Of a stretch of DNA of 64,000 nt, positions 1 to 64,000 are shown in pieces (position 1 is the stretch's first letter; the number at the start of each line of letters is the position of its first letter). This stretch comes from Zymoseptoria tritici IPO323. Lineage: Eukaryota; Ascomycota; Dothideomycetes; Mycosphaerellales; Mycosphaerellaceae. The stretch lies in NCBI RefSeq assembly GCF_000219625.1, contig NC_018210.1:1550001-1614000 (forward strand). The letters run 5' to 3'. The position numbers were made by a program, and so were the translations under genes. Under the pieces are notes generated by a model. That model was not told the origin of the DNA, did not search any database, and saw only the letters and a program-made list of their open reading frames with translations.

Positions 1-944
1 ATCGAAACGGGAAGCAGGCTACTGGTGTCACTGTCCAAAGCAACGGACAGGAGTCGACAATTGGCCTTGCGAGTGGTGGACGGGTCATCGTCAGTGGAGG
101 CGCTCTGTTCAGCCCTGGAATTCTTATGAAGAGTGGAATCGGCAACCCAGACGAGCTCTCCAAGCTGTCCGAAGCAGGTCTGCTGAAGCTTGCTTCGTCT
201 TCCTGGATCAACAACACTGCCGTCGGCGACAAGCTCTTCGACAACCCGAACACCTTCATCGAACTCTCCGGATCGAACATCAAATCCTACACTTATAACT
301 ACACCTCTCCAGAGCAATCAGACAAGGACCTCTACTTGTCCGCTCGCTCCGGCCCATACTCCTTTGCTGGTCAGACCAGTGCCTTCTGGGACGTGATCAA
401 TATCAACGACACCATTACAAGCGTGCAAGGCACCATCGGCGCTGCAGGCTACGGAGAGTACACTGACGACAACACCATTACACTGAATGTATATGGCACC
501 GCCGGTCTCCGCTCCAGCGGCCGAGTCGTCATCGACACCAAGACCGGCCGCCCTGGTCGCGAGAAGTATTTCCACTACACCGACGAGGGCAACATGGACA
601 GCCTCGCCATCGCCACATTTATTCACAAGATCTTTGCGGCTTTCAAGACTTCCAACTCGGGTTTGACGCCTCGCAACATTGCTCAGGACGCAAGTGTCGA
701 GCAAATTCAGCAGTACATCACAAGCAGTACGCCGTATACTGGTAAAGATGTCAGCCATTCGAGTTCGAGCTGTCGACTGGGAAGCTGCGTGGATTTGAAC
801 ACGAAAATCATTGGCTCAGACAACATTTTTGTTGTAGATGCCAGTATTATTCCGCCACTCACAACGAACCCGGTGGCGGGAATTATGATTGCGGCGGAGA
901 GGGCGAGTGAGTTGATCCTTGCGCTGGATATGAACAAGTGTTAG
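1..944 (+). CDS. GMC-family flavin oxidoreductase, C-terminal part (5' truncated by window)
   Basis: The reading frame is open from base 3 to the TAG ending at 944, so about 313 C-terminal residues are visible and the FAD-binding N-terminus lies outside. The opening residues contain the GMC signature segment (GGALFSPGILMKSGIG), where a Pro-Gly follows the substrate-domain entry. Near the end are the family's catalytic His (in DVSHSSSSCRLG) and the partner Asn (in LTTNPVAGIMIAAERAS). GMC enzymes oxidise alcohols, sugars or aryl alcohols with FAD; the spacing and sequence are closest in feel to fungal cellobiose-dehydrogenase/choline-dehydrogenase-like members, but the substrate cannot be read from this fragment. 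No cytochrome domain or signal peptide can be assessed. The next gene follows 217 nt downstream on the same strand. Confidence 0.85.
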   Translation, partial: RNGKQATGVTVQSNGQESTIGLASGGRVIVSGGALFSPGILMKSGIGNPDELSKLSEAGLLKLASSSWINNTAVGDKLFDNPNTFIELSGSNIKSYTYNYTSPEQSDKDLYLSARSGPYSFAGQTSAFWDVININDTITSVQGTIGAAGYGEYTDDNTITLNVYGTAGLRSSGRVVIDTKTGRPGREKYFHYTDEGNMDSLAIATFIHKIFAAFKTSNSGLTPRNIAQDASVEQIQQYITSSTPYTGKDVSHSSSSCRLGSCVDLNTKIIGSDNIFVVDASIIPPLTTNPVAGIMIAAERASELILALDMNKC

Positions 945-1161
945 AGGACGGATGTGGGAAGTACATGGCTGTAGCATATTACTACTTACGAGGATAACGA
1001 ACGCTGTCCTTGCACTTACGTCTTGTCTCTTTCGTGGTGTATCCAGAGCTCCGCCAATTCGGCCCCACGTCAGAGCTGACTTGCATCGTCTATCATCTGG
1101 TTTGAGCTGTGTCTCTCTTCTCTATCGAACACTTTGACCACAAATCAGCACTCAGGACACA

Positions 1162-1839
1162 ATGGATTTACCAACACCCTCTGCTCAGCAAAACATGCTC
1201 TGGAAACTCCCCGCCGAACTCCGCGAACTGGTCTATATCAATGCGTTCACCTGCTCCGAAGAACACGCCTACTGCCTCTGGAAAGACGGAATCTTCCTCA
1301 CCCTCGTCGACGGCAGAATCTACAAACCTGCTTCTCACAAGTCTCACAACCTCGGACAATCCACCAAGTGCGGTGCCTGTGCTCTCGGCTTGCTACGTAC
1401 CTCCAAGGCAATCTACGACGAAGCTCTGCCCGTCTTCCATCACGCTGTAGAACTGCGCCTACACGTGGACGGACGCTATAGATCACCTTGGGAAGGCGTC
1501 GAGCTCGGAGCGGTGGGCGAGATGGGTGTCTTGAGGAATGCGAGGGTGTGGGAGATCACGGTGCGACTGAGCCGGTTCGAGGATGCGGATCGACTGGTCG
1601 CTCAGCTGAATAGTCTGCGAGAGATCGTGGAAGGCAATCGGGCGGTGGAATGGCGGAGTATATCGGTCCAGATTTCGCGGTATTTGGAGGATCCCGAGCT
1701 TGGTGATGGTATATTGCGAGCGGTCAGGACGATGACTGGAATTGAGAGTATCGATGAGATCAAGGATCCTTGGCGAGAAGGTACGACGGTGTTTGATCAT
1801 CAGGCGGAATGCGCGAAGCGAATGAGCATATATACCTGA
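1162..1839 (+). CDS. 2EXR / F-box-like (DUF7730-type) fungal protein
   Basis: Single-exon 225-residue protein. The N-terminal third carries the pattern of the fungal 2EXR/F-box-like family: a KLPAELRELVY helix (residues 14-24), a middle Cys pair (CGACALGLLRTSKAIYDEALPVF) and a following 'ELRLHVD' strand. These proteins are numerous in Pezizomycotina, and their molecular role is mostly unknown; some are thought to act as F-box-like adaptors. The C-terminal part (residues 90-225) has no recognisable domain. The start ATG is in a good context (cacaATGG) and is the first in-frame Met. Function beyond the family call is not supported. Confidence 0.75.
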   Translation: MDLPTPSAQQNMLWKLPAELRELVYINAFTCSEEHAYCLWKDGIFLTLVDGRIYKPASHKSHNLGQSTKCGACALGLLRTSKAIYDEALPVFHHAVELRLHVDGRYRSPWEGVELGAVGEMGVLRNARVWEITVRLSRFEDADRLVAQLNSLREIVEGNRAVEWRSISVQISRYLEDPELGDGILRAVRTMTGIESIDEIKDPWREGTTVFDHQAECAKRMSIYT

Positions 1840-2043
1840 TGATCCGAGTCATTTCGGTGATGATAAAACTGTTTTCAATGCTCTCGTATGTTGTTGTTTC
1901 TCACCATCGCCCGCCCAGCCCAATTTACCCGGTCCGACCACAGCTGGGGTGCGACTTCGGACGTCACTCCTGCCTCACGTTTTCTTCAGCCACACCACCT
2001 GCCACTGTCTCTTCGAAACTCTGCTTCTCTTCACGACAACTTT

Positions 2044-3492
2044 ATGGCAACCTCATTACGGGACACTCTGCTCGCTGGGATTGCCAAAGAACGAGTCACC
2101 GACAAGACTCCTCCCACGGCTGGGGATGAGCTGGATGCCGACAGATGTGTACCCCTCCACAATGTGTTAACACTGTACGGCTGGGTCTCTTCCGGCAAGA
2201 AAATCTCAGAACTGAGGAAGCGAACATGGTGGAGCACACACGGGACACCTGAACTGGAGAAAATCCTTCGACCCAAATTACGGCGATATCTGTCAAAGAT
2301 CTTCGAGGTGCCGAATTACAACTTCTTCTACCATGTTTCCGGTCTGGCGTCGCCCAAGCACATGCTGCAACTAGCGGATGTACTTGAAGACGACGACCAT
2401 GTGGAGAAACCAGAGGACAAATACCGATTCGTGATCCTATACAAGACCTCTGAGCATTTGGTCTCGCAGCCAGCAGGCATAGTGTTTGACCAGCAGACGA
2501 GCAAGGCGATTTTGATGCCCACTTATCATCATTTATTTGACCTAAAAGGTGCTGACCTACCATGGCAAAACCTGGAGACGATCTTGTCCGCGTACGTTGA
2601 CATGATCCAAAGCGAGAAGGCTTTGGCCATACATGACGAGGCTATTGTGGAGGATGCAACTGCACAGCACGCCGGCAAAGGCGGAGACTTGGAAAGGAAT
2701 AAGACCTTTGCAAGATACTCCACACGACCATGGATTCTTCAGCCGTACACTCTGGATGATCTGCACGAATGTCTGGATACATGGACGAAGCTTGTCAAAA
2801 CGATCGAGCAGAAAGCTGGCATCAAGCGCAGCGAAGAAGTCGCCCCAGAGGATGAAGCGCCGCTGGCTTCGAGGACAGCGCTGAACATCGCCGAAATCCC
2901 GCGAGGGTTTGCGTATGAGATCTTGTCCCACGCTCGACAATCAGAAGTCTGGTTTGTGGCGCCAGGTTTGCGTTTACCCAAAGTCGAAGAGTTCCTGCAA
3001 CAGCCATTCAAGGATATTCTAAAACAGTATCCCGAAGAGACCAGAGGCATGAAAGTGCCCTTCCTTTTCTTGCGATGTCCTGGAACAGTCAGCGCGAAAG
3101 AAGCCAAGTTCAGATACCCCTTCTCAACATTAGAGTCCGTACCCTGCGGACTATACCTCGATGCATTCCCCAACGCACAGAATCCCTTCGAGGATGCATG
3201 TCGACTGGTGTTACCCATTCGACTAAGCGACAAGCGACGCTACGCACGAACGTCAGATGGACGACTACTGTTCAGAAGTCACAGCGACTTGTATCAGACA
3301 GGTATCAACCCCTTCGTCATGCGTCATGGGCCCAAGCTGGTTGCAGTATTGGACAATTGGAGGAGGCAAGTAGAGACTGGACACTGGGGTGTCAACGAGA
3401 GGGGTGTTGAGGGTGGGATTGGCGTGTGGAGGCAGGCCGAGACGAGAGAGCATTGGTGGCGTTATCAGAGCGATTCGCATTTGTTCATTTAG
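2044..3492 (+). CDS. Conserved hypothetical protein (482 aa)
   Basis: I do not recognise this family. The frame is open from 1888, but the first 52 codons read like a C/T-rich leader. I therefore prefer the Met at 2044 (MATSLRDTLLAGIAKER), giving 482 residues. The product is soluble-looking, mixed charge, without signal peptide, membrane segment or low-complexity tract. It is rich in Trp/Arg near the C-terminus (WRRQVETGHWGVNERG... EHWWRYQSDSHLFI). Sustained codon use and the absence of competing frames support it as a real protein. Alternative start: 1888 (534 aa). Confidence 0.7.
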   Translation: MATSLRDTLLAGIAKERVTDKTPPTAGDELDADRCVPLHNVLTLYGWVSSGKKISELRKRTWWSTHGTPELEKILRPKLRRYLSKIFEVPNYNFFYHVSGLASPKHMLQLADVLEDDDHVEKPEDKYRFVILYKTSEHLVSQPAGIVFDQQTSKAILMPTYHHLFDLKGADLPWQNLETILSAYVDMIQSEKALAIHDEAIVEDATAQHAGKGGDLERNKTFARYSTRPWILQPYTLDDLHECLDTWTKLVKTIEQKAGIKRSEEVAPEDEAPLASRTALNIAEIPRGFAYEILSHARQSEVWFVAPGLRLPKVEEFLQQPFKDILKQYPEETRGMKVPFLFLRCPGTVSAKEAKFRYPFSTLESVPCGLYLDAFPNAQNPFEDACRLVLPIRLSDKRRYARTSDGRLLFRSHSDLYQTGINPFVMRHGPKLVAVLDNWRRQVETGHWGVNERGVEGGIGVWRQAETREHWWRYQSDSHLFI

Positions 3493-5122
3493 GTGATTCT
3501 GGGCCAGGCATGTGCAGGCGAGGTCGGATGGTTTTTGTGTATACAGGAAAGCGTTGATGTAATGCGGAAGCATGAGTGCAGTATGCTTGGGACACATCAG
3601 AGCTAGAGACGACATGTTGATGATCGACGATGACCACCGGGCTCTGCACGCCGCATATCGGTGAGGAGGAAGCTACCACACTGACGCACGATTGTGGCTC
3701 TCTACTTCTGCCGCATCGGGTAAGTTCTACGCTCAACATGCGGGCGTAGAACGACTGCAGACAATCACGCAACGCGCTCATCTAGATTGGGGTGTGCCAT
3801 ACAGTCCTTATCGGCTTCAGCCTTCCAGCATGCTGACCGGCAATTGATCGAAGGACGTTGAGGGAGAACGAGCACATTAAAGCGGATTTCTGCTGAGGTG
3901 GCATGAATACGCGTGAGATTGTCGATCTATAGAGCTTAAAGATCGACAGTCTGCAGAAGCGGTGCAGTAGTGGTGAGCACTATAGGATGTTGCCGGATCT
4001 GCAAAGTTCAAGGCGGTACCAGTGAGAGAGAGCGTAGCAGCTGTCTCGATGGAACTGGAACGTCATGGCGAGAGCAAAGAATATACTTATTCATCGTGTA
4101 CTGTCCCAGAGCGACCTAGAGAGTACGAAGACGCTCCAATCGAGGACGCCGAGTGGGGTACCAACTGCAATGAGGCGTCCGGTACCAAGAACGACAATTA
4201 CCGCTTAAGCAAAAGCTAAGCTCATGTCCAAGCCCTCTATGTCACACCAAGCACTCGACCTCGAAGCTTTTCTCCACGCGGCACGCCTTGGCTGTGCGGC
4301 TGCTCGAGGTCATCCCTGAGACGATCTCTCGTGTTGACCACATGGCAACGTTACACTGCTGTGTGCTGCGCAGCATCTTGTCTCGGCTCTTGGATTGTCG
4401 TGCAACGTCGAGTCGATTATCATTCTTTCTACGATCACGATCAGACCTCACCTCTTTGACTTGACTGTGAGTACTTCTCAAGATCCTCTTCCCAAGAAAG
4501 CCACCGGCGCGAGCGGGGCATGAAGGGTCTGCTGGAGTCGCTATAGCTGCATGTTGCGCTATCTCTCTCCTCCTCTTTTCGATAGCCACCTCGTCAGACC
4601 ACGGCCAGAATAAAGCTAAAGAGCTCATGAAGAGGATGTTCCGGAAGCCCGCAAGCTGCATGAGCTCCCTGCGTTCGCTAGAGCCAATGAACCGTCCATC
4701 TTGGAGCCGCTATCGTGTCGATCAACTCCAAAGCGGGACATTGCAGTGTGGGAGCTCGCGTTGACTGTGATGCTCACACGCATGTCAGTGTGTGTAGCGG
4801 CATCCTCAACAGCGCCGTATTAGATCATGTATGTCGAGGGGCTGAGTTTTTCCCTTGGCGGTGATGATCGTCACTCATACACGGTCGAAAGGCCACATGG
4901 CGATGAGCGGCGATGGTTGCTGGATGAGATATATATTCTCCCTCTCGCTCAAGATGAAGAGAACCATCTCACCATCCAAACCACAGCATCAACAACATCA
5001 GCCACACCAAAGTCAAGAGGCATCTCTCCGCATCTCTTTGCAGCGTCAACACATCGTCTAAAGTCCTCTTGACTAGTTCGGCTTCCTCATCTTTGTGTTG
5101 ACCTCGTCTGCTCACCTCCACG
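3493..5122. other. Intergenic region with two 9-bp inverted repeats
   Basis: No supported gene. It contains perfect 9-bp inverted repeats at 3724-3752 (GTTCTACGC / GCGTAGAAC) and 3920-3948 (TGTCGATCT / AGATCGACA), each with an 11-nt loop. There is also a TATATAT element at 4930-4936 that probably belongs to the next gene. Small ORFs at 4022-4219 and 4242-4661 lack any family features. Confidence 0.6.
4930..4936 (+). promoter_or_regulatory. Putative TATA element of the repeat-precursor gene
   Basis: TATATAT lies 187 nt before the ATG at 5123, followed by a CT-rich leader with CA-rich stretches, as is common in highly expressed fungal genes. Position is only suggestive; no transcription start was measured. 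Confidence 0.35.
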
Positions 5123-5911
5123 ATGCACTTCACCTCCAATATCGTCGCCCCCATCTTGGCCTACTGCGCCATCCAGGTCGCTGCCCTGCCAGTTCCTCAG
5201 CTCGCCGGTGTCGGTCAGGGCTGCGACTCAGTCTTCACCCAGACCGACAACGCCGTCGGCTATGGCATTGAGTACGCCGAAGAGAACACCGCTGGAAACC
5301 TCAGGAATGCTCTCAGCAAAGTCCACACCCGGCGTCAACTCGCCGGAGTGGGTCAAGGTTGTAATTCCGTCTTCACCGAGTTCGACAATGGCCTCGGATA
5401 CGGAATCGAGGACGCCGAAGAGAACACCGCAAAGCTCATCAGCGGCAAGGGCGGTTCGGGTGGTTCGACCGGCGGCTCCGCTCCACCACCTCCTCCACCC
5501 CCACCTCACCACAAGGATCGTCGACAGCTCGACAAGATTTCCAATGGCTTCCAAGCCATCTCAAACGCTGTGGGCGCCGGCAGCTCGACTTCAAGTCTGA
5601 CCACTGAGCTCGACAATCTTGATGGAACGGGCACCAGCGGATCCGCTCAGATCGGAGCCGCCATCGGACAGGGAGAAGTCGACATCCTCGAAGGTATCGG
5701 CAAAGCGATTCCCAAGCGTCAGCTCGACAAGATCTCGAATGGTTTCCAGGCCATCGCCAACGCTGCAAATGTGGGAAGCTTGACTTCGGGACTGACCACC
5801 GGACTCGACAACCTCGACGGAGCTGGCACCAGTGGCTCGGCTCAAGTTGGAGCGGCCATCGGGCAAGGAGAGGTCGACATTCTGGAAGGAGTTGGCAAAG
5901 CTGTGCCATGA
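5123..5911 (+). CDS. Secreted repeat protein with Kex2-type dibasic sites (peptide precursor, KEP-like)
   Basis: A 262-residue single-exon protein with a signal peptide (about residues 1-21, MHFTSNIVAPILAYCAIQVAA). The mature part is four units of two types. Type A begins QLAGVGQGC at residues 26 and 72. Type B begins QLDKISNGFQAI at residues 135 and 200. Each internal unit is preceded directly by a dibasic site: RR at 70-71, RR at 133-134, KR at 198-199. Every unit thus starts with Gln after the cut, and could form pyroglutamate. The two B units match at 52 of 63 positions. Unit A2 ends in a Gly/Ser stretch and eight prolines. Each A unit has one Cys. This is the architecture of fungal KEX2-processed repeat proteins; the released peptides could be signalling, surface-active or RiPP-like. 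No tailoring-enzyme genes (UstY-type) are nearby. Confidence 0.8.
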   Translation: MHFTSNIVAPILAYCAIQVAALPVPQLAGVGQGCDSVFTQTDNAVGYGIEYAEENTAGNLRNALSKVHTRRQLAGVGQGCNSVFTEFDNGLGYGIEDAEENTAKLISGKGGSGGSTGGSAPPPPPPPPHHKDRRQLDKISNGFQAISNAVGAGSSTSSLTTELDNLDGTGTSGSAQIGAAIGQGEVDILEGIGKAIPKRQLDKISNGFQAIANAANVGSLTSGLTTGLDNLDGAGTSGSAQVGAAIGQGEVDILEGVGKAVP

Positions 5912-7726
5912 GTGTGGAGGTTCGATTTGACGATTGTATGACTATGAGCGATGTCATGGATGTATAATGTCTCTGCGTATGGCGATGCATTGGGTGGCTT
6001 CGTTGGATTTAGCGATCCTGTTTTATATCATCATCAGCAATAGTGTTCATGAATGTATGGCAAATAATGTCTCGATCATCCAACTCAACCCGGTCTGCTT
6101 GCGTCAAGGACCAGGTCTGTGCTAGTCTTGGCCTGCTGGGCTCGTACTGTAGCAAGAGGATGACTCGCGATATGTTTCGGGTGATATCCGAGCAGATCTC
6201 TCCGGTATCAAAAGCTCTTGCGTGCCACCGAAGCGATGACTTCTGATCCGTCCGGGTACGAAGCGAGCTTGGAGGTGAAGATACGAGGCTGCCAAACTCA
6301 GAAAAGGAACGAGCCAGAACCAGCCGCCTCGGCCAGCCCTCGCAAATCGACCTTCTCCTTCTGTACAGAACTACACACCACTTCCCTACCATCACAAACC
6401 CATCCACTCCGAAGATCGAACTCGAAGCGCCCACAAATGTGACAGCGGCACCAGCGGCAGACGTCACAAACATCCTCCACCCGTTCACAGTTCGCAGTAG
6501 CGGCCGCTACTGTACGAAATCCGAGGTGAACAGGGATAGCTCCGGTACAAAGCGACACGAAAATCATTCCCGAGTCCGATGGGTGGGAGAGGGGAAGTCG
6601 TGGGATGTGTCATGTGCCTGCATCTGTCTCAGAACTCGGCTGCAGGGAGTTGGGGGTCGGAAGTTGTACCTGAGGTACTTCGAGGTCGGGGGCGGCGTAT
6701 TGCTTCGTACTGCCGTGATTGATCGAGGGCGTGCAGCGGAGTGGTGAGGGAAACGGACCGGAGGATACGCGCTGACGTGTGGAGTCAGCATCTATGCTAT
6801 CGCGGAAGGCTGCGGCCTTCTGCAACATCTTTGTTTCTAAATTGAGGAGTGTAATCGGCTCCGGAGAGAGAGGAAGAGGTACGACTACGTACCGTTCCCA
6901 AGCCCACGGCAAGGAAGCCCCGCAAACCGTGGTTCGCACGTGGGATAGAGTGAGGATGTCTCGCATCGGCAAAGAATGGAAAGGACTCACCTTAGAATAC
7001 ACTTCACCCCTGTAATGTCGATGAGTGCGCTGGAATGAGGACGATCATGCGAAGAATAGACTGTAAATATTGATTAACAAAACTTCTGCCTGCCGATATG
7101 CTCAATCACACATCTCTAAACCTGGCAACGGACCGCCTCCTTGAACCGAAAACAAAAAACTCCTCAAGGACATCCAGCCCGAGCCACACCACCTAGAACG
7201 CAAGCGCAAAAAATCAAAACTCCCATCATCCCCCAAAGAGATCCCCTGAAAAGCCCGCAAGGAATACTCGCACAAAAGGGTATATGGCGGAACCAGCAAA
7301 TGAACACCCCCAAGAAACACGACAACAATCGCAGTCCTTCTCGCTTTTTTTCTGTTCGCCGACCGTGGCGGAAAGATTGAACACCGTCTATTCCTTTGAG
7401 CCCAATTCGCTCCCTAAAAGCAGATGCGAAACGCTGCGCGCAATGACTCATTCTTCCAACCCCTGCTGATCCGGCTTCGGGCTCCATCGCTGCCCGAAGA
7501 ACCATTCCTCTCTTCACTTCTCATCTATTCTTCGCCTTCCAGTCAAAGGCTCTCTCGCTTGCAAAGAAGCAACAGCCTGATTTCGTTTCGAACAAAGTCC
7601 AGTAGACATGGTATATGCCCGTTCATTGGGTATCATCTTGCAAAAGTGGCAAAGGTGCTCACATGTGAAAATCCTCGAAACTGCGCCACGCCAAAACATG
7701 ACTCCGAACTCCAGGCAGCAGCCACC
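5912..7726. other. Convergent intergenic region with nested palindrome
   Basis: About 1.8 kb between the 3' ends of the repeat precursor and the gp1-like gene. The ORFs here (for example 6009-6488 minus, 6439-6747 plus) have no family features. The notable content is the nested inverted repeat at 6483-6531, listed separately. Confidence 0.55.
6483..6531. repeat. Nested inverted repeat with an 18-nt perfect palindrome
   Basis: The centre is CAGTAGCGGCCGCTACTG (6495-6512), perfectly self-complementary. It is flanked by TTCG/CGAA (6491-6494 / 6515-6518) and GTTCAC/GTGAAC (6483-6488 / 6526-6531). Together that is 19 potential base pairs in 49 nt, with small bulges. A further TGTGAC/GTCACA pair lies just upstream (about 6439-6474). 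No gene overlaps it. Confidence 0.7.
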
Positions 7727-9079
7727 TTACGCACTGGGGTTGCGCAGGATATCCTCGCAGTTAGCATCGAACCGCATGCTCCACAGACGCATTCCGGTCA
7801 TCATCTTCTCGGTGCGAGCCAATTCCCGATCCCGGCCAAAAATCGCATCGACGAATTCGCACCCGCTGTTCTTTCCCATCGTGACGTTCTTCGCATTGCC
7901 ACTTTCCTTCTTCGCCGCCTTCCACATATAGTTCTCGCAGATTTTCAACAGTTTGTTGAAGCGTTGCCAGAGTCGTTCGCCGGAGTCGAGGAAGTCCTCC
8001 ACCATGTCCCGTGAAGCGGTCGATCGGACCCGTGGAAGGCAGTCTTCGGCGCGCTTGACTTTGTGCGCGAGTTGAATTAGAAGCAGCCAGAGTTCGCCGG
8101 CGACTTCGGACATGGGTGTTGCGGGTCCGTAGAAGAAGACGGTCCAATCGTAGATCCATTTTCCGAGGGAGTTGGCGTCGAAGACGCTGCCGAGGAGGAG
8201 GATTGGTTCTTCGGTTGGATCCCAGTTTTTGTAAGAGTAGCCTGCTGGGATGCCGGCGCGACGCGCATCCGCTTCGGTGGCCTTGGCCGGTGGCGACTTG
8301 CTGGCTGTGCTGGGCCGCGGGCGAGGCGGTGGCACACTTGGCTTGGTCGCGTAGGATGCGCGGCGTGGGCGTGCGTGCTTCGAGGGAGTGTCCGCAGCTG
8401 CTGCTGTGTAAATTGGAACCTGATCGCGGTGTAGATGATCAGTTCGCGGTTCGTAATGGTATTGACTTGTTCGGTAGTAAGGCGGCGGCCGCTGCTCATA
8501 CTGTTCGTAGCGCGGCAGCTCCTCATGCGACCGGTCGTAGTAGTAATCGTCGCCGACATACTCATACTGCGGTCGCGAAGAGTAGTGCTTGCTGTTCGTC
8601 GAGTACTTGCGCTGCTTGGTCTTGGGGGCCGACGAGTCCTTTGTCGGCACGCGATAGTATCGCGTGCTTTCGCGTTTGCGATCAGAGCCACTTACATAGT
8701 CGTTGGTGCGCGGGAGCGGCGTCGTGTGCGCAGACGTGTGGTAAGTGGGCTCCGGAGTCGCATACTGGCCCGTTCGTCGCGGTGCCGTTGTATATGTGTA
8801 GGTGTATGTTGTCGCATCGCCGGTCGCGGTCGCTCTGCGAGTATGTCCCTTTGGTGGAGTCGTGGAAGGGTAGCTGTACTGTCGCGGCGAGTAATATGCG
8901 TATGCGCCGGAGGTCGGTGTCGTCTGCGGCGGCGGCGTGCGATAGCTGCCGAACGAGGCGAAGTTGTGTGGAGGCATCGGATAGCCTGCTGTCTGGAATG
9001 TTGCCATCGAGGGCGAGGCTTCCAGACGCGCCTCGTGGGTTGTGTATCGTGGATTCGATCGGTATGGAGGTCGTTTCAA
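7727..9079 (-). CDS. Fungal conserved protein of the 'vegetative cell wall protein gp1' annotation class
   Basis: A 450-residue single-exon protein. Residues 1 to about 265 are low complexity, rich in Tyr, Thr, Pro, Arg and Ser (YTYTYTTAPRR, PPPRPRPSTASKSPPAK). The last 170 residues form a conserved, probably helical domain beginning near IPAGYSYKNWDPTEEPILL, with SLGKWIYDWTVFFYG and GELWLLLIQLAHKVKRAEDCL. I recall this C-terminal block from many Dothideomycete and Eurotiomycete proteins labelled after the algal gp1 because of the Pro-rich part. The label says nothing reliable about function. No signal peptide is visible, so a cell-wall location is doubtful. A second Met at 9007 (MATFQTAGYP) is a plausible alternative start. 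Confidence 0.75.
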   Translation of the reverse strand: MKRPPYRSNPRYTTHEARLEASPSMATFQTAGYPMPPHNFASFGSYRTPPPQTTPTSGAYAYYSPRQYSYPSTTPPKGHTRRATATGDATTYTYTYTTAPRRTGQYATPEPTYHTSAHTTPLPRTNDYVSGSDRKRESTRYYRVPTKDSSAPKTKQRKYSTNSKHYSSRPQYEYVGDDYYYDRSHEELPRYEQYEQRPPPYYRTSQYHYEPRTDHLHRDQVPIYTAAAADTPSKHARPRRASYATKPSVPPPRPRPSTASKSPPAKATEADARRAGIPAGYSYKNWDPTEEPILLLGSVFDANSLGKWIYDWTVFFYGPATPMSEVAGELWLLLIQLAHKVKRAEDCLPRVRSTASRDMVEDFLDSGERLWQRFNKLLKICENYMWKAAKKESGNAKNVTMGKNSGCEFVDAIFGRDRELARTEKMMTGMRLWSMRFDANCEDILRNPSA

Positions 9080-12000
9080 GCGTTGCGGAGTTGCTTAGTC
9101 CGGACCGTGCGGTCGACAATGAGGCAATGGCGGACGAGAGGAGGAGGTGATCGATCGAGTGCCAGCTTGTCGTCGTCCGTACATTGAAATGTCGTGAGTG
9201 GTGATGTGCGTTGGGTAAGTGAGTCGAAATGTCGATCGGAGGTCTCGGATAAGACCTCGTGAGTGAGTTGGTAGTGTTGTAATGGTCGTCTTAATAATGT
9301 CTCGCAGCCTGGGAAGATCTGGAAGAAGAGAGAAGCCGGAGGCTGGAGCAAAGCGACGGTTTATTCACGAGCCGAGTGCGACGGAGGCGCTAATCTTTTA
9401 GCGGCAACGGCTACGGCAAGGAGACGTCTTGGGCAGCAAGGTGTGGCTGAGCGACAGAAGATCAGGGGAACAGACAGCGATCTAGGTTCGAATATGGAAA
9501 TGGTCGACGAGTAAGTTATGGAAACCCCTGTGTGTAAGAAGAGCGAGGCGTGAGGTGGGAGTCGCACGGCTCCGTTTTAAAATAAGGCAGCCCGCGGACG
9601 GAACGGAAGCCAGTCTGCAGTCGCAGCCCAACTCAACAGATGCCGATGCTGGGATCATGCTTGCTCGTAGCGAGCCTTATGAATGCACGTCGCCAGCCCC
9701 TCGGCTGCACAAAGAGGTGTGTGACGAGCTCGACGAGAGGAGTCGCTGCTGTATCACAAAACGACTGCGCAGTCGCTCTTGCCGTAGCACCACTCGGTGC
9801 GTATTATTATCAATACGGATGGTCTTCGTCAGCTGCCGACGACCACCTTGATCATCTCATCTCATCGAACCGTTCAGAAAGAATACGAACGGAGGTGCCA
9901 CTGCCTGGTCGATTGCCGTCTGTGCTGCCATGACTAGGAAAAGGCCTTGCCGTCGATAGCCCGGACGCCCGCGCGATATTCCAACTTCTGTCTCCTCGTC
10001 GCGTGTCCTTCTTCAAGGGTGCTGAAGGAGAGTAGCTGCATGCCTAGCCGTTCATGCCAGCTCACATCATCCGTCACTGCAATTCAGGACCAATTGGAGG
10101 TGTGCCTGCAGAGCGGCAATGGGGTAGCGTACACATGCCATGCACCCATCGCTGCATGCGGCGTGCGCCTCTTCGTGTGATGCGTATTGCCGCCCCCATG
10201 CATCACGCATCCCTGGCAGAATTAATGCATTCGTCAGATCCTGGTCGGATGGCTTCCAGAAGGTGATCCGTGATCCTTCAAACTCATCGCAGAAAATCGA
10301 CTCATACAATTTCTTCGTCTGTCAGCAACCATGATCGCACCCTTGGAACAACCAGAGATTCGACCAGATTCAAGTCCGTGTCCGTGTCCTTCATCCCGGG
10401 CGGGAATTTTGCCGTGCAGAATTTTCATCGTCACATCAAGCCCGCTGGAGTTTTCTGCACACCTGCTGCTCTCGGACCTGTCACTGGCGGGACGCTCGCA
10501 CAACAAGGCAGACCTCTACGCTGTTGGCAGTCAAATCCCAGCGAATGATTCGCAGGAAAAAAGAGAGCGAATGCAGCCAACGACGAACAGCGCACCAAGA
10601 AGGCTCATTCCTCCCGCTTCGGCTAGAGCTAGCGACCCGCCCCACTTCCCCTGATTGGTTGCGGATGATCGTCCACCGTCAGAAATGCGACCCAAAACCT
10701 TCTGTGCCAAGTATACCGTCCATTGTGTCCTCAACGTCTGCTCTCGTCCAACTAGGCGGTGACCATCATCTTGACCTTGCACGAGGGCGGTGGCAGCAAT
10801 GGAGTGAAAAGTCTGCTTGCACGTATCCACCGCGGAACATACAATCCATGACCATCTTCGATTGACCCATAGCCGAGCAGAAAGCTTGGGTTTCAGACTG
10901 GTACGACCGATCATGCCACTTTCCGTCGTTATCAGCATACCCTAGGCAGGAGCTTAACTCATGCGCCACAGAGTCCGCGCCGGTGGATGACCGTCCCCAA
11001 GTCCGTTCACCGCTGCCTGGACACGAAACACGGAACATATTCACTGTCAAGGAACGACAGGCGAAACGAAAGGCCGCCATCTGCCTGGGACTCAAGCAGG
11101 GCAGCGAGGGCACTGAGTAATGCCACCACACTTCCCCCTTGCAAGCTGCGTTCGTCCCACCGGGTGCTCGCAGTCTGTCAATTTTCTTCCCGCCTGCCCT
11201 CCTGTCAATTTCCTCCAAACCATCCACCCCGCCACGCCGCAGCGGCGTTCTCCACCACCCAAACCGGCCAGCTGCAGTAAACCGCCGCCGCGAGTCCACA
11301 CTCCGCATTCCCGTACGACCTGATACCTTGCAGTGCGTTTGATCCAGTGCACGCTTTCAGACGAACCGCAGTGAGTGCAGCCAGCCGTTGTTTGTGGTTC
11401 GTTTGAGCAACGCGAACGGTGAGGTTGTGACTATCGGCGGCATCGCGCGACTGCGGCGGGAGAGTGCATGAGCATGTGATCGTTCCGACAGGTGAGGTGC
11501 GTTTACTGTTGCCTTTCCAAATTCTGTGCTGTTTGTGCGAGGAGTGGCGCGGAGTCTGGATTTCTTGTCCTGCCCACCATCATTTCTGGTCCGTTCCTGC
11601 GTCAATGCGATGCCAGAGATCTCAACGACTGGTTGAGAGACTGTCATCGCCTGTTTGCATAGTTGCCCAGTTTTCCGATTTATCTCAGATTAATTCTGTG
11701 GAGCACATCTCCATGGCAAAAGGCAAGCATCTCTCCTCAATTTCATCATCTTTCCATCATCCGCCAATGGTTCATGTAACACAAGCCCCCACAGCAAAAT
11801 GCAGGGCCCAACTCGGTTCCGTTCAATGTCGTCAAATAATGGCTGGTTCAATATCCACAAATCAATGCCCACGCGGAGAAAGAAGTTTATCGAAATGCCT
11901 CATCCGTGTTTTGTGCTTCCACACTATTTCTTTGTTTCCCCACGCTCTCGCTTGGTCTGTCTTTGTGCGACGCGGAGGTGGGCAATGGACAACTCGACAT

Positions 12001-12488
12001 CGGTCGGCAGTGATGCTGTTTTGAAAGCCCACCTCATCGAAGTTCTGTCGATGGGTACGAATTCCATCGACGGACGTTCGAATTGTGTGGGTATGTTCTC
12101 ATTCTGAGTGTCCATTTGCATTACGACCTCCAGTCCGCGACTCTCGCTTCTCATTCTTGTGGATTTCTTGCTCGATTACGGCTCGCACGCGCAAGCAGCC
12201 AGCGATATGGTGCTTACAAGATGCAGAGAAGCGAGCCATGTAGGTGAGCATCTATCATGATTCACTCTATTCTCAACATTCGGCTTGTGAGTGAGACAGA
12301 CTTGCATGTCTCATTCACATGATTCTGAATTTTCACATGCTTTGTTCAGCGACAACGTGGCCAAGAACGGCCTGTTCACATGTGAAGAGAACAAAGCAAG
12401 TCCTCACTATGCTTCCGAGACTACCACTTTCTACCGCATACCGGAATCCACGACGAACACAACCATAACCGCCACTGTTCTAATCAAC
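9080..12488. other. Long divergent intergenic region (3.4 kb)
   Basis: It separates the divergently transcribed genes ending at 9079 (minus) and starting at 12489 (plus). Short ORFs exist on both strands but none shows a domain, sustained codon bias or a convincing splice series. It probably holds promoters and long leaders. The frame of the 12489 gene is open upstream to 12291. A hairpin-rich patch at 9663-9892 is listed separately. Confidence 0.5.
9663..9892. repeat. Hairpin-rich patch (seven short inverted repeats)
   Basis: Perfect stems with short loops: GCTCG/CGAGC (9663-9675), CAGCC/GGCTG (9694-9707), CGACTG/CAGTCG (9762-9775, a 14-nt palindrome), GCACC/GGTGC (9787-9800), CGTATT/AATACG (9800-9817), TCGTC/GACGA (9826-9842) and CCGTTC/GAACGG (9870-9892, 11-nt loop). 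Stems are 5-6 bp, so part of this may be chance. Confidence 0.45.
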
Positions 12489-13844
12489 ATGGCCCACGTG
12501 TCGTTCGCACCCGGCGGATCAACTCCAAGCGACAATGGCCACGCATACGACGATGCTACTCACTCACCGCGCGGTCCTCTACGAGTGACGAACGATTCCA
12601 ACCACAAACACAAGCCACACGATTTGAACCTCCAACACACAAGCCCAACCAACACCGAGGAGTCACTTGAAGACTCGCGTCAGACCTCCCTCGGCTTGGA
12701 TCCCGCCAATGCCAACCTACTCCTCGATGTCATGATCAAAGTCCGCTTAATACCCGTCGCTCTCGGTCTCAAGCACTCAAGGAACTTCGAAGACATCAGT
12801 CGTGCTCTGACAGAAGCCTACGCCGTCCACAAATACGCCGAAGCATGCGGCGCAAGCACAGCGATCGTAGCGAGATGTTGCTACTACATCGCCGTCGGCG
12901 AGTACGGCGTCAATGGAAAGGACAGGTATCGAAGCCGGACTTACCTGTGGTTCGAGCAGGCTCTGGATGCGGCTGGAGTCTACGATGAGAGCATCTGGGC
13001 ACAGCAGTGGATCGACTACTACGACGACTTGATGCTCAATCCGGGGAGAAGCGAGGCGGCGAGGAGGAAGATGTCTAGCTTCGGCGCCGCTCACGACCGA
13101 GTCCGCGCCGCAAAGGCTCAGCCACAGACCTCAGACAAAAGCGATATCCGCCATACCGAACTCCTCACCGAGCCCGAACCTGGCGTTCTCATCCTCACTC
13201 CCGTGAGCAAACGCTTCTCGCTGGACGTCAGAGACGACTACACCTCCCCTACCTCTCCCAGCGCCCCCTCGTCTCGACGCTTCTCCGCGGAAATGTCCAC
13301 CATCTCCGGCGACTACAACACCGAATCCCCTCCATCCACATCTGATCGTGCCGGAGGTGAGCGGATCCCCGACTTTTCCAGCGAGGAGGGAAGCGGGTAC
13401 AGTTCCTCTCCGTGCCCAAGTCTCACGACCGGCACGACCGTGCAATCCATCACCAACTTCAGCCCGGACTTCAATCTACAGCAACCAACCTCGCCTTCCG
13501 GTCGTAAAGACGCTGCGTCTCTGGCGGAAGAGCTTGACCGCGCACAATCGCCCAAGACGCCGTCGAAACCGGAGCGGCCGGGGTCTTCGGGCACAATGGC
13601 TGCAGCGGTCGCGGAGGCGGAGGCGAGAGAAAAGGAGGAAGGGAAAGAGTTGCTTGGGAAGAGGAGTCAAGGAAGGAAGTCGATTGAGTTTGTGAAGAGG
13701 AGTGTGAGTGCTTTTTTGTTTTCATCGAAAGAGTCGAAGTTGACGGAGGGGTTGTTGGAGGATGGCGAGAGTCCGGATTTTGGACCGAAGAGTGGAGGAA
13801 GTGTGAAGGTTGAAGGTGAGGAGGGGTTGGGAGAGACGTGGTAG
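12489..13844 (+). CDS. Conserved hypothetical protein with helical (TPR-like) core and Ser-rich tail (451 aa)
   Basis: The frame is open from 12291, but the Met at 12489 (MAHVSFAPGGSTPSD) has a strong context (caacATGG). The preceding 66 codons look like leader, so I prefer 451 residues. Residues about 75-220 form a helical block (NANLLLDVMIKVRLIPVALG ... YAEACGASTAIVARCCYYIAVGEYG ... YLWFEQALDAAGVY) resembling one or two TPR/Sel1-like repeats. The rest is disordered, Ser/Pro/Thr-rich, with a basic patch near the end (KRSQGRKSIEFVKRSVSAFLF). I do not recognise a named family. Regulatory or scaffold roles are possible but not supported directly. Confidence 0.65.
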   Translation: MAHVSFAPGGSTPSDNGHAYDDATHSPRGPLRVTNDSNHKHKPHDLNLQHTSPTNTEESLEDSRQTSLGLDPANANLLLDVMIKVRLIPVALGLKHSRNFEDISRALTEAYAVHKYAEACGASTAIVARCCYYIAVGEYGVNGKDRYRSRTYLWFEQALDAAGVYDESIWAQQWIDYYDDLMLNPGRSEAARRKMSSFGAAHDRVRAAKAQPQTSDKSDIRHTELLTEPEPGVLILTPVSKRFSLDVRDDYTSPTSPSAPSSRRFSAEMSTISGDYNTESPPSTSDRAGGERIPDFSSEEGSGYSSSPCPSLTTGTTVQSITNFSPDFNLQQPTSPSGRKDAASLAEELDRAQSPKTPSKPERPGSSGTMAAAVAEAEAREKEEGKELLGKRSQGRKSIEFVKRSVSAFLFSSKESKLTEGLLEDGESPDFGPKSGGSVKVEGEEGLGETW

Positions 13845-14204
13845 TGTATAGTTTGGTCATTGTGTAAAGTATAGGTTCCTTTGGTTGTCAATAACAGGGA
13901 GCGATGGCACTCGTTCTATTGCATCGGTCTTCGTTGAGATGGTGCCTTCGACTATACTCTTGAATTTGATGTCTGTCAATCCGTTAACCATGACCACCAC
14001 TCTGCTCATGCTCCAAAGCCTGTGATATGAAAGTCGTGTTGTTAGAGAAAGTGATGATCTCGTCGGGCCGTTCACCCACATCCCGGTCTGATCGAGGGGC
14101 ATTGGATTTGGGAGAGCTCAATTAAAAGTTGAAGCTCACCGCCCCTCCTTCTTCACACGAACACAACATACATTTCTCCACCACACCCACTCTTCAACAT
14201 CACC
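13845..14204. other. Intergenic, nothing specific
   Basis: 360 nt between two genes on the plus strand. The last 40 nt before the epimerase ATG are CA/CT-rich leader. I see no other signal. Confidence 0.5.
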
Positions 14205-15385
<1,181 letters not shown>

Positions 15386-15947
15386 AAAGAGAGTGGGAGA
15401 GAAGGTGGGACAAGTGGACGGTGGAGAATTGGATCATAGAGGATACCTGCATAGGAGGGGGTTTCGCAAGAATGATTTGCATAGAGCGCTGGTTCGCAGC
15501 GTGCATATATTGTTAAAAGAGCGTAGATAAAGTTGGTGCGCATCAAATCACAAAATCATCGCGAGAGCAATAGTCCTCCGACCTGTTGAAGATCTGCCGG
15601 GGCCTCGTTGAGTAGGCTCAAAAGTGCAATCTCCCTTCCCTTTCTTTCCACTTCTCCTCACTCCTCCTCCTCGCAGCTCGCCGATCTCCAGGCTCGGGAA
15701 TATACTGAAGCCAGCTTCGTGGCTTGAGTGAAGACTCGATCTCGAGTCTACGGCAATCTGCCGTTCAAAAGCAATTCCTGCTTTTCACCCATGTCAGCTA
15801 GACAGGGTGAAAGGTGCATTTCGCACCTCGATCAAAGACAGATCATCTTCGGTGGAAGATAAAAGTCTCAGTACGAGACTTTTAGCACATTTCGTGCTCG
15901 ATAAATGACCACCTTACGTGGTCATACCGCTCCTTTCCGCCTCCTCT
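15386..15947. other. Convergent intergenic spacer carrying the hairpin array
   Basis: The first 320 nt hold the epimerase 3' flank, a short TTGAG/CTCAA hairpin (15608-15621) and a pyrimidine-rich run (about 15627-15675). From 15708 to 15925 the sequence is a continuous series of hairpins. The decapping-enzyme stop codon lies at 15948-15950, only 22 nt beyond. Confidence 0.7.
15708..15925. repeat. End-to-end array of eleven stem-loops with unrelated stems
   Basis: In order (stem; loop): 15708-15725 AAGCCA; GCTTCG. 15732-15749 AGACTC; GATCTC. 15750-15764 ACGGC; AATCT. 15767-15785 AAAAGCA; ATTCC. 15783-15812 TTTCACCC plus TGTC (1-nt bulge); AGCTA. 15812-15828 AGGTGC; ATTTC. 15830-15844 GATC; 7 nt. 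15845-15860 ATCTTC; GGTG. 15860-15884 TAAAAGTCTC (10 bp); AGTAC. 15884-15898 AGCAC; ATTTC. 15905-15925 ATGACCAC; CTTAC. Spacers are 0-6 nt and several neighbours share end bases. Stems are perfect (one bulge) and not related to each other, while loops are mostly 5 nt, often of form AnnnC. On the minus strand the array begins 22 nt after the decapping-enzyme stop codon, so it would lie in that mRNA's 3' UTR. Confidence 0.9.
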
Positions 15948-17009
15948 TCAGCCACTGCCAGTTGGCTCAGAGTCCCCGCTCACCATCGGCTCCCTCCCCT
16001 CCTTCAACGGCAAATAAATCCTCGTCCACAATTCACTCGCCTCCCCGATCGTATACCCCAACTCCACCATCTGCATGCCCGCCTCCTCGTCCCCACCTTC
16101 CATATGTTCCAGTTGAGAAATCACATGATCCAACCCCAACGCTTTGCCAATCGCTTGCGTCCCCGTCGCATCGAGGTTGACATGCACGATGTGGATATGG
16201 AAATGATAATACGTGGGCTGGTAATGCACATAGAATTTCAACATATCGACTTCCACATCGGGGTACATTCCCGCCACCGTCGTAGCAAGGGTAGAGCGGA
16301 GATGTCGCAGCCAAGGGACGGAAGACTTCTTCAGGTCTCGCACGGACCAGATATCGCGACGGGAGACGAGAGCGAGGAGGTGCAGTGACGACTCCGTTTG
16401 GCGATCCCAGTTCAAATCCGGGAGGAGGAGGAAGTCGTCTTGAGGATCCGACTCGGCGGAGCGGAAGAGGACGTTTTCTTGTTCTTTGCGGCCTTCGAGG
16501 ATGTTGAAGACCCAGTTTAAACGCCCTTCTTCCCGGCATAGACGCATGTACGGACGTACATACTTGGAGTAGATTTCGGGGGTTTCGACGACGTAGCGGA
16601 CTTGTTGGAAGGAGTGTTTCTGGATGTGCTTTTCTGTGCACGGGTAGATGAGGTTGAGTTTGAGGTCGGGAGGGGTGGGGTTGTCGAGGGTCTTGGTGGG
16701 GGTGCTGGAGGCGAGGTACCAGCGGTAGATGTCGTTGTCGCCGAGGTTTTGGATGTGGGAGAGGAGTTTGGGGAGAGAGGTGAGGTGTCGTGGGTCCGTG
16801 GAGAAGGCGCCGCGTTCGGCGATGAGGAGGGCTGGCTGGGAGCTGATTGTTCCGAGGAGGATGATGCGGCGGCCTTGAGAGGTGGTGTTGAGGAGGCGGG
16901 TGAATTTGAAGTCGGTGAGGAGGGAGTTGGTTGCAGTTTGGGAGGTGGATGCCGTCTTGGAGTTGTCCTCCGTTTGAGAGCTGGCTGCCTCCTGGGGTAC
17001 TTCTGCCAT
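15948..17009 (-). CDS. DCS1: Scavenger mRNA-decapping enzyme (DcpS/Dcs1, HIT family)
   Basis: A 353-residue single-exon protein, typical for the family. The N-terminal domain (about 30-160) contains the DcpS-type segment IYRWYLASS and the block IYPCTEKHIQKHS. The C-terminal HIT domain contains the histidine triad HFHIHIVH (H269, H271, H273); by homology to human DcpS the middle His is the nucleophile. DcpS hydrolyses the m7GpppN cap fragments left after 3'-to-5' mRNA decay and acts as a dimer in cytoplasm and nucleus. The start ATG at 17009 begins MAEVPQEAASSQ; the first 30 residues are polar and disordered. Its 3' end runs directly into the hairpin array at 15708-15925. Confidence 0.95.
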   Translation of the reverse strand: MAEVPQEAASSQTEDNSKTASTSQTATNSLLTDFKFTRLLNTTSQGRRIILLGTISSQPALLIAERGAFSTDPRHLTSLPKLLSHIQNLGDNDIYRWYLASSTPTKTLDNPTPPDLKLNLIYPCTEKHIQKHSFQQVRYVVETPEIYSKYVRPYMRLCREEGRLNWVFNILEGRKEQENVLFRSAESDPQDDFLLLPDLNWDRQTESSLHLLALVSRRDIWSVRDLKKSSVPWLRHLRSTLATTVAGMYPDVEVDMLKFYVHYQPTYYHFHIHIVHVNLDATGTQAIGKALGLDHVISQLEHMEGGDEEAGMQMVELGYTIGEASELWTRIYLPLKEGREPMVSGDSEPTGSG

Positions 17010-17834
17010 GTTGACTTGCGGGACCAGTCCTGGCAGTGATTTGGAGTGAGAATGGCAAGGTGAGGTTCAGTCGCAATAGCAAGGTGGGCCTGCAATTCTC
17101 CGAGAAAGCACGGAAGAGTGGTTCTCCCGCTCGGCCCGTCCCGTCACCAATGACCCGATTGAGCTTTAGCGCGACGCTGGCACAACAACACGAAAGCGGC
17201 TTTGAACTTCACAACTCTCCGTCTCTCTCTGGAATGCGGCACGACGGGATGCAAACGGAACAATCGACCATGAACAATTCACCCTTCAACTCTGCGCGCA
17301 TCTCTTCTTGCTCGATCACATTTGCGCAGAGAATGTCTCTCCCATTCACTCGCGCATAACATCGCCAGGAACGCACTTCACTCTCACCCACGCCAACCGT
17401 GTCGTCCACTTCACTTCCTCCACCAGGAAAAACATCTGCGCATTGTGAAGCGAAAGACTCGACAATCACAAGGAAACCCACGGCCCGGACCGTGCTCAAG
17501 CTCCAGCTCGAATTACTTCATCCCACCGACTCGACAAATTCTTCTCTTCTTCTTCCATCACCACCATCACCACCACCACCGCACATTGTCCGCCGCTCCT
17601 GGCCTCCACCACTCCGACTGTGCCGTCTTGGTTCGATACCACCACCCATACAACACTTGCGCCGCCGAGAGGTCACCGCCCTGTTCACCTTCACATCTCA
17701 ATCACAACCCTGTTCCGACTTCATCGACATCACTCGCAAGCGCAGCGCCAAGCCAAGTCACTCGACAGCTTCATCCTCTCGCTTCGCCACCACACCCACC
17801 ACGCCGCCTCTCTCATACCAGAACCATCACCATC
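17010..17834. other. Divergent promoter/leader region between DCS1 and the SUN gene
   Basis: 825 nt. The SUN-gene frame is open upstream to 17322, but that part is C/T-rich with CACCAT-type microsatellite (about 17551-17583), reading as leader. It encodes implausible His/Ser/Pro-rich sequence. No other element is recognised. Confidence 0.5.
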
Positions 17835-19937
17835 ATGGCCACTCCTCGAGTCACACGTTCGCGCGCCTCCGCCACGCCGCAGCCGCAAGCCCTCGAAGCT
17901 GCGCAGCACCGCCCAAACTTCTCGTACGGTACCCGCGGTCCAGCTGCTCCCAATGCCCAGGTCGCAAATGATGAGGCAAATTTTGATAATGTCTTCCAAA
18001 GCAGTCGAGCCACTCCGCAACCAGAGCCAGTGGCCAAGCCAGGCAAAGGCAAGGCCAAGCAGCAAGACAGCATGGAGCCAGAGAGCGCCGTCGGACCACG
18101 GCCACCCACTCGTTTCCAGAATCCCGGCCTCTACGAGGACGGTGAACCGGGACCGCCACCCCGCCCGCCAGTCCCAGCTTTCGACGCCGCTCCTCTCCGC
18201 ACTGCTCCCCGTGTTCAAACCCCTGCCGCCGCCCCTCTCCGCACCGCTCCCCGTGTTCAAACTCCTGCCGCCGCTCCCATTGCCACAGCTCCTGTCCAGC
18301 CAGCCGGAAACGTTCAGCCCTGGTCGTTCACCGTCTTTCTTCACGCCGTTCCACGCTGGGTGAAGGAGGCCACCATGTTCAAGAACTGCATGGCCTTTCT
18401 CTTTCTCGCCACCTTCCTCCTTGGCGTTCTCACGGCCGGCTTGCTCACAGCGAGCTTTCTCCCGGTGGGACCGCTTGGTCCGGCGAGGGACTCTCTCCTC
18501 GGCGGCTTCAAGCGCACCCTCGGCCTCCCATACTTCGACCTCCCTCCGAACAGCACAGTCGTTGATACGCGCCTGTGGGGCAATTCACCCGCCTTGCAGG
18601 AGCAGATCAACGCGCAGACCTACTGGAATCGCGAGTTTCGCAATAACATCCTGGCGCAAATCGAAATCACCGGCGGTTTGAGGAGGGATCTCTCTCTGGC
18701 GAACGAGACACTGAGCCAACTGAGCCAGATACTGCCGTCCATGATGGCTGTCGTTGAGAGAGACGGAAAGCTCGAAATTCCGGAAATCTTCTGGGATGCT
18801 CTGCTCGACAAGGTCGGTTCGGACGCTGCCGCTCCACTTTGGGAGAACTTTCTGAGGCTCAACGAAGACTGGCTCGCCAAGCAACAAAATGCCACACTTC
18901 AGGGGAAGTTGGACACCTTCCAGGTCGATCGCAAGCTCATCGATCGGGAAGAGTTCACCGCAACTCTGGAGCGCAATCAGGCATACATCGACAGCCACCT
19001 CGACGAACACCTCGACGCTTTCCGCACCAAACTCCTGCACGATGCCCAGAGAGAGGTCCAGAGACAAGCCACCACAATCCTCGAAAGCTCACCTGCCTAC
19101 AAGATCTCCCGAGCCCAGCTCTCGACACTCGCCCTCACCAACCTACTCATGAACATTAACGATGCTCAGAGAGACATCAATTGGTTGACGCGAGCTACAG
19201 ACGCACTGATTGATCCTCGATACACCTCCAAGACCCAGGATAGCCGAATCGCCAGTGCCAAGACCTGGTACCAGCGATTGTTCATCAAGCTCGTACCTGC
19301 TGCTGTCCCTGCCTACCCACCGGCCATGGCACTGCTGGGCTGGGATGAAGCCGGACAGTGCTGGTGCACTCCCACCAGTAAAGGCGAGACAGAAGCCGGT
19401 CAGCTGGGCGTCCTTCTCGGCCACACGATCTCACCTCAAAAGTTCTACATCGAACATGTTCCAGCCAGGGCCACCCGCAACATCCATTCAGCGCCACAAG
19501 AGTTTGAACTCTGGGCGCAGATGAACTCGTCCGCTGAAGTCAAGCGTGTGCACGATATCATGGTCGACGACGATTACTACTACCAGTACCCACCCGAGAA
19601 GGCCTTCAAGAATGGAGGACCTTGCGGCAAACCTCCCCGAGGCGAAGACACCTGGATTTGCATCCTCCGCCAGAAGTACGACATTCACAACCACAACCAC
19701 TTCATGAACTGGGAAGTACCATTCTCACCGGCGCTCAACATGACCACCAACCGTATCGTGGTGCGAGCGAAAACCAACTGGGGCGCTCCCCACACTTGCT
19801 TCTACCGCGTTCGCCTCACTGGCGTCGAAGTCCGCGATGAGCCTGATCCGGAGAGACCCATTCCGAGAATGGAGCCGAAGGAAATTGACAATTCTTACAT
19901 GATGAAGACCATGGCTGTTGACCGCCGCTTCATCTGA
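17835..19937 (+). CDS. SUN-domain nuclear-envelope protein (Sad1/UNC-84 type)
   Basis: The Met at 17835 (MATPRVTRSRAS, context catcATGG) gives 700 residues. The N-terminus (1-178) is disordered, basic and Pro-rich, with a 14-residue tandem duplication APLRTAPRVQTPAA (18190-18273). One membrane segment follows at about residues 183-205 (MAFLFLATFLLGVLTAGLL). A helical luminal stalk spans about 220-480. A SUN domain ends the protein (from about 495: ALLGWDEAGQCWCTP, GVLLGHTISPQKFYIEHVP, SAPQEFELWAQ). SUN proteins sit in the inner nuclear membrane and pair with KASH proteins to link chromatin or the spindle pole body to the cytoskeleton. It is the likely single Sad1-type orthologue, though fungi also have Slp1-type SUN proteins; the C-terminal SUN position favours Sad1. 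Confidence 0.9.
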   Translation: MATPRVTRSRASATPQPQALEAAQHRPNFSYGTRGPAAPNAQVANDEANFDNVFQSSRATPQPEPVAKPGKGKAKQQDSMEPESAVGPRPPTRFQNPGLYEDGEPGPPPRPPVPAFDAAPLRTAPRVQTPAAAPLRTAPRVQTPAAAPIATAPVQPAGNVQPWSFTVFLHAVPRWVKEATMFKNCMAFLFLATFLLGVLTAGLLTASFLPVGPLGPARDSLLGGFKRTLGLPYFDLPPNSTVVDTRLWGNSPALQEQINAQTYWNREFRNNILAQIEITGGLRRDLSLANETLSQLSQILPSMMAVVERDGKLEIPEIFWDALLDKVGSDAAAPLWENFLRLNEDWLAKQQNATLQGKLDTFQVDRKLIDREEFTATLERNQAYIDSHLDEHLDAFRTKLLHDAQREVQRQATTILESSPAYKISRAQLSTLALTNLLMNINDAQRDINWLTRATDALIDPRYTSKTQDSRIASAKTWYQRLFIKLVPAAVPAYPPAMALLGWDEAGQCWCTPTSKGETEAGQLGVLLGHTISPQKFYIEHVPARATRNIHSAPQEFELWAQMNSSAEVKRVHDIMVDDDYYYQYPPEKAFKNGGPCGKPPRGEDTWICILRQKYDIHNHNHFMNWEVPFSPALNMTTNRIVVRAKTNWGAPHTCFYRVRLTGVEVRDEPDPERPIPRMEPKEIDNSYMMKTMAVDRRFI

Positions 19938-20626
19938 TTATTGAGGAGAGTGATGGAAAGACCTGACTCGGAGTCAATTGTGCATGCATAGCGAGGTGTT
20001 TTTGACGGACTTGATTTGCATAGCGAAGGGAAATACCCATGGGATTGATGGCGTTTTTGGGAAGTGCTGCTGCAGAAAACAGCAAAAAGAGGTTGAATAC
20101 GTGCTGCGATGAGTGCAGGATAGGTCACTGTAGCAGTCAGTCGATGAAAGGGAATCAGAACCTCAATGCAACTTTCGAACATTACTTTCATGCATTTCCT
20201 GCATTGTCATACATGTCGTTGACGACTACTGATTGAGCACAGTAGCTGCTCGTGAGAGGAAGCGTATCCCTCCGACACTCACGCCAACCCTTGAACAATC
20301 GCAGCCACGAGTTCCTTCGCCGGTGCTCGAACAAACATCCTATCGCTACGCTGATCGATCGTTTGCTTACACTGAACGACCTGTCAAACGCCTACCTCCA
20401 TGATCATGCGAGGTCCGAAGAACCTATTCACGACATCCATAACGGCAATGCGTCTCGACTCTGTTCCCAGATATATACACAACGCTCCAACCTCAACAAG
20501 AGCTCTCCTTCAACACAACAGCTTCAACAGCTTCAACACCTTCACACCCAGACCACCAACCCACCAACCAAGCCAACAAACCCCCAGCCAAACCCACACA
20601 ACCAAGCAACCCCAACCCATCCCAAA
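19938..20626. other. Intergenic / 5' leader of the alpha-glucosidase gene
   Basis: 689 nt. The last 130 nt before the ATG at 20627 are strongly CA-rich and G-poor, typical of an unstructured fungal leader. The in-frame open stretch from 20252 has no credible coding content. Confidence 0.5.
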
Positions 20627-22840
20627 ATGGCCCTCCCAGAACGAGACCTCACAACCTCCCCCTCCACAACCTACGATCCCGCCCGCGACATCCCGCAACC
20701 CCACCCCTTTCCTCCACCTCCCCCTCCACCCAATCCCACAACAACACCTTCTCCCCACCTCCCCTCCCTCGCCCCCGACTCCCTCGGCCGACCCTGGTGG
20801 AAATCCATAATCAGCTACCAAATCTGGCCCATGTCCTTCCAAGACTCCAACGGCGACGGCATCGGCGACATCCGGGGCATCATCTCCCGCCTCGACTACC
20901 TCCAAAACCTCGGGATTGACTGCATCTGGTTGAGTCCCACCTATCAGTCGCCAATGGAAGACTGGGGCTACGACATTTCCGATTACGGCGCCATCCACGA
21001 TCAATTCGGCACGCTCGCCGATATGGAGGATTTGATAAGAGAGGTGCATGAGAGGGGGATGTATATCCTTCTTGATCTGGTGATTACGCATACGAGTGAT
21101 CGACATGCCTGGTTTCGGGAGAGTTGTTCGTCGAGGACGAATGGGAAGGCGGATTGGTATACTTGGGCGGATCAACGGCCGAACCATGAGATTGATGGGC
21201 AGGTTGTGGAGGAGCCGACGAATTGGCGCGCGGCGTTTGGAGGGAGTGCGTGGACGTGGGTTCCTGCGAGGGAGCAGTATTATATTCATTTGTTTTTGGA
21301 GAGTCAGCCGGATTTGAATTGGGAGTGTGAGGGGATGAGGGAGGCGGTTTATGAGAGTGCGGTGAAGTTTTGGTTGGAGAGGGGGGTTGATGGGTGTGAG
21401 TTTGTCCGAGGTTTTGGGGATTGGAGGTGGATTTTGCTGACTGTGAGACAGTTCGACTCGATACCGCGAACCGGTTTTGCAAGGACATGTCGCTTCCGGA
21501 TGCGGAGGTCAAGGTCGAGGGAAAGTGGCAGCCTGGATCGAAGTAAGTTTGAAGGATGCCGCTCGAGACGTTACTCTTTGCTTCGGCGAGGTCTTCAATG
21601 CGACTTGAAACCTCCTCCTTTGAGCTGCAGCTGACGCTCTCCCTCTGTTCTCAGGTATTACATCAACGGCCCGAAGATGCACGAATGGCTCAAGGAGCTC
21701 CGTACCAAGATCGCCGCAGACACCAACGACCGAGACATCATGCTCGTCGGCGAGCTACCCCTGACTCCGTATGAGGAGCTTCTCCGCTATGTTCGACCAG
21801 CGGAGAAGGAGTTGAGCATGGTCTTCGACTTTGATGTCGTCAAGCTCGGTAACAACGACAACCCTGACGAATTCGCGAAGCACGAGGTCAGCAACTTCAG
21901 CGACAAGGATGAGAGTTATACACTTCCCAAGTTCAAGACCGCTGTCCAAAAGGTGCAGAACCTGATGACCGATACTGACGCCTGGGGTACGGTGTTCATG
22001 GAGAACCACGACCAACCTCGCTCCATCGCTCGATACGCAACTCCCGAGCCGAAACACTGGCGCGCAGCCGGCAAACTCCTCTGCCTACTCCAGACGACTC
22101 TCTCCGGCACGCAATTCATCTTCCAAGGCCAAGAAGCCGGTATGCTCAACATGCCCACCAACTGGAAGGAGTCCGAGTTCCGCGATCCCGACGCAATTAT
22201 CTACATCCGAGACTACTGCGACATGCACCACAAGACCGACCACCGCGCGAATCAGAAAGCAATGGAAGGTGTGTTCAAAGTCGGCCGCGACAACTCCCGT
22301 ACTCCCGTCCAATGGGACGATGGCCCGAACGGCGGTTTCACGGGCTCCAATCCCAGCTGGATGTCCGTGAACCCGAATTACCACTGGCTGAACATCAAAG
22401 CTCAGCAAGATGAGCCGGACAGTATCTGGACCTTTTGGAAGCAGCGCATCGCTATGCGGAAAGAGCATAAAGAGCTGTTCATGTTCGGCACGTTTGCAGT
22501 GTACGATTATGAGAACCGCCAGACGTTCACGTATACCAAGATGGCGGCGGATGGTCAGACGGCGCTGGTCATGTTGAATTTCTCGGATGAGGAAGTTCCG
22601 TTGAGTACGGTGCAGAGGCATTTGCTTGGGCATGAGTATCGACTGTTGGCGAGTAATGGTGGGCAACTGAAGGAGGGGTTGAGGCCGTGGGAGGGGAGAG
22701 TGTATATCATCCGGGAAGGGTTGAAGGCGGAGATGGATGCGACGAGTGTGGTGAGTGAGCTGCAGGATCGTGAGGGCAGTCATGGTCGTGGGGATGGGCG
22801 GGAGTTCTGCGATCCTGCTTGGTCTGGTCTTGATATGTGA
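20627..22840 (+). CDS. GH13 alpha-glucosidase / maltase, intracellular (spliced, 681 aa)
   Basis: Exons 20627-21395, 21452-21542 and 21655-22840; introns of 56 and 112 nt with GTGAGT/ACAG and GTAAGT/TCAG ends and CTGAC branch sites. Splicing restores VDGFRLDTANRF and PGSKYYINGPKMHEW. GH13 catalytic residues are visible: nucleophile D260 (FRLDTANR), acid/base E320 (MLVGELP) and D406 (MENHDQPR). The barrel starts at WWKSIISYQIWPMSFQDSNGDGIGDI. No signal peptide is present, so it should act inside the cell on maltose or related alpha-glucosides taken up by a transporter. The N-terminal 50 residues are a Pro-rich extension (PFPPPPPPPNP) not normally found in the family. No maltose transporter or MAL-type regulator is adjacent. 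Confidence 0.92.
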
Positions 22841-23356
22841 TTGCGGTTGTTCTTTCTGCGGTTCTTCATCTTGAGTTGTTTCCGTCCTGCGACCGTTGAT
22901 CCTGTGGTCATTGGTTATGCAATGCGCGTTCTGCGTTCTTCCTGCGATCGGTCCTGCACTTCCATCAGTCCCTACAGCTTCAATGAGATGTGCTATTGCT
23001 TGAGTGTGCTGTGGTCTCGTGATGGCATGTGGCTACCCCACGGATGTATGACGCAGTGTTCGTTAGCATCTTCTCTTGCTGTCGCGTTCTCATGAACTTT
23101 GTCGCATGTGAAAGTGAGGAAGAGTGCAAGACAGTGCTCAAGTGAAGTCGAAATTCCACTTTAACCGCCACGCGTGTCTCACGCGTCGCAGTTGCCATGG
23201 ATATCAACGCTTGGACCAAACCTTAAATTCATCTCAGAACAATGACGACAATCTTCCAGAAAGTACCTAGATCACTACAAACACCATCGACATCGACGAC
23301 AGACATTCTCTGTAGCAATATCGGCATACTATACTCCATCCACAATCCTAACAACC
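22841..23356. other. Intergenic region with MCB-type sites
   Basis: 516 nt upstream of the DNA polymerase delta subunit. The paired ACGCGT sites at 23170-23186 are the only recognised element. Confidence 0.5.
23170..23186. promoter_or_regulatory. Paired MCB (MluI cell-cycle box) elements
   Basis: Two ACGCGT hexamers (23170-23175 and 23181-23186), 11 nt apart, also form a 7-bp hairpin (ACGCGTG / CACGCGT, loop TCT). They lie 171-187 nt before the ATG of the polymerase delta subunit gene. ACGCGT is the binding core of the G1/S factor MBF (Mbp1-Swi6), which drives replication genes in yeasts. That it works here is inference, but the pairing of site and target is apt. Confidence 0.6.
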
Positions 23357-24085
23357 ATGCCTCCCAAACGCCGCTCCAACACACCGCGCACGACACAGCG
23401 TCAACAGGGAACACTCTCCTTCCACGGCAAGAGTAAAGTCACAAAACCGACCTCTCCTCGCGGCGCAAAGTCAAAGAAAGATCCCGAGCAGTACGAGCAA
23501 CTACTGGAGAAAGATATCAAGCCCGAGGTCGAAGAACCCACCACCGCAGAGAAAGCAATCACAGAACAAGTCAAAGCTGAAGTCGCAACACTCGAAGATC
23601 CTCTCGATACCACAATCAGCAAGACCGAAGATGTCCTAGGCGGAAGAGCCACACAGAGCGAAGTCGGAGCTACAGGTGGAAAGGGATCAGGCTGGGTCGG
23701 TGACGAGGAGTCTGAAGCGAGGAAGGTTTCTGCGACGCAGATCAACAAATACTGGCGAGCAAAGGAGGCGGAGCGAAAGGCGCCGCGGGTACATCAGCAG
23801 GACTTGAGCACGCATGAGAAGATTCTGAGGGAGTGGGATATGAGTGGGAACTATGGGGTGAGTTGGTTTAAGGACTTGTCAGTCATTGAGTTGTTGCTAA
23901 TAGTATTTTCGCAGCCCTGCATCGGAATAGCACGCCTGAAGCGCTGGAAGAGAGCCAACATGCTTGGTCTGAACCCCCCGATCGAAGTCCTCGCTGTTCT
24001 GCTGAAGGAGCTTGATGGTGGGGAAGTCAAGTCGCAGAGAGCGCATGTGGATGAGTTGATGAGCTCTCGCTTTATCGAAACATGA
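23357..24085 (+). CDS. cdm1: DNA polymerase delta subunit 4 (POLD4/Cdm1), spliced, 223 aa
   Basis: Exons 23357-23857 and 23915-24085. The 57-nt intron has donor GTGAGT, branch GCTAAT and acceptor GCAG. Joining gives NYGPCIGIARLKRWKRANMLGLNPPIEVLAVLL, the conserved C-terminal core of the smallest Pol delta subunit. The N-terminus has a basic stretch and a PIP-box-like motif (QGTLSFHGKSK, from residue 17) for PCNA binding. The middle, residues 30-130, is acidic and disordered. The subunit stabilises the polymerase delta holoenzyme at the replication fork in the nucleus. The intron is a multiple of three without in-frame stop, so retention would insert 19 residues into the conserved core. MCB sites upstream suggest S-phase expression. 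Confidence 0.92.
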   Translation: MPPKRRSNTPRTTQRQQGTLSFHGKSKVTKPTSPRGAKSKKDPEQYEQLLEKDIKPEVEEPTTAEKAITEQVKAEVATLEDPLDTTISKTEDVLGGRATQSEVGATGGKGSGWVGDEESEARKVSATQINKYWRAKEAERKAPRVHQQDLSTHEKILREWDMSGNYGVSWFKDLSVIELLLIVFSQPCIGIARLKRWKRANMLGLNPPIEVLAVLLKELDGGEVKSQRAHVDELMSSRFIET

Positions 24086-24588
24086 GCTTGTACGATGTTC
24101 GGCGACAATCTGATGGGAATGCAGGAAGGCATGCAACACGGCGTTCAATGGAAATGGCATTTGTGGGTTCATGCTGGGAGTCGTTTCGTTTATCGCGGGT
24201 AACACACAGAACCGTGCTGCGGAGGCTTTATTGAGAGTGACTACGACATCCTGCTCGCTATGTAGATTCTCAAGAAGATTCTCCCTCAATGTCTCGTGCA
24301 GCAATCCGTTGTCAGCCCCCGTCGCAGTCACTATCCTTAGCCAAGTGTCGGTGCATTCCAGACCGTCACTTATGGCGCTAGTATTGCTGAGCCTGCATAG
24401 AATACATACACGGCCATTACTGGAGATCGCTTTTGATCAGAGTCTATTCAGTGCAATGGCAAACTCCGCAACGCCTGCAATGTTATCGAAGTCTCTTGAA
24501 GTCTCCTGGACCCGGCAAGCCGCGGTGGATCTGAATGTACAAGGAATCCTGTCTGAGAATCATGTCCGACCGAATTCTTCCGTCATCC

Positions 24589-25382
24589 TCACTCGAAGTC
24601 GTTCGCATTGCCACTAAGCAAAAGCCCGATGATCAGGCCAAAGAGTCCAAGCACGGACGAGAAAATCTCAATGACGAGAACCTTCACGAACCTAACAGGA
24701 GTTAGCACGGCATATGATCATCTGAACATCACCAGAAACTCACAAGCTCGGGTCCGCCGCATCCGCCAATGCAGCACTGGAACCGTTGATGCCCACACTA
24801 ACACCGCAAATCAGATTGCATCCTCCGACCAACAGCCCCGACCAGAACAGCGCATATCCCGTGAAGTAGTTGCCCGCCGAGTGTACCGCTTCTGATCCCA
24901 CACCAGTCAACTTGGCCGAGAAGACAATGCTCATGATGACGCCGTAGATGGCGACAACCTCGCAGAAGATGATGGAGATCAAGTTCTTCGTTCGAATTCG
25001 AGGTGCTTTCACACCACCTCCGAGGATCGATGTGCCGGTGATGAAAATTCCCCTGGTCTCGTCTCAGTATCCGATTCATTGTGTCCGTCCTGCCTCTGCC
25101 ATCTCGCTCCTGACGCCCTGTTTCTGTACTGACCATGCTGCTCCCACGACCGAAAGTCCAATGCAAAGTCCAATTCCAGTCGTTGCCCATGCGTAGGGGG
25201 ATATTGATTCGAGGAACGCGCCGACGTTGAAGGCTTCTCCTTCGCCCTGGAAGAGCATGTCTGTGAGGCGTCCATCGTTAGCTTCCCTGATCTGCCTCCA
25301 TTCGCCATCTTGAATCCGTACATAGACCGATGATGGTCGCGGCTGAAGTGGCGCCATAGCCGCCGTATGTTAAGCCTCCCAT
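24589..25382 (-). CDS. VMA16: V-type ATPase subunit c'' (21-kDa proteolipid), spliced, 199 aa
   Basis: Four exons on the minus strand: 25382-25322, 25260-25134, 25052-24744 and 24691-24589; introns of 61, 81 and 52 nt with GT..AG ends. The joined product is 199 residues. It reads [10 protein letters not shown] at the start, then [46 protein letters not shown] and [20 protein letters not shown]. Membrane helices and the buried proton-carrying Glu ([11 protein letters not shown]) match the yeast Vma16 pattern. The subunit is part of the rotating c-ring of the V0 sector, which pumps protons into vacuoles and Golgi. It is transcribed divergently from TFIIA gamma, with 309 nt between the two start codons. 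Confidence 0.93.
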
Positions 25383-25691
25383 GATTGTGTCGATGTGCTG
25401 GAGGGTGAAGTGAGGTCTGTCGTGATGTTCTCACATGCGATGCGGGAGATGCTCATGACATCGAAGCTCTCTCGCCGTCCGCTGATGCTTGGCGGTTGAG
25501 TCAGCAGCTTCGCGGACATCGGTCTGGGCTACCACGACGCTTCACCAACACTTCTCTCTCTCGACAGACACCTCGCTCGCCAACATTTTTCAGAGGTCGT
25601 TCCACCGCCTTCACAAAGCTCTCGAACTACCAGCGTCTTCATCGCTCGCCCATCCACGAACATCTCCGCCGCACGCGCACGATAGTCGAGA
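25383..25691. other. Short bidirectional promoter between VMA16 and TOA2
   Basis: 309 nt between two divergent housekeeping start codons. I see no TATA box or other named element. Confidence 0.5.
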
Positions 25692-26183
25692 ATGGCGCAG
25701 CCAGCAGCGCAGGGCTTCTACGAGCTTTACAGAGGCACATCGTATGCTCGCTGCTTTCAACGGCATGCCTTGAACATGTGCTAATACAGTATCCCTCAGC
25801 ATCGGTCTCGCGCTGGCGGATACGCTCGATGATCTGATCAGCAGCCGTCGCATCGAGCCGCAGCTTGCGATGCGCATCATGGCCAACTTCGATCAGCATA
25901 TTGCTTCGGTGCTTGGGGAGAAGGTTAAGGCGAGGATGAATTTCAAGGTAGGTGGTGATGCGAGTAGGAAGTTCTGCTCGGCAAAGGGCGCAGAGTACGA
26001 AAGATTTGAGCGATAGCTGACCTGTCACTCTGTCAGGGCCACTTGGACGTCTACCGATTCTGCGACGAAGTCTGGACATTTGTGATCAAAGACGTCAAGT
26101 TCAAGATGGATAACAACACACAACAATTGGATGCGGAGAAGGTCAAGATCGTGGCTTGCCAGACGAAGGAAAAGGCGACGTAG
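25692..26183 (+). CDS. TOA2: Transcription initiation factor IIA gamma subunit (spliced, 114 aa)
   Basis: Exons 25692-25741, 25800-25947 and 26037-26183; introns of 58 and 89 nt. The joined protein starts [26 protein letters not shown] and continues with [52 protein letters not shown]. This is the complete TFIIA small subunit: an N-terminal helical bundle followed by a beta-barrel half. At 114 residues it is the expected size. TFIIA binds and stabilises TBP on the TATA box in the nucleus. The first intron has a second possible acceptor (CAG ending 25789), which would break the frame. The frame stays open for 45 codons after the TAG. Confidence 0.94.
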
Positions 26184-26783
26184 AACGAAGTTCGTCCAAC
26201 GATGGTGAAAGCCGAAGCGAAGGTCGAGGATCGGAGTGAGGACTACCTAGTCCCGATCAATCCGACGAAGGAGCGCAGAAGGCGAGTCAAGCGCGAGCAA
26301 ATGGAGTACAAGGGGTTTTGAGAGAGGACGACTACGATACCCACGAGAACCGCGAAGACCGGCATGATGATGCGCCTTGGGCCCTGATGCCACGCTGCAA
26401 GACTGGTCCTCTCCATGTTGCTGGACCCGATGTGTCTGCACTTAAGGCCTCGAGCGCTATAGTCAAGCGCCAGGAGTAGCCTAACGATATCCATATGCTT
26501 TGAAATGGCAGCATGGATTACCTGAAAGTTCAAGTCGAACTGCACTACGATGGAAAGCGTTGAAATATGCTTGTAGCAAATAGATAAGACTATAAAGATT
26601 CTTCTCGCCTTCAAGCAAGCAAATCTTTGTCTCCGGTTCTTCCTTCGTGATGTGATGCTGTATCGATTCGCCTTGGCCCTTCTTGATCGCCATAGTACAC
26701 CCGCCAAGCCTTCGACCTCAACCTCCTGATTCACGTTCGTCGACCATCTCCATCAACCACAATCACACGTCTTGCACATCACG
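26184..26783. other. Intergenic region
   Basis: 600 nt between TOA2 and the EamA-like gene. A 163-codon minus-strand ORF (26243-26734) fills most of it but shows no family and is treated as chance. The first 135 nt remain open in the TOA2 frame. Confidence 0.45.
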
Positions 26784-27539
26784 ATGTCTTCAAAACCAAA
26801 GCCACAATGGCTCTTCTACGCCATCGCATCCGGTGGTTGCGCAGCACTCAATGGCGTCTTCGCCAAACTCACAACAACGCAATTGACTACGACATGGGCA
26901 ACCGGAATCTCGCATCTCTTCGGCTTGAAAGAAGCAAGTGTCGTTGTAGAAGGTCTTGTTCGAGGCGTAAGTCTAGAGTCTACATGCACTGATTACTTCC
27001 GGTATCTGCTTTATGCTAATTTGTCGTCTAGTTCTTCTTCCTCATGAATCTCGCCTTCAACGCGGTCATGTGGGGACTCTTTACACGCGCTCTGACCCTC
27101 GCCACAAGCACGGTCCGAGTCAGCGTGATTAACACAAGTGCAAACTTCATGTTGACCGCTGTATTGGGAGCGATGATCTTTCGCGAGGAATTGCCAGGTC
27201 AGTGCTTGAATTATGAACCGTCTCGAAGACGCATGCTAAGGCAATACTACAGGACTATGGTGGCTCGGCGCAGCACTGCTCGTCACAGGATCCGTCATCA
27301 TCGGACGGAGAGAGGAAGGCAAAGAAGTCGGTGCAGCTGGAACGGCTGGTGCAGAGCCTAGTGTTCTGGCCAACGATGGGGATACGGACTACACGGATGA
27401 GCCAGATGCTCCGCCGCCCAGTGTGGGTAGAGACCTTTCGAATGGGAGACGGCAAGGAGCTTACGACGAGAGTAGCAACGACTTCGAGTTGATGGGTCCC
27501 AAGGCGGGTCAGCTCGGCGAAGACGAGGTAAATAGGTAA
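26784..27539 (+). CDS. TMEM42 / EamA-like (drug/metabolite transporter fold) membrane protein, spliced, 211 aa
   Basis: Exons 26784-26966, 27032-27197 and 27253-27539; introns of 65 and 55 nt (GTAAGT/CTAG and GTCAGT/ACAG). The joined protein has about four membrane helices: WLFYAIASGGCAALNGVFAKL, GFFFLMNLAFNAVMWGLFTRAL, VINTSANFMLTAVLGAMIF and LWWLGAALLVTGSVIIG. This is half the length of a usual ten-helix EamA transporter and matches the small TMEM42-like family. The tail of about 70 residues is acidic and disordered. Substrate and compartment are unknown; such half-size proteins may dimerise. The last codons (GTAAAT AGG TAA) also resemble a donor site, so a further 3' exon cannot be fully excluded. 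Confidence 0.8.
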
Positions 27540-27671
27540 GCGACTACGACTATAGAAGAATGTAAAGGTCGCGAGAGCACTAGCGAATGATATGTCCTGA
27601 CCTTATCCCCTCATGGACAACTTCGACAGTCCGGCCTCAAACTCCGCAACAAGCCGATCAACTTGAGCATC

Positions 27672-29432
27672 CTAGTCCAAGAAGTTGATCAAGGTCTCGA
27701 GCATCTCACGAGTATCCTCGTCCTCTGCACTGCCACCCTCGAGCCCTGCTCGCTGCTCTTCAAGCGAGGCTTGAATGGCGTCCAATTCCTGTTCGTTGCC
27801 TGAGACGTTGAGAATCCTGGCCTTCACGGCAGGCTCCTCGGCGACCAGCCAGGCGAGTATAACACCTATCGTCTGCAAGCAGAACAATCCTCCATCCAGC
27901 CGCAGCGAGAACCACTCATCTGCTCTCTCCTCGATCTCATCTTCGGACAACGTCGCTCGCTCCCGCGCAATCTCTTTGTCCACAGACGCAACTTTCCGAC
28001 CATAATCTTTCCGCAGTTGTACCAGCTTTGAGACTGTGGCGTAGTCCTTTTCCCTGAACTTTGCCAGCGTCCGAATGCGCTCCGACGACGGGCCAGGGAG
28101 CAATCGTAACAGCGCCGCGAAGATGCCCAGCAAGTGCTCGGTGTTCGCACTGTCGGCTTTCTTCATGAATATGCTGAAGAGAGTCTTCAGTCCAGCCGCG
28201 TCGACCACTTTTAGACAGACACTGGCTGCGGCTTCGCCATGTCCGCCAACCGCATGATCCAGCACTCGCAATGCGCGATGTGAGATGTTCTTCGTGCCCT
28301 CCTTGAGCATGATCAAGCAAAGCTCCACACCTTCTGCGTCCACAAACTTGGTCTTTCCTTCAGGCTCGTCGACCACGCATGTCAGAGCGTCGAACAGATT
28401 CTCAGACCATTCTTCTTCGTGGGAGTCCTTTGCAGGATCGCGTTTTCGATATGTGGCCAGTAGTTGCAGGAAGAGGTCCACGCCGTCGAGGTCTTCTGCC
28501 AGCTTCCGTCGAAGGGCAGGTGATGACTGCAACAAAACCTGCAGCACTTCCGCTGCATACTGCTTGTTCTGTCCTGTCGGCTTCTCTGCACGTTTCGCCC
28601 GGTTACAGAGCCACAACAGCACTTTCTCCTGGCCCATCTGCTCTGCCACGGCCGGTTGACTCGCGAGATTCTCCATAACCGACAAGCTGTGATACACCCC
28701 ACTTCGATCACTCTCGTTCTGCTCGTCCAGCCTTGCCAAATTGCTCATAAGCAACTCCATCAAGTCGGAATCCAGCAACGCCTTTGTGACTGCGCTCCAC
28801 TGTTCAGGTCCGGCCTCGACATCCTCATCCAATAGCTCCGCAATGATCTCAATCGCGCCAATCGCGATGTCCGTATTCTCATGCGCCAATAAACCCACCA
28901 AATTCGGTACGGAGCTTGACTCTGCAAACTCTTCGTACAGCTCCGGGTGTTCGCTCAGCAAACTCCAGCTCTTGACCTCCGCATCCAGATCCGCTTCTGA
29001 GTCCATAAACTTCGCCGGATCACCCTCGTACCTCGCGCGCAGCTCCGCATTCTTGTTCACTTTCTTCTCAAAGCTCGTTGCGAGTCGCCGTAACCATGCC
29101 GAGTCAATAACCTCTTCCTTGTAACCTTCCTCGTCTTGATCGTCGAGGTAATCCAATGCCTCTTCTGCATCTTTCGTCACACCACTGCCGAAGAAGCGGC
29201 CGTCTTCGTCGTCGCCATCGTCATCAGGAGGAAGCTCTGGCCCAGCTTCTAGATCTTCATCTTCGTCTGCATCCTCAACTGTCGCGCCGTTGGTAGATGT
29301 GCCATTTGGTGATGAGGAGCTTGATAGCTTCGTGGCTTTGTATGCAGCTTGTGCGTCGGGGGTCTCGAATTTGCGCTTGTTGGAGGATGATGGCAGACCA
29401 GGCTTTTTGAATAGATCGTCTACGCTAGTCAT
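27672..29432 (-). CDS. Beta-catenin-like protein 1 (CTNNBL1)
   Basis: A 586-residue single-exon protein, close to the animal homologue's length. It starts with a short basic segment (MTSVDDLFKKPGLPSSSNKRKFE) and an acidic linker (EDADEDEDLEAGPELPPDDDGDDEDG). Armadillo-type helical repeats then run to the end. Recognisable blocks are SEHPELYEEF, LVGLLAHENTDIAIGAIEIIAELLDED, VYHSLSVMENLASQ and FREKDYATVSKLVQLRKDYGRKV. CTNNBL1 associates with the Prp19/CDC5L spliceosome complex in the nucleus. Its presence fits the intron-containing gene set of this organism. It converges on the EamA-like gene with 132 nt between stop codons. Confidence 0.93.
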   Translation of the reverse strand: MTSVDDLFKKPGLPSSSNKRKFETPDAQAAYKATKLSSSSSPNGTSTNGATVEDADEDEDLEAGPELPPDDDGDDEDGRFFGSGVTKDAEEALDYLDDQDEEGYKEEVIDSAWLRRLATSFEKKVNKNAELRARYEGDPAKFMDSEADLDAEVKSWSLLSEHPELYEEFAESSSVPNLVGLLAHENTDIAIGAIEIIAELLDEDVEAGPEQWSAVTKALLDSDLMELLMSNLARLDEQNESDRSGVYHSLSVMENLASQPAVAEQMGQEKVLLWLCNRAKRAEKPTGQNKQYAAEVLQVLLQSSPALRRKLAEDLDGVDLFLQLLATYRKRDPAKDSHEEEWSENLFDALTCVVDEPEGKTKFVDAEGVELCLIMLKEGTKNISHRALRVLDHAVGGHGEAAASVCLKVVDAAGLKTLFSIFMKKADSANTEHLLGIFAALLRLLPGPSSERIRTLAKFREKDYATVSKLVQLRKDYGRKVASVDKEIARERATLSEDEIEERADEWFSLRLDGGLFCLQTIGVILAWLVAEEPAVKARILNVSGNEQELDAIQASLEEQRAGLEGGSAEDEDTREMLETLINFLD

Positions 29433-32331
29433 GTTGTTGAAAGTTCAGGTGGGTAATGGAGTGTTTTCAACGATGTTTGAATGCTTTCCAGAGCTGCAGC
29501 TTGAAAGGAAACTGCTGACGTAAGATGCGATCTTCAGCAACTTCGTGCTTGCCGGCTCACTCCACCATCTCACAACCACACACGCACCATTTTATCCTCT
29601 TTCAGCCATCCCCGATGGACATCCAAATTACTGCCCGAATCGGCTGCTTCAGCGGCAAAGCTGAAGCTGGTCTACAATGGACTCCAGCAAAGAGCCGGCA
29701 GATAAAGGCGGCCTCACAAGACGAGGCCATGCGTTCTGTCATGTGTATTCCATACGCTACCTTCTTCGTTCAATGGATCAACATCGCCAGCGAACTCGGC
29801 TTTGAGTTGGACCATTGAACTCTGAAATGTCTTCGGATGCGCATTTTTGGGTTTGCTCCGAAGAGTGAAGGCTAGTTTGACTACCGTCTTTGTCATCAGT
29901 CGCGCTTCTGTGTTCTAGCGGTCGGCATTCAACATCGCAACCGTGGCATTGATGAGGCACACGAAGTCAAATTTAGGCTTCTAAGAATGTCAGAAGACCG
30001 ATGTCCACGGATCGCACGCTCACACTTCCGAATCCTGTATCGCCCGCTCTCACTTGGACGAAGCAGTGCGCACGATACCATACGCACTTCTTGTCTCCCT
30101 TCCTGCAAGGTGTCCATGAATACACCCCAGGTTCCCGGAGTCGTTATTCGGTCCGTTGTTATATCCGTCCTTGTCAGATATGTATGCTGGTTGCTGGCAA
30201 CACAATACCGAAGCTGCCGGTCCCGACAAGGACAAGGGATCGCGCATTCGTACTGATCAGCATCATCACCTTGCACCAATTTCGACTTTGAATGTCTCGC
30301 TTGCGAGGCTTTTCTTCGGTATGCTGCATGCAGTCGCACGGGCCGTTCACTCAATGGGAGCACAGACTGTGCTAAATACACTGACGACCGAGAGAAAATA
30401 AACTATTGCATGCTTTGAACGGTGCAAGAATCCTTCCCACTAGAATTATCAATATCTGCGGAACAACTTGCCTCGACAGCGATGCTCGCAACAAACGTCC
30501 CAATTCGGAGTGCGCCAAAGTCTCAGCCTAGCTGCGCTTCTTAGCAAGGTTTAGAAGAACTTCGGTTCGCGACGGCACCGTGCGTGCCTCGGCCAGAGAC
30601 CATATTTCGCGCGACCTCCTTTTCCGGTCTGGTCTGTGATCCAGACCACCATCGGCTCCGCCGGAAACAGGTTTAAGAGCCGCCCATTTTACGTTTCTCG
30701 TGGCTGTCGAATGCCCGACTTTGGCGATCGATTATCGAAGAACTACAGCGTATGGGATCTGCAAAATACATGAGCAGAGTATCCTATTTTCCGAGGAAGC
30801 GCCTGAGCTGTACATGCACGACCCATGCAGCTTTCCAGGTTTTTGTGAGCTCCATTTGAGGAAAGTGGAACTGAACCCGGACGTTTGACCGGGGCCGCCG
30901 CCGTGACAGGTGACGGTCACAAGGGCAAATCTTCCACGGAGTGATTGCCGTCTTTCCCATTCGCTCATCCTCGAACGATGAGCATAACCATGAGCCATCC
31001 GATGCGGTTTCGCCATACAGAATTTTCTGCTCCTGCTTCACTGTCGCATCATGATGAACATGAACATCCCGCAACGCAAAGCTTGGAGAAGCTCAGCCGG
31101 GCAGCATGACTCGATCAGCTGAGAGAAGCGGGGAAGAACTTCTCGATTCTGCATGCGCAGCGTCGGGGGTACTTCTTTACCTGTCGAGACGTTATTCCAA
31201 ATGGAGACAAAGCACGTTTCGATTGGCTCGAGGATCCTTCTTGGTGCCACATGGTCCGTGAACCGCTGCTCTGATGATGAAACAATCAGGTGATGAGCAG
31301 CACACCACTGTGCCGTCCCATTCGACTCTGATCTATGCGATCACGCGAAGACAGGACAGCGGTCACTCAAGATGTCTCGTCGTGCTTGCGCTTGCATGCG
31401 AAGCACTAGGTAGATGAGATTTCGTGAGCAACGGCGCGGAAAAGCCAACCTCGGACTTGGCGGCGATGGAGGGGTCTCGCAGCCGCGACTGTTTGTACCG
31501 ATCCGGCAAGTGCAAGTCTCACACAGAGAGAAATTTAGCTTTCTGGGAGGACGACGCTGTCGACTCTCGTTTGGAGTTGCGTGCGCGCCTGCAAGCGTGT
31601 CTCGTTCCGAGTCTTCTGCCCATGACAACCGAACGGCAAGCAGCTGTCGATCGGTGGAAGTCGCAGAAGCGGATTGCGTAGCAAGTGAATGACATGATCG
31701 ATGCGATACGAGTCGCAATCACTGCTGCGGGTAGCCAGCGTACTGTGATGGCGACACGATGCCACTCTGACGGCACGCGACGGGCGAAATGGCTGAGATC
31801 AACGCTCCTATCGAGTCGCATCAGTCTCCGTGTGCATCTCGACAGAATCCCACAGTCCACTGTGTATGCCTTTTAATTACCTTCCCAAATGGTGGCTTCC
31901 TGAATTGGATTTGGAAAACGCCCCATTGGGCCCAACTCCGCGTGGGCTTGGTCGTAAGTAAAGTCTACAATGTACTAGTTGGGTCGGGCTGGGGCCAATT
32001 GGTCCCGGTACACCGCACGATAATTGATCTAGAGGAGACCGCTGGCTCTCCCGCAGCCACTAAAATTCATGGATGTTCGCCCGCTCGCGCCCGTTGGTCG
32101 TAACTTCATCATCTGACCCGAAAAGAGTCCTGTCCTGTCCACTCCTTTCGTTCGGTGCCCTCTGCCTGCTCTTCGCAAACCGCCTCTTTCATTAAAGCCC
32201 TCCCCGCATCGTCGCCGCGCGTAGTCTTCGACTCGACCATCGCTTTTTCACGAACACAGCCCATATTCTTACGACCGACACGGCATGCGTGGAGCGGACG
32301 GACTCGCCGGGACATCAATGCGGTAATCATC
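29433..32331. other. Long intergenic region (2.9 kb)
   Basis: No supported gene; all ORFs are below 160 codons and compositionally random. It contains a structured patch near 30544-30667: CTTCT/AGAAG, GAAC-TTCG-GTTC and GGCAC/GGTGCC-type hairpins, and a 7-bp hairpin TGGTCTG/CAGACCA (30630-30648) enclosed by TTTCCGG/CCGGAAA. The last 230 nt are probably promoter and leader of the gene at 32332. Confidence 0.5.
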
Positions 32332-33528
32332 ATGGAAGCCATCCTGTTCTACGGTGACGGCGGCCATCGCGACGAGGCCACTCGCCGACAGGTGCGCTCC
32401 GTGGCCGCGCAGTACAGCCATCGCATAGGACCCCGCAAACGCAAAGCAGCAGTCAAACCACCTACCAAGGCCGAAGAGCAACAGGCGCAGCAGTTACAGC
32501 AGCAGCAGCAGCAGGACGACAAATACAAGAAGATCGCATCGGTACCGCCGGCTGCTGGCGATGCTTCTGGCAGCAGGGTCGGTGCTGCAGGGCCGTCGCA
32601 ACCACCTACATACTATCCCAATCACCCTCCACCACAACCTCTGGCTTTCGTCGCACAACATCCTTCACATGACGCAGCACCACCGGACTCAGGACCGCCG
32701 GGCGTGGCAGGCGCAAGACCTCTTCCTAACGTGAGATGGCAACCGCACTGGCAACCTGCGCCGTATGCGCCTGGAGGTCCAGAAGGCTTGGAGCGTCCGG
32801 TCAGTGAAGGCCATCCACAGCGGCACAACGGAACCTACCCACCACAATACCCTCATCCACCGCAGTACCATCCGCAACACGATCCTTACCAACAACACCA
32901 TCAACAACAACATCACTACCAGTACCCGCAACCGCAACCACAACCACAATCACAAGAACAGCAGAGACCTGAGTCAAGTCGAGCGCTTCACACGCCACAA
33001 GCCGCTCCAGCTTCTTACTTCGACTACAACGCACCCCGACCACAAAGTCAATCAACGACTTCGTCCTCCGCCATCCGACTGCCCGAGTACTCATGGACCG
33101 AATACCCACGCTACAGCCCACACTCCGAGTCCTTCGGCTCCATGACACCAAGTCCAGAGCGACCCAAACCGAACGACCGCCGTTCCGCCGACTTCCCACG
33201 TCCATCTCTCCCCATGCCGATTCTCACGCGCCCCGAACCACCGCGCACGACGCCAATCAGTGGTGAACCGCCGCCACCGTCGCCTACAGCAGCCGAAGGA
33301 CTCGATGTCTTCCTGACAGGACGAAAGAGGCCGACTTCACGTCCCGAGCAACGAGGAACAGGCAAGGAGCGGGAAGTGGAGAATACGTTGACGCCGTTGG
33401 GACAAGCGCCGCAGGGCGATATGAGGATGCAAGTGAGCAGGATGGCTTCGAGCGCGGAACTTCCGCCGCTTGCGATGCCGCCGAGGGATGTGCGGCAGGA
33501 CAGTAGTCTTGCGAGGACACCGGGTTGA
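32332..33528 (+). CDS. Disordered Pro/Gln/His-rich protein with transcription-regulator-like N-terminus (398 aa)
   Basis: The Met at 32332 (MEAILFYGDGGHRDEATRRQVRSVAAQYSHR) is preferred; the open stretch from 32155 upstream reads as leader. The first 45 residues resemble the short N-terminal motif of many fungal-specific transcription factors (a conserved DxATRRxVRSxAAxxSxR followed by a basic RKRK patch). The remainder is low complexity: a polyglutamine run encoded by CAG repeats (about 32497-32514), a His/Gln/Pro-rich middle and a Pro/Ser/Thr-rich tail. No zinc cluster or DUF3468 domain is present, so this may be a co-regulator or a diverged or shortened factor. Function not established. 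Confidence 0.65.
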   Translation: MEAILFYGDGGHRDEATRRQVRSVAAQYSHRIGPRKRKAAVKPPTKAEEQQAQQLQQQQQQDDKYKKIASVPPAAGDASGSRVGAAGPSQPPTYYPNHPPPQPLAFVAQHPSHDAAPPDSGPPGVAGARPLPNVRWQPHWQPAPYAPGGPEGLERPVSEGHPQRHNGTYPPQYPHPPQYHPQHDPYQQHHQQQHHYQYPQPQPQPQSQEQQRPESSRALHTPQAAPASYFDYNAPRPQSQSTTSSSAIRLPEYSWTEYPRYSPHSESFGSMTPSPERPKPNDRRSADFPRPSLPMPILTRPEPPRTTPISGEPPPPSPTAAEGLDVFLTGRKRPTSRPEQRGTGKEREVENTLTPLGQAPQGDMRMQVSRMASSAELPPLAMPPRDVRQDSSLARTPG

Positions 33529-34049
33529 TGGATGGTCGATCACTGAACATATGCAATGGCGTCGGAGGGCGTTCTAATTCTTCACAGACCGCATGGACAG
33601 GATATGTCGATGAATCGGAGTTACGGGAGCGAACATGCGCTTTACATATATACGAAGTCACGCGCAAGCACTGGCGTTTATGGGGATTTGAACAATGAAT
33701 GGGATGGGACGATTTGTTCTTTTGGAAGGGCGTTCTTTTTTGCGAATACGGACAAGGCTAAAGATTACCAATATTGTCAAATTGAGAGTACGCGCTATTA
33801 ACACCTGATTGACCTTTGAGTTTGCATCGCCAGCGTGAGGAGTGTGTTGCTTGCTGGGCTCCGAGCTGGGCTGAGCTGGATGGTAGTGATCGAACAGATG
33901 CGCAAAGAACCCGCACAAGTCCGCTCTCACTCCATCGTGTGAAGACTGCATGCAATGACGGATCTGTGAGGAGTGCTGTACGTCGCAAATTGCTGAACAA
34001 GGTCAAGCGTGGGAGATCTCGAGACCGGGAGACAATCGCGCATAGTGAC

Positions 34050-34163
34050 GCAGCATTTCCCTTTTCATACCATTGCTACAAGTTCGGCTGTGGTAGGACC
34101 GTCATCGCAGCATTTTCCTTTTCGTACCATTGCTATGAATTTGGTTCTGGTGGAGACCGTCTT
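34050..34163. repeat. Imperfect tandem duplication, 57-nt period
   Basis: Two copies, starting at 34050 and 34107, both begin GCAGCATTT and share TTTTC.TACCATTGCTA. The period is 19 codons and both copies are open in more than one frame, but no start codon leads into them. Differences are scattered point changes. Confidence 0.6.
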
Positions 34164-35275
34164 TGCTCGTCCCGGTTCGATGATCACATGGGCGGAATTC
34201 GTACCGACTCGAGTTGCTTTGGTCGAGATGGGGGATAATTTTGAAGCTGTAAAGAGTTCGGCTGTTTGAGCGAAGCTTTCTTTGCTCTTTCCGGCGTTTC
34301 AGAGTCGTGGATTCCGCTGGTCCTAGCATTCGTGTGGCTGTTCGACTTCTGACTTCGTGCTATCTACAGCTTTGCCCTAGCGGTAGCACCATAGTGGTGA
34401 AGCGTAGAGAACGAAAAGCTCGTGCCCCTTGACTCTGTTTGGACATGCCGGGGAGCATGTGGCATGAACTAGGTGAGACGATTTGAATGCTCCAGTCTGT
34501 TCCTCTTCCTTTGTGCCGATCGAATGGTTGGCCGTAAGCATGCTAATTGCTTGGAGCATCGACAAAAGACTAGTGACGTCCGCATTGCAGCAGATTCCGT
34601 GAGTCGGGATCGCACTCCCTGAAACCTGATCATTGGACATTTCGCAGCGCTTAGGACATGCGCGGAGATTCTGTCCAGCAAGTGCGTGGATGTCAGCGCC
34701 TCCCCGCTGGAATGAGTGGTGACAAAGTGAGCGATGGGAACGTGGCTTCGATCCTCTGAGGGAGGGAGACAGAAGTCGTATTGCATCCGCGATCGATCGA
34801 ACAGTAGGAGATCTTCCTCGGGAATATGTTATCCTCCGTGTCTGCGCTGTCGACATGGAGTTCCTTTGAGGTCGTCCAATAGATTCGAGCACACGCGCAG
34901 TCTGGTATCGCAGCATGCGACCACAGCACAGCAAGCGCCAGTGCTGGTGAAGTCTTTCGGCGGCCGTGGCCCCACGCGAAGGAGGATCTCGATGTGCCTG
35001 GAGCAAATGGTCTCTGTGGTACCGGCAAAAAGCATGCGCAATAGCTCCGCCATCCAAACCAAAAGGGGCTCGAACTCGGGAACGAAAAAGACCAAAAAAA
35101 AAAGGGCAGCTACAGACTTTTCGTGGCTGGTCCAGGGCTTTACGAACAGTACAACAAGTGTTCAAGGTCGGCGCTCTTAACGTAATTCCACAGGAACATT
35201 GTTGGTCCCCCCTGGGGCCTTACTTGCTATCTGTGGTCTAAACCATTTGGAGTATTCACACACAGCTAGCTGCTG

Positions 35276-35306
35276 ATTGGTCGCCAGAAATTCTCCTTTA
35301 TAAAGG
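35276..35306. promoter_or_regulatory. Possible core promoter: CCAAT (reverse) plus palindromic TATA
   Basis: ATTGG at 35276-35280 and CCTTTATAAAGG at 35295-35306, the latter reading identically on both strands. No convincing gene follows on either strand within 300 nt; short ORFs exist both ways (35356-35550 plus, 35177-35548 minus). Confidence 0.3.
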
Positions 35307-35684
35307 TCAACCACAAGCTGGCGCCGAAGTTCTGCCTTGGCAACGCAGGAGCGGGATGTCCGGGCGGTCGGCGGGGTCGGAGGCTTCGTGCGCGGTGTCG
35401 TCGTCGTCGCTGTGGACTGAACTTCAACACCGCTGCGGCGCATTGCTTGTATCCTGCGGCAGGAGACCGATGTCGCAAGGAGCATTCCCCGTGGCATATG
35501 ACATTGCTGGAGCAGACGACATGTCAGAAGCGCCGCGCCTCCGTCCATAGGACTGGGCTCATCCTATCTCGTCCGGACCTCGGATCAGCAACAATGCCAG
35601 ACATGCATACTTACCGCCAGCAACAGCAGCTCTGGCCTCTAGGACCAAGCAAATCTTTGCGGACTCTCAAGAACTCCACGCTCA

Positions 35685-36308
35685 TCAGTACATCGGGAAT
35701 CGGGAACCAATGGTCTGTCTCCTCTGGTCCGCAATCTTCTCCAACGCCGACGTCTTCCTCAAGTATGTTGCCATAAACTTCCGCCAGTCCAGCTGAAGGA
35801 GCTCATCTCTTTCCTTCCAATCAAGCTTGTCGTATCTTCCTGTGGTCGTATCGCTGCTCGGACAGACACAATCCTGCCATGCTCGGCCTTGCATGTTCAC
35901 CAGGAATTGCGGCGGCAGAGTGACTCGCAGCATGAGCGGATCCCGGGCAGCCACTGGTTCAGCACGCCCTTTCCATCTAGCAAGTGCCCTCTGCTTCCGC
36001 ACCTCAGGATCGGATCTGATGACAGTATACTGGGCAACCTCGGTTCCATCGTCTTCCCACTGCGTGACCTGGCGGAAGCCGAACACGAGCTGTACATCTC
36101 CGCCTGGTCGCAAGGGATATTCACTCTCGAGTAGTACATTCAGGCTTATCTGGAAGTCGGGAAGAATCTCATTGCGGAAGATGTCGTCGGCGCAGGACCT
36201 GGAGCGGCGATCTACGAGTCGGACGGTTCGGAAGAGTGATTGTGAGTCGACATGCCGCAGGATCGAAAGCCAGATCTCAGTGGGTAGGTCATAGGATGAT
36301 ACTGTCAT
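35685..36308 (-). CDS. F-box protein (207 aa)
   Basis: The Met at 36308 (MTVSSYDLPTEIWLSILRHVDSQSLFRTVRLVDRRSRSCADDIF) begins directly with an F-box-type helical motif (residues 6-45). The frame is open upstream to 36509, but that stretch is not protein-like. The rest (residues 50-207) contains beta-rich segments (VQLVFGFRQVTQWEDDGTEVAQYTVI, LMLRVTLPPQFLVNMQG) and ends in an Arg-rich tail. F-box proteins link substrates to SCF ubiquitin ligases through Skp1; many fungal members of this size have no known target. Confidence 0.75.
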   Translation of the reverse strand: MTVSSYDLPTEIWLSILRHVDSQSLFRTVRLVDRRSRSCADDIFRNEILPDFQISLNVLLESEYPLRPGGDVQLVFGFRQVTQWEDDGTEVAQYTVIRSDPEVRKQRALARWKGRAEPVAARDPLMLRVTLPPQFLVNMQGRAWQDCVCPSSDTTTGRYDKLDWKERDELLQLDWRKFMATYLRKTSALEKIADQRRQTIGSRFPMY

Positions 36309-36914
36309 TTCAAGCAGCGATCGAGCAGTGTAGAGATTGATATTGTGAACCGGAACAGCGCAAGTGTGAGAGTGAGAGCAGAGGTGAAGTTCACTTGCAT
36401 GGTCCGTGCATTTTTGTGCCCTATCCGGATCCCACTTTCTCGAGGAAGTCAACTCTCCAAGGAACACAACATCGCAGGATGCGGTCTTCGTGAACCTGCC
36501 TGCAAGCAAGGTGCACCTTCCACAGCATACTCACTGCATTACTTGGATGTTACCGAGAAAACTGTCAGTGGCCCGAACACTCTCTGATGAGCATTCAGGG
36601 CGGCACCTAGATCTGCCGAATGGAAGCCTACATGTTTTATACATTGCGAAAGTCCCACATTCTAGTGTGTGACATTCTCGTCCTCGCTCGAAATCATGCG
36701 ATCCAGTGATTCTGATCCGGAGCATGAGTGCATTCTTCTGATCGTACATTGCTTTTACCAACCTCGAGAAGAGCCATGTGAAAGAACCCCACATCCACAT
36801 TCGATCACCCCGCCCTTTCCCTCGTCATTCTTTTAGACCGAATCCAATCCTTGCTGCTTGCAATTGTTCTTCAAGACTGCATCGAGATCAAGAAGTCCGC
36901 CGTTGCACCTCATC
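36309..36914. other. Divergent intergenic region
   Basis: 606 nt between the F-box gene (minus) and the HAD phosphatase (plus). Nothing specific is seen. Confidence 0.45.
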
Positions 36915-37869
36915 ATGGCGCCCTCCAAAGAGTACGTGAAACCTCTCACATGAAGCCTTGCACTGCTCACAGAACTGATGAGCAGGTCCGCAGTCTTCCC
37001 GCGATCAGAGCCTGTCTATTCGACATGGACGGCCTCCTCATCGACAGCGAAGACAAGTACACGATCTGCACAAACGAGGTGCTGAAGAGATACGGGAAGC
37101 CTGAATTGCCATGGCATATCAAGGCACAGATGCAAGGCAGACCAGGACCCTCAGTACGTTTGCGCAGCACACTCGATCGAAGCCAATGCTCATGAAACTG
37201 TACGCATAGGCTGGAAAGATCTTTCAGGACTGGGCACAGCTGCCTGTTCAGCGTGAAGAATACATGGCTCAAGTCAACGAATCGCAACGCAAACACTTCC
37301 CGACCTGCAAACCTTTGCCCGGTGTACCAGAGTTACTCTCAACGCTGGCGAGAAGAACCGACCCACCAGTATCGATCGCACTAGCAACGAGCTCGCACAA
37401 AGGCAATTTCGAGTTGAAGACGGGACACATGGCGGAGCTATTCGACGTATTCGAGCAGGAGCATCGCGTGCTGGGCGACGATGAGCGGATACCTGCTGGC
37501 CGAGGCAAGCCTGCGCCGGATATCTACCTGTTGGCATTGGAGACTATCAACGCGAGGCTGAGACGGGAGGGCAAGAAGGAGATTGCGCCGGCGGAGTGTC
37601 TTGTGTTCGAGGATAGTGTACCCGGCGTGGAGAGTGGACGGAGAGCTGGCATGCAAGTTGTTTGGTGTCCTCATCCGGGCTTGCTGAACGAGTATAAGGG
37701 TCGGGAGGAGGAAGTTCTGGCTGGTCTGACTGGGGAGATGAAAGAATCAGGGGAGAAGATGCCAGCGCCAGGAGCAATTGGAGATGGGTGGGCGAGGCTG
37801 TACTCCTCCTTGGAGGGATTCCCGTACGCGGACTATGGACTGCAAGTCAAGGATGGTGAGAAGTTGTGA
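36915..37869 (+). CDS. HAD-superfamily phosphatase, pseudouridine-5'-phosphatase (HDHD1)-like, spliced, 285 aa
   Basis: Preferred model: exons 36915-36931, 36973-37153 and 37210-37869. The second intron (56 nt) is clear and restores GRPGPSAGKIFQDWA. The first intron would be only 41 nt; it joins MAPSKE to TDEQVRSLPAIRACLFDMDG. An unspliced alternative starts at the ATG at 36953 (MKPCTAHRTDEQ). HAD motifs are complete: motif I DMDG with D23 and D25, motif II ALATSSHK, motif III Lys in GRGKPAPDIY, motif IV VFEDSVPGVESG. The cap follows motif I (class C1), as in HDHD1/PUDP and related sugar-phosphate phosphatases. Exact substrate not determined; cytosolic. Confidence 0.85.
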
Positions 37870-38463
37870 GGGGATTCAATGCTCTGGAGTGTATATATCC
37901 ATGCAGTATCCAGTACATATCGATGTGTTGCAGAAGTTCCAGCAATAGTTATTCCTCCAAATGCCCCTGTGCGAAGAATGAAAGGGAGAAACCTCACCCA
38001 ATAGAATTCGACGTCATAAGTCAGCATCTGTGGAAGGCTCGGCGAAGAAGCGAATCGCGTGGAGAGCTTCCGCTTCGCCTTGTACCAACACATCTTTCTC
38101 TGCCATCTTTCCTGCGCGTGAACTATTGTCTTACTCTCCACTCCACCTGCAACAGCACTCGGCGATGATATAGGATAGTCGACCTCACCTCCTCCAATCC
38201 CTACCTACACCTATCCCGACGCCGGTGTCCTCTCGAGAGCTCCACGTCCCCCTCTCTGCCGATTACTGCGAAAACTACCTCCCACAGCGACCGCGACGAT
38301 ATCCTGAACTCTATACTACACCTCCCCAAGCGGCAACCATCGATTCTTTGCGATAGTCTCGCTAAAACAATACGACGTGCAGCCACCATCACCCCAGTCG
38401 GGCACTCTTCCGGATACCCGCAATGAAGGCGAGCTAGCACCATTGCCTTTGCGATTGGCGGCT
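37870..38463. other. Intergenic / leader of the mitochondrial carrier gene
   Basis: 594 nt. The frame of the next gene is open back to a GTG at 38377, but no ATG is found there. Nothing specific seen. Confidence 0.45.
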
Positions 38464-40573
38464 ATGGATGGTGAAAGCCAGGCTCAGAGGGATGCGAGGC
38501 TGAGCCAGTTATGGCGGAAGCTGGACACCCGGAAAAATGGCACGCTGGACTATGCTGATTTGAAGAGAGGGTTGGATGGGATGAACCATCGTGAGTGACG
38601 AAGAAGAATCGTTTCAACATGGATACAAGTGTAGTGCTGATACAAATCACAACAGCTTTGAAGGATGCCGACGCTCTGATCAAGGACATGCTGCGCGCCT
38701 GTGACATCGATCACGACGGCCACATCACTTTTGAGGAATTCAGCCGATTCTGTACACAGACGGAGAAGGAGCTCTGGCAATTGTTCCAGTCGATCGATCG
38801 CGACCATAGTGGGAAGCTGGACAAGGCTGAACTGTCAATGGCATTCGAGCGAGCTGGTGTGGCTGTATCGAACGCAAGGCTGGACCGCTTCTTCAACTAC
38901 ATTGACAAGGATCGTGATGGCACCATTGACTTCAGCGAATGGCGCGGTAGGCAGAACCCACACTTCGTCGAGGACTTTGAGGACTTGCTTGCGGCAAGGA
39001 CATTGGCTGATTTGATTTTCTTGCAGATTTCCTCCTTTTCATACCCACCAACTCCCCTGGCCTCAAGGCCGTCTTCTCTTACTACCAATCCACTTCGAAA
39101 CTCACATCCGAAGGAGACGTACAATTGAGCGACGAGGCAATTCAAGGGTTAGGTACGATTCTACATTTCCTCAACAACGCGCTGTTCGGCGCCATCACCC
39201 AGCTCGTCAAGCCACCCGGAGCCGCAACGACCACGTCCAACGGACCGGTCCCTATGTGGGACGGAAGTCAGAACAAGCCACAATTACATATTCCCGACGA
39301 AGACGACGACAACGCGATCGGAGACGACCCATACATTCCACTGAAGCCCGCCCGCCGGAAAAGGGATGAGTCTGGGGAATTGGCGCCGGACGGACAGCAG
39401 CTGCAGCAGGGCAAAGCCAAGAAGGAGGTAAAGCTAATGGATTTCGTGCCGCATATAGGCTACTTCCTCGCTGGAGGCCTGAGTGGTATCACCTCCAGAA
39501 CCGCGACCGCGCCTCTCGACAGGCTTAAGGTGTATTTGATCGCACAGACCGGGCCTGCAGATGAGGCTGTAAAAGCGGTGAAGCATGGGAATGCAACGGC
39601 GGCAGCAAAACATGGTGCCAGGACGTTGTGGATTGCTTGCAAAGATCTGTGGGCAGCAGGCGGCATGCGCAGTCTGTTCGCTGGTGAGTCGTGGAAAGAC
39701 GCACTCCTGTTGTCAAGTACTAAATCAGGTTTCCAGGAAATGGCCTCAATGTCATCAAAGTCATGCCAGAATCATCGGTCAAATTCGGCGCGTACGAGGT
39801 CAGTCTAGCGTTTCGTTGCTCGACATGCGCATCTTTCTGACATTCTCCTCCCAGGCTTCAAAACGAGCAATCGCGAATCTAGAAGGCCACGGCGATCCGA
39901 AGCGCATCGCTTCTGCTTCCATGTTTGCAGCAGGAGGAACAGCCGGCATGATAGCACAAGCGGCCGTCTATCCTCTCGACACGCTCAAATTCCAAATGCA
40001 GTGCGAAACCGTCGCGGGCGGCGAGCACGGCAACAGACTCATCTTCTCCACCGCCCGCAAGCTCTGGAACAAAGGCGGCATCCAAGCCTTCTATCGCGGT
40101 CTGCCTATGGGGCTGATCGGCATGTTTCCCTACGCGGCTATCGATCTTAGTGTGTTCGAGACGCTGAAGAAGAAGCTGATCGCGCGGAATCGCCGCTTGC
40201 ATCCGAATGTCAAGCACGATGAAGATGCGTTGCCGGGCAACTTTTACCTGGCGCTCATGGGCGGTTTCAGTGGAGCTATTGGCGCCAGTGCGGTCTATCC
40301 CATCAATCTGCTGCGTACGAGGTTGCAGAGTCAGGGGACCGTTGGACATCCGAGGACGTATACCGGCATTGGAGATGTTACGAGGCAGACTTTGAAAGGA
40401 GAGGGTGTGAGAGGACTGTTCAAGGGGTTGACTCCGAACTTGTTCAAGGTCGTGCCGGCGGTGTCAATCGTGAGTAATCTGAAAGTGCGAGATGGAGTCG
40501 AACATTTGCTAACAGTTTCGACTAGACTTATGTCGTCTACGAGAACACCAAGAAGGCGTTGCATTTGCAGTGA
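38464..40573 (+). CDS. Calcium-dependent mitochondrial carrier (Sal1/SCaMC, ATP-Mg/Pi type), spliced, 599 aa
   Basis: Six exons: 38464-38590, 38656-38946, 39027-39683, 39737-39798, 39855-40469 and 40526-40573; all five introns (53-80 nt) are GT..AG and keep the frame. The N-terminal half has four EF-hands. The first (DTRKNGTLDYAD) is degenerate, while DIDHDGHITFEE, DRDHSGKLDKAE and DKDRDGTIDFSE have full calcium ligands. An amphipathic linker (DFLLFIPTN) leads to three carrier repeats with PLDRLK, PLDTLK and PINLLR signatures. The family exchanges ATP-Mg or ADP for phosphate across the inner membrane under cytosolic calcium control. Starting at the first ATG (MDGESQAQRDARLSQLWRKLD) gives the usual length. 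Converges on HET-C. Confidence 0.92.
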
Positions 40574-40999
40574 GCATACTGCGTGGAGAGACTGTTAGCC
40601 TACACAAGCTCGAAGACGCATCAAGTCTTCCAGTCGGGCATTTGGAGAGAGGTGCGGCCAGGTCAGTCGCATTGAATCAATAGCGGCTGTAGAGGAACGG
40701 AAGAGGCGGAGGAATTCTGCATTTTGGATCTGAGAGCGCAAGGCAGCGTGTGAACAGTCACACAGGATGCACATCCGCAGCGGGACAGAGCACACCTGTG
40801 ATAGATACCCTTTCGAATGCCAAAACTTCATCTTTACGGCGACTGCATCGTGAATCTCGGGTCGAGCTGCATTAAAACTCACAAAACTTTTTCGTCAATT
40901 TCTATTCGTACTCGCCGACTATCGGCTGCTGTGACAACTGAGGTTCTGCAAGTCGTTGGTCTCGTCACTGTCCATGCCCCTTCGTCACTCCGAGGTCGA
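40574..40999. other. Convergent intergenic spacer
   Basis: 426 nt between the carrier and HET-C stop codons; nothing specific seen. Confidence 0.45.
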
Positions 41000-43341
41000 C
41001 TAGTACTGGTTGTATCCTTGGTGTCCGTAGCCTTGCTGTCCGTAACCCTGCTGGTTCTGATCATACCCACCGCCGTATCCGCCCGCGCTGCCCTGCTGGT
41101 AGCCACCCTGCTGATATCCGCCTTGCTGCTGGTCATCACCGCCATAGCCTTGCTGAGGCGGCGGCTGCTGCTGTTGTGGCTGCCAAGGAGCCTCATAGCC
41201 CTGCTGATACGTAGCTGGGTACGTCGCGTTGCCAGCATCGTATTGCGCCACAGGTTTCTGCTGCGGGTACGCACCCTCAGCATCCAGAGGACCCAATTCT
41301 CTTCGGCTAGCCAACATGTCAAATACGCCGCCTTTGGTCGCGCTGTGGCTACCTGTCCCTGTACCGAAGTTCACACCGTGCTGTTGGGCAAGGTGCTGCA
41401 CGCCGGACAGACTGGACTGGATGTTGGCCACTTGATGATTCTTGCCCGCCTTGACGCTCTCGGAGGATAGGATGTCGTTCAATTTCGAGCCGCGATCGGG
41501 CCGCTTTTGCACCCATGCTTCGACAACGTTGAACATTTTGCGGTGGATCTCGACGTTTTGGTCGCGCGCGGCGGGATGGTGGAAGACTCGGCCAATGTCG
41601 TCGAGGATCTCGCTCTCCGGTACTTCTGGGTGCTCCCAGCCGTAGATGACGCGAGGCGCGACGTATTGTAAAATCTCGGCGGCGAGTTGACCGGCGGGAC
41701 CGTTGAGGACGTTGCTGAAGTGGTCTTTTGAGAGCATACTGTGGGTAGGATCGGAAGACGTGGGGTCTGTCCATACCAAGAATTGCTGATTTGCCGAGGA
41801 ATCGATGACTACGCCGGAACCCTGCTTGAGGGCATTGGAAGCGGAGGCGATAATAGGCTTGATGAAGGGAGCGAGCAAACCCATGACGAACAGAGTAACC
41901 TTTTCGGTGATGGTGTCAATCATCTTCTCAAGACCAGGGATTTTGGAGATGATCGCTGATATCTGGCGGACGACCTTGTCGCGGAAGGAGAGGATGGGAT
42001 AGATCTTAGCGATGACGGCAGCTGCGTCGATGGTCGGAGGCGCAGAGAACGTAGTCTGTCCGGGAGCCGCAGCACGAGAGCCGCTGTAGTCGTTGTCGTA
42101 GGAGTAGTCGTCCATCCCGCGGTTACCACCACCAGAACGCTCATTATCTGCGGCCTGGCGATCAGATGCGGCCTGCAAATCGACCGCCTCCTGGATCAAG
42201 GAGCCGGTGCCCGGAATCTTCGCCAGTAGTTCCGTCAGCGGGGATGCTGCAGAAGCTGGGTCTCCACCACTCCTCTTCGAAGTGGCTGAGGCCTGGCCAA
42301 GAGCTGCGTTGAGCTGATCGACTTCAGAGTCGTTCACTTCGGTAGAGATCATGGTATCGCTGGCTTCGCCGAGAACAGAGTGAAGGAAGTCTGAAGTAAG
42401 TATTAGCGATGGCTGCACAGGAAACGGTCTCGGGCGACGCTGCAGGCCTCGTCTCGGCCAAGAACTTACCGACACCTCCAAAGGTACCCGTCACCAGCGG
42501 GAAGACCTGTTTTCCACGGAGGTTGACCATGGACTGGGCGCCAACATGAGGAAAGACATTGTGCATGCCCATTTCGCGCAGGGCAAGCTCTGTATAGTTT
42601 GTGTGAGCGCCAAAATCCTCGACACAGTGGAGGCCCTGGCCGAGACATCGAAGAGCTTCGCAAAGGTCCTCCTCGCGCCCCTTCCGCGCGCCGCTCGTGT
42701 ACTCTCTGCCAAAGTGAATGCTACGTGCAAAACTCCACTTGATGTAGCCGAGAGATGTTGCAATACCAAGATTTTCGTTCGCGATGTAGTTCTTCATCCC
42801 AGTGTTCGGATCGATTGCTAGCTCAATTGGCTGCACAGGTCCTCTAAGCCTTGGGTCAAGTTGTCGAGCATCGATATTATCCGCGTAATCCTTTGGGTTA
42901 TCGATGTGTTCTTCGGGACGGTACACACCAAGGCGTTGAGCTGTAACTTCGAACTCTTCAGTGGCTACGATTCGTCAGCTGTTGCGTTCATATGAGCGAT
43001 CATTTAGTATGCCCACCATATCCGAAGGACATAAAAGCCAAGATCCAGACTAGAACACGGATTGTGTCCGCTGGCACGCCTTTCAGTGTGCCGACATCTA
43101 CCGCTTGCGAATAGTCACGCAGCCAATTGCCAAAATATGCACGTTTGACCATCATGCTTGTCCATTTGTGACCGCGGATGAAGGCGACGGTCGTGAGAAG
43201 ATCTTCGATATCTCCATGGCGCCAGTTGTGCCCTTCTACGTTGGAGATCGAGGCGATGTTGCCTGCTCCGAACGCTGCCACTGGCGATGCGAAGAGCACA
43301 AGTCCGACCAGGCAGAACACTAGCAGAGTGGTGGATCCCAT
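41000..43341 (-). CDS. het-c: HET-C (heterokaryon incompatibility C family), spliced, 736 aa
   Basis: Exons on the minus strand: 43341-43017, 42964-42470 and 42390-41000; introns of 52 and 79 nt. The product has a signal peptide (MGSTTLLVFCLVGLVLFASPVAAFG) and the HET-C core: GHNWRHGDIEDLLTTVAFIRGHKW, FGNWLRDYSQAVD, FGYATEEFEVTAQRLGVYRPEEHIDNPKDYADN and CVEDFGAHTNYTELAL. The C-terminal 100 residues are Gln/Gly/Tyr-rich repeats (QQGGYQQGG, QGYGQQGYGHQ), prion-like in composition. In Neurospora, allelic het-c products trigger cell death after hyphal fusion between unlike strains, together with the adjacent HET-domain gene pin-c. Here neighbours are a mitochondrial carrier and cyclin C; no HET-domain gene is in the window. 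A housekeeping plasma-membrane role is equally possible. Confidence 0.92.
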
Positions 43342-44201
43342 CGTCGAAAGTCGTCGCGCGGAGTTGTGAAAAACCGGTGAAGGCTGTCGTTGAAATGACA
43401 GTTGCTTCGAGACGCTGACTTATGTAGGACTCGTCTTGTCCGCAGTCGGTCGTGCAGGTCGTGGCCAGCTGAAGCGCTGAATCAGCTGTGTGGCTGAGCT
43501 GTTCAAGTGTTCGCTGTTTTGAGTCGGCTTTGGAGCAGTCCGTTCGAATGCTATCTCCAGCGGCAGACGATGGTACAGATTCGATGCTTCAGGGCGGCGA
43601 AGATGATAGCCAAGTTTGGATGCTCCAGTGTTGTCTGCTGTCCCTGCCGACAATCTAGCTATCAGAACTTCCGACGACAAATGTTGGTGAATGATTGAAT
43701 CCACATGAAGTCATACCTGGCCCTTAGTAAGCCAGCATTACATAAGCAGTGGTGAGCCTGAGGCATGAAATGCTGTCCAAGCTGTCCTCGTCAACCAATA
43801 CCGTCTTCTCCAATTACCTATCGATCGCACAGTTTTGTGTGGATCTTGAGCATCAAAGGGCGCCTGATGAATGCGTAATCCTCCGATGGAGTGTAAGAGC
43901 TAGTTTACCGCTACAGCAAGCGGCAGTACATACTAACATGTTGCTATCGTAGGAGCCGATATTCGTTTCAGTCAGAACGTCCTGCGCTGACAGCCAACTG
44001 AGAGTCGTGCTATGATCAGATTGGACCCAGCATGCATCGTTACCTGATCCCTTTGTATACAACGACTGCCTTTGCCGCTTCTCGGCTTTGAGCGATGGGA
44101 AGCGACAGATTGCTTGAATCCGCAGCTGCTCTTGCATCGACCACGACCGAACATGGCAGCGTAATACCATTTTGAGAATTTGTTTGCCCCTCGGAACTAT
44201 C
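43342..44201. other. Divergent promoter region, HET-C / cyclin C
   Basis: 860 nt between divergent start codons. No named element or supported ORF is seen. Confidence 0.45.
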
Positions 44202-45191
44202 ATGGCGGCCAACTACTGGGACTCCACCCAGGCCAAATTCTGGACGTTCGCCAAAGCAGAACTCTCTGACCTACGGAAGGATCTGGAGAAGACCAACCAG
44301 CCACTGCACAACCGATACACTTTACCGGACCGCCGCTTGATGAATATATACATTCAGCAACAGCTCGTCAAACTCGCCCGGAGGATGAGTCTACGCCAGC
44401 AAGCATTGGCCACAGCTCAAATCTACATCAAGAGATTCTACTTGCGGGTCGAAATGCGAAAGACTAATCCATATCTGATCATGGCCACGGCTGTATACTT
44501 GGCATGCAAGATGGAAGAATGCCCTCAGCATATCCGTCTGATGCTCGGCGAAGCTGCTCGTCAATGGCCTGAGCTAGGCGTGACGGAGACTAGCAAGATC
44601 GGCGAATGCGAGTTTGCTCTCATCTCAACCCTGTCCTCTCGACTCATCTGTCATCACCCGTACAGATCGTTATCTGAACTCGGTCCCATATTTGGACTCA
44701 GCAGCGAAGAGACGCAGCTGGCCCACTCGATCCTCAACGACAGCTACAATACAGACCTTCCACTTCTCTATGCCCCGCATATCATCGCCATTACAGCTGT
44801 CTTCCTCGCTGTCGTCCTCCGACCCTCAGGCCAGCCCCCGGGTCTGCAAGCTCATTCGACACAAGGCTCGCCCGTTCAGCTCAGCTCGGGCATGATTTCG
44901 CCTTTGTCTTCCTCCATGCCCAGCTTTTCTCCATCAGTATCGGGGAATGCCGCACAACAAGCCTTCCTGGGCGGCTTCAGCGGCCTTAAGCAGGCAGGAC
45001 CAAAGCTGAGCAAACTCGTCGACTGGCTGGCGGAGAGCAAGGTCGACATGAACTCCATCGTTGATGCCACTCAGGAATTGGTCAGCTTGTATGAAGTTTG
45101 GGAAAGCTACAGTGAGCGGACTTGCAAGGAGGCGATCACGAAGTTTGTCAAGGACGCTGGGATGGCAGGTGGCGGGCTCTTGAATAAGTGA
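44202..45191 (+). CDS. SSN8: Cyclin C of the Mediator kinase module (Ssn8/Srb11)
   Basis: A 329-residue single-exon protein starting MAANYWDSTQAKFWTFAKAEL (ATG at 44202). The first cyclin box follows (residues about 40-150: RRLMNIYIQQQLVKLARRMSLRQQALATAQIYIKRFYLR, MATAVYLACKMEECPQHIR) and then a second fold (ICHHPYRSLSELGPIFGLS ... APHIIAITAVFLAVVL). The N-terminal WxSTQ.xxW motif is diagnostic for cyclin C rather than cyclin K or T. It partners Cdk8/Ssn3 in the Mediator kinase module and controls RNA polymerase II transcription; in yeast it also leaves the nucleus under stress to promote mitochondrial fission. A Ser/Pro-rich insert at about 215-255 is typical of filamentous fungi. Confidence 0.93.
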   Translation: MAANYWDSTQAKFWTFAKAELSDLRKDLEKTNQPLHNRYTLPDRRLMNIYIQQQLVKLARRMSLRQQALATAQIYIKRFYLRVEMRKTNPYLIMATAVYLACKMEECPQHIRLMLGEAARQWPELGVTETSKIGECEFALISTLSSRLICHHPYRSLSELGPIFGLSSEETQLAHSILNDSYNTDLPLLYAPHIIAITAVFLAVVLRPSGQPPGLQAHSTQGSPVQLSSGMISPLSSSMPSFSPSVSGNAAQQAFLGGFSGLKQAGPKLSKLVDWLAESKVDMNSIVDATQELVSLYEVWESYSERTCKEAITKFVKDAGMAGGGLLNK

Positions 45192-45404
45192 TGTGCAATC
45201 ATTTGGCGAGAGCTTGCGGTATACATGGAGTAGCCGGGATCCTGGGCTCTATGGAAGAGGACGACTGATTGAGGAAATGATCGCTGAGCAGGGCGGAATT
45301 GTGTTGGTTTAAGGAGGATGACGTGCACGCCATCTTCGCGAGCCTTTCTTGAACGATAGACGGCCGAAAAATTGTACAATGGGACTTCCGGGTTGATGCC
45401 CGAA

Positions 45405-46688
45405 TCAGCCCAAGGCACGAGACAGCTCTTCCCTTGCCTTCTCAGCCTCTCCAGCCATGTCGACACTCCAGATCGATCGCAGCCTTTTCTTGGTCAAACA
45501 GATCCAATCGTCCAGTTCCTGGCCTTCAAGCTTTTGGTCGTAGACCTCGCAGAAGCGAGGTCCAGTAATAGAGCTCAGACGATGAACTTCAGCAGACCGT
45601 GGCTTCCTCACAGCTTCAAATGCCTGCATACCAGCCTTGACAACTTCTGAAGAAGGCCCTCTCTCCTGCATCACGGACAGCACTTCGGACAGCACATACG
45701 CATCCTCTACCGCTTGACCGGCGCCCGATCCTTGATGCGGTGGCATTCCATGAGCACCATCTCCAATCAGCAGGACTCGACCATCGTAGAACGACTTTGG
45801 CTGTTGAATATGTTGAAACGAGCCCCAAAGAGCCGGATCCGCATCAAACAATGCCAGAATCTTCTTGGACCGCTCTCCCCAATCTTTGAAGCCCTCTTCG
45901 AATCTAGACTTTTGACCAGGTAGGAGCCACTCATCGATTGGCCATTGCTCTGGGACCAACTGCCACGCTCCACAATTCATCATCTTCCCGCCGCTCACTG
46001 GATACGTGATGAGATAACCTCCAGGACCATGGACGATCTGGCTCACACGCGCGGATTCTCCAATCGCCTCGATGGCTTGCTCCATCGGGACCACTTTTCT
46101 GTACAGGCCTGCATGGCTGAAGTGCGGACTGCTGACGGCGTTGTTCTCGCCAAACATCGCGGTCCTCACCCTCGAATGAATGCCATCGCAACCTATGAGC
46201 AGACTCGCAGTCTCCTCACTCCCACCCGCAAACCTTATCGTCACCCCGTCCTCATTTTGCTCATACGACGAAAACTTCTTGTTGAACTTGGCATGCTCAG
46301 TCCCCATCTCTGTAGCCATCAATTGCAGAAGTTCTTGTCGGTGAAAGGTGAGGTTGCCCGTGCCAGGAGCTTTGAGCTGGAACATCAAGTCGCCGTCTTT
46401 GTGATCTCCCGACGGTGCGCCATAGCGAAAGAGCATCCATGTCTCTTCGTTTGGGGGCGGGTTCGGTGTAGCGAGTTTCATATATTTCTCGCCCAGAGAC
46501 GGTTCGATAAGACGAAGAGACTGCGAGGCCGTAGGTCCAAGGTTGATTCCCGCGCCGATCTCGGTGAAGGATTGCTTCGCTTCGTAGATGGTGAAGGAAA
46601 TGTTGCGATGTTTGAGAGCTATTGCGAGGGCTATGCCGCCGAGACCGCCGCCAACGATGGCTACGTGGAAGGGTTTCTTGGTCGACAT
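45405..46688 (-). CDS. FAD-dependent monooxygenase, salicylate-hydroxylase-like
   Basis: A 427-residue single-exon protein, typical size. It has the three motifs of group A flavin monooxygenases: the dinucleotide fold VAIVGGGLGGIALA (residues 9-22), the DG motif GCDGIHSRVR (166-175) and the GD motif GRVLLIGDGAHGMPPHQGSGAGQAVEDA (303-330). Such enzymes hydroxylate aromatic rings with NAD(P)H and O2. The closest functional class is salicylate 1-monooxygenase and relatives, in aromatic degradation or secondary metabolism. No other aromatic-pathway gene is adjacent, so the substrate cannot be inferred from context. No signal or membrane anchor is seen. Confidence 0.9.
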   Translation of the reverse strand: MSTKKPFHVAIVGGGLGGIALAIALKHRNISFTIYEAKQSFTEIGAGINLGPTASQSLRLIEPSLGEKYMKLATPNPPPNEETWMLFRYGAPSGDHKDGDLMFQLKAPGTGNLTFHRQELLQLMATEMGTEHAKFNKKFSSYEQNEDGVTIRFAGGSEETASLLIGCDGIHSRVRTAMFGENNAVSSPHFSHAGLYRKVVPMEQAIEAIGESARVSQIVHGPGGYLITYPVSGGKMMNCGAWQLVPEQWPIDEWLLPGQKSRFEEGFKDWGERSKKILALFDADPALWGSFQHIQQPKSFYDGRVLLIGDGAHGMPPHQGSGAGQAVEDAYVLSEVLSVMQERGPSSEVVKAGMQAFEAVRKPRSAEVHRLSSITGPRFCEVYDQKLEGQELDDWICLTKKRLRSIWSVDMAGEAEKAREELSRALG

Positions 46689-47391
46689 TTTGGATTGCGC
46701 ACGGGTAATGCAACAACACGAAGCTCAAGGAGGTCGAGGTCGAGGTACTTAAGCTAGGCAGCAATCAGTGGATTGGTAAGCCGATATGGGATGGTTTTGC
46801 GATATCTCACGCAGGATACATGCTTCAGCTCAAAAATCGTGCAGGTGTGTTGTTCAGATCGTCATGCGTGCAGCTCGAAACGGCAGTTCGGCGCCGAATG
46901 TTGGAGGCGTTGAAGGAACTCAAACCACCGAAGGATGAGTATACATAATATGCAAAACCTCGCGGGCAGAAACGAAAGCTGCTGCCTATTCTCGTGCTCC
47001 ATGCGATTTGGATTGGAACGTCTGGTTCCCTGAGAATTCTTTCTACAGACATCTTCCAAAGTCATTCACTTCGACAAGGTTCAGCCAAGCCTCCGTTGCA
47101 TCGATCCAAGAACAGAGCGACCGTCTTCACTACAGTCGCAACTTGAAGTAAAAGCGCCCAATGCTACCACTCGTACAACTTCTCCCAGATTGTCTCACGA
47201 TATTCCTACATCCAGCCTTGTCAGAAGTCGACAACAAGCAACAATGAATTCATCGTCCTTTGTTCAACGTCGGGCACATTCTACACTTTTCCGTCGATCG
47301 AACAAAGACTGCAAGCCCCCTCAAGGTCCTGGCAATAAGCCATGGCAACGAGCTCCCTTGTCTCCCTCCTGTGTCTGCATTCGGCGCCGAG
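46689..47391. other. Divergent intergenic region
   Basis: 703 nt between the monooxygenase (minus) and the SET gene (plus). An ORF starting at 47244 (MNSSSFVQRRAHS) overlaps the preferred SET start in another frame, and could be an upstream exon or uORF. Nothing else seen. Confidence 0.4.
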
Positions 47392-48224
47392 ATGGCCAAA
47401 ACATACCCGTTCAGAGCATTAAATCCCAGGACCAAGCGATGGAACACAGTTCCCGCCGTGAAGAAGATCAGCAAGATCCGATTGAACAAAGCAGAATGGA
47501 TCGCAGCAGCAGCTGAAAATCGTTCGGCCACAACGAAAGGAGGGAGGCAATCCAAAAAGTCCAAGAAGTCCAAGAAAACAGGAAAGCCACGAAAGACACC
47601 GACTCGAGCGATCGATGCCATAAGTCACAGTGATCCTCAGATTGATTGTCTGCATTGCAAGTCTCCTCCTCATTGTCCAGAACATCCAAAGAGGGCTCTG
47701 CTAACGACCTCGAAGGTGGACTGCTAGGCAATGACGAAGCTTGCAACAACGAGTGCTACGACGACTTCGTCAACACCGTGCTCACAAAACCACGCATCGA
47801 TATCATCGGCCCTGGCAAACTAGGGTATGGCGTATTCACAGCGGCCAAGACGTTCATCAAGAAAGGCGACTGGCTGGAAGAGTATATCGGCGAAATCCGA
47901 CCGATGAACACAAACTCGTTGTATGCCTTCGAACTGCCGACCGAGTGCAGACTCGACTCGCTGCATGCAGGGAATTGGACGCGATTCGTCAACTCCAGCT
48001 GCAAACCGAATGTCCGAGCAAGGGCGGCTACTGTAGGGAAACGCCATGCGATCCTGTTCCAGGCGGCGAGGAATATCGGTCCGGGCGAGGAGTTGCGAAT
48101 CAATTATGGTGGGATGTATTTTCAGCAGGCGGGGTTGCTTTGTATGTGTGATGTGAAGGATGGGCCGCATATGCCAAAGGGAGGCAAGAAAGTGAAAAAG
48201 GATGACGGCGAGGAAGATCTTTGA
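47392..48224 (+). CDS. Short SET-domain protein (putative protein lysine methyltransferase), spliced, about 248 aa
   Basis: Proposed exons 47392-47629 and 47716-48224. Exon 1 encodes a very basic N-terminus (MAKTYPFRALNPRTKRW ... KKSKKSKKTGKPRK). Exon 2 carries a Cys pair (ACNNECYDDF) and the SET core: GYGVFTAAKTFIKKGDWLEEYIGEI, the NHSCxPN-like NWTRFVNSSCKPNVRA, and the ELxxxY segment GEELRINYGGMYF. The acceptor is well supported (GCTAAC branch 10 nt before the AG at 47714-47715). The donor is uncertain: GT at 47630 is in phase, but GT sites at other positions would also keep the frame. SET enzymes transfer methyl groups from SAM to lysine; there is no full pre-SET/post-SET, so the substrate is unclear. 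Confidence 0.65.
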
Positions 48225-48925
48225 GGAGACGAGTCGCGGGTGCCGCTGGTCCGGACATTAGGGATTTCTCGTGCAGCTTAGACGTAGCGTATCCTCCAGA
48301 CCAGTCAAGTTCATTACACGGCGTGTTGACTGGCACAACACTTCCTGGTGTTCATGATCGCATAAAGCCTCGCTTGACCGCTGTACAAAGCGCGCTTCTT
48401 CCTCAATCTCAACAAATACCCGACTTGGACCCGTCCCTCCTGGAAAACGCCCTCGATGGTCATTCTTTGTGCTTTCGGACCACTCTCAGCAACCCGACTT
48501 GAGCTCCCTCTCAATCTCAGTCTGCTTTGGTGTCTTGAACCAGCTCCTCCCGCTAGAATTAACCCCGCTTGCCATACTGATGGCGCCACGTCGTTGGAAG
48601 GACGCAAGTTGCTTGTGGGGCCATGCGTTGATCTCATCATCTGGGTCCCGGGTGTCGGGGACCTCGACGGAAGAGGTCGTCGCGGTCAGGTTTGAGCTGG
48701 GCGATTGGGGCTGCGGCGGTTGTGGAGTTTTTGGCGGCATGTTTGAGGAGCGTGTGTTTGTTGTTTTGGGTGTAGTGGAAGGAAGTAGTCGAGGCCAACT
48801 CGAAGGGAATTGGGGTTGGCGTTTCAAGGCTTTAGCGCATGGCGGAGGCGATGTCTCAGTATTGAATGGTGATTCGGCTGCGTCGTACGATGGTGTCTCG
48901 ACGCCACGGGTCTCGTGTCCGCTTC
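48225..48925. other. Convergent intergenic region
   Basis: 701 nt between the SET gene and the SNARE gene 3' ends. Overlapping ORFs on both strands (48469-48960 plus, 48486-48992 minus) have no family features. Confidence 0.45.
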
Positions 48926-49711
48926 TCACTTCAATACGACAATCACCAAGATCAAAATAATGATCAGAATCGTGATCGTGATCCAGTTCCAATTATCCTT
49001 CCCTTTCCTCGCGATCCGGCCCAACCTCCTCTGCGCGCCATCCAGCGTATGACTATGTCGGTCCACGCCCTGCTCTACGTCTTCCAGTAGGACATTCTGT
49101 TCGTCCAGTTCGTTGCCCATTTGTATACCCAACATTCGTTGTCGTCCGATGCTCGCTCCCAATGAGTCCAGTTGCTCGTCTTGTTCACGGAGGACATTTT
49201 TGTGATAGGCGTGGATTTGTTGGTTGTCGAGGTTGGACTGGTCAGGTACTTCGGGTTCGTCTCGATAAGGTTGTCCTCCGCTGGCAGAGTTGAACAATGC
49301 GGCGCGATTGGCGATGTCAACAGTGTCTTCTTCCTCGTCTGGATCGTCGCGGAAGCGTACGCCTTTGTTACGACTTTGTGCTGATAATGGCTTCGATTGT
49401 GCGGCGGCGAAGTCGGGTGCTAGGGTGGAGTCGTTGGGTTGTTGAATGGTAGAGGTCGGCGGCGCGGAGCCATGGTATTGAGCGTACAGATCTGCATATT
49501 GTGTTCGGAGGCGGGAGAGGTCGGCGGAATTGGATTGTTGAGCTTCGAGGGAGATGATGCCTTCGTGTAGATTTGTGAGGGAACGGACGATGTGGGTGTC
49601 TTGTTTTGTGGAGTCGAGGGAGAGGGAGATGGCGCGTTGGCGTTCGAGGAGAGAGAGCTTGAGGTGGTCGGCGAGGAGGAGGAGTTGGCGGGTGGAAGTT
49701 GAGGTCGACAT
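48926..49711 (-). CDS. SYN8: Qc-SNARE, syntaxin-8 type (Syn8)
   Basis: A 261-residue single-exon protein. The N-terminal 90 residues are helical. A disordered acidic linker (DDPDEEEDTVDIA) follows. The SNARE motif spans about residues 168-230 (HAYHKNVLREQDEQLDSLGASIGRQRMLGIQMGNELDEQNVLLEDVE); its central Gln (at GNELDEQ / RQRMLGIQ) fits a Qc type. The protein ends in a C-terminal membrane anchor (NWITITILIIILILVIVVLK) with almost nothing beyond. Syn8/syntaxin-8 proteins act in fusion at late endosomes and the trans-Golgi. The tail-anchored layout and length match fungal Syn8 homologues; Tlg1 is the alternative, but lacks this linker. Confidence 0.88.
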   Translation of the reverse strand: MSTSTSTRQLLLLADHLKLSLLERQRAISLSLDSTKQDTHIVRSLTNLHEGIISLEAQQSNSADLSRLRTQYADLYAQYHGSAPPTSTIQQPNDSTLAPDFAAAQSKPLSAQSRNKGVRFRDDPDEEEDTVDIANRAALFNSASGGQPYRDEPEVPDQSNLDNQQIHAYHKNVLREQDEQLDSLGASIGRQRMLGIQMGNELDEQNVLLEDVEQGVDRHSHTLDGAQRRLGRIARKGKDNWNWITITILIIILILVIVVLK

Positions 49712-50423
49712 GGCTGTGGAGGTGAGGTTGGCGAACTGTGTCGGATGGTCTGGGTCTGGGTCCGGGTCGGTCGTGTGTTCTATGTTTCGAATAGTGCTGC
49801 CTTATCCAGGCACCTTTCGGTATGTCGTCCCCATGTGAAGTCATCCATCCATTCATCCTCCGCCGGCCGACGATCCGAGCCGCCATCGGGATCGGAAGGA
49901 TGCGGGGCAGTCCAGACCCAGAGCAGGGCAACAGGGATACATATGCCGAAACACGTTTACTCTCCATCTCCCTGTCGCTTCATTCGCTGACAATCCCTCC
50001 ATCACCCCGTCGCAGGCCGATGCCATCTACATTGCGGACGTTCCACAGCAGTTCTCTAGGTTCTCTGCCCTCGCTGAGGCGTCCAACGCAACTCACTCCG
50101 CCGTGGCTGGGTACACCGCTGGTCCGGCGCTCATTCATTGTTTGCTAGAATTACTTCCTTCATCCTCGAAGTTCAGCATCGCCCATCGTTCAACCCTGCG
50201 GAGCCACGGATTCTGAAACCGTCAAACTATTCTGGTATCAATGTCAAATCCGCCCAAGACACTGACACAACTCTACTGCCCCCAACCTGTCTGGCGGCTG
50301 GATACTTCCTCCATCTCCGGATCATCACGCCAAGCGACTCGTCGATTGCGCTTGCAGGGGCTCCACGAGGCACTTGACCAACCGAACTGCAGCTAAACTT
50401 GCCTAAATCGCCATCACATCACC
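49712..50423. other. Divergent intergenic region
   Basis: 712 nt between the SNARE gene (minus) and the RING gene (plus); no supported ORF or named element. Confidence 0.45.
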
Positions 50424-52178
50424 ATGTCGAGATCACCTTCCTTCTTCTCCCGATCCAACCGGAACAGTGGCAGCAGCTTCTTCACTTCCCACCGCAGAGG
50501 AGGCTCATATGCCGAACCAACGTCAAATACCTTGGCCCCACCGGATGTGCGATCCTCTCACCGGAGCAGCTCTGCCAATCGAGTAGACGCAGACATGCCT
50601 TCGTCACGAACACTGCCGCGAGGCATCGCGAGACTGGAGAAGCGAAGGACCATGGAGGAAAAGAACTTTCTCCAGGCCAAGGCCAGATCTCAGAACTTGA
50701 ATCCGCCCGTGGACTTACGCATGTTGGACTTTGTCACGCCTTACGATGAGAACCTGATGTGTCCCATCTGCCGCTGCCCGTTCGTGGATCCCATTGTTTT
50801 GAATGAATGCGATCACTGCTTTTGCCGAGATTGTATACGGCAGACTTGGACTACATCGAACACTTACAACCCACATGGACCACGCGGTGATTGCCCGACC
50901 TGTCGTACTCCCGCGAAGCTGGGCGCTCGCTCGTCAATGACCAAGATCTTGACCAACATACTAGACGATCTTCTGGTCAAATGTCCCAAAAGTGACGAGG
51001 GCTGCAAGGCGGAAGTAAAACGTGGCGAGGCCCAGGATCATATGTCAATATACTGCGGATATGCTCTTGTGGATTGCGTGTCCGAGGATTGTAATCTCGC
51101 CGTCCGGCGCAAGGATGCGGAGAAAGGTTGTCTTCACCACGGAGTGAGCTGCATGTCATGTCGCACAGAGATGCAGGTCTGCGATTTGGAAACGCACTGG
51201 CGGGGTAAGTGTCCGGACAGGCTGGTCTCGTGCAACCTTTGCAAGACTCCGGTCCTCTATCGCGAATTCAACGACCACAGTCAGAACTCATGTTCTGCTA
51301 TGAGCGTGCTGTGCCCGGGAGCATCGATTGGTTGCACTGTTCAAAGCAAGCGAGAGCAGGTGGAAGTCCACGTTGAAAGCTGCATATTTGCAAAACTTGC
51401 GCCTGTCCTCGCTGCACAGGCTGAAAAGATCGGCTCTCAAGAAGCAGCACAAAGACAAATGAGCCGGAAATTGGAAGTCCTCGAGAATGGCTTCTTCTCG
51501 ATGCAGTCCATCCTGTATCCTCGCCTCGACGATCCTGATCGAAACAGCGCCGATTCCACATCGATTCCTATGCTACACCGCACCTCCTCTGAAGGGGAAG
51601 AAGCAATATTCACACCCCAGCCAGACTTGACGACATGGCGCGACGACCGGACATACCGCCGACGGAACGACTCCACAACATCTATGCCCGGCGACCACAT
51701 CTTCACCACCGATTTCGATCTCGCCTCTCCCTTCCCACCTCCAGCCGCGGACAGCCCGTACGCATCACCTTTGCATCATCTCCTCTCAATGCACGAGGCA
51801 CTCCGCGACGAAATGTCCCGCCTCTCTACATCGCTCCAGGAACTCGAAGGCCGCACGCAAATGCAGAGCTTGAATGAGAATCTCCGAACCCGCGAGGAAA
51901 TCACATACGTCGGCGCGCAAGTCGCAGGACTGGCAAGACAGGTGCACTGGTTGACATCTGCACAACTGCAGCGACAAGGCGGGAGTGGGCGAAGCGGGAC
52001 TCCTGGTGCTGAGGGAAGTGTCGGCGAGGCGATCTCTTCCGCTGTGAGAGGCGCTGCGAGGATTGTTGGCGCGAGTGCGAATGCGGCGGCACCTGCGGGT
52101 AGCACTGCGGCGGCGGGGAGCAGCAATGGTATGGTTATGAGACGTGGGCCTAGTGAGGAAGGGAGGACGAAGCTGTGA
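50424..52178 (+). CDS. RING-finger / TRAF-type zinc-finger protein (putative E3 ubiquitin ligase)
   Basis: A 584-residue single-exon protein (context caccATGT). After a disordered Ser-rich N-terminus, a C3HC4 RING lies at about residues 113-158 (CPICRCPFVDPIVLNECDHCFCRDCI ... GDCPTCR). TRAF-type zinc fingers follow at about 190-320 (KCPKSDEGCKAEV, SCMSCRTEMQVCDLETH, DRLVSCNLCKTPVLYREFNDHSQNSC, VLCPGASIGC). Then come a short coiled coil (LAAQAEKIGSQEAAQRQMSRKLEVLE) and a disordered tail with another coiled coil (MHEALRDEMSRLSTSLQELEGR). There is no MATH/TRAF-C domain, so it belongs with TRAF-like RING ligases of fungi rather than true TRAFs. Target unknown. Confidence 0.88.
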   Translation: MSRSPSFFSRSNRNSGSSFFTSHRRGGSYAEPTSNTLAPPDVRSSHRSSSANRVDADMPSSRTLPRGIARLEKRRTMEEKNFLQAKARSQNLNPPVDLRMLDFVTPYDENLMCPICRCPFVDPIVLNECDHCFCRDCIRQTWTTSNTYNPHGPRGDCPTCRTPAKLGARSSMTKILTNILDDLLVKCPKSDEGCKAEVKRGEAQDHMSIYCGYALVDCVSEDCNLAVRRKDAEKGCLHHGVSCMSCRTEMQVCDLETHWRGKCPDRLVSCNLCKTPVLYREFNDHSQNSCSAMSVLCPGASIGCTVQSKREQVEVHVESCIFAKLAPVLAAQAEKIGSQEAAQRQMSRKLEVLENGFFSMQSILYPRLDDPDRNSADSTSIPMLHRTSSEGEEAIFTPQPDLTTWRDDRTYRRRNDSTTSMPGDHIFTTDFDLASPFPPPAADSPYASPLHHLLSMHEALRDEMSRLSTSLQELEGRTQMQSLNENLRTREEITYVGAQVAGLARQVHWLTSAQLQRQGGSGRSGTPGAEGSVGEAISSAVRGAARIVGASANAAAPAGSTAAAGSSNGMVMRRGPSEEGRTKL

Positions 52179-52529
52179 GAGGCGATTTATTCTTATGTCA
52201 GGCATTTTGTGCATTTTAAGCGGGTGGAAGAGAGATTGGCATGATCTCAAAAGGTGGAAGTGGTCAGCATGTCTTACGAAGTCGTCGATTTCCAGGTTAG
52301 CGGCGCATGAATCTCAAGAGACGGAGCAGTGTGGATATATGCATCATGTCCGTGGCATACTAACGCCACATATCTCTATGATTATCCAAATTTGACGACA
52401 CATTCCTGCTCAAGTCAGAAATTGACAGAATGCTTCATTCCTTCTCGACAACCTCTCAACCTCTCAAACTCTCAACCTTTCATATGCGTCTATGATTTAC
52501 TCTACATGACTTCGTCTGCTCAATTCATC
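52179..52529. other. Convergent intergenic spacer
   Basis: 351 nt between the RING gene and the OYE-family gene; nothing specific seen. Confidence 0.45.
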
Positions 52530-53942
52530 CTACAGCTTCGGAAACCGCACCCGCAAAAATTGCGAAGGCCACGCGACATCAACTCCCAATCTCCAAGCCA
52601 CTTTCAAAACCCACTCCGGTTCTCTCATGAACTGTCTCGCGATCAGAACCACATCAGCCATCGGCTCGCTTCTACCCCTCGGCTCGGTCATCTGCTTCGC
52701 CGCCTCGGCTTCGACCTTGAGATCATCGCTCCTCGTATCGACAATATCTCTCGCCTGCTCCGCCTCCGTAATCAACCCAACCGCTCCAATCAACAATTTC
52801 TTCCCCGCCGCTTTCACCTCCCTCCGAATCTGCGCGGCGATTTTGGTCTGGTAGTCTTTGGTGTTGAACATGTTGATTCTCTGCTGAGGATGATTACCAC
52901 CAGACGACACGTCGAGGAGATCAACGCCCAAGTCGGCCACGATTTTGGAGATCTTGATCGTGCTTTCGACATCCCAGCTTCCGAGGCGTTTGCCGATGTC
53001 GGTGTCTTCCATCCATTCTGTAGAGGAGAGGCGGAGGAAGAGAGGCATGCTGGAGGGCATCGCGGCTCGGACGGCTGTTACGATTTCGACCAGAAGGCGG
53101 GTGCGGTTTTCGAAAGGACCGCCGTAAGAATCCGTCCGGCGGTTGGTTATAGGTGAGAGAAATTCGTGGATGAGGTAGCCGTGCGCGCCGTGGATTTCGA
53201 TCACATCCACGCCCGCTTTCACCGCCCTCTTCGCTGCTGTCGCCCAGTCTTGGACCATCTCCTTGATCTCTCCTACCGACAACTCTCTCGGCGCAAAATA
53301 CCCGCCCTTCGGATCATCACTCTGCACCCCATCCCAGGTGTGCTCCTCCCCACCCGACGGACCCACGACGTTCTCCGGCCATCCTCCCGCCTCCGCAGTG
53401 GCGCGCTTGCTGGGTAAGCGATGCTGCGAGGCCACGAATGGAGGGAGGGTACTCGCTTTCCTCCCCGCGTGAGCGAGTTGCATTCCGCAAAGAGCACCTT
53501 GAGCGTGGCAGAAGTCGGCCACGGCTTTGATCCCAGGGATGTGGCTGTCGGACCAGATTCCGGGACAGTTGGGGCTGATGCGGCCGTTGGGTTGGACGCC
53601 GGAGGCTTCGATGAAGATTAAGGAGGCGCCTTTGAGGGCGTAGTGGCCTAGGGTTGCGATGTGGTAGCTGAGAGGATGAGATGATGAGTAGGGTGTCTTG
53701 GGAGTATACCAGGATACTTACGGTGTGAGCGCACCTATTTGAAAACCCGCTTCGGCGGTGGAGTACTGGCACATGGGAGCGACGATGATTCGATTTTTGA
53801 GGGTGGCTCCGCGGATTGTGAGGGGTGTGAATAGAACGGGAGTTTTGTCGTCGGGCTTGAAGGGCGTGCCTGGATTTGAGGCATGTTTGGGGGAGAAGTA
53901 TGGTAGGCCTTCGACTGGCGCATTGTAGCTGCTTGGAGCCAT
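52530..53942 (-). CDS. NADH:flavin oxidoreductase, Old Yellow Enzyme family (YqjM-like), spliced, 452 aa
   Basis: Exons 53942-53722 and 53667-52530 on the minus strand; the 54-nt intron (GTAAGT/CTCAG) is in phase and restores GALTPYHIATLGHY. The FMN-barrel signatures are present: the active-site loop IIVAPMCQYS with the Cys typical of the YqjM class, QLAHAGRK, the substrate-binding pair in EIHGAHGYLIHEFLSP (His-x-x-His), and NRRTDSYGG. These enzymes reduce activated C=C bonds with NAD(P)H using FMN, acting on enones, quinones or xenobiotics. At 452 residues it is slightly long because of a loop around TRSDDLKVEAEAAKQMTEPRG. Cytosolic; no signal peptide. Confidence 0.93.
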
Positions 53943-54378
53943 GGTAGGAATATAATGCCACGGGCAGAATAATGAAGAATAAAAGTTGAGAGTGAAAGTA
54001 GTCTATCAGAAGGTGAGGTCGAATTTCAAAGCAGGACAGGTTGCCGATCTCAACGCCTCGGGCTGTCGGCCCCACCGTGGACATGTTCCTTGAGCGTACA
54101 CGTATCTAGCGACTAGGACCCTACAAGGATGATCAGAAGCATGGCGCCGAGAACAGAGTGGCAGAGCCGGTGTTCGGTTTCAATCTCACCTTGTCGGCTC
54201 CAACAGCGGCGAGAACGATACCGACACCGGCAATGACAGAGATGAGGGACTGAGCTATGTAAAATGTCCGTTCAGAGCTCTCGTCAAGGGTGTTTTATGC
54301 TGACTCAAGACAATATGCAGGAGGAATGGCACTCTGTCCATCCTGCCTGCTGCTATTCACCATGCTCTCTTCGAATGC
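53943..54378. other. Intergenic region with a possible small spliced gene
   Basis: 436 nt between two minus-strand genes. It contains exon-like segments of a small membrane protein (see 54106-54363). Confidence 0.4.
54106..54363 (-). CDS. Possible small single-span membrane protein (about 45 aa, tentative)
   Basis: On the minus strand the segment 54254-54190 encodes a hydrophobic stretch (QSLISVIAGVGIVLAAVGADK). It ends at a good donor (GTGAGA) and joins after a 69-nt intron (acceptor TTGTAG) to GPSR and a TAG stop (54120-54106). An upstream exon beginning at 54363 (MVNSSRQDGQ) can be joined in phase using a weak GTCTTG donor, giving about 45 residues. It would begin only 15 nt after the stop of the S28 peptidase gene on the same strand, which is unusual. 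It could instead be an alternative 3' exon or chance. No family is recognised. Confidence 0.25.
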
Positions 54379-56107
54379 TCACTTCCCACCTGCCCATGGC
54401 TTCTTCAGCCCTTTCTCCTCATACCACTCCCCCACCCACTCGGTCAACTGCTGCACAACCTCGTCAATCACTTTCTGCACCCCCGCATTCGCAAGACCAC
54501 ACTTGGTGAGCAGATCAGTAGCGTGGATTCCATTAGGCACAACCTTGACCACCACCTGTTTCGAGCTGATCATGGGGCCACCAGGGCGAAAGTCCGACGA
54601 CACACCAGCTTCTTTCCACGGGTCGAATTCGCCGCTCACGTGCAGCAGACGCTTAGCATTGTTATTGTTCCAGCCGCTCGTCCAGGCGTTGACATTCTCC
54701 ACAGTGCGGCCATGAGCGTATGTTTCACCGTGCGGGCCAGTTGGGAAGAGGAGCTTGCACTGTCGCGTGAAGTACTCGGCCGTGGTCAGGCGGGAAACGA
54801 GCGAAGGTCTCCCTACCGGTGCGCCGGTCTGCCAAAATCCCAAAGGCTCGTTGCAGAGCAGCCAGAGATATTGAAGATTGATGGCGCTGCCCACCGATTT
54901 GTCGGTGAAGTAGTACGAAGACGGGTCGCGACTATCCGCGCAAGCAGCATCGCTATATTCCGGAGGGCACGCTATATATGAGCGCCAATACTCGACGCCG
55001 AATGTGTTCCACCACTTGGCGTAACCGTCAAGCGCGAGTTCGACGCCGACACCGTTTGGTCCGGCCTTGCCGGGTTGGCCGACGGCGTTTTCGATGTGGT
55101 CGCACCAACCGAAGAAGACGTGGTTGTCGTCGAAGTCGTCGCTCTCAGCATAAAGGTTGTGGCCCTGCCAGGACAGGAGCGCCATCGCAAGAGCGTTCAT
55201 GAAGTCGTCGTTGTAGGGCAGCGACTCGAAGTTGAAGCGAGCTTTAAGGGCGGTAATGTCCTCTTTGCTGCCACGGAGGAGAATGTCGTCCATGTGGTCT
55301 ATAAGGGCTGAGGCGTCTTTGCTACAGTTCTGTGGCATCCCATGTTGTATTGGTACATAGTATTGCCAGAAATCGTTGATGACCTCCGTGAGCGGGCTGG
55401 AAGCGTAGTAAGTCCAGAAAGTTCCAGGATCAACGACAGCGGTCCAGGCGGCAATGGCACCGGTGTACGAACCACCTACGAGGACCCACGGCACATCTTT
55501 GGCGGTGCTACTACCAGTTGGTGTGACGAAGGGAAGGTCGACATTCTGTGCGAAGTAGGTGAGATCCTTGATCACGTTTTTCACCGTAAGGTATTGGAGG
55601 TTTTCGGTCGTGAGGGCTTCGAAAGGGCTGGAGTCGCCATAGTACTTATTGCAAAAAGTAAAAACGTCAGCCGTAGCTCGAAAAATCAAGATTCGATAGC
55701 GACGCAAAGCCCTGGCACAGCGCGAACGATGCCCTCGAAAGGGCCGCAGGGCTTTCCTCAGTGGAAGCACTTACGCGGTGTTCAAGGGCAATCGCAGCGG
55801 CACCGATCTGTTCGGCCAAGACACCATACGTCCCGAATTCAGAGACGATGAGGCCCGAAGTGTCCGATGCGTTGTTCTCGCCGCTCGCGAAGAGTATAAT
55901 GGGCGATCCAGGGCCTTTCCATGAGGCCGCTTGATAGTAGTACTTTTGCTGAAATGTGCCTAGTGATGGATTGCCGTGATCGATGAGCTGCGGGAATTCA
56001 GCGATTTTGATGTCGTCCGTGGTTGCCATTCGAGGGAGGATAGAGCGTCGCGGAAGTAAAGCAGACGCCTGTATGCCCAGCGAGGCAAGGATAAGCAGGG
56101 AGATCAT
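54379..56107 (-). CDS. Secreted serine peptidase, family S28 (Pro-X carboxypeptidase-like), spliced, 532 aa
   Basis: Exons 56107-55775 and 55644-54379 on the minus strand; the 130-nt intron (GTAAGT/ATAAG) restores ALEHRYYGDSSPF, a family signature. A signal peptide is visible (MISLLILASLGIQASA). The catalytic triad is apparent: Ser170 in VGGSYTG, the Asp in SGEFDPW and the His in NGIHATDL. S28 enzymes cleave after proline (prolylcarboxypeptidase, DPP II). Fungal members are secreted acid peptidases that release amino acids from proline-rich substrates. The Cys residues and N-glycosylation sites (ENNAS, NCS) suit an extracellular protein. The upstream in-frame extension to 56185 is not used. 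Confidence 0.92.
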
Positions 56108-56826
56108 GGCGCGGACAGGAGAAGAGTATTGATGTTGGCAGAAGAGTCGGTCGAAATGTATGGCTGAAGAGGAAGTAGTTAACACACCTGCTGGCGGCCT
56201 TCTTTTATTGATTTACCGCATCTGGTGACTCGGATCCATGTCGCTTCCCTGTAGTAAGCCAAAAGGAGAAGAACATGGCCTGTCGAATATGGCCCGTCTG
56301 ACATACCATAAGCTTCGAGGCAATCCTTGGAGCTGAAATGAACCCGTATCGCGTGATGCTCTGCTGTTCTAGACTCTCTGTCGGTATACTAGCGCTGCAA
56401 AAGCGACATTGCTCTTGGCGATAGCGGTGCGGCATCAGGGAACGTTCAAAGAGGGACTGCTGTTGTGAAGCCCAATCGCTACAGTTGGTTCAATCCCTTC
56501 GCGAGCGAATGAAGTATCGCGACCAAGATCCTACAAGAATAGACATAGTCAGCAACATCATAAAAAAAGTGCTTTTCGATGAATAGTCGCCGCTTTCGCT
56601 TGTGAACACAGAGGTGATGTGAAGGAGGATGGTGTTAAGCGGCAAGTGGTTCAGCCGAACCCTGATCTTTCTGCCACAATGATCTACAGCGAGGGAGTGG
56701 TCAGCACTTCGCATCAAGGGATATTTCTAGCACTGAGTGCATAGAGACATTAATGGGAAAGTTTAGACATCCCTACCCGCAAGACTGACCGTAAAGACAT
56801 CAATTCTCAGCCCGACTGCTCCCAAA
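56108..56826. other. Divergent intergenic region
   Basis: 719 nt between the S28 gene (minus) and the SDR gene (plus). A 74-codon minus ORF (56490-56713) has a hydrophobic C-terminal stretch but no other support. Confidence 0.4.
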
Positions 56827-57582
56827 ATGTCATCTCCTCCGCTCAACGTACTCATCACCGGCGCTAGCCGAGGCATTGGTCGAGCAACCGCCATCCTCGC
56901 TGGCGAAAGGCACTGGAACATCGGTATCAACTATGTCCGCGATATGGAATCTGCCAAGTCCTGCCAGGCAGAAGTCCAGGTATCCGGCGGTCAGGCCATC
57001 GTTGTAGCCGCCGACATGAAGCACGAAGACCAAGTCCGGGAGCTCTTCGACGCCGTAGAGAAGGAGTACGGCACTCTCGACGGCGTGGTAATCAACGCGG
57101 GCATCACTGCTCAAGCCATGCCCTTAGCAGACATGGAAATTGAGCGGCTGAAGCGAGTGTTTGATACGAACATTCTCGGGGCGTACCTCTGTGCGAGAGA
57201 AGCCGCGAGACGGATGCCGGCTTCCAAGGGTGGGCGAGGAGGTAGTATTGTGTTTGTGTCCTCGGCCGCAGCGCGACTGGGAAGTCCGAACGAATATGTC
57301 GACTATGCGGGTTCGAAGGGTGCGATTGATACCTTGACGACCGGCTTGGCGAAAGAACTTGGTCCGCTGGGAATTAGGGTGAATTCAGTGCGTCCTGGTA
57401 TCATCAGGACGGATATCCATGAGCTTTCGGGAGATCCTTCGCGTGTTGACAGGCTGGGCAATCAGGCGCCCATGGGGAGGGCGGGAGAGGCGAGTGAGGT
57501 TGCGGAAGCGATTGTGTGGCTGTTGTCACCGGCAAGCTCATATGTTACCGGGACGTTTATTGATGTTGCTGGTGGAAGATGA
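56827..57582 (+). CDS. Short-chain dehydrogenase/reductase (classical SDR, 251 aa)
   Basis: A single-exon protein with all classical SDR motifs: cofactor motif TGASRGIG (residues 11-18), NAG in VVINAGI (90-92), catalytic Ser in VFVSSAAA (145-146), Tyr160 and Lys164 (YAGSK), and the PG motif RPGIIRTDI. The C-terminus (SSYVTGTFIDVAGGR) is that of the 3-oxoacyl-ACP reductase / glucose 1-dehydrogenase-like branch, which forms tetramers. The Arg/Asn residues after the second strand (INYVRD) hint at NADPH preference. Substrate unknown; cytosolic. Confidence 0.92.
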   Translation: MSSPPLNVLITGASRGIGRATAILAGERHWNIGINYVRDMESAKSCQAEVQVSGGQAIVVAADMKHEDQVRELFDAVEKEYGTLDGVVINAGITAQAMPLADMEIERLKRVFDTNILGAYLCAREAARRMPASKGGRGGSIVFVSSAAARLGSPNEYVDYAGSKGAIDTLTTGLAKELGPLGIRVNSVRPGIIRTDIHELSGDPSRVDRLGNQAPMGRAGEASEVAEAIVWLLSPASSYVTGTFIDVAGGR

Positions 57583-57815
57583 CGCGTGGCAGTGCTCGAC
57601 TGTGGTGCTTATATCAAGAGACCGAACTTCTACATCTCGATCACTTCGATACTGGAAAGTGCGAACCAATGCGGTAGTAGTGTTCTCATTCTTTCAGTGG
57701 GTATCGATGCCTAAAACAGCCAATGCTCCTTCCCTTTCTACACGCTCTAACGCGTCAATCAAAGTTTGTACAGACTTCCAACTCCTTTCTATGCATTTCC
57801 TGACTCCGTACGACG

Positions 57816-60800
57816 TCAAGGTTCCGCCGAGAACGGCCCTTCTTTCACATAGTAAGCAGGCATTTTCGGTACCTTTGGAGACTTGCCCGCAGTGAGAGCA
57901 GCCGCAACTCTCAAGGCATCTCTCGCCTCCTTGTTTCCTCCACTACTCGTCAACCTCCTCAAGTTCGACTTCAGAGTCCTGAAACCGCCTCCGGACCCGG
58001 ACGTCGGCATGTTTTTCGCTGTATGGTGCGGAGCCCGCGGATGAGCTTCCTCGGCGGTCTGCGAACGGGCGATGCGCAGTTGATGATTGGGTAAGTACTC
58101 CTCATCGCCGTCCGAGAAGAAAGCCTCGCGTTCGTCATCGGCAGTCTCGTCGCCTGAGAGGACGGCCGGGTCGTTGCGAGACGAGCTTGTGCTGAGCGTC
58201 ATGATCGGCGACGTGACAGAGCGATTATGGAGGCCCGGACGGAGGCTGGTGTTCGAGGACGCAGGGTTTGCAAAAGCGGCCGGATTCATAATAGCTGGAT
58301 CGGGACGCTGCTGAGGCTGGCGACGGAATTGCTCTGCAAAGCCGGTCTGGAAGGAAGTTATGCTCGCATTCCGCTTCAAAGATCGATGGAGAATAGGGAG
58401 GGCTTGCTGATCGTAGAGACTCTCACGCCGTTCGTCTGCAGCGTATTGCGTCACTGTAACATTGCTTGGGTAGACGGGTGGTGTCGCCGTGGCCTCGTCA
58501 AAGAAGTCGTCAAGAGTGTCCAACTTCTCGGCCAGCTCTCCGAAATTGGGATCAGCAAGACGAGTGTCATCCGAAAGCATTGTCGCCGTGCGGTCCGCAA
58601 AGTAGGAGTCGTACTGGCCGTAATCATCCTTGTGGAACTCGAACTCCGGCGTGGCGTCAGTCTCGTGGTATCCGTCAACAGTCGCGTTTGCAAGAGTGTG
58701 GAATACTGCGTGCACATTGGCTCTCGTTCGCGCGGAGTGTATAGCAGGCATCGGAATAGACCAGCCAGACTCTTCGGGAATGCCGTACAGACTCTTCGTA
58801 CTGTCGTACTCCTTCCGGGTCGCGCGACTCGAGTGCGAACCAGCCATGCTCATGCGAAGGTGCTTGTTGTCGAGTGGTGTGCCAGTCATATCAATGACGT
58901 TGTCGAGGACATCCAACGCTTGCTGGCAGTGCTCCGTTTGCAGCAGTCTCAGCAGTGGCGATATGAGATCTGGACCTTGAGTCGCAATCTCCGGTTTTCG
59001 CATGTCGACATCTGGAATCATGACGCACAAAATTTGCATCGTCTTGACTTTGAACCAGGCCGTCTGGTTATTGACCATGCCGAGCAAGAACACCAAGCTG
59101 TTGAACTCCTGCAAAGGGAAGAACGCGGTGCGGATTGCTGCGATGCACTGGGAGAGAAAGTCTTGCTCGTTCTTGAACTTCCCACATGCAAACGCCTGCA
59201 GCGTCCTCGCGAGACTGACATAGTTCTGGCTCTCCGCTGCAAATCCAAGCACATCAGCAGATTCCAGACAAGACGCATTGCCGTCATTGTCGAACCAGTG
59301 CAGATATCTTGGCAGGTTCGCCAGGATCGTGAACAGCAGTCGGTCATCAGCTCCAACGATATCGCTCGATGGTAGCTTGACGAGCTTCTCCATAATTTGT
59401 AGTGAGCGCTCCATTGATCCACTAGACCTCACACCCTTGTAGATGAGTGCGTGGAGTCCCTTGAAGCCACCTTCCCACGTCGGCGGCTGACTCTCTTGCA
59501 GAATCTTCAACACAGCCGGATCACTGAGGTCCATCTTTGTCAACAGCAGTCCCAGCATGCTGAGACATTCTTGGAATTCCCTTTCGAAGATGGTGTCCAG
59601 GCAGGCGCACGTATTCCAGAACAGTTGCGGATATGGCAATAAATTCAGCGGATCCAATGCGTCGATGATGCTCCTCAAAGTAGTGAGAATCTCGAGCGAG
59701 AAGACGAGGTAGTCGTGGTTCTCATCGTCGGCGATGGTATTTGACAGCCTTGCTAGCATATCTGCCAGCATGGGCTGGTCCAGCGTCGTTGACACGCATC
59801 TGAAGACTTGGAAGCTCCGACATGCGACGTGCCGGACCGCGCAAGACGTAGCCCATTGCATAGTGACCTTGCCCAACTCTGCTCGTATACCAGGATACGT
59901 GATGGAAAAGATCCTCACGACTTCGTCGACCACATAGGCCATGGGCTCAGAGACAGCTCTGCTGTCCTCCTCGCCGGCACGCACCTCGCTATCCGTGTAG
60001 GACCAAGAAATCTTCGGATCCTGCTGTCTGACCAGCTCGATGAAGTCTTCAATTGATTTCTTGTCTGGCTCGGTCGTGCTCTCGTCGATCTTGGAGATGA
60101 CCAGCTCGTGAATGAGATGAACCAGCATCTCACGAGCTTGATCTTGCACAACACTGACGTACTGATCCCATTGCACGAGGACGACTTGAAGTAAGACAGG
60201 CACCTTGTCCGCGGCAAGCTGGAATGGCGACACGACCAGATCGACCAGTAAGATCATGCTCAGCTGTCCCAAGGACAGGCCGTTCTGTTTGGCGCCGCTA
60301 GGCAGAACCACAGCCAGATCGGCAATGTAGGGCAGACCGGCAGTGTCGACAGGAGTCTGCATCGGCTCTCGTCGCTCCGCGACCATTGTCTTCGGCACGA
60401 TTTGCATGATAAGATGCTCCACCACTCGAGCACCAGCAGGCGTCTTGGACAAGAACACCACAATCTGCTTGGCGTAAATGACGAAATTTTGCTCCTTCTT
60501 GTCTAAGCAGATGGTTATGATGAAGTCGAGAATCAGCTGCACATTTCCGCCATATGGCCCTGTCGCGAGAGCTTGCCAGAGAGCTTGAATCTCGTTGTGC
60601 AGAGCAATGCTACTTTTGACAGTGATTTCGAACAGATTGACCAAGAGCATGTGCGAAGTTCCCGTCGGTCCTCCGTTGGGATCCAATTGCAGCTCGATGG
60701 CCTGTATCCACGGCAGCATACCCGAGACCATATTGCGTTGATGGTCTGGCTGGAGTTCGTTGAAGTATGCCGAGAACTCCGAGAAGACGTGGAACGCCAA

Positions 60801-63800
60801 CTCAGGATGCGCATTCGCCAGTCTTCGTGAAATCTCAAACTGTGCCAGCTTGTACACCGCCGTTGTCTTATCGGACACACTGATGTCCAGATCTTGGAGC
60901 TTCGACGTCCTGCCTAGCCGCTCCTCCAACGTGCGCAGCAGGCGAGCCGACTTTGTTCGTACGCTGCTGTCCTCATTGCCCAGCGTGTACAAGCAAGCAC
61001 AGAGGATCTTCCAGAAGGGGGTGTGGACATTGCTATTGTCCGTCAAGACTTTGGTGACAACCTCAAAGTAGCTTCCCAGCGCCTTCGGCATACGGGCGAT
61101 GTAGCACATTCTCATCGTCTGCGCCACAAGATATGGCTGATCGAGATTGTGAGCGATGAGGTTCTGCAGAGCCTTGCGGCCTACAGCGTGCGTGCGATCA
61201 CTGGGTGCTTCGAAGATGCCATTGATCCACGACAGCATGCGACGCACATCGAACTGCATGAGCACTCTGTTGTCAGCAACGAACTGCAGCGGGCCAGCGC
61301 AAAGCATAGCCATAGCACTGAGCGCAGCATGTTGCAGCTCGTTCTTCTCCTTCTCAATAGCCGAGTTGATGATGGTCCTGCTTCTCATGTCGCCTTCGCG
61401 GTCCAGAATTGACCGACGAATATGTTCCTGCTGTCTGCGAAGCTGAGATTCGTTCGGCGAGAAGCCACACCAGTTTTCCAGCAGCGCGAATGTAGCCTGA
61501 CGAGATTGAAAAGACATCCATTGCGAACTGTCCTTCAATTTCCGAATGCAGTCGTAAAGGCCTTCCGTCAGCGTGCAGAAGTGTGTGCGCAGCTTCTGAA
61601 ACTCCAGGTCCGCTTGAATGTCAGTATCGCTCAGAAAGATTCGCAGGTGCTTCGTGTAGTCGACCATGTATGTCATGATGTAGTCTTCGCCGAGAGTCGC
61701 AGGATCTTGCAGTAGAGGGCAAGTCAGACTAAGCAGATGGGTGATCTCCGTACGTAGCCAATCCGTCTGTCGGTTTCGACGCGGATTGGTGACGCTGCGT
61801 TGATGGGACGCTAAGCGATCTTTGGCGTCAGCACTGCATAGCGCGATGAATGGCTGTAAAGATTCCAGAAGAGTCTGAAACAGCGTTGCATTGGTTGCGC
61901 CCAGCCCAGCGACCGCTGCGCTTCTCACGTTGGCATTTGATGCCGATAGAAAAGGCACGACACGAGTAAACAGCTCCGATGCGGAAGCGATCTTCTCCTG
62001 GCTGGTCGCAGATGACTTGGAGCTTTTGCGTGTATGCTGCGAGCTCTGACTTGACACGAGCGGGTAATTCGGCGCTCCACCGATGTTGGTCAAAGTCGTG
62101 CAAGCGAAGATGAGGTGGATCTTCCATTGCTCGATAACAATGTCTGGTGAGGTACTGTTGAGGCGGGTGGGAGGCTTGTTGGAAGCGAATGCCTGCTCCA
62201 GAGCATTTTGCGCCTGCTTGCTACCTTCTGCTAGGTTGCCGATTGAGCGATGGCTATGCGTCAATCGTTGGCAGACGAGCTCTCTTGTCAGTGCGACTGC
62301 GTGTAAGCAGATCTCTGAGCTCAGACGGATGAGGTTCGGAAAGACCTTGAACCACAAGTTGGCGTCGTGTGCAATGTCACTACTGCACAACTCAACAAGG
62401 GTGTTGTTGACATTGCCCTTCCGTAAACCCTTTTGAAGTCGGCTCCGTTCTGCCAGCGTGAGGCGCTCATCGTTCACATCAATCACTTGATGCGAGCCAC
62501 CCTCGAGTATACTGATGATTCGTGTACAGGGCTTCCCAAGCGCCGTGTCAAACTTGGTGATGAGGCGTAGGACATTGACTGCAACAGCTCGCACAGCTCT
62601 CGATGGCGAGCACAAGAAGAAGAGTCCATGCGACTCTACTTCATCCACATGTGCTAGGACACCGGCAAGATCCAGTGGCAGGGGTCGGATGCCCTGGTCG
62701 TCTTCATCGGTTGGATCCACAACGACGGCCTTTCTCGTACGCTGCTGTATGTCGTCGATCCAGATTTGCAAGAGCTCGACGTACAGCTTGAGTGTGTTCT
62801 CAATGTGACCGGGACCCAGAAGACTGCCATCCGAGACGGTGGCATATCGATCATCAAAGTTGAAAATGAATCGGGCAAAGCCAATCGTGACTTGCTGCGC
62901 ATGCGACTGTCGAGCGATAGACTTGAGCGACTGCGCCGAGGATGTAGCAATATGTGACTGGACGTGAGCTGTGCCAGTACACAGTAGATTGACCAAAGAA
63001 TTGATAGGCAGATGGGGCGAAAGACATCGTGGTAGAGCCTCTACAGCGACATGCAGCAGATCATAGTAATGCTGTCTGACGTCGGTAGGGGTCGAAAATT
63101 CGTCTCTCCGATTGAACGTGAAAGCTTCTGCCATGGGCGTCTTCGGCGTCGTATGGGAGGAAAACTTCTCATCGAGGACAGCTTGACCTCCAAAAGTATT
63201 GTCGCAAATGATGGTCAATTGGCCGAGCATCTTGCAAAATTTGACATAGTATTCGCGAGCAACTTCATTAAGATTCGTGGTCATCACGGGTCGTGAAAGG
63301 CGTTCTGTCCGACCAGCGGAGAGGACAAATCCTTGAGAGCGTGTTCTTCGATGAGTGATGGGAGATCGGGAGTGCGGGTCCATAAGAGAATCGCACTCAA
63401 AGTGGGTGGGAAAGGGAGGAGGCTGACCTCCTTCAAGGTCTGCCATGATGGCGAGAAATGCTCGAATAGCAATGACAGTCTTCTCAGGGTCGAGATTCTC
63501 AATCTTCAAGTCCTTCTCCGGACTTGAGAACAGCTCCGCGTTCATAAGTGGGAAGATGATGGTCCGGAAGCACAGGTCTTGGTGTTTGTATCCAATGATC
63601 CGTATCAGCTGGATGAGAGGGTCCGCGATGGTTGGATCCGTGGATATCAGCACACGCTTCCCGCCTTGAAAGACAAGCTTGACAATCTCATCCAGCTTCC
63701 GTGTCACTGCATTCATTGATTCTGAGGTGCGGTAAAGGTATCGCCAGACGAGTCGACAAATAGCCTTAAGCGCATGTGATCTTCCTGCCCGGTCTCTTGC

Positions 63801-64000
63801 CTTGGGTTGAAAGGTCGTAACGAGAGGAAGCCATTGTGATGCGAAGTGCTCTGCAGGCGAAGCACATAACAGGACAGCCTGCATCGGATAGACATACGGC
63901 CAATGGTCCGCCTTTGACAGCATCTGCGTGATCTTTGGCTGCAGTACAGCCACCACTTCCTTCCACCTGGGCATGTTCAGTTCAGATGTTGCAGTGGCCG
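57816..64000 (-). CDS. TAO3: Cell morphogenesis protein Tao3/Mor2/PAG1 (Furry family), 5' end beyond window
   Basis: The stop codon is at 57816 and the frame is open through the last base, so the N-terminus is outside; over 2,060 residues are visible in one uninterrupted exon. Conserved blocks are PRWKEVVAVLQPKITQML, WPYVYPMQAVLLCASPAEHF, VCQRLTHSHRSIGNLAEGS and LALGNE-type HEAT/ARM helices through the middle (for example QPDHQRNMVSGMLPWIQAIELQLDPNGGPTG). The last 350 residues are disordered, Ser/Arg-rich, with a basic C-terminus (FRTLKSNLRRLTSSGG). Furry proteins are scaffolds for NDR/LATS kinases (Cbk1 in yeast RAM, Orb6 in fission yeast MOR) and control polarised growth and septation at hyphal tips. 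The family usually exceeds 2,200 residues, so little is missing. Confidence 0.94.
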   Translation of the reverse strand, partial: ATATSELNMPRWKEVVAVLQPKITQMLSKADHWPYVYPMQAVLLCASPAEHFASQWLPLVTTFQPKARDRAGRSHALKAICRLVWRYLYRTSESMNAVTRKLDEIVKLVFQGGKRVLISTDPTIADPLIQLIRIIGYKHQDLCFRTIIFPLMNAELFSSPEKDLKIENLDPEKTVIAIRAFLAIMADLEGGQPPPFPTHFECDSLMDPHSRSPITHRRTRSQGFVLSAGRTERLSRPVMTTNLNEVAREYYVKFCKMLGQLTIICDNTFGGQAVLDEKFSSHTTPKTPMAEAFTFNRRDEFSTPTDVRQHYYDLLHVAVEALPRCLSPHLPINSLVNLLCTGTAHVQSHIATSSAQSLKSIARQSHAQQVTIGFARFIFNFDDRYATVSDGSLLGPGHIENTLKLYVELLQIWIDDIQQRTRKAVVVDPTDEDDQGIRPLPLDLAGVLAHVDEVESHGLFFLCSPSRAVRAVAVNVLRLITKFDTALGKPCTRIISILEGGSHQVIDVNDERLTLAERSRLQKGLRKGNVNNTLVELCSSDIAHDANLWFKVFPNLIRLSSEICLHAVALTRELVCQRLTHSHRSIGNLAEGSKQAQNALEQAFASNKPPTRLNSTSPDIVIEQWKIHLIFACTTLTNIGGAPNYPLVSSQSSQHTRKSSKSSATSQEKIASASELFTRVVPFLSASNANVRSAAVAGLGATNATLFQTLLESLQPFIALCSADAKDRLASHQRSVTNPRRNRQTDWLRTEITHLLSLTCPLLQDPATLGEDYIMTYMVDYTKHLRIFLSDTDIQADLEFQKLRTHFCTLTEGLYDCIRKLKDSSQWMSFQSRQATFALLENWCGFSPNESQLRRQQEHIRRSILDREGDMRSRTIINSAIEKEKNELQHAALSAMAMLCAGPLQFVADNRVLMQFDVRRMLSWINGIFEAPSDRTHAVGRKALQNLIAHNLDQPYLVAQTMRMCYIARMPKALGSYFEVVTKVLTDNSNVHTPFWKILCACLYTLGNEDSSVRTKSARLLRTLEERLGRTSKLQDLDISVSDKTTAVYKLAQFEISRRLANAHPELAFHVFSEFSAYFNELQPDHQRNMVSGMLPWIQAIELQLDPNGGPTGTSHMLLVNLFEITVKSSIALHNEIQALWQALATGPYGGNVQLILDFIITICLDKKEQNFVIYAKQIVVFLSKTPAGARVVEHLIMQIVPKTMVAERREPMQTPVDTAGLPYIADLAVVLPSGAKQNGLSLGQLSMILLVDLVVSPFQLAADKVPVLLQVVLVQWDQYVSVVQDQAREMLVHLIHELVISKIDESTTEPDKKSIEDFIELVRQQDPKISWSYTDSEVRAGEEDSRAVSEPMAYVVDEVVRIFSITYPGIRAELGKVTMQWATSCAVRHVACRSFQVFRCVSTTLDQPMLADMLARLSNTIADDENHDYLVFSLEILTTLRSIIDALDPLNLLPYPQLFWNTCACLDTIFEREFQECLSMLGLLLTKMDLSDPAVLKILQESQPPTWEGGFKGLHALIYKGVRSSGSMERSLQIMEKLVKLPSSDIVGADDRLLFTILANLPRYLHWFDNDGNASCLESADVLGFAAESQNYVSLARTLQAFACGKFKNEQDFLSQCIAAIRTAFFPLQEFNSLVFLLGMVNNQTAWFKVKTMQILCVMIPDVDMRKPEIATQGPDLISPLLRLLQTEHCQQALDVLDNVIDMTGTPLDNKHLRMSMAGSHSSRATRKEYDSTKSLYGIPEESGWSIPMPAIHSARTRANVHAVFHTLANATVDGYHETDATPEFEFHKDDYGQYDSYFADRTATMLSDDTRLADPNFGELAEKLDTLDDFFDEATATPPVYPSNVTVTQYAADERRESLYDQQALPILHRSLKRNASITSFQTGFAEQFRRQPQQRPDPAIMNPAAFANPASSNTSLRPGLHNRSVTSPIMTLSTSSSRNDPAVLSGDETADDEREAFFSDGDEEYLPNHQLRIARSQTAEEAHPRAPHHTAKNMPTSGSGGGFRTLKSNLRRLTSSGGNKEARDALRVAAALTAGKSPKVPKMPAYYVKEGPFSAEP

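What the first reader, a model, noticed from the sequence alone, without database searches (positions are those of the whole stretch)
15708..15925. Eleven stem-loops packed end to end between convergent genes
Over 218 nt nearly every base belongs to one of eleven hairpins. The stems are perfect (one single-base bulge), differ in sequence, and reach 8, 10 and 12 bp (12 = TTTCACCC plus TGTC). Loops are mostly 5 nt (AATCT, ATTCC, AGCTA, ATTTC twice, AGTAC, CTTAC). Spacers are 0-6 nt. A 5-bp hairpin with a short loop is expected about once per 200 nt by chance, so this density is far outside chance. It is not a tandem repeat, because stems are unrelated: what repeats is the shape. I know no named fungal element with this form. 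Hypotheses: a structured 3' UTR/terminator of DCS1 (array starts 22 nt past its stop) shielding against read-through from the convergent epimerase gene; a structured ncRNA; or a scar of repeated snap-back DNA synthesis, in which a 3' end folds, copies a few bases and is extended again.
Basis: partly seen in the sequence, partly recalled or inferred. Interest (0 to 1): 0.88.

Follow-up and report, generated by a model that had tools for sequence, protein, structure and literature searches.

The report
Eleven-hairpin array after fungal decapping gene
A 222-base stretch just past the end of a fungal mRNA-decay gene is almost entirely made of eleven back-to-back hairpins, a density far beyond chance, and may be a structured tail of that gene's messenger RNA or a striking mutational scar.

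Summary
Window 15704-15925 holds eleven adjacent hairpins with 80 base pairs, all Watson-Crick; 211 of 222 bases lie inside a hairpin. It folds 8-9 SD below dinucleotide shuffles as RNA on either strand and as DNA. Shuffled sequence totalling 39.7 Mb never exceeded 80 paired bases in 220 nt; here there are 120. In 280 kb sampled elsewhere in the genome (recalled as Zymoseptoria tritici IPO323) no window matches it in both hairpin count and energy. One AT-rich degraded stretch, L012, comes near in count (107, also beyond chance) but not in energy. No second copy was found and no Rfam family reaches its threshold.

The array starts 22 nt after the stop codon of a DcpS/DCS1 gene. On the DCS1-sense strand 4 of 6 five-base loops are GNRA plus one base, against 5 of 178 control readings. 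Best reading: a structured 3' UTR of DCS1, written and kept perfect by template switching, that shields the mRNA end or stops convergent transcription. Function is inferred. Orthologous DNA and RNA data were out of reach, and a recent neutral scar remains a close rival.

The parts
15704..15729 (.). hairpin 1: 3+6 bp with G.G mismatch, 6-nt loop
15732..15749 (.). hairpin 2: 7 bp, 4-nt loop
15750..15764 (.). hairpin 3: 6 bp, 3-nt loop
15767..15785 (.). hairpin 4: 7 bp, 5-nt loop (GGAAU on the - strand)
15783..15812 (.). hairpin 5: 8+4 bp with one bulged base, 5-nt loop; shares 3 bases with hairpin 4
15812..15828 (.). hairpin 6: 6 bp, 5-nt loop (GAAAU on the - strand)
15830..15844 (.). hairpin 7: 4 bp, 7-nt loop; the weakest
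15845..15860 (.). hairpin 8: 6 bp, 4-nt loop
15860..15884 (.). hairpin 9: 10 bp, 5-nt loop
15884..15898 (.). hairpin 10: 5 bp, 5-nt loop (GAAAU on the - strand)
15905..15925 (.). hairpin 11: 8 bp, 5-nt loop (GUAAG on the - strand); first after the DCS1 stop
15948..17009 (-). DCS1: DcpS scavenger mRNA decapping enzyme (353 aa)
   Evidence: Pfam PF05652 and PF11969; 95% or 97% identical to a protein named as Z. tritici ST99CH_1E4
   Evidence: Pfam PF01370 on 14205-14960; ORFs; sequence
15626..15703 (-). stretch 74% purine in DCS1 sense, beyond the array; perhaps continuing DCS1 3' UTR
   Evidence: composition; inference
15926..15947 (-). 22-nt stretch, 86% purine in DCS1 sense, between the DCS1 stop and the array
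   Evidence: composition

Best explanation
The array is a structured 3' UTR (or 3'-proximal terminator region) of DCS1. Shown: eleven adjacent hairpins beginning 22 nt after the DCS1 stop, perfect on both strands, far beyond chance. Inferred: the DCS1 transcript runs through it and folds into a string of hairpins; short replicative template switches wrote or repaired the stems, which is why all 80 pairs are Watson-Crick; the string either blocks 3'-to-5' exonucleolysis of DCS1 mRNA or stalls polymerase and limits read-through between the two convergent genes. Because stems without G.U pairs fold about equally well on both strands, it could serve both directions.
For: Position 22 nt past the DCS1 stop. 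The stop is supported: 6 of 6 other DcpS proteins aligned (4 of named other species, 2 unnamed JGI) end 4-9 alignment columns before it. Purine-rich DCS1-sense sequence flanks the array on both sides (0.86 and 0.74); after ORF ends in this genome the first 100 nt average 0.54 and later stretches 0.48-0.50. GNRA-like loops on the DCS1-sense strand: 4 of 6 pentaloops, against 5 of 178 control strand readings, and 0 of 6 on the other strand. Fold z -8 to -11. Stop codons in all six frames. Precedents: stem-loops in yeast 3' UTRs stabilise isoforms, with the model that they block the exosome (PMC4178928, first of two parts read); hairpin clusters after stop codons terminate transcription in bacteria (PMC8355165, abstract and sections 7-8); template switching creates and maintains perfect stems, with GNRA loops enriched (PMC8794818, abstract and passages).
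Against: No RNA data and no orthologous DNA, so transcription, poly(A) site, conservation and function are untested. The loop test is post hoc, and two of its four loops are identical. GNRA loops are also stable in DNA and enriched in template-switch hairpins, so they do not prove RNA selection; in the same study 5-nt loops, the commonest here, are depleted (11.7% against 16.8%) and 4-nt loops enriched (PMC8794818). Energy does not favour the DCS1 strand: hairpin sum -86.7 (-) against -89.0 kcal/mol (+). No TAYRTA or AAWAAA element in the spacer on either strand, only one-mismatch AATAAA words, on both strands. Hairpins are not enriched in the 400 nt after ORFs. L012, in an AT-rich degraded element with no sign of a 3' UTR, also holds 9 perfect hairpins in 220 nt, which suggests hairpin runs can arise without such a role. 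In plants structured 3' UTRs destabilise mRNA (PMC10885604, abstract), so even the sign of an effect is uncertain.
Confidence: 0.38

Rival explanations
1. A recent mutational scar with no function: serial short template switches or self-primed synthesis wrote the hairpins, perhaps as an insertion, and they have not yet decayed.
For: Perfect pairing with stems unrelated in sequence; 1 mismatch and 1 bulge over 80 pairs, so if neutral the array must be young. No second copy found. Perfect hairpins are in excess in unassigned non-coding DNA (27 observed, 16.7 expected for 8 bp or more; 11 and 3.7 for 9 or more), and L012 2040-2259 holds 9 perfect hairpins, above 100 of 100 Markov runs at each of orders 1-3. 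Purine-rich DCS1-sense sequence appears interrupted by the array, and ATAC occurs at both edges (not beyond chance by my rough estimate). Template switching can make perfect hairpins in one event (PMC8794818).
Against: Eleven adjacent events are needed, and I saw no such series described in the listings and passages read. The array's 10-mers are not over-represented in about 5 kb on each side (2, with 5.4 expected). One DNA_pol_A match in the genome, 69 bits and partial, perhaps the mitochondrial polymerase, so no sign of Pol theta (a six-frame search can miss it). Loops are not random.
Confidence: 0.34
2. An independent structured non-coding RNA, or a captured fragment of an RNA replicon, in the spacer; structure on both strands would suit an RNA copied through both strands.
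For: Similar folding of both strands and no G.U pairs.
Against: No Rfam family at threshold; one exact 25-mer not found in viral contigs (a narrow test that may leave out records of this genome); no second copy; stop codons in all frames. Promoters and viral proteins were not searched for.
Confidence: 0.1
3. A DNA-level element: cruciform-prone palindromes that exclude nucleosomes or mark a boundary or fragile site between the genes.
For: DNA fold z -9.3; most short inverted repeats at yeast gene ends have low nucleosome occupancy (PMC6420913, abstract and sections 14 and 18).
Against: The yeast repeats enriched near poly(A) sites are AT-rich; arms here are 4-12 bp and mixed; those authors favour an RNA-level role at gene ends; no chromatin data here.
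Confidence: 0.1
4. Chance clustering or base composition.
For: None beyond the general possibility; L012, which I first took for a case of composition, exceeds Markov sequence of order 1-3 as well.
Against: 0 of 620 whole-window shuffles (39.7 Mb) and 0 of 20,000 array shuffles approach the array; 0 of 100 Markov runs at each of orders 1-3.
Confidence: 0.01

Closest known systems
Stabilising stem-loops in yeast 3' UTRs (Moqtaderi, Geisberg, Struhl; PMC4178928)
   Same: Hairpins between stop codon and mRNA 3' end in an ascomycete
   Different: There stem-loops or poly(U)-poly(A) pairing near the 3' terminus; here eleven adjacent hairpins, with transcription not shown
Hairpin clusters as intrinsic terminators in bacteria (PMC8355165)
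   Same: Cluster close to the stop codon, stems mostly 4-10 bp, short loops
   Different: Bacterial polymerase; average 3 hairpins per cluster, with numbers falling exponentially; here eleven in a eukaryotic nucleus
Short inverted repeats near poly(A) sites in yeast (PMC6420913)
   Same: Similar size class (arms of 5 or more, spacer up to 8) after genes
   Different: AT-rich types there; no such enrichment after ORFs in this genome sample
Hairpins made by replicative template switching (PMC8794818)
   Same: Perfect stems, GNRA-type loops enriched
   Different: Stems of known RNA genes, 4-nt loops favoured; no run of eleven in the passages read
Double-hairpin and repetitive hairpin elements of mitochondrial genomes (listing only, e.g. 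PMC2800124; details recalled)
   Same: Hairpins in spacers
   Different: Repeated sequences in organelles; this is a nuclear locus with no second copy found and unrelated stems

Membership tests
Structured fungal 3' UTR | Lies downstream of a stop codon on the coding strand | tested here: met
   22 nt past the DCS1 stop; stop position supported by 6 of 6 other DcpS proteins aligned
Structured fungal 3' UTR | Included in the mature mRNA | not testable with these tools
   no RNA data; only indirect composition support
Structured fungal 3' UTR | More structured than shuffled sequence | tested here: met
   - strand z -8.32
Structured fungal 3' UTR | Structure conserved by compensatory change | not testable with these tools
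   no orthologous DNA held
Bacterial-type hairpin-cluster terminator | Hairpins less than 15 nt apart, within 80 nt of the stop | tested here: met
   first hairpin 22 nt from the stop, gaps up to 6 nt; the array as a whole extends to 244 nt
Bacterial-type hairpin-cluster terminator | Acts on bacterial RNA polymerase | tested here: not met
   eukaryotic gene context (inferred intron; fungal DcpS relatives); not a member
Yeast-type poly(A)-site inverted repeats | Short inverted repeats enriched after genes in the genome | tested here: not met
   observed/expected 0.80, 1.00, 0.90 and 0.75 in 36 kb after ORFs for stems of 6, 7, 8 and 9 bp or more; gene ends approximated by ORFs
Mobile or tandem repeat | More than one copy, or tandem units | tested here: not met
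   one match, itself, at E<=10 (only best candidates are scored there); internal similarity not significant, reached by 0.065 of nulls
Known RNA family (Rfam 15) | Match at gathering score | tested here: not met
   none in the window; best sub-threshold match over the array SNORD15, 16.8 bits against 75, E 0.65
miRNA-like hairpin locus | One hairpin with a stem long enough for a ~20-nt duplex | tested here: not met
   longest stem 12 bp with a bulge; the ~20-nt requirement is recalled

The most novel reading that the evidence does not exclude
A nuclear element in which shape rather than sequence repeats: a symmetric, both-strand hairpin string between convergent genes, written by repeated template switching and kept as a bidirectional terminator or exonuclease shield. 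I found no described eukaryotic nuclear case in the listings (one search returned none).
Probability: 0.15. Interest if true: 0.85.

Novelty: new variant of a known kind. Interest (0 to 1): 0.58.

Why it matters
Perfect stems are hard to evolve base by base. A run of eleven unrelated perfect hairpins in one spacer is a natural test case for whether template switching writes RNA structure. If it is transcribed, it would show an extreme structural barrier at an mRNA end, on the gene for an mRNA-decay enzyme. Its age and function could be read from strain genomes and RNA-seq.

Tried and rejected
Chance and composition: rejected for the array. L012 2040-2259, the nearest rival: I first put it down to AT-rich composition, because its fold is z -1.2 and its local-hairpin energy z -1.8, 12 of 200 shuffles as low. 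Its hairpin count is not explained that way: 102 paired bases against a maximum of 76 in 300 shuffles, and 107 against at most 90 in 100 Markov runs at each of orders 1-3. Weaker clusters at L016 3191-3510 and L008 2750-3090 looked similar by eye, but their paired-base scores (58 and 54) lie in the range that shuffles give; L016 does fold at z -4.5.

Second copies: none found. Known RNA families: none at threshold. Viral contigs: one exact 25-mer, 0 hits. Internal duplication (hairpins 6-8 against 10-11): 0.065 of nulls as high. Local templates: not above chance. Enrichment of hairpins after ORFs: none. XRN-family loci were fetched to look at other decay genes, but they are short pieces round the N-terminal domain and were not used for that; they entered the control counts. 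Literature searches returned nothing, and one paper not used. miRNA-like origin: stems too short; the passages search of PMC9757828 found Zymoseptoria 0 times in the main text, although the listing counts it once in the full text.

Full report
What is there. Window 15704-15925 consists of eleven hairpins laid end to end. There are 80 base pairs, every one Watson-Crick, with 154 distinct bases paired and 211 of 222 bases inside a hairpin. Defects are one G.G mismatch (hairpin 1) and one bulged base (hairpin 5). Stems run from 4 to 12 bp. Hairpin 7 is weak (-1.4 kcal/mol on the + strand); the others range from about -4 to -16 kcal/mol over both strands. The minimum-energy and centroid folds of a 251-nt segment on the + strand contain this string of hairpins.

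Is it beyond chance? As RNA the segment folds at z -9.15 (+) and -8.32 (-), as DNA at -9.30, with 0 of 200 shuffles as good in each. With pairs limited to local spans and G.U excluded, 6793 windows of 200 nt were scored; z was computed for the 45 top non-overlapping ones, and the array has -11.3 and the next -5.3. By perfect hairpins (5 bp or more, loops 3-8) the best 220-nt window has 120 paired bases and 9 hairpins. 620 shuffles of the 64-kb window, together the size of the genome, never exceeded 80 paired bases or 8 hairpins; 20,000 shuffles of the array never exceeded 68. Markov sequence of order 1-3 from the window reached 68 in 100 runs of 4550 nt each.

Is it common in this genome? The held genome has 39,686,251 bases in 21 contigs and the window is on C9. 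I recall these sizes as Zymoseptoria tritici IPO323; a DcpS protein named as Z. tritici ST99CH_1E4 is 95-97% identical. Twenty-eight 10-kb stretches (280 kb: 20 from C1 and one each from C2, C3, C4, C5, C6, C7, C8 and C10) were scanned with the window. In one search, 3072 windows of 220 nt were folded and z was computed for the 40 with the largest residuals. One long inverted repeat (L003 6711-6930, z -22.3) lies below the array (z -10.4), with a single short hairpin; the next after the array is -7.1. About 0.9% of the genome was scanned, so further arrays are not excluded.

A partial second case. L012 2040-2259, in an AT-rich (26% GC) stretch with no frame of 100 aa before 5816, has 107 paired bases and 9 perfect hairpins in 220 nt. 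Its energy is ordinary (z -1.2; local -1.8), so I first called it composition. That does not hold for the count: no one of 300 shuffles passed 76 against its 102, and no one of 100 Markov runs at each of orders 1, 2 and 3 passed 90 against 107. Unassigned non-coding DNA, with L012 left out, also has more long perfect hairpins than shuffles (218 against 189.0 for 6 bp or more, 72 against 51.7 for 7, 27 against 16.7 for 8, 11 against 3.7 for 9), while the 400 nt after ORFs have none in excess (39 against 48.7, 11 against 11.0, 3 against 3.3, 1 against 1.3) and coding ORFs have a deficit (150 against 180.0 for 6 bp or more) (classes are rough, from ORFs). This leans towards a mutational source of perfect hairpins in unconstrained DNA. 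L012 was left out of the counts.

Surroundings. The + strand gene ending at 15385 belongs to the NAD-dependent epimerase family and the - strand gene ending at 15948 is a DcpS/DCS1 scavenger decapping enzyme. Six other DcpS proteins, four of named species and two unnamed, end 4-9 alignment columns before the Z. tritici stop, so the array is downstream of the gene. All six frames of the array have stops. The 22 nt between stop and array are 86% purine in DCS1 sense and the 78 nt beyond the array (15626-15703) are 74% purine; 15386-15545 on the epimerase side is 66% purine on the + strand. In 95 sampled ORF ends (89 in the first bin) the first 100 nt after the stop average 54% purine and later bins 48-50%. 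This suggests, weakly, that DCS1 3' UTR sequence continues beyond the array, which lies inside it or was inserted in it.

Which strand? Six loops are five nt long with maximal stems. On the DCS1-sense strand they are GGAAU, UAGCU, GAAAU, GUACU, GAAAU and GUAAG. Four of six are GNRA plus one base, and 0 of 6 on the other strand. Among 89 control pentaloop hairpins, 5 of 178 strand readings are GNRA plus one. The script printed 2e-5 for 4 of 7; for 4 of 6 my arithmetic gives about 1e-5. The test is post hoc and two of the four loops are identical. Against this, the hairpin energies sum to -89.0 (+) and -86.7 (-), so energy does not pick the DCS1 strand.

How did it arise? Template switching in replication can make a perfect stem in one event and repair it later; GNRA and 4-nt loops are enriched in such hairpins, 5-nt loops depleted (PMC8794818, abstract and passages). 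Stems with no G.U pair fit that; structural RNAs that evolve base by base usually carry some G.U pairs (recalled). A break-repair scar copied from nearby DNA is not supported: the flanks hold 2 of the array's 10-mers against 5.4 expected. A single, partial 69-bit DNA_pol_A match was found in the genome, so there is no sign of a second A-family polymerase such as Pol theta, though a six-frame search can miss one. A weak likeness of hairpins 6-8 to 10-11 is not significant (0.065 of 200 structure-preserving nulls).

How does it work? If it works, most likely at the RNA level in the DCS1 transcript. Yeast 3' UTR stem-loops raise isoform stability, with the model that they block the exosome (PMC4178928, first part); structured 3' UTRs lower stability in plants (PMC10885604, abstract). 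[quoted passage not shown] A both-strand structure between convergent genes could act in both directions. All of this is inference. The neutral alternative, a young scar, makes the opposite prediction for sister species, and no orthologous DNA or RNA data could be reached.

Novelty. No Rfam family reaches its gathering score in the window; the best sub-threshold match over the array is SNORD15 at 16.8 bits against 75. No second copy was found, and the listings showed no described fungal nuclear hairpin array (one search returned none). I class it as a new variant of a known kind (structured 3' regions and hairpin clusters), extreme in number and density.

Noticed in passing
L012 2040-2259 (G000 C1 2102040-2102259): AT-rich degraded stretch with 9 perfect hairpins in 220 nt, beyond dinucleotide shuffles and Markov order 1-3 in count but ordinary in energy. 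It looks like a RIP-degraded repeat (recalled pattern, not searched).
   Followed up: partly
window plus L002-L029 without L012, unassigned non-coding class: Excess of long perfect short-loop hairpins (11 observed, 3.7 expected for stems of 9 bp or more) away from ORFs.
   Followed up: partly
L003 6711-6930 (G000 C1 306711-306930): Very strong long inverted repeat: -173 kcal/mol in 220 nt, z -22.3.
   Followed up: no
L005 about 7880-7960 and L020 about 8190-8270: Two places with long imperfect inverted arms that share the word TAATAGAGCTCGCG; perhaps one small repeat family.
   Followed up: no
L016 3191-3510 (C1): Several perfect 6-10 bp hairpins with 3-5 nt loops in a spacer between ORFs that point at each other (ends at 1950 and 3948); fold z -4.5 for 3291-3510, but paired-base score within what shuffles give.
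   Followed up: partly
window 15948-17009: The two Z. tritici DCS1 sequences end 4-9 columns later and start earlier than the six other DcpS proteins aligned.
   Followed up: no
window 15702-15705 and 15924-15927: The word ATAC stands at both edges of the array; possible microhomology or target duplication, but likely enough by chance to carry little weight (rough estimate).
   Followed up: partly
window 15682-15694 and 15737-15749: 13-nt direct repeat, 85% identical, one copy outside and one inside the array.
   Followed up: no
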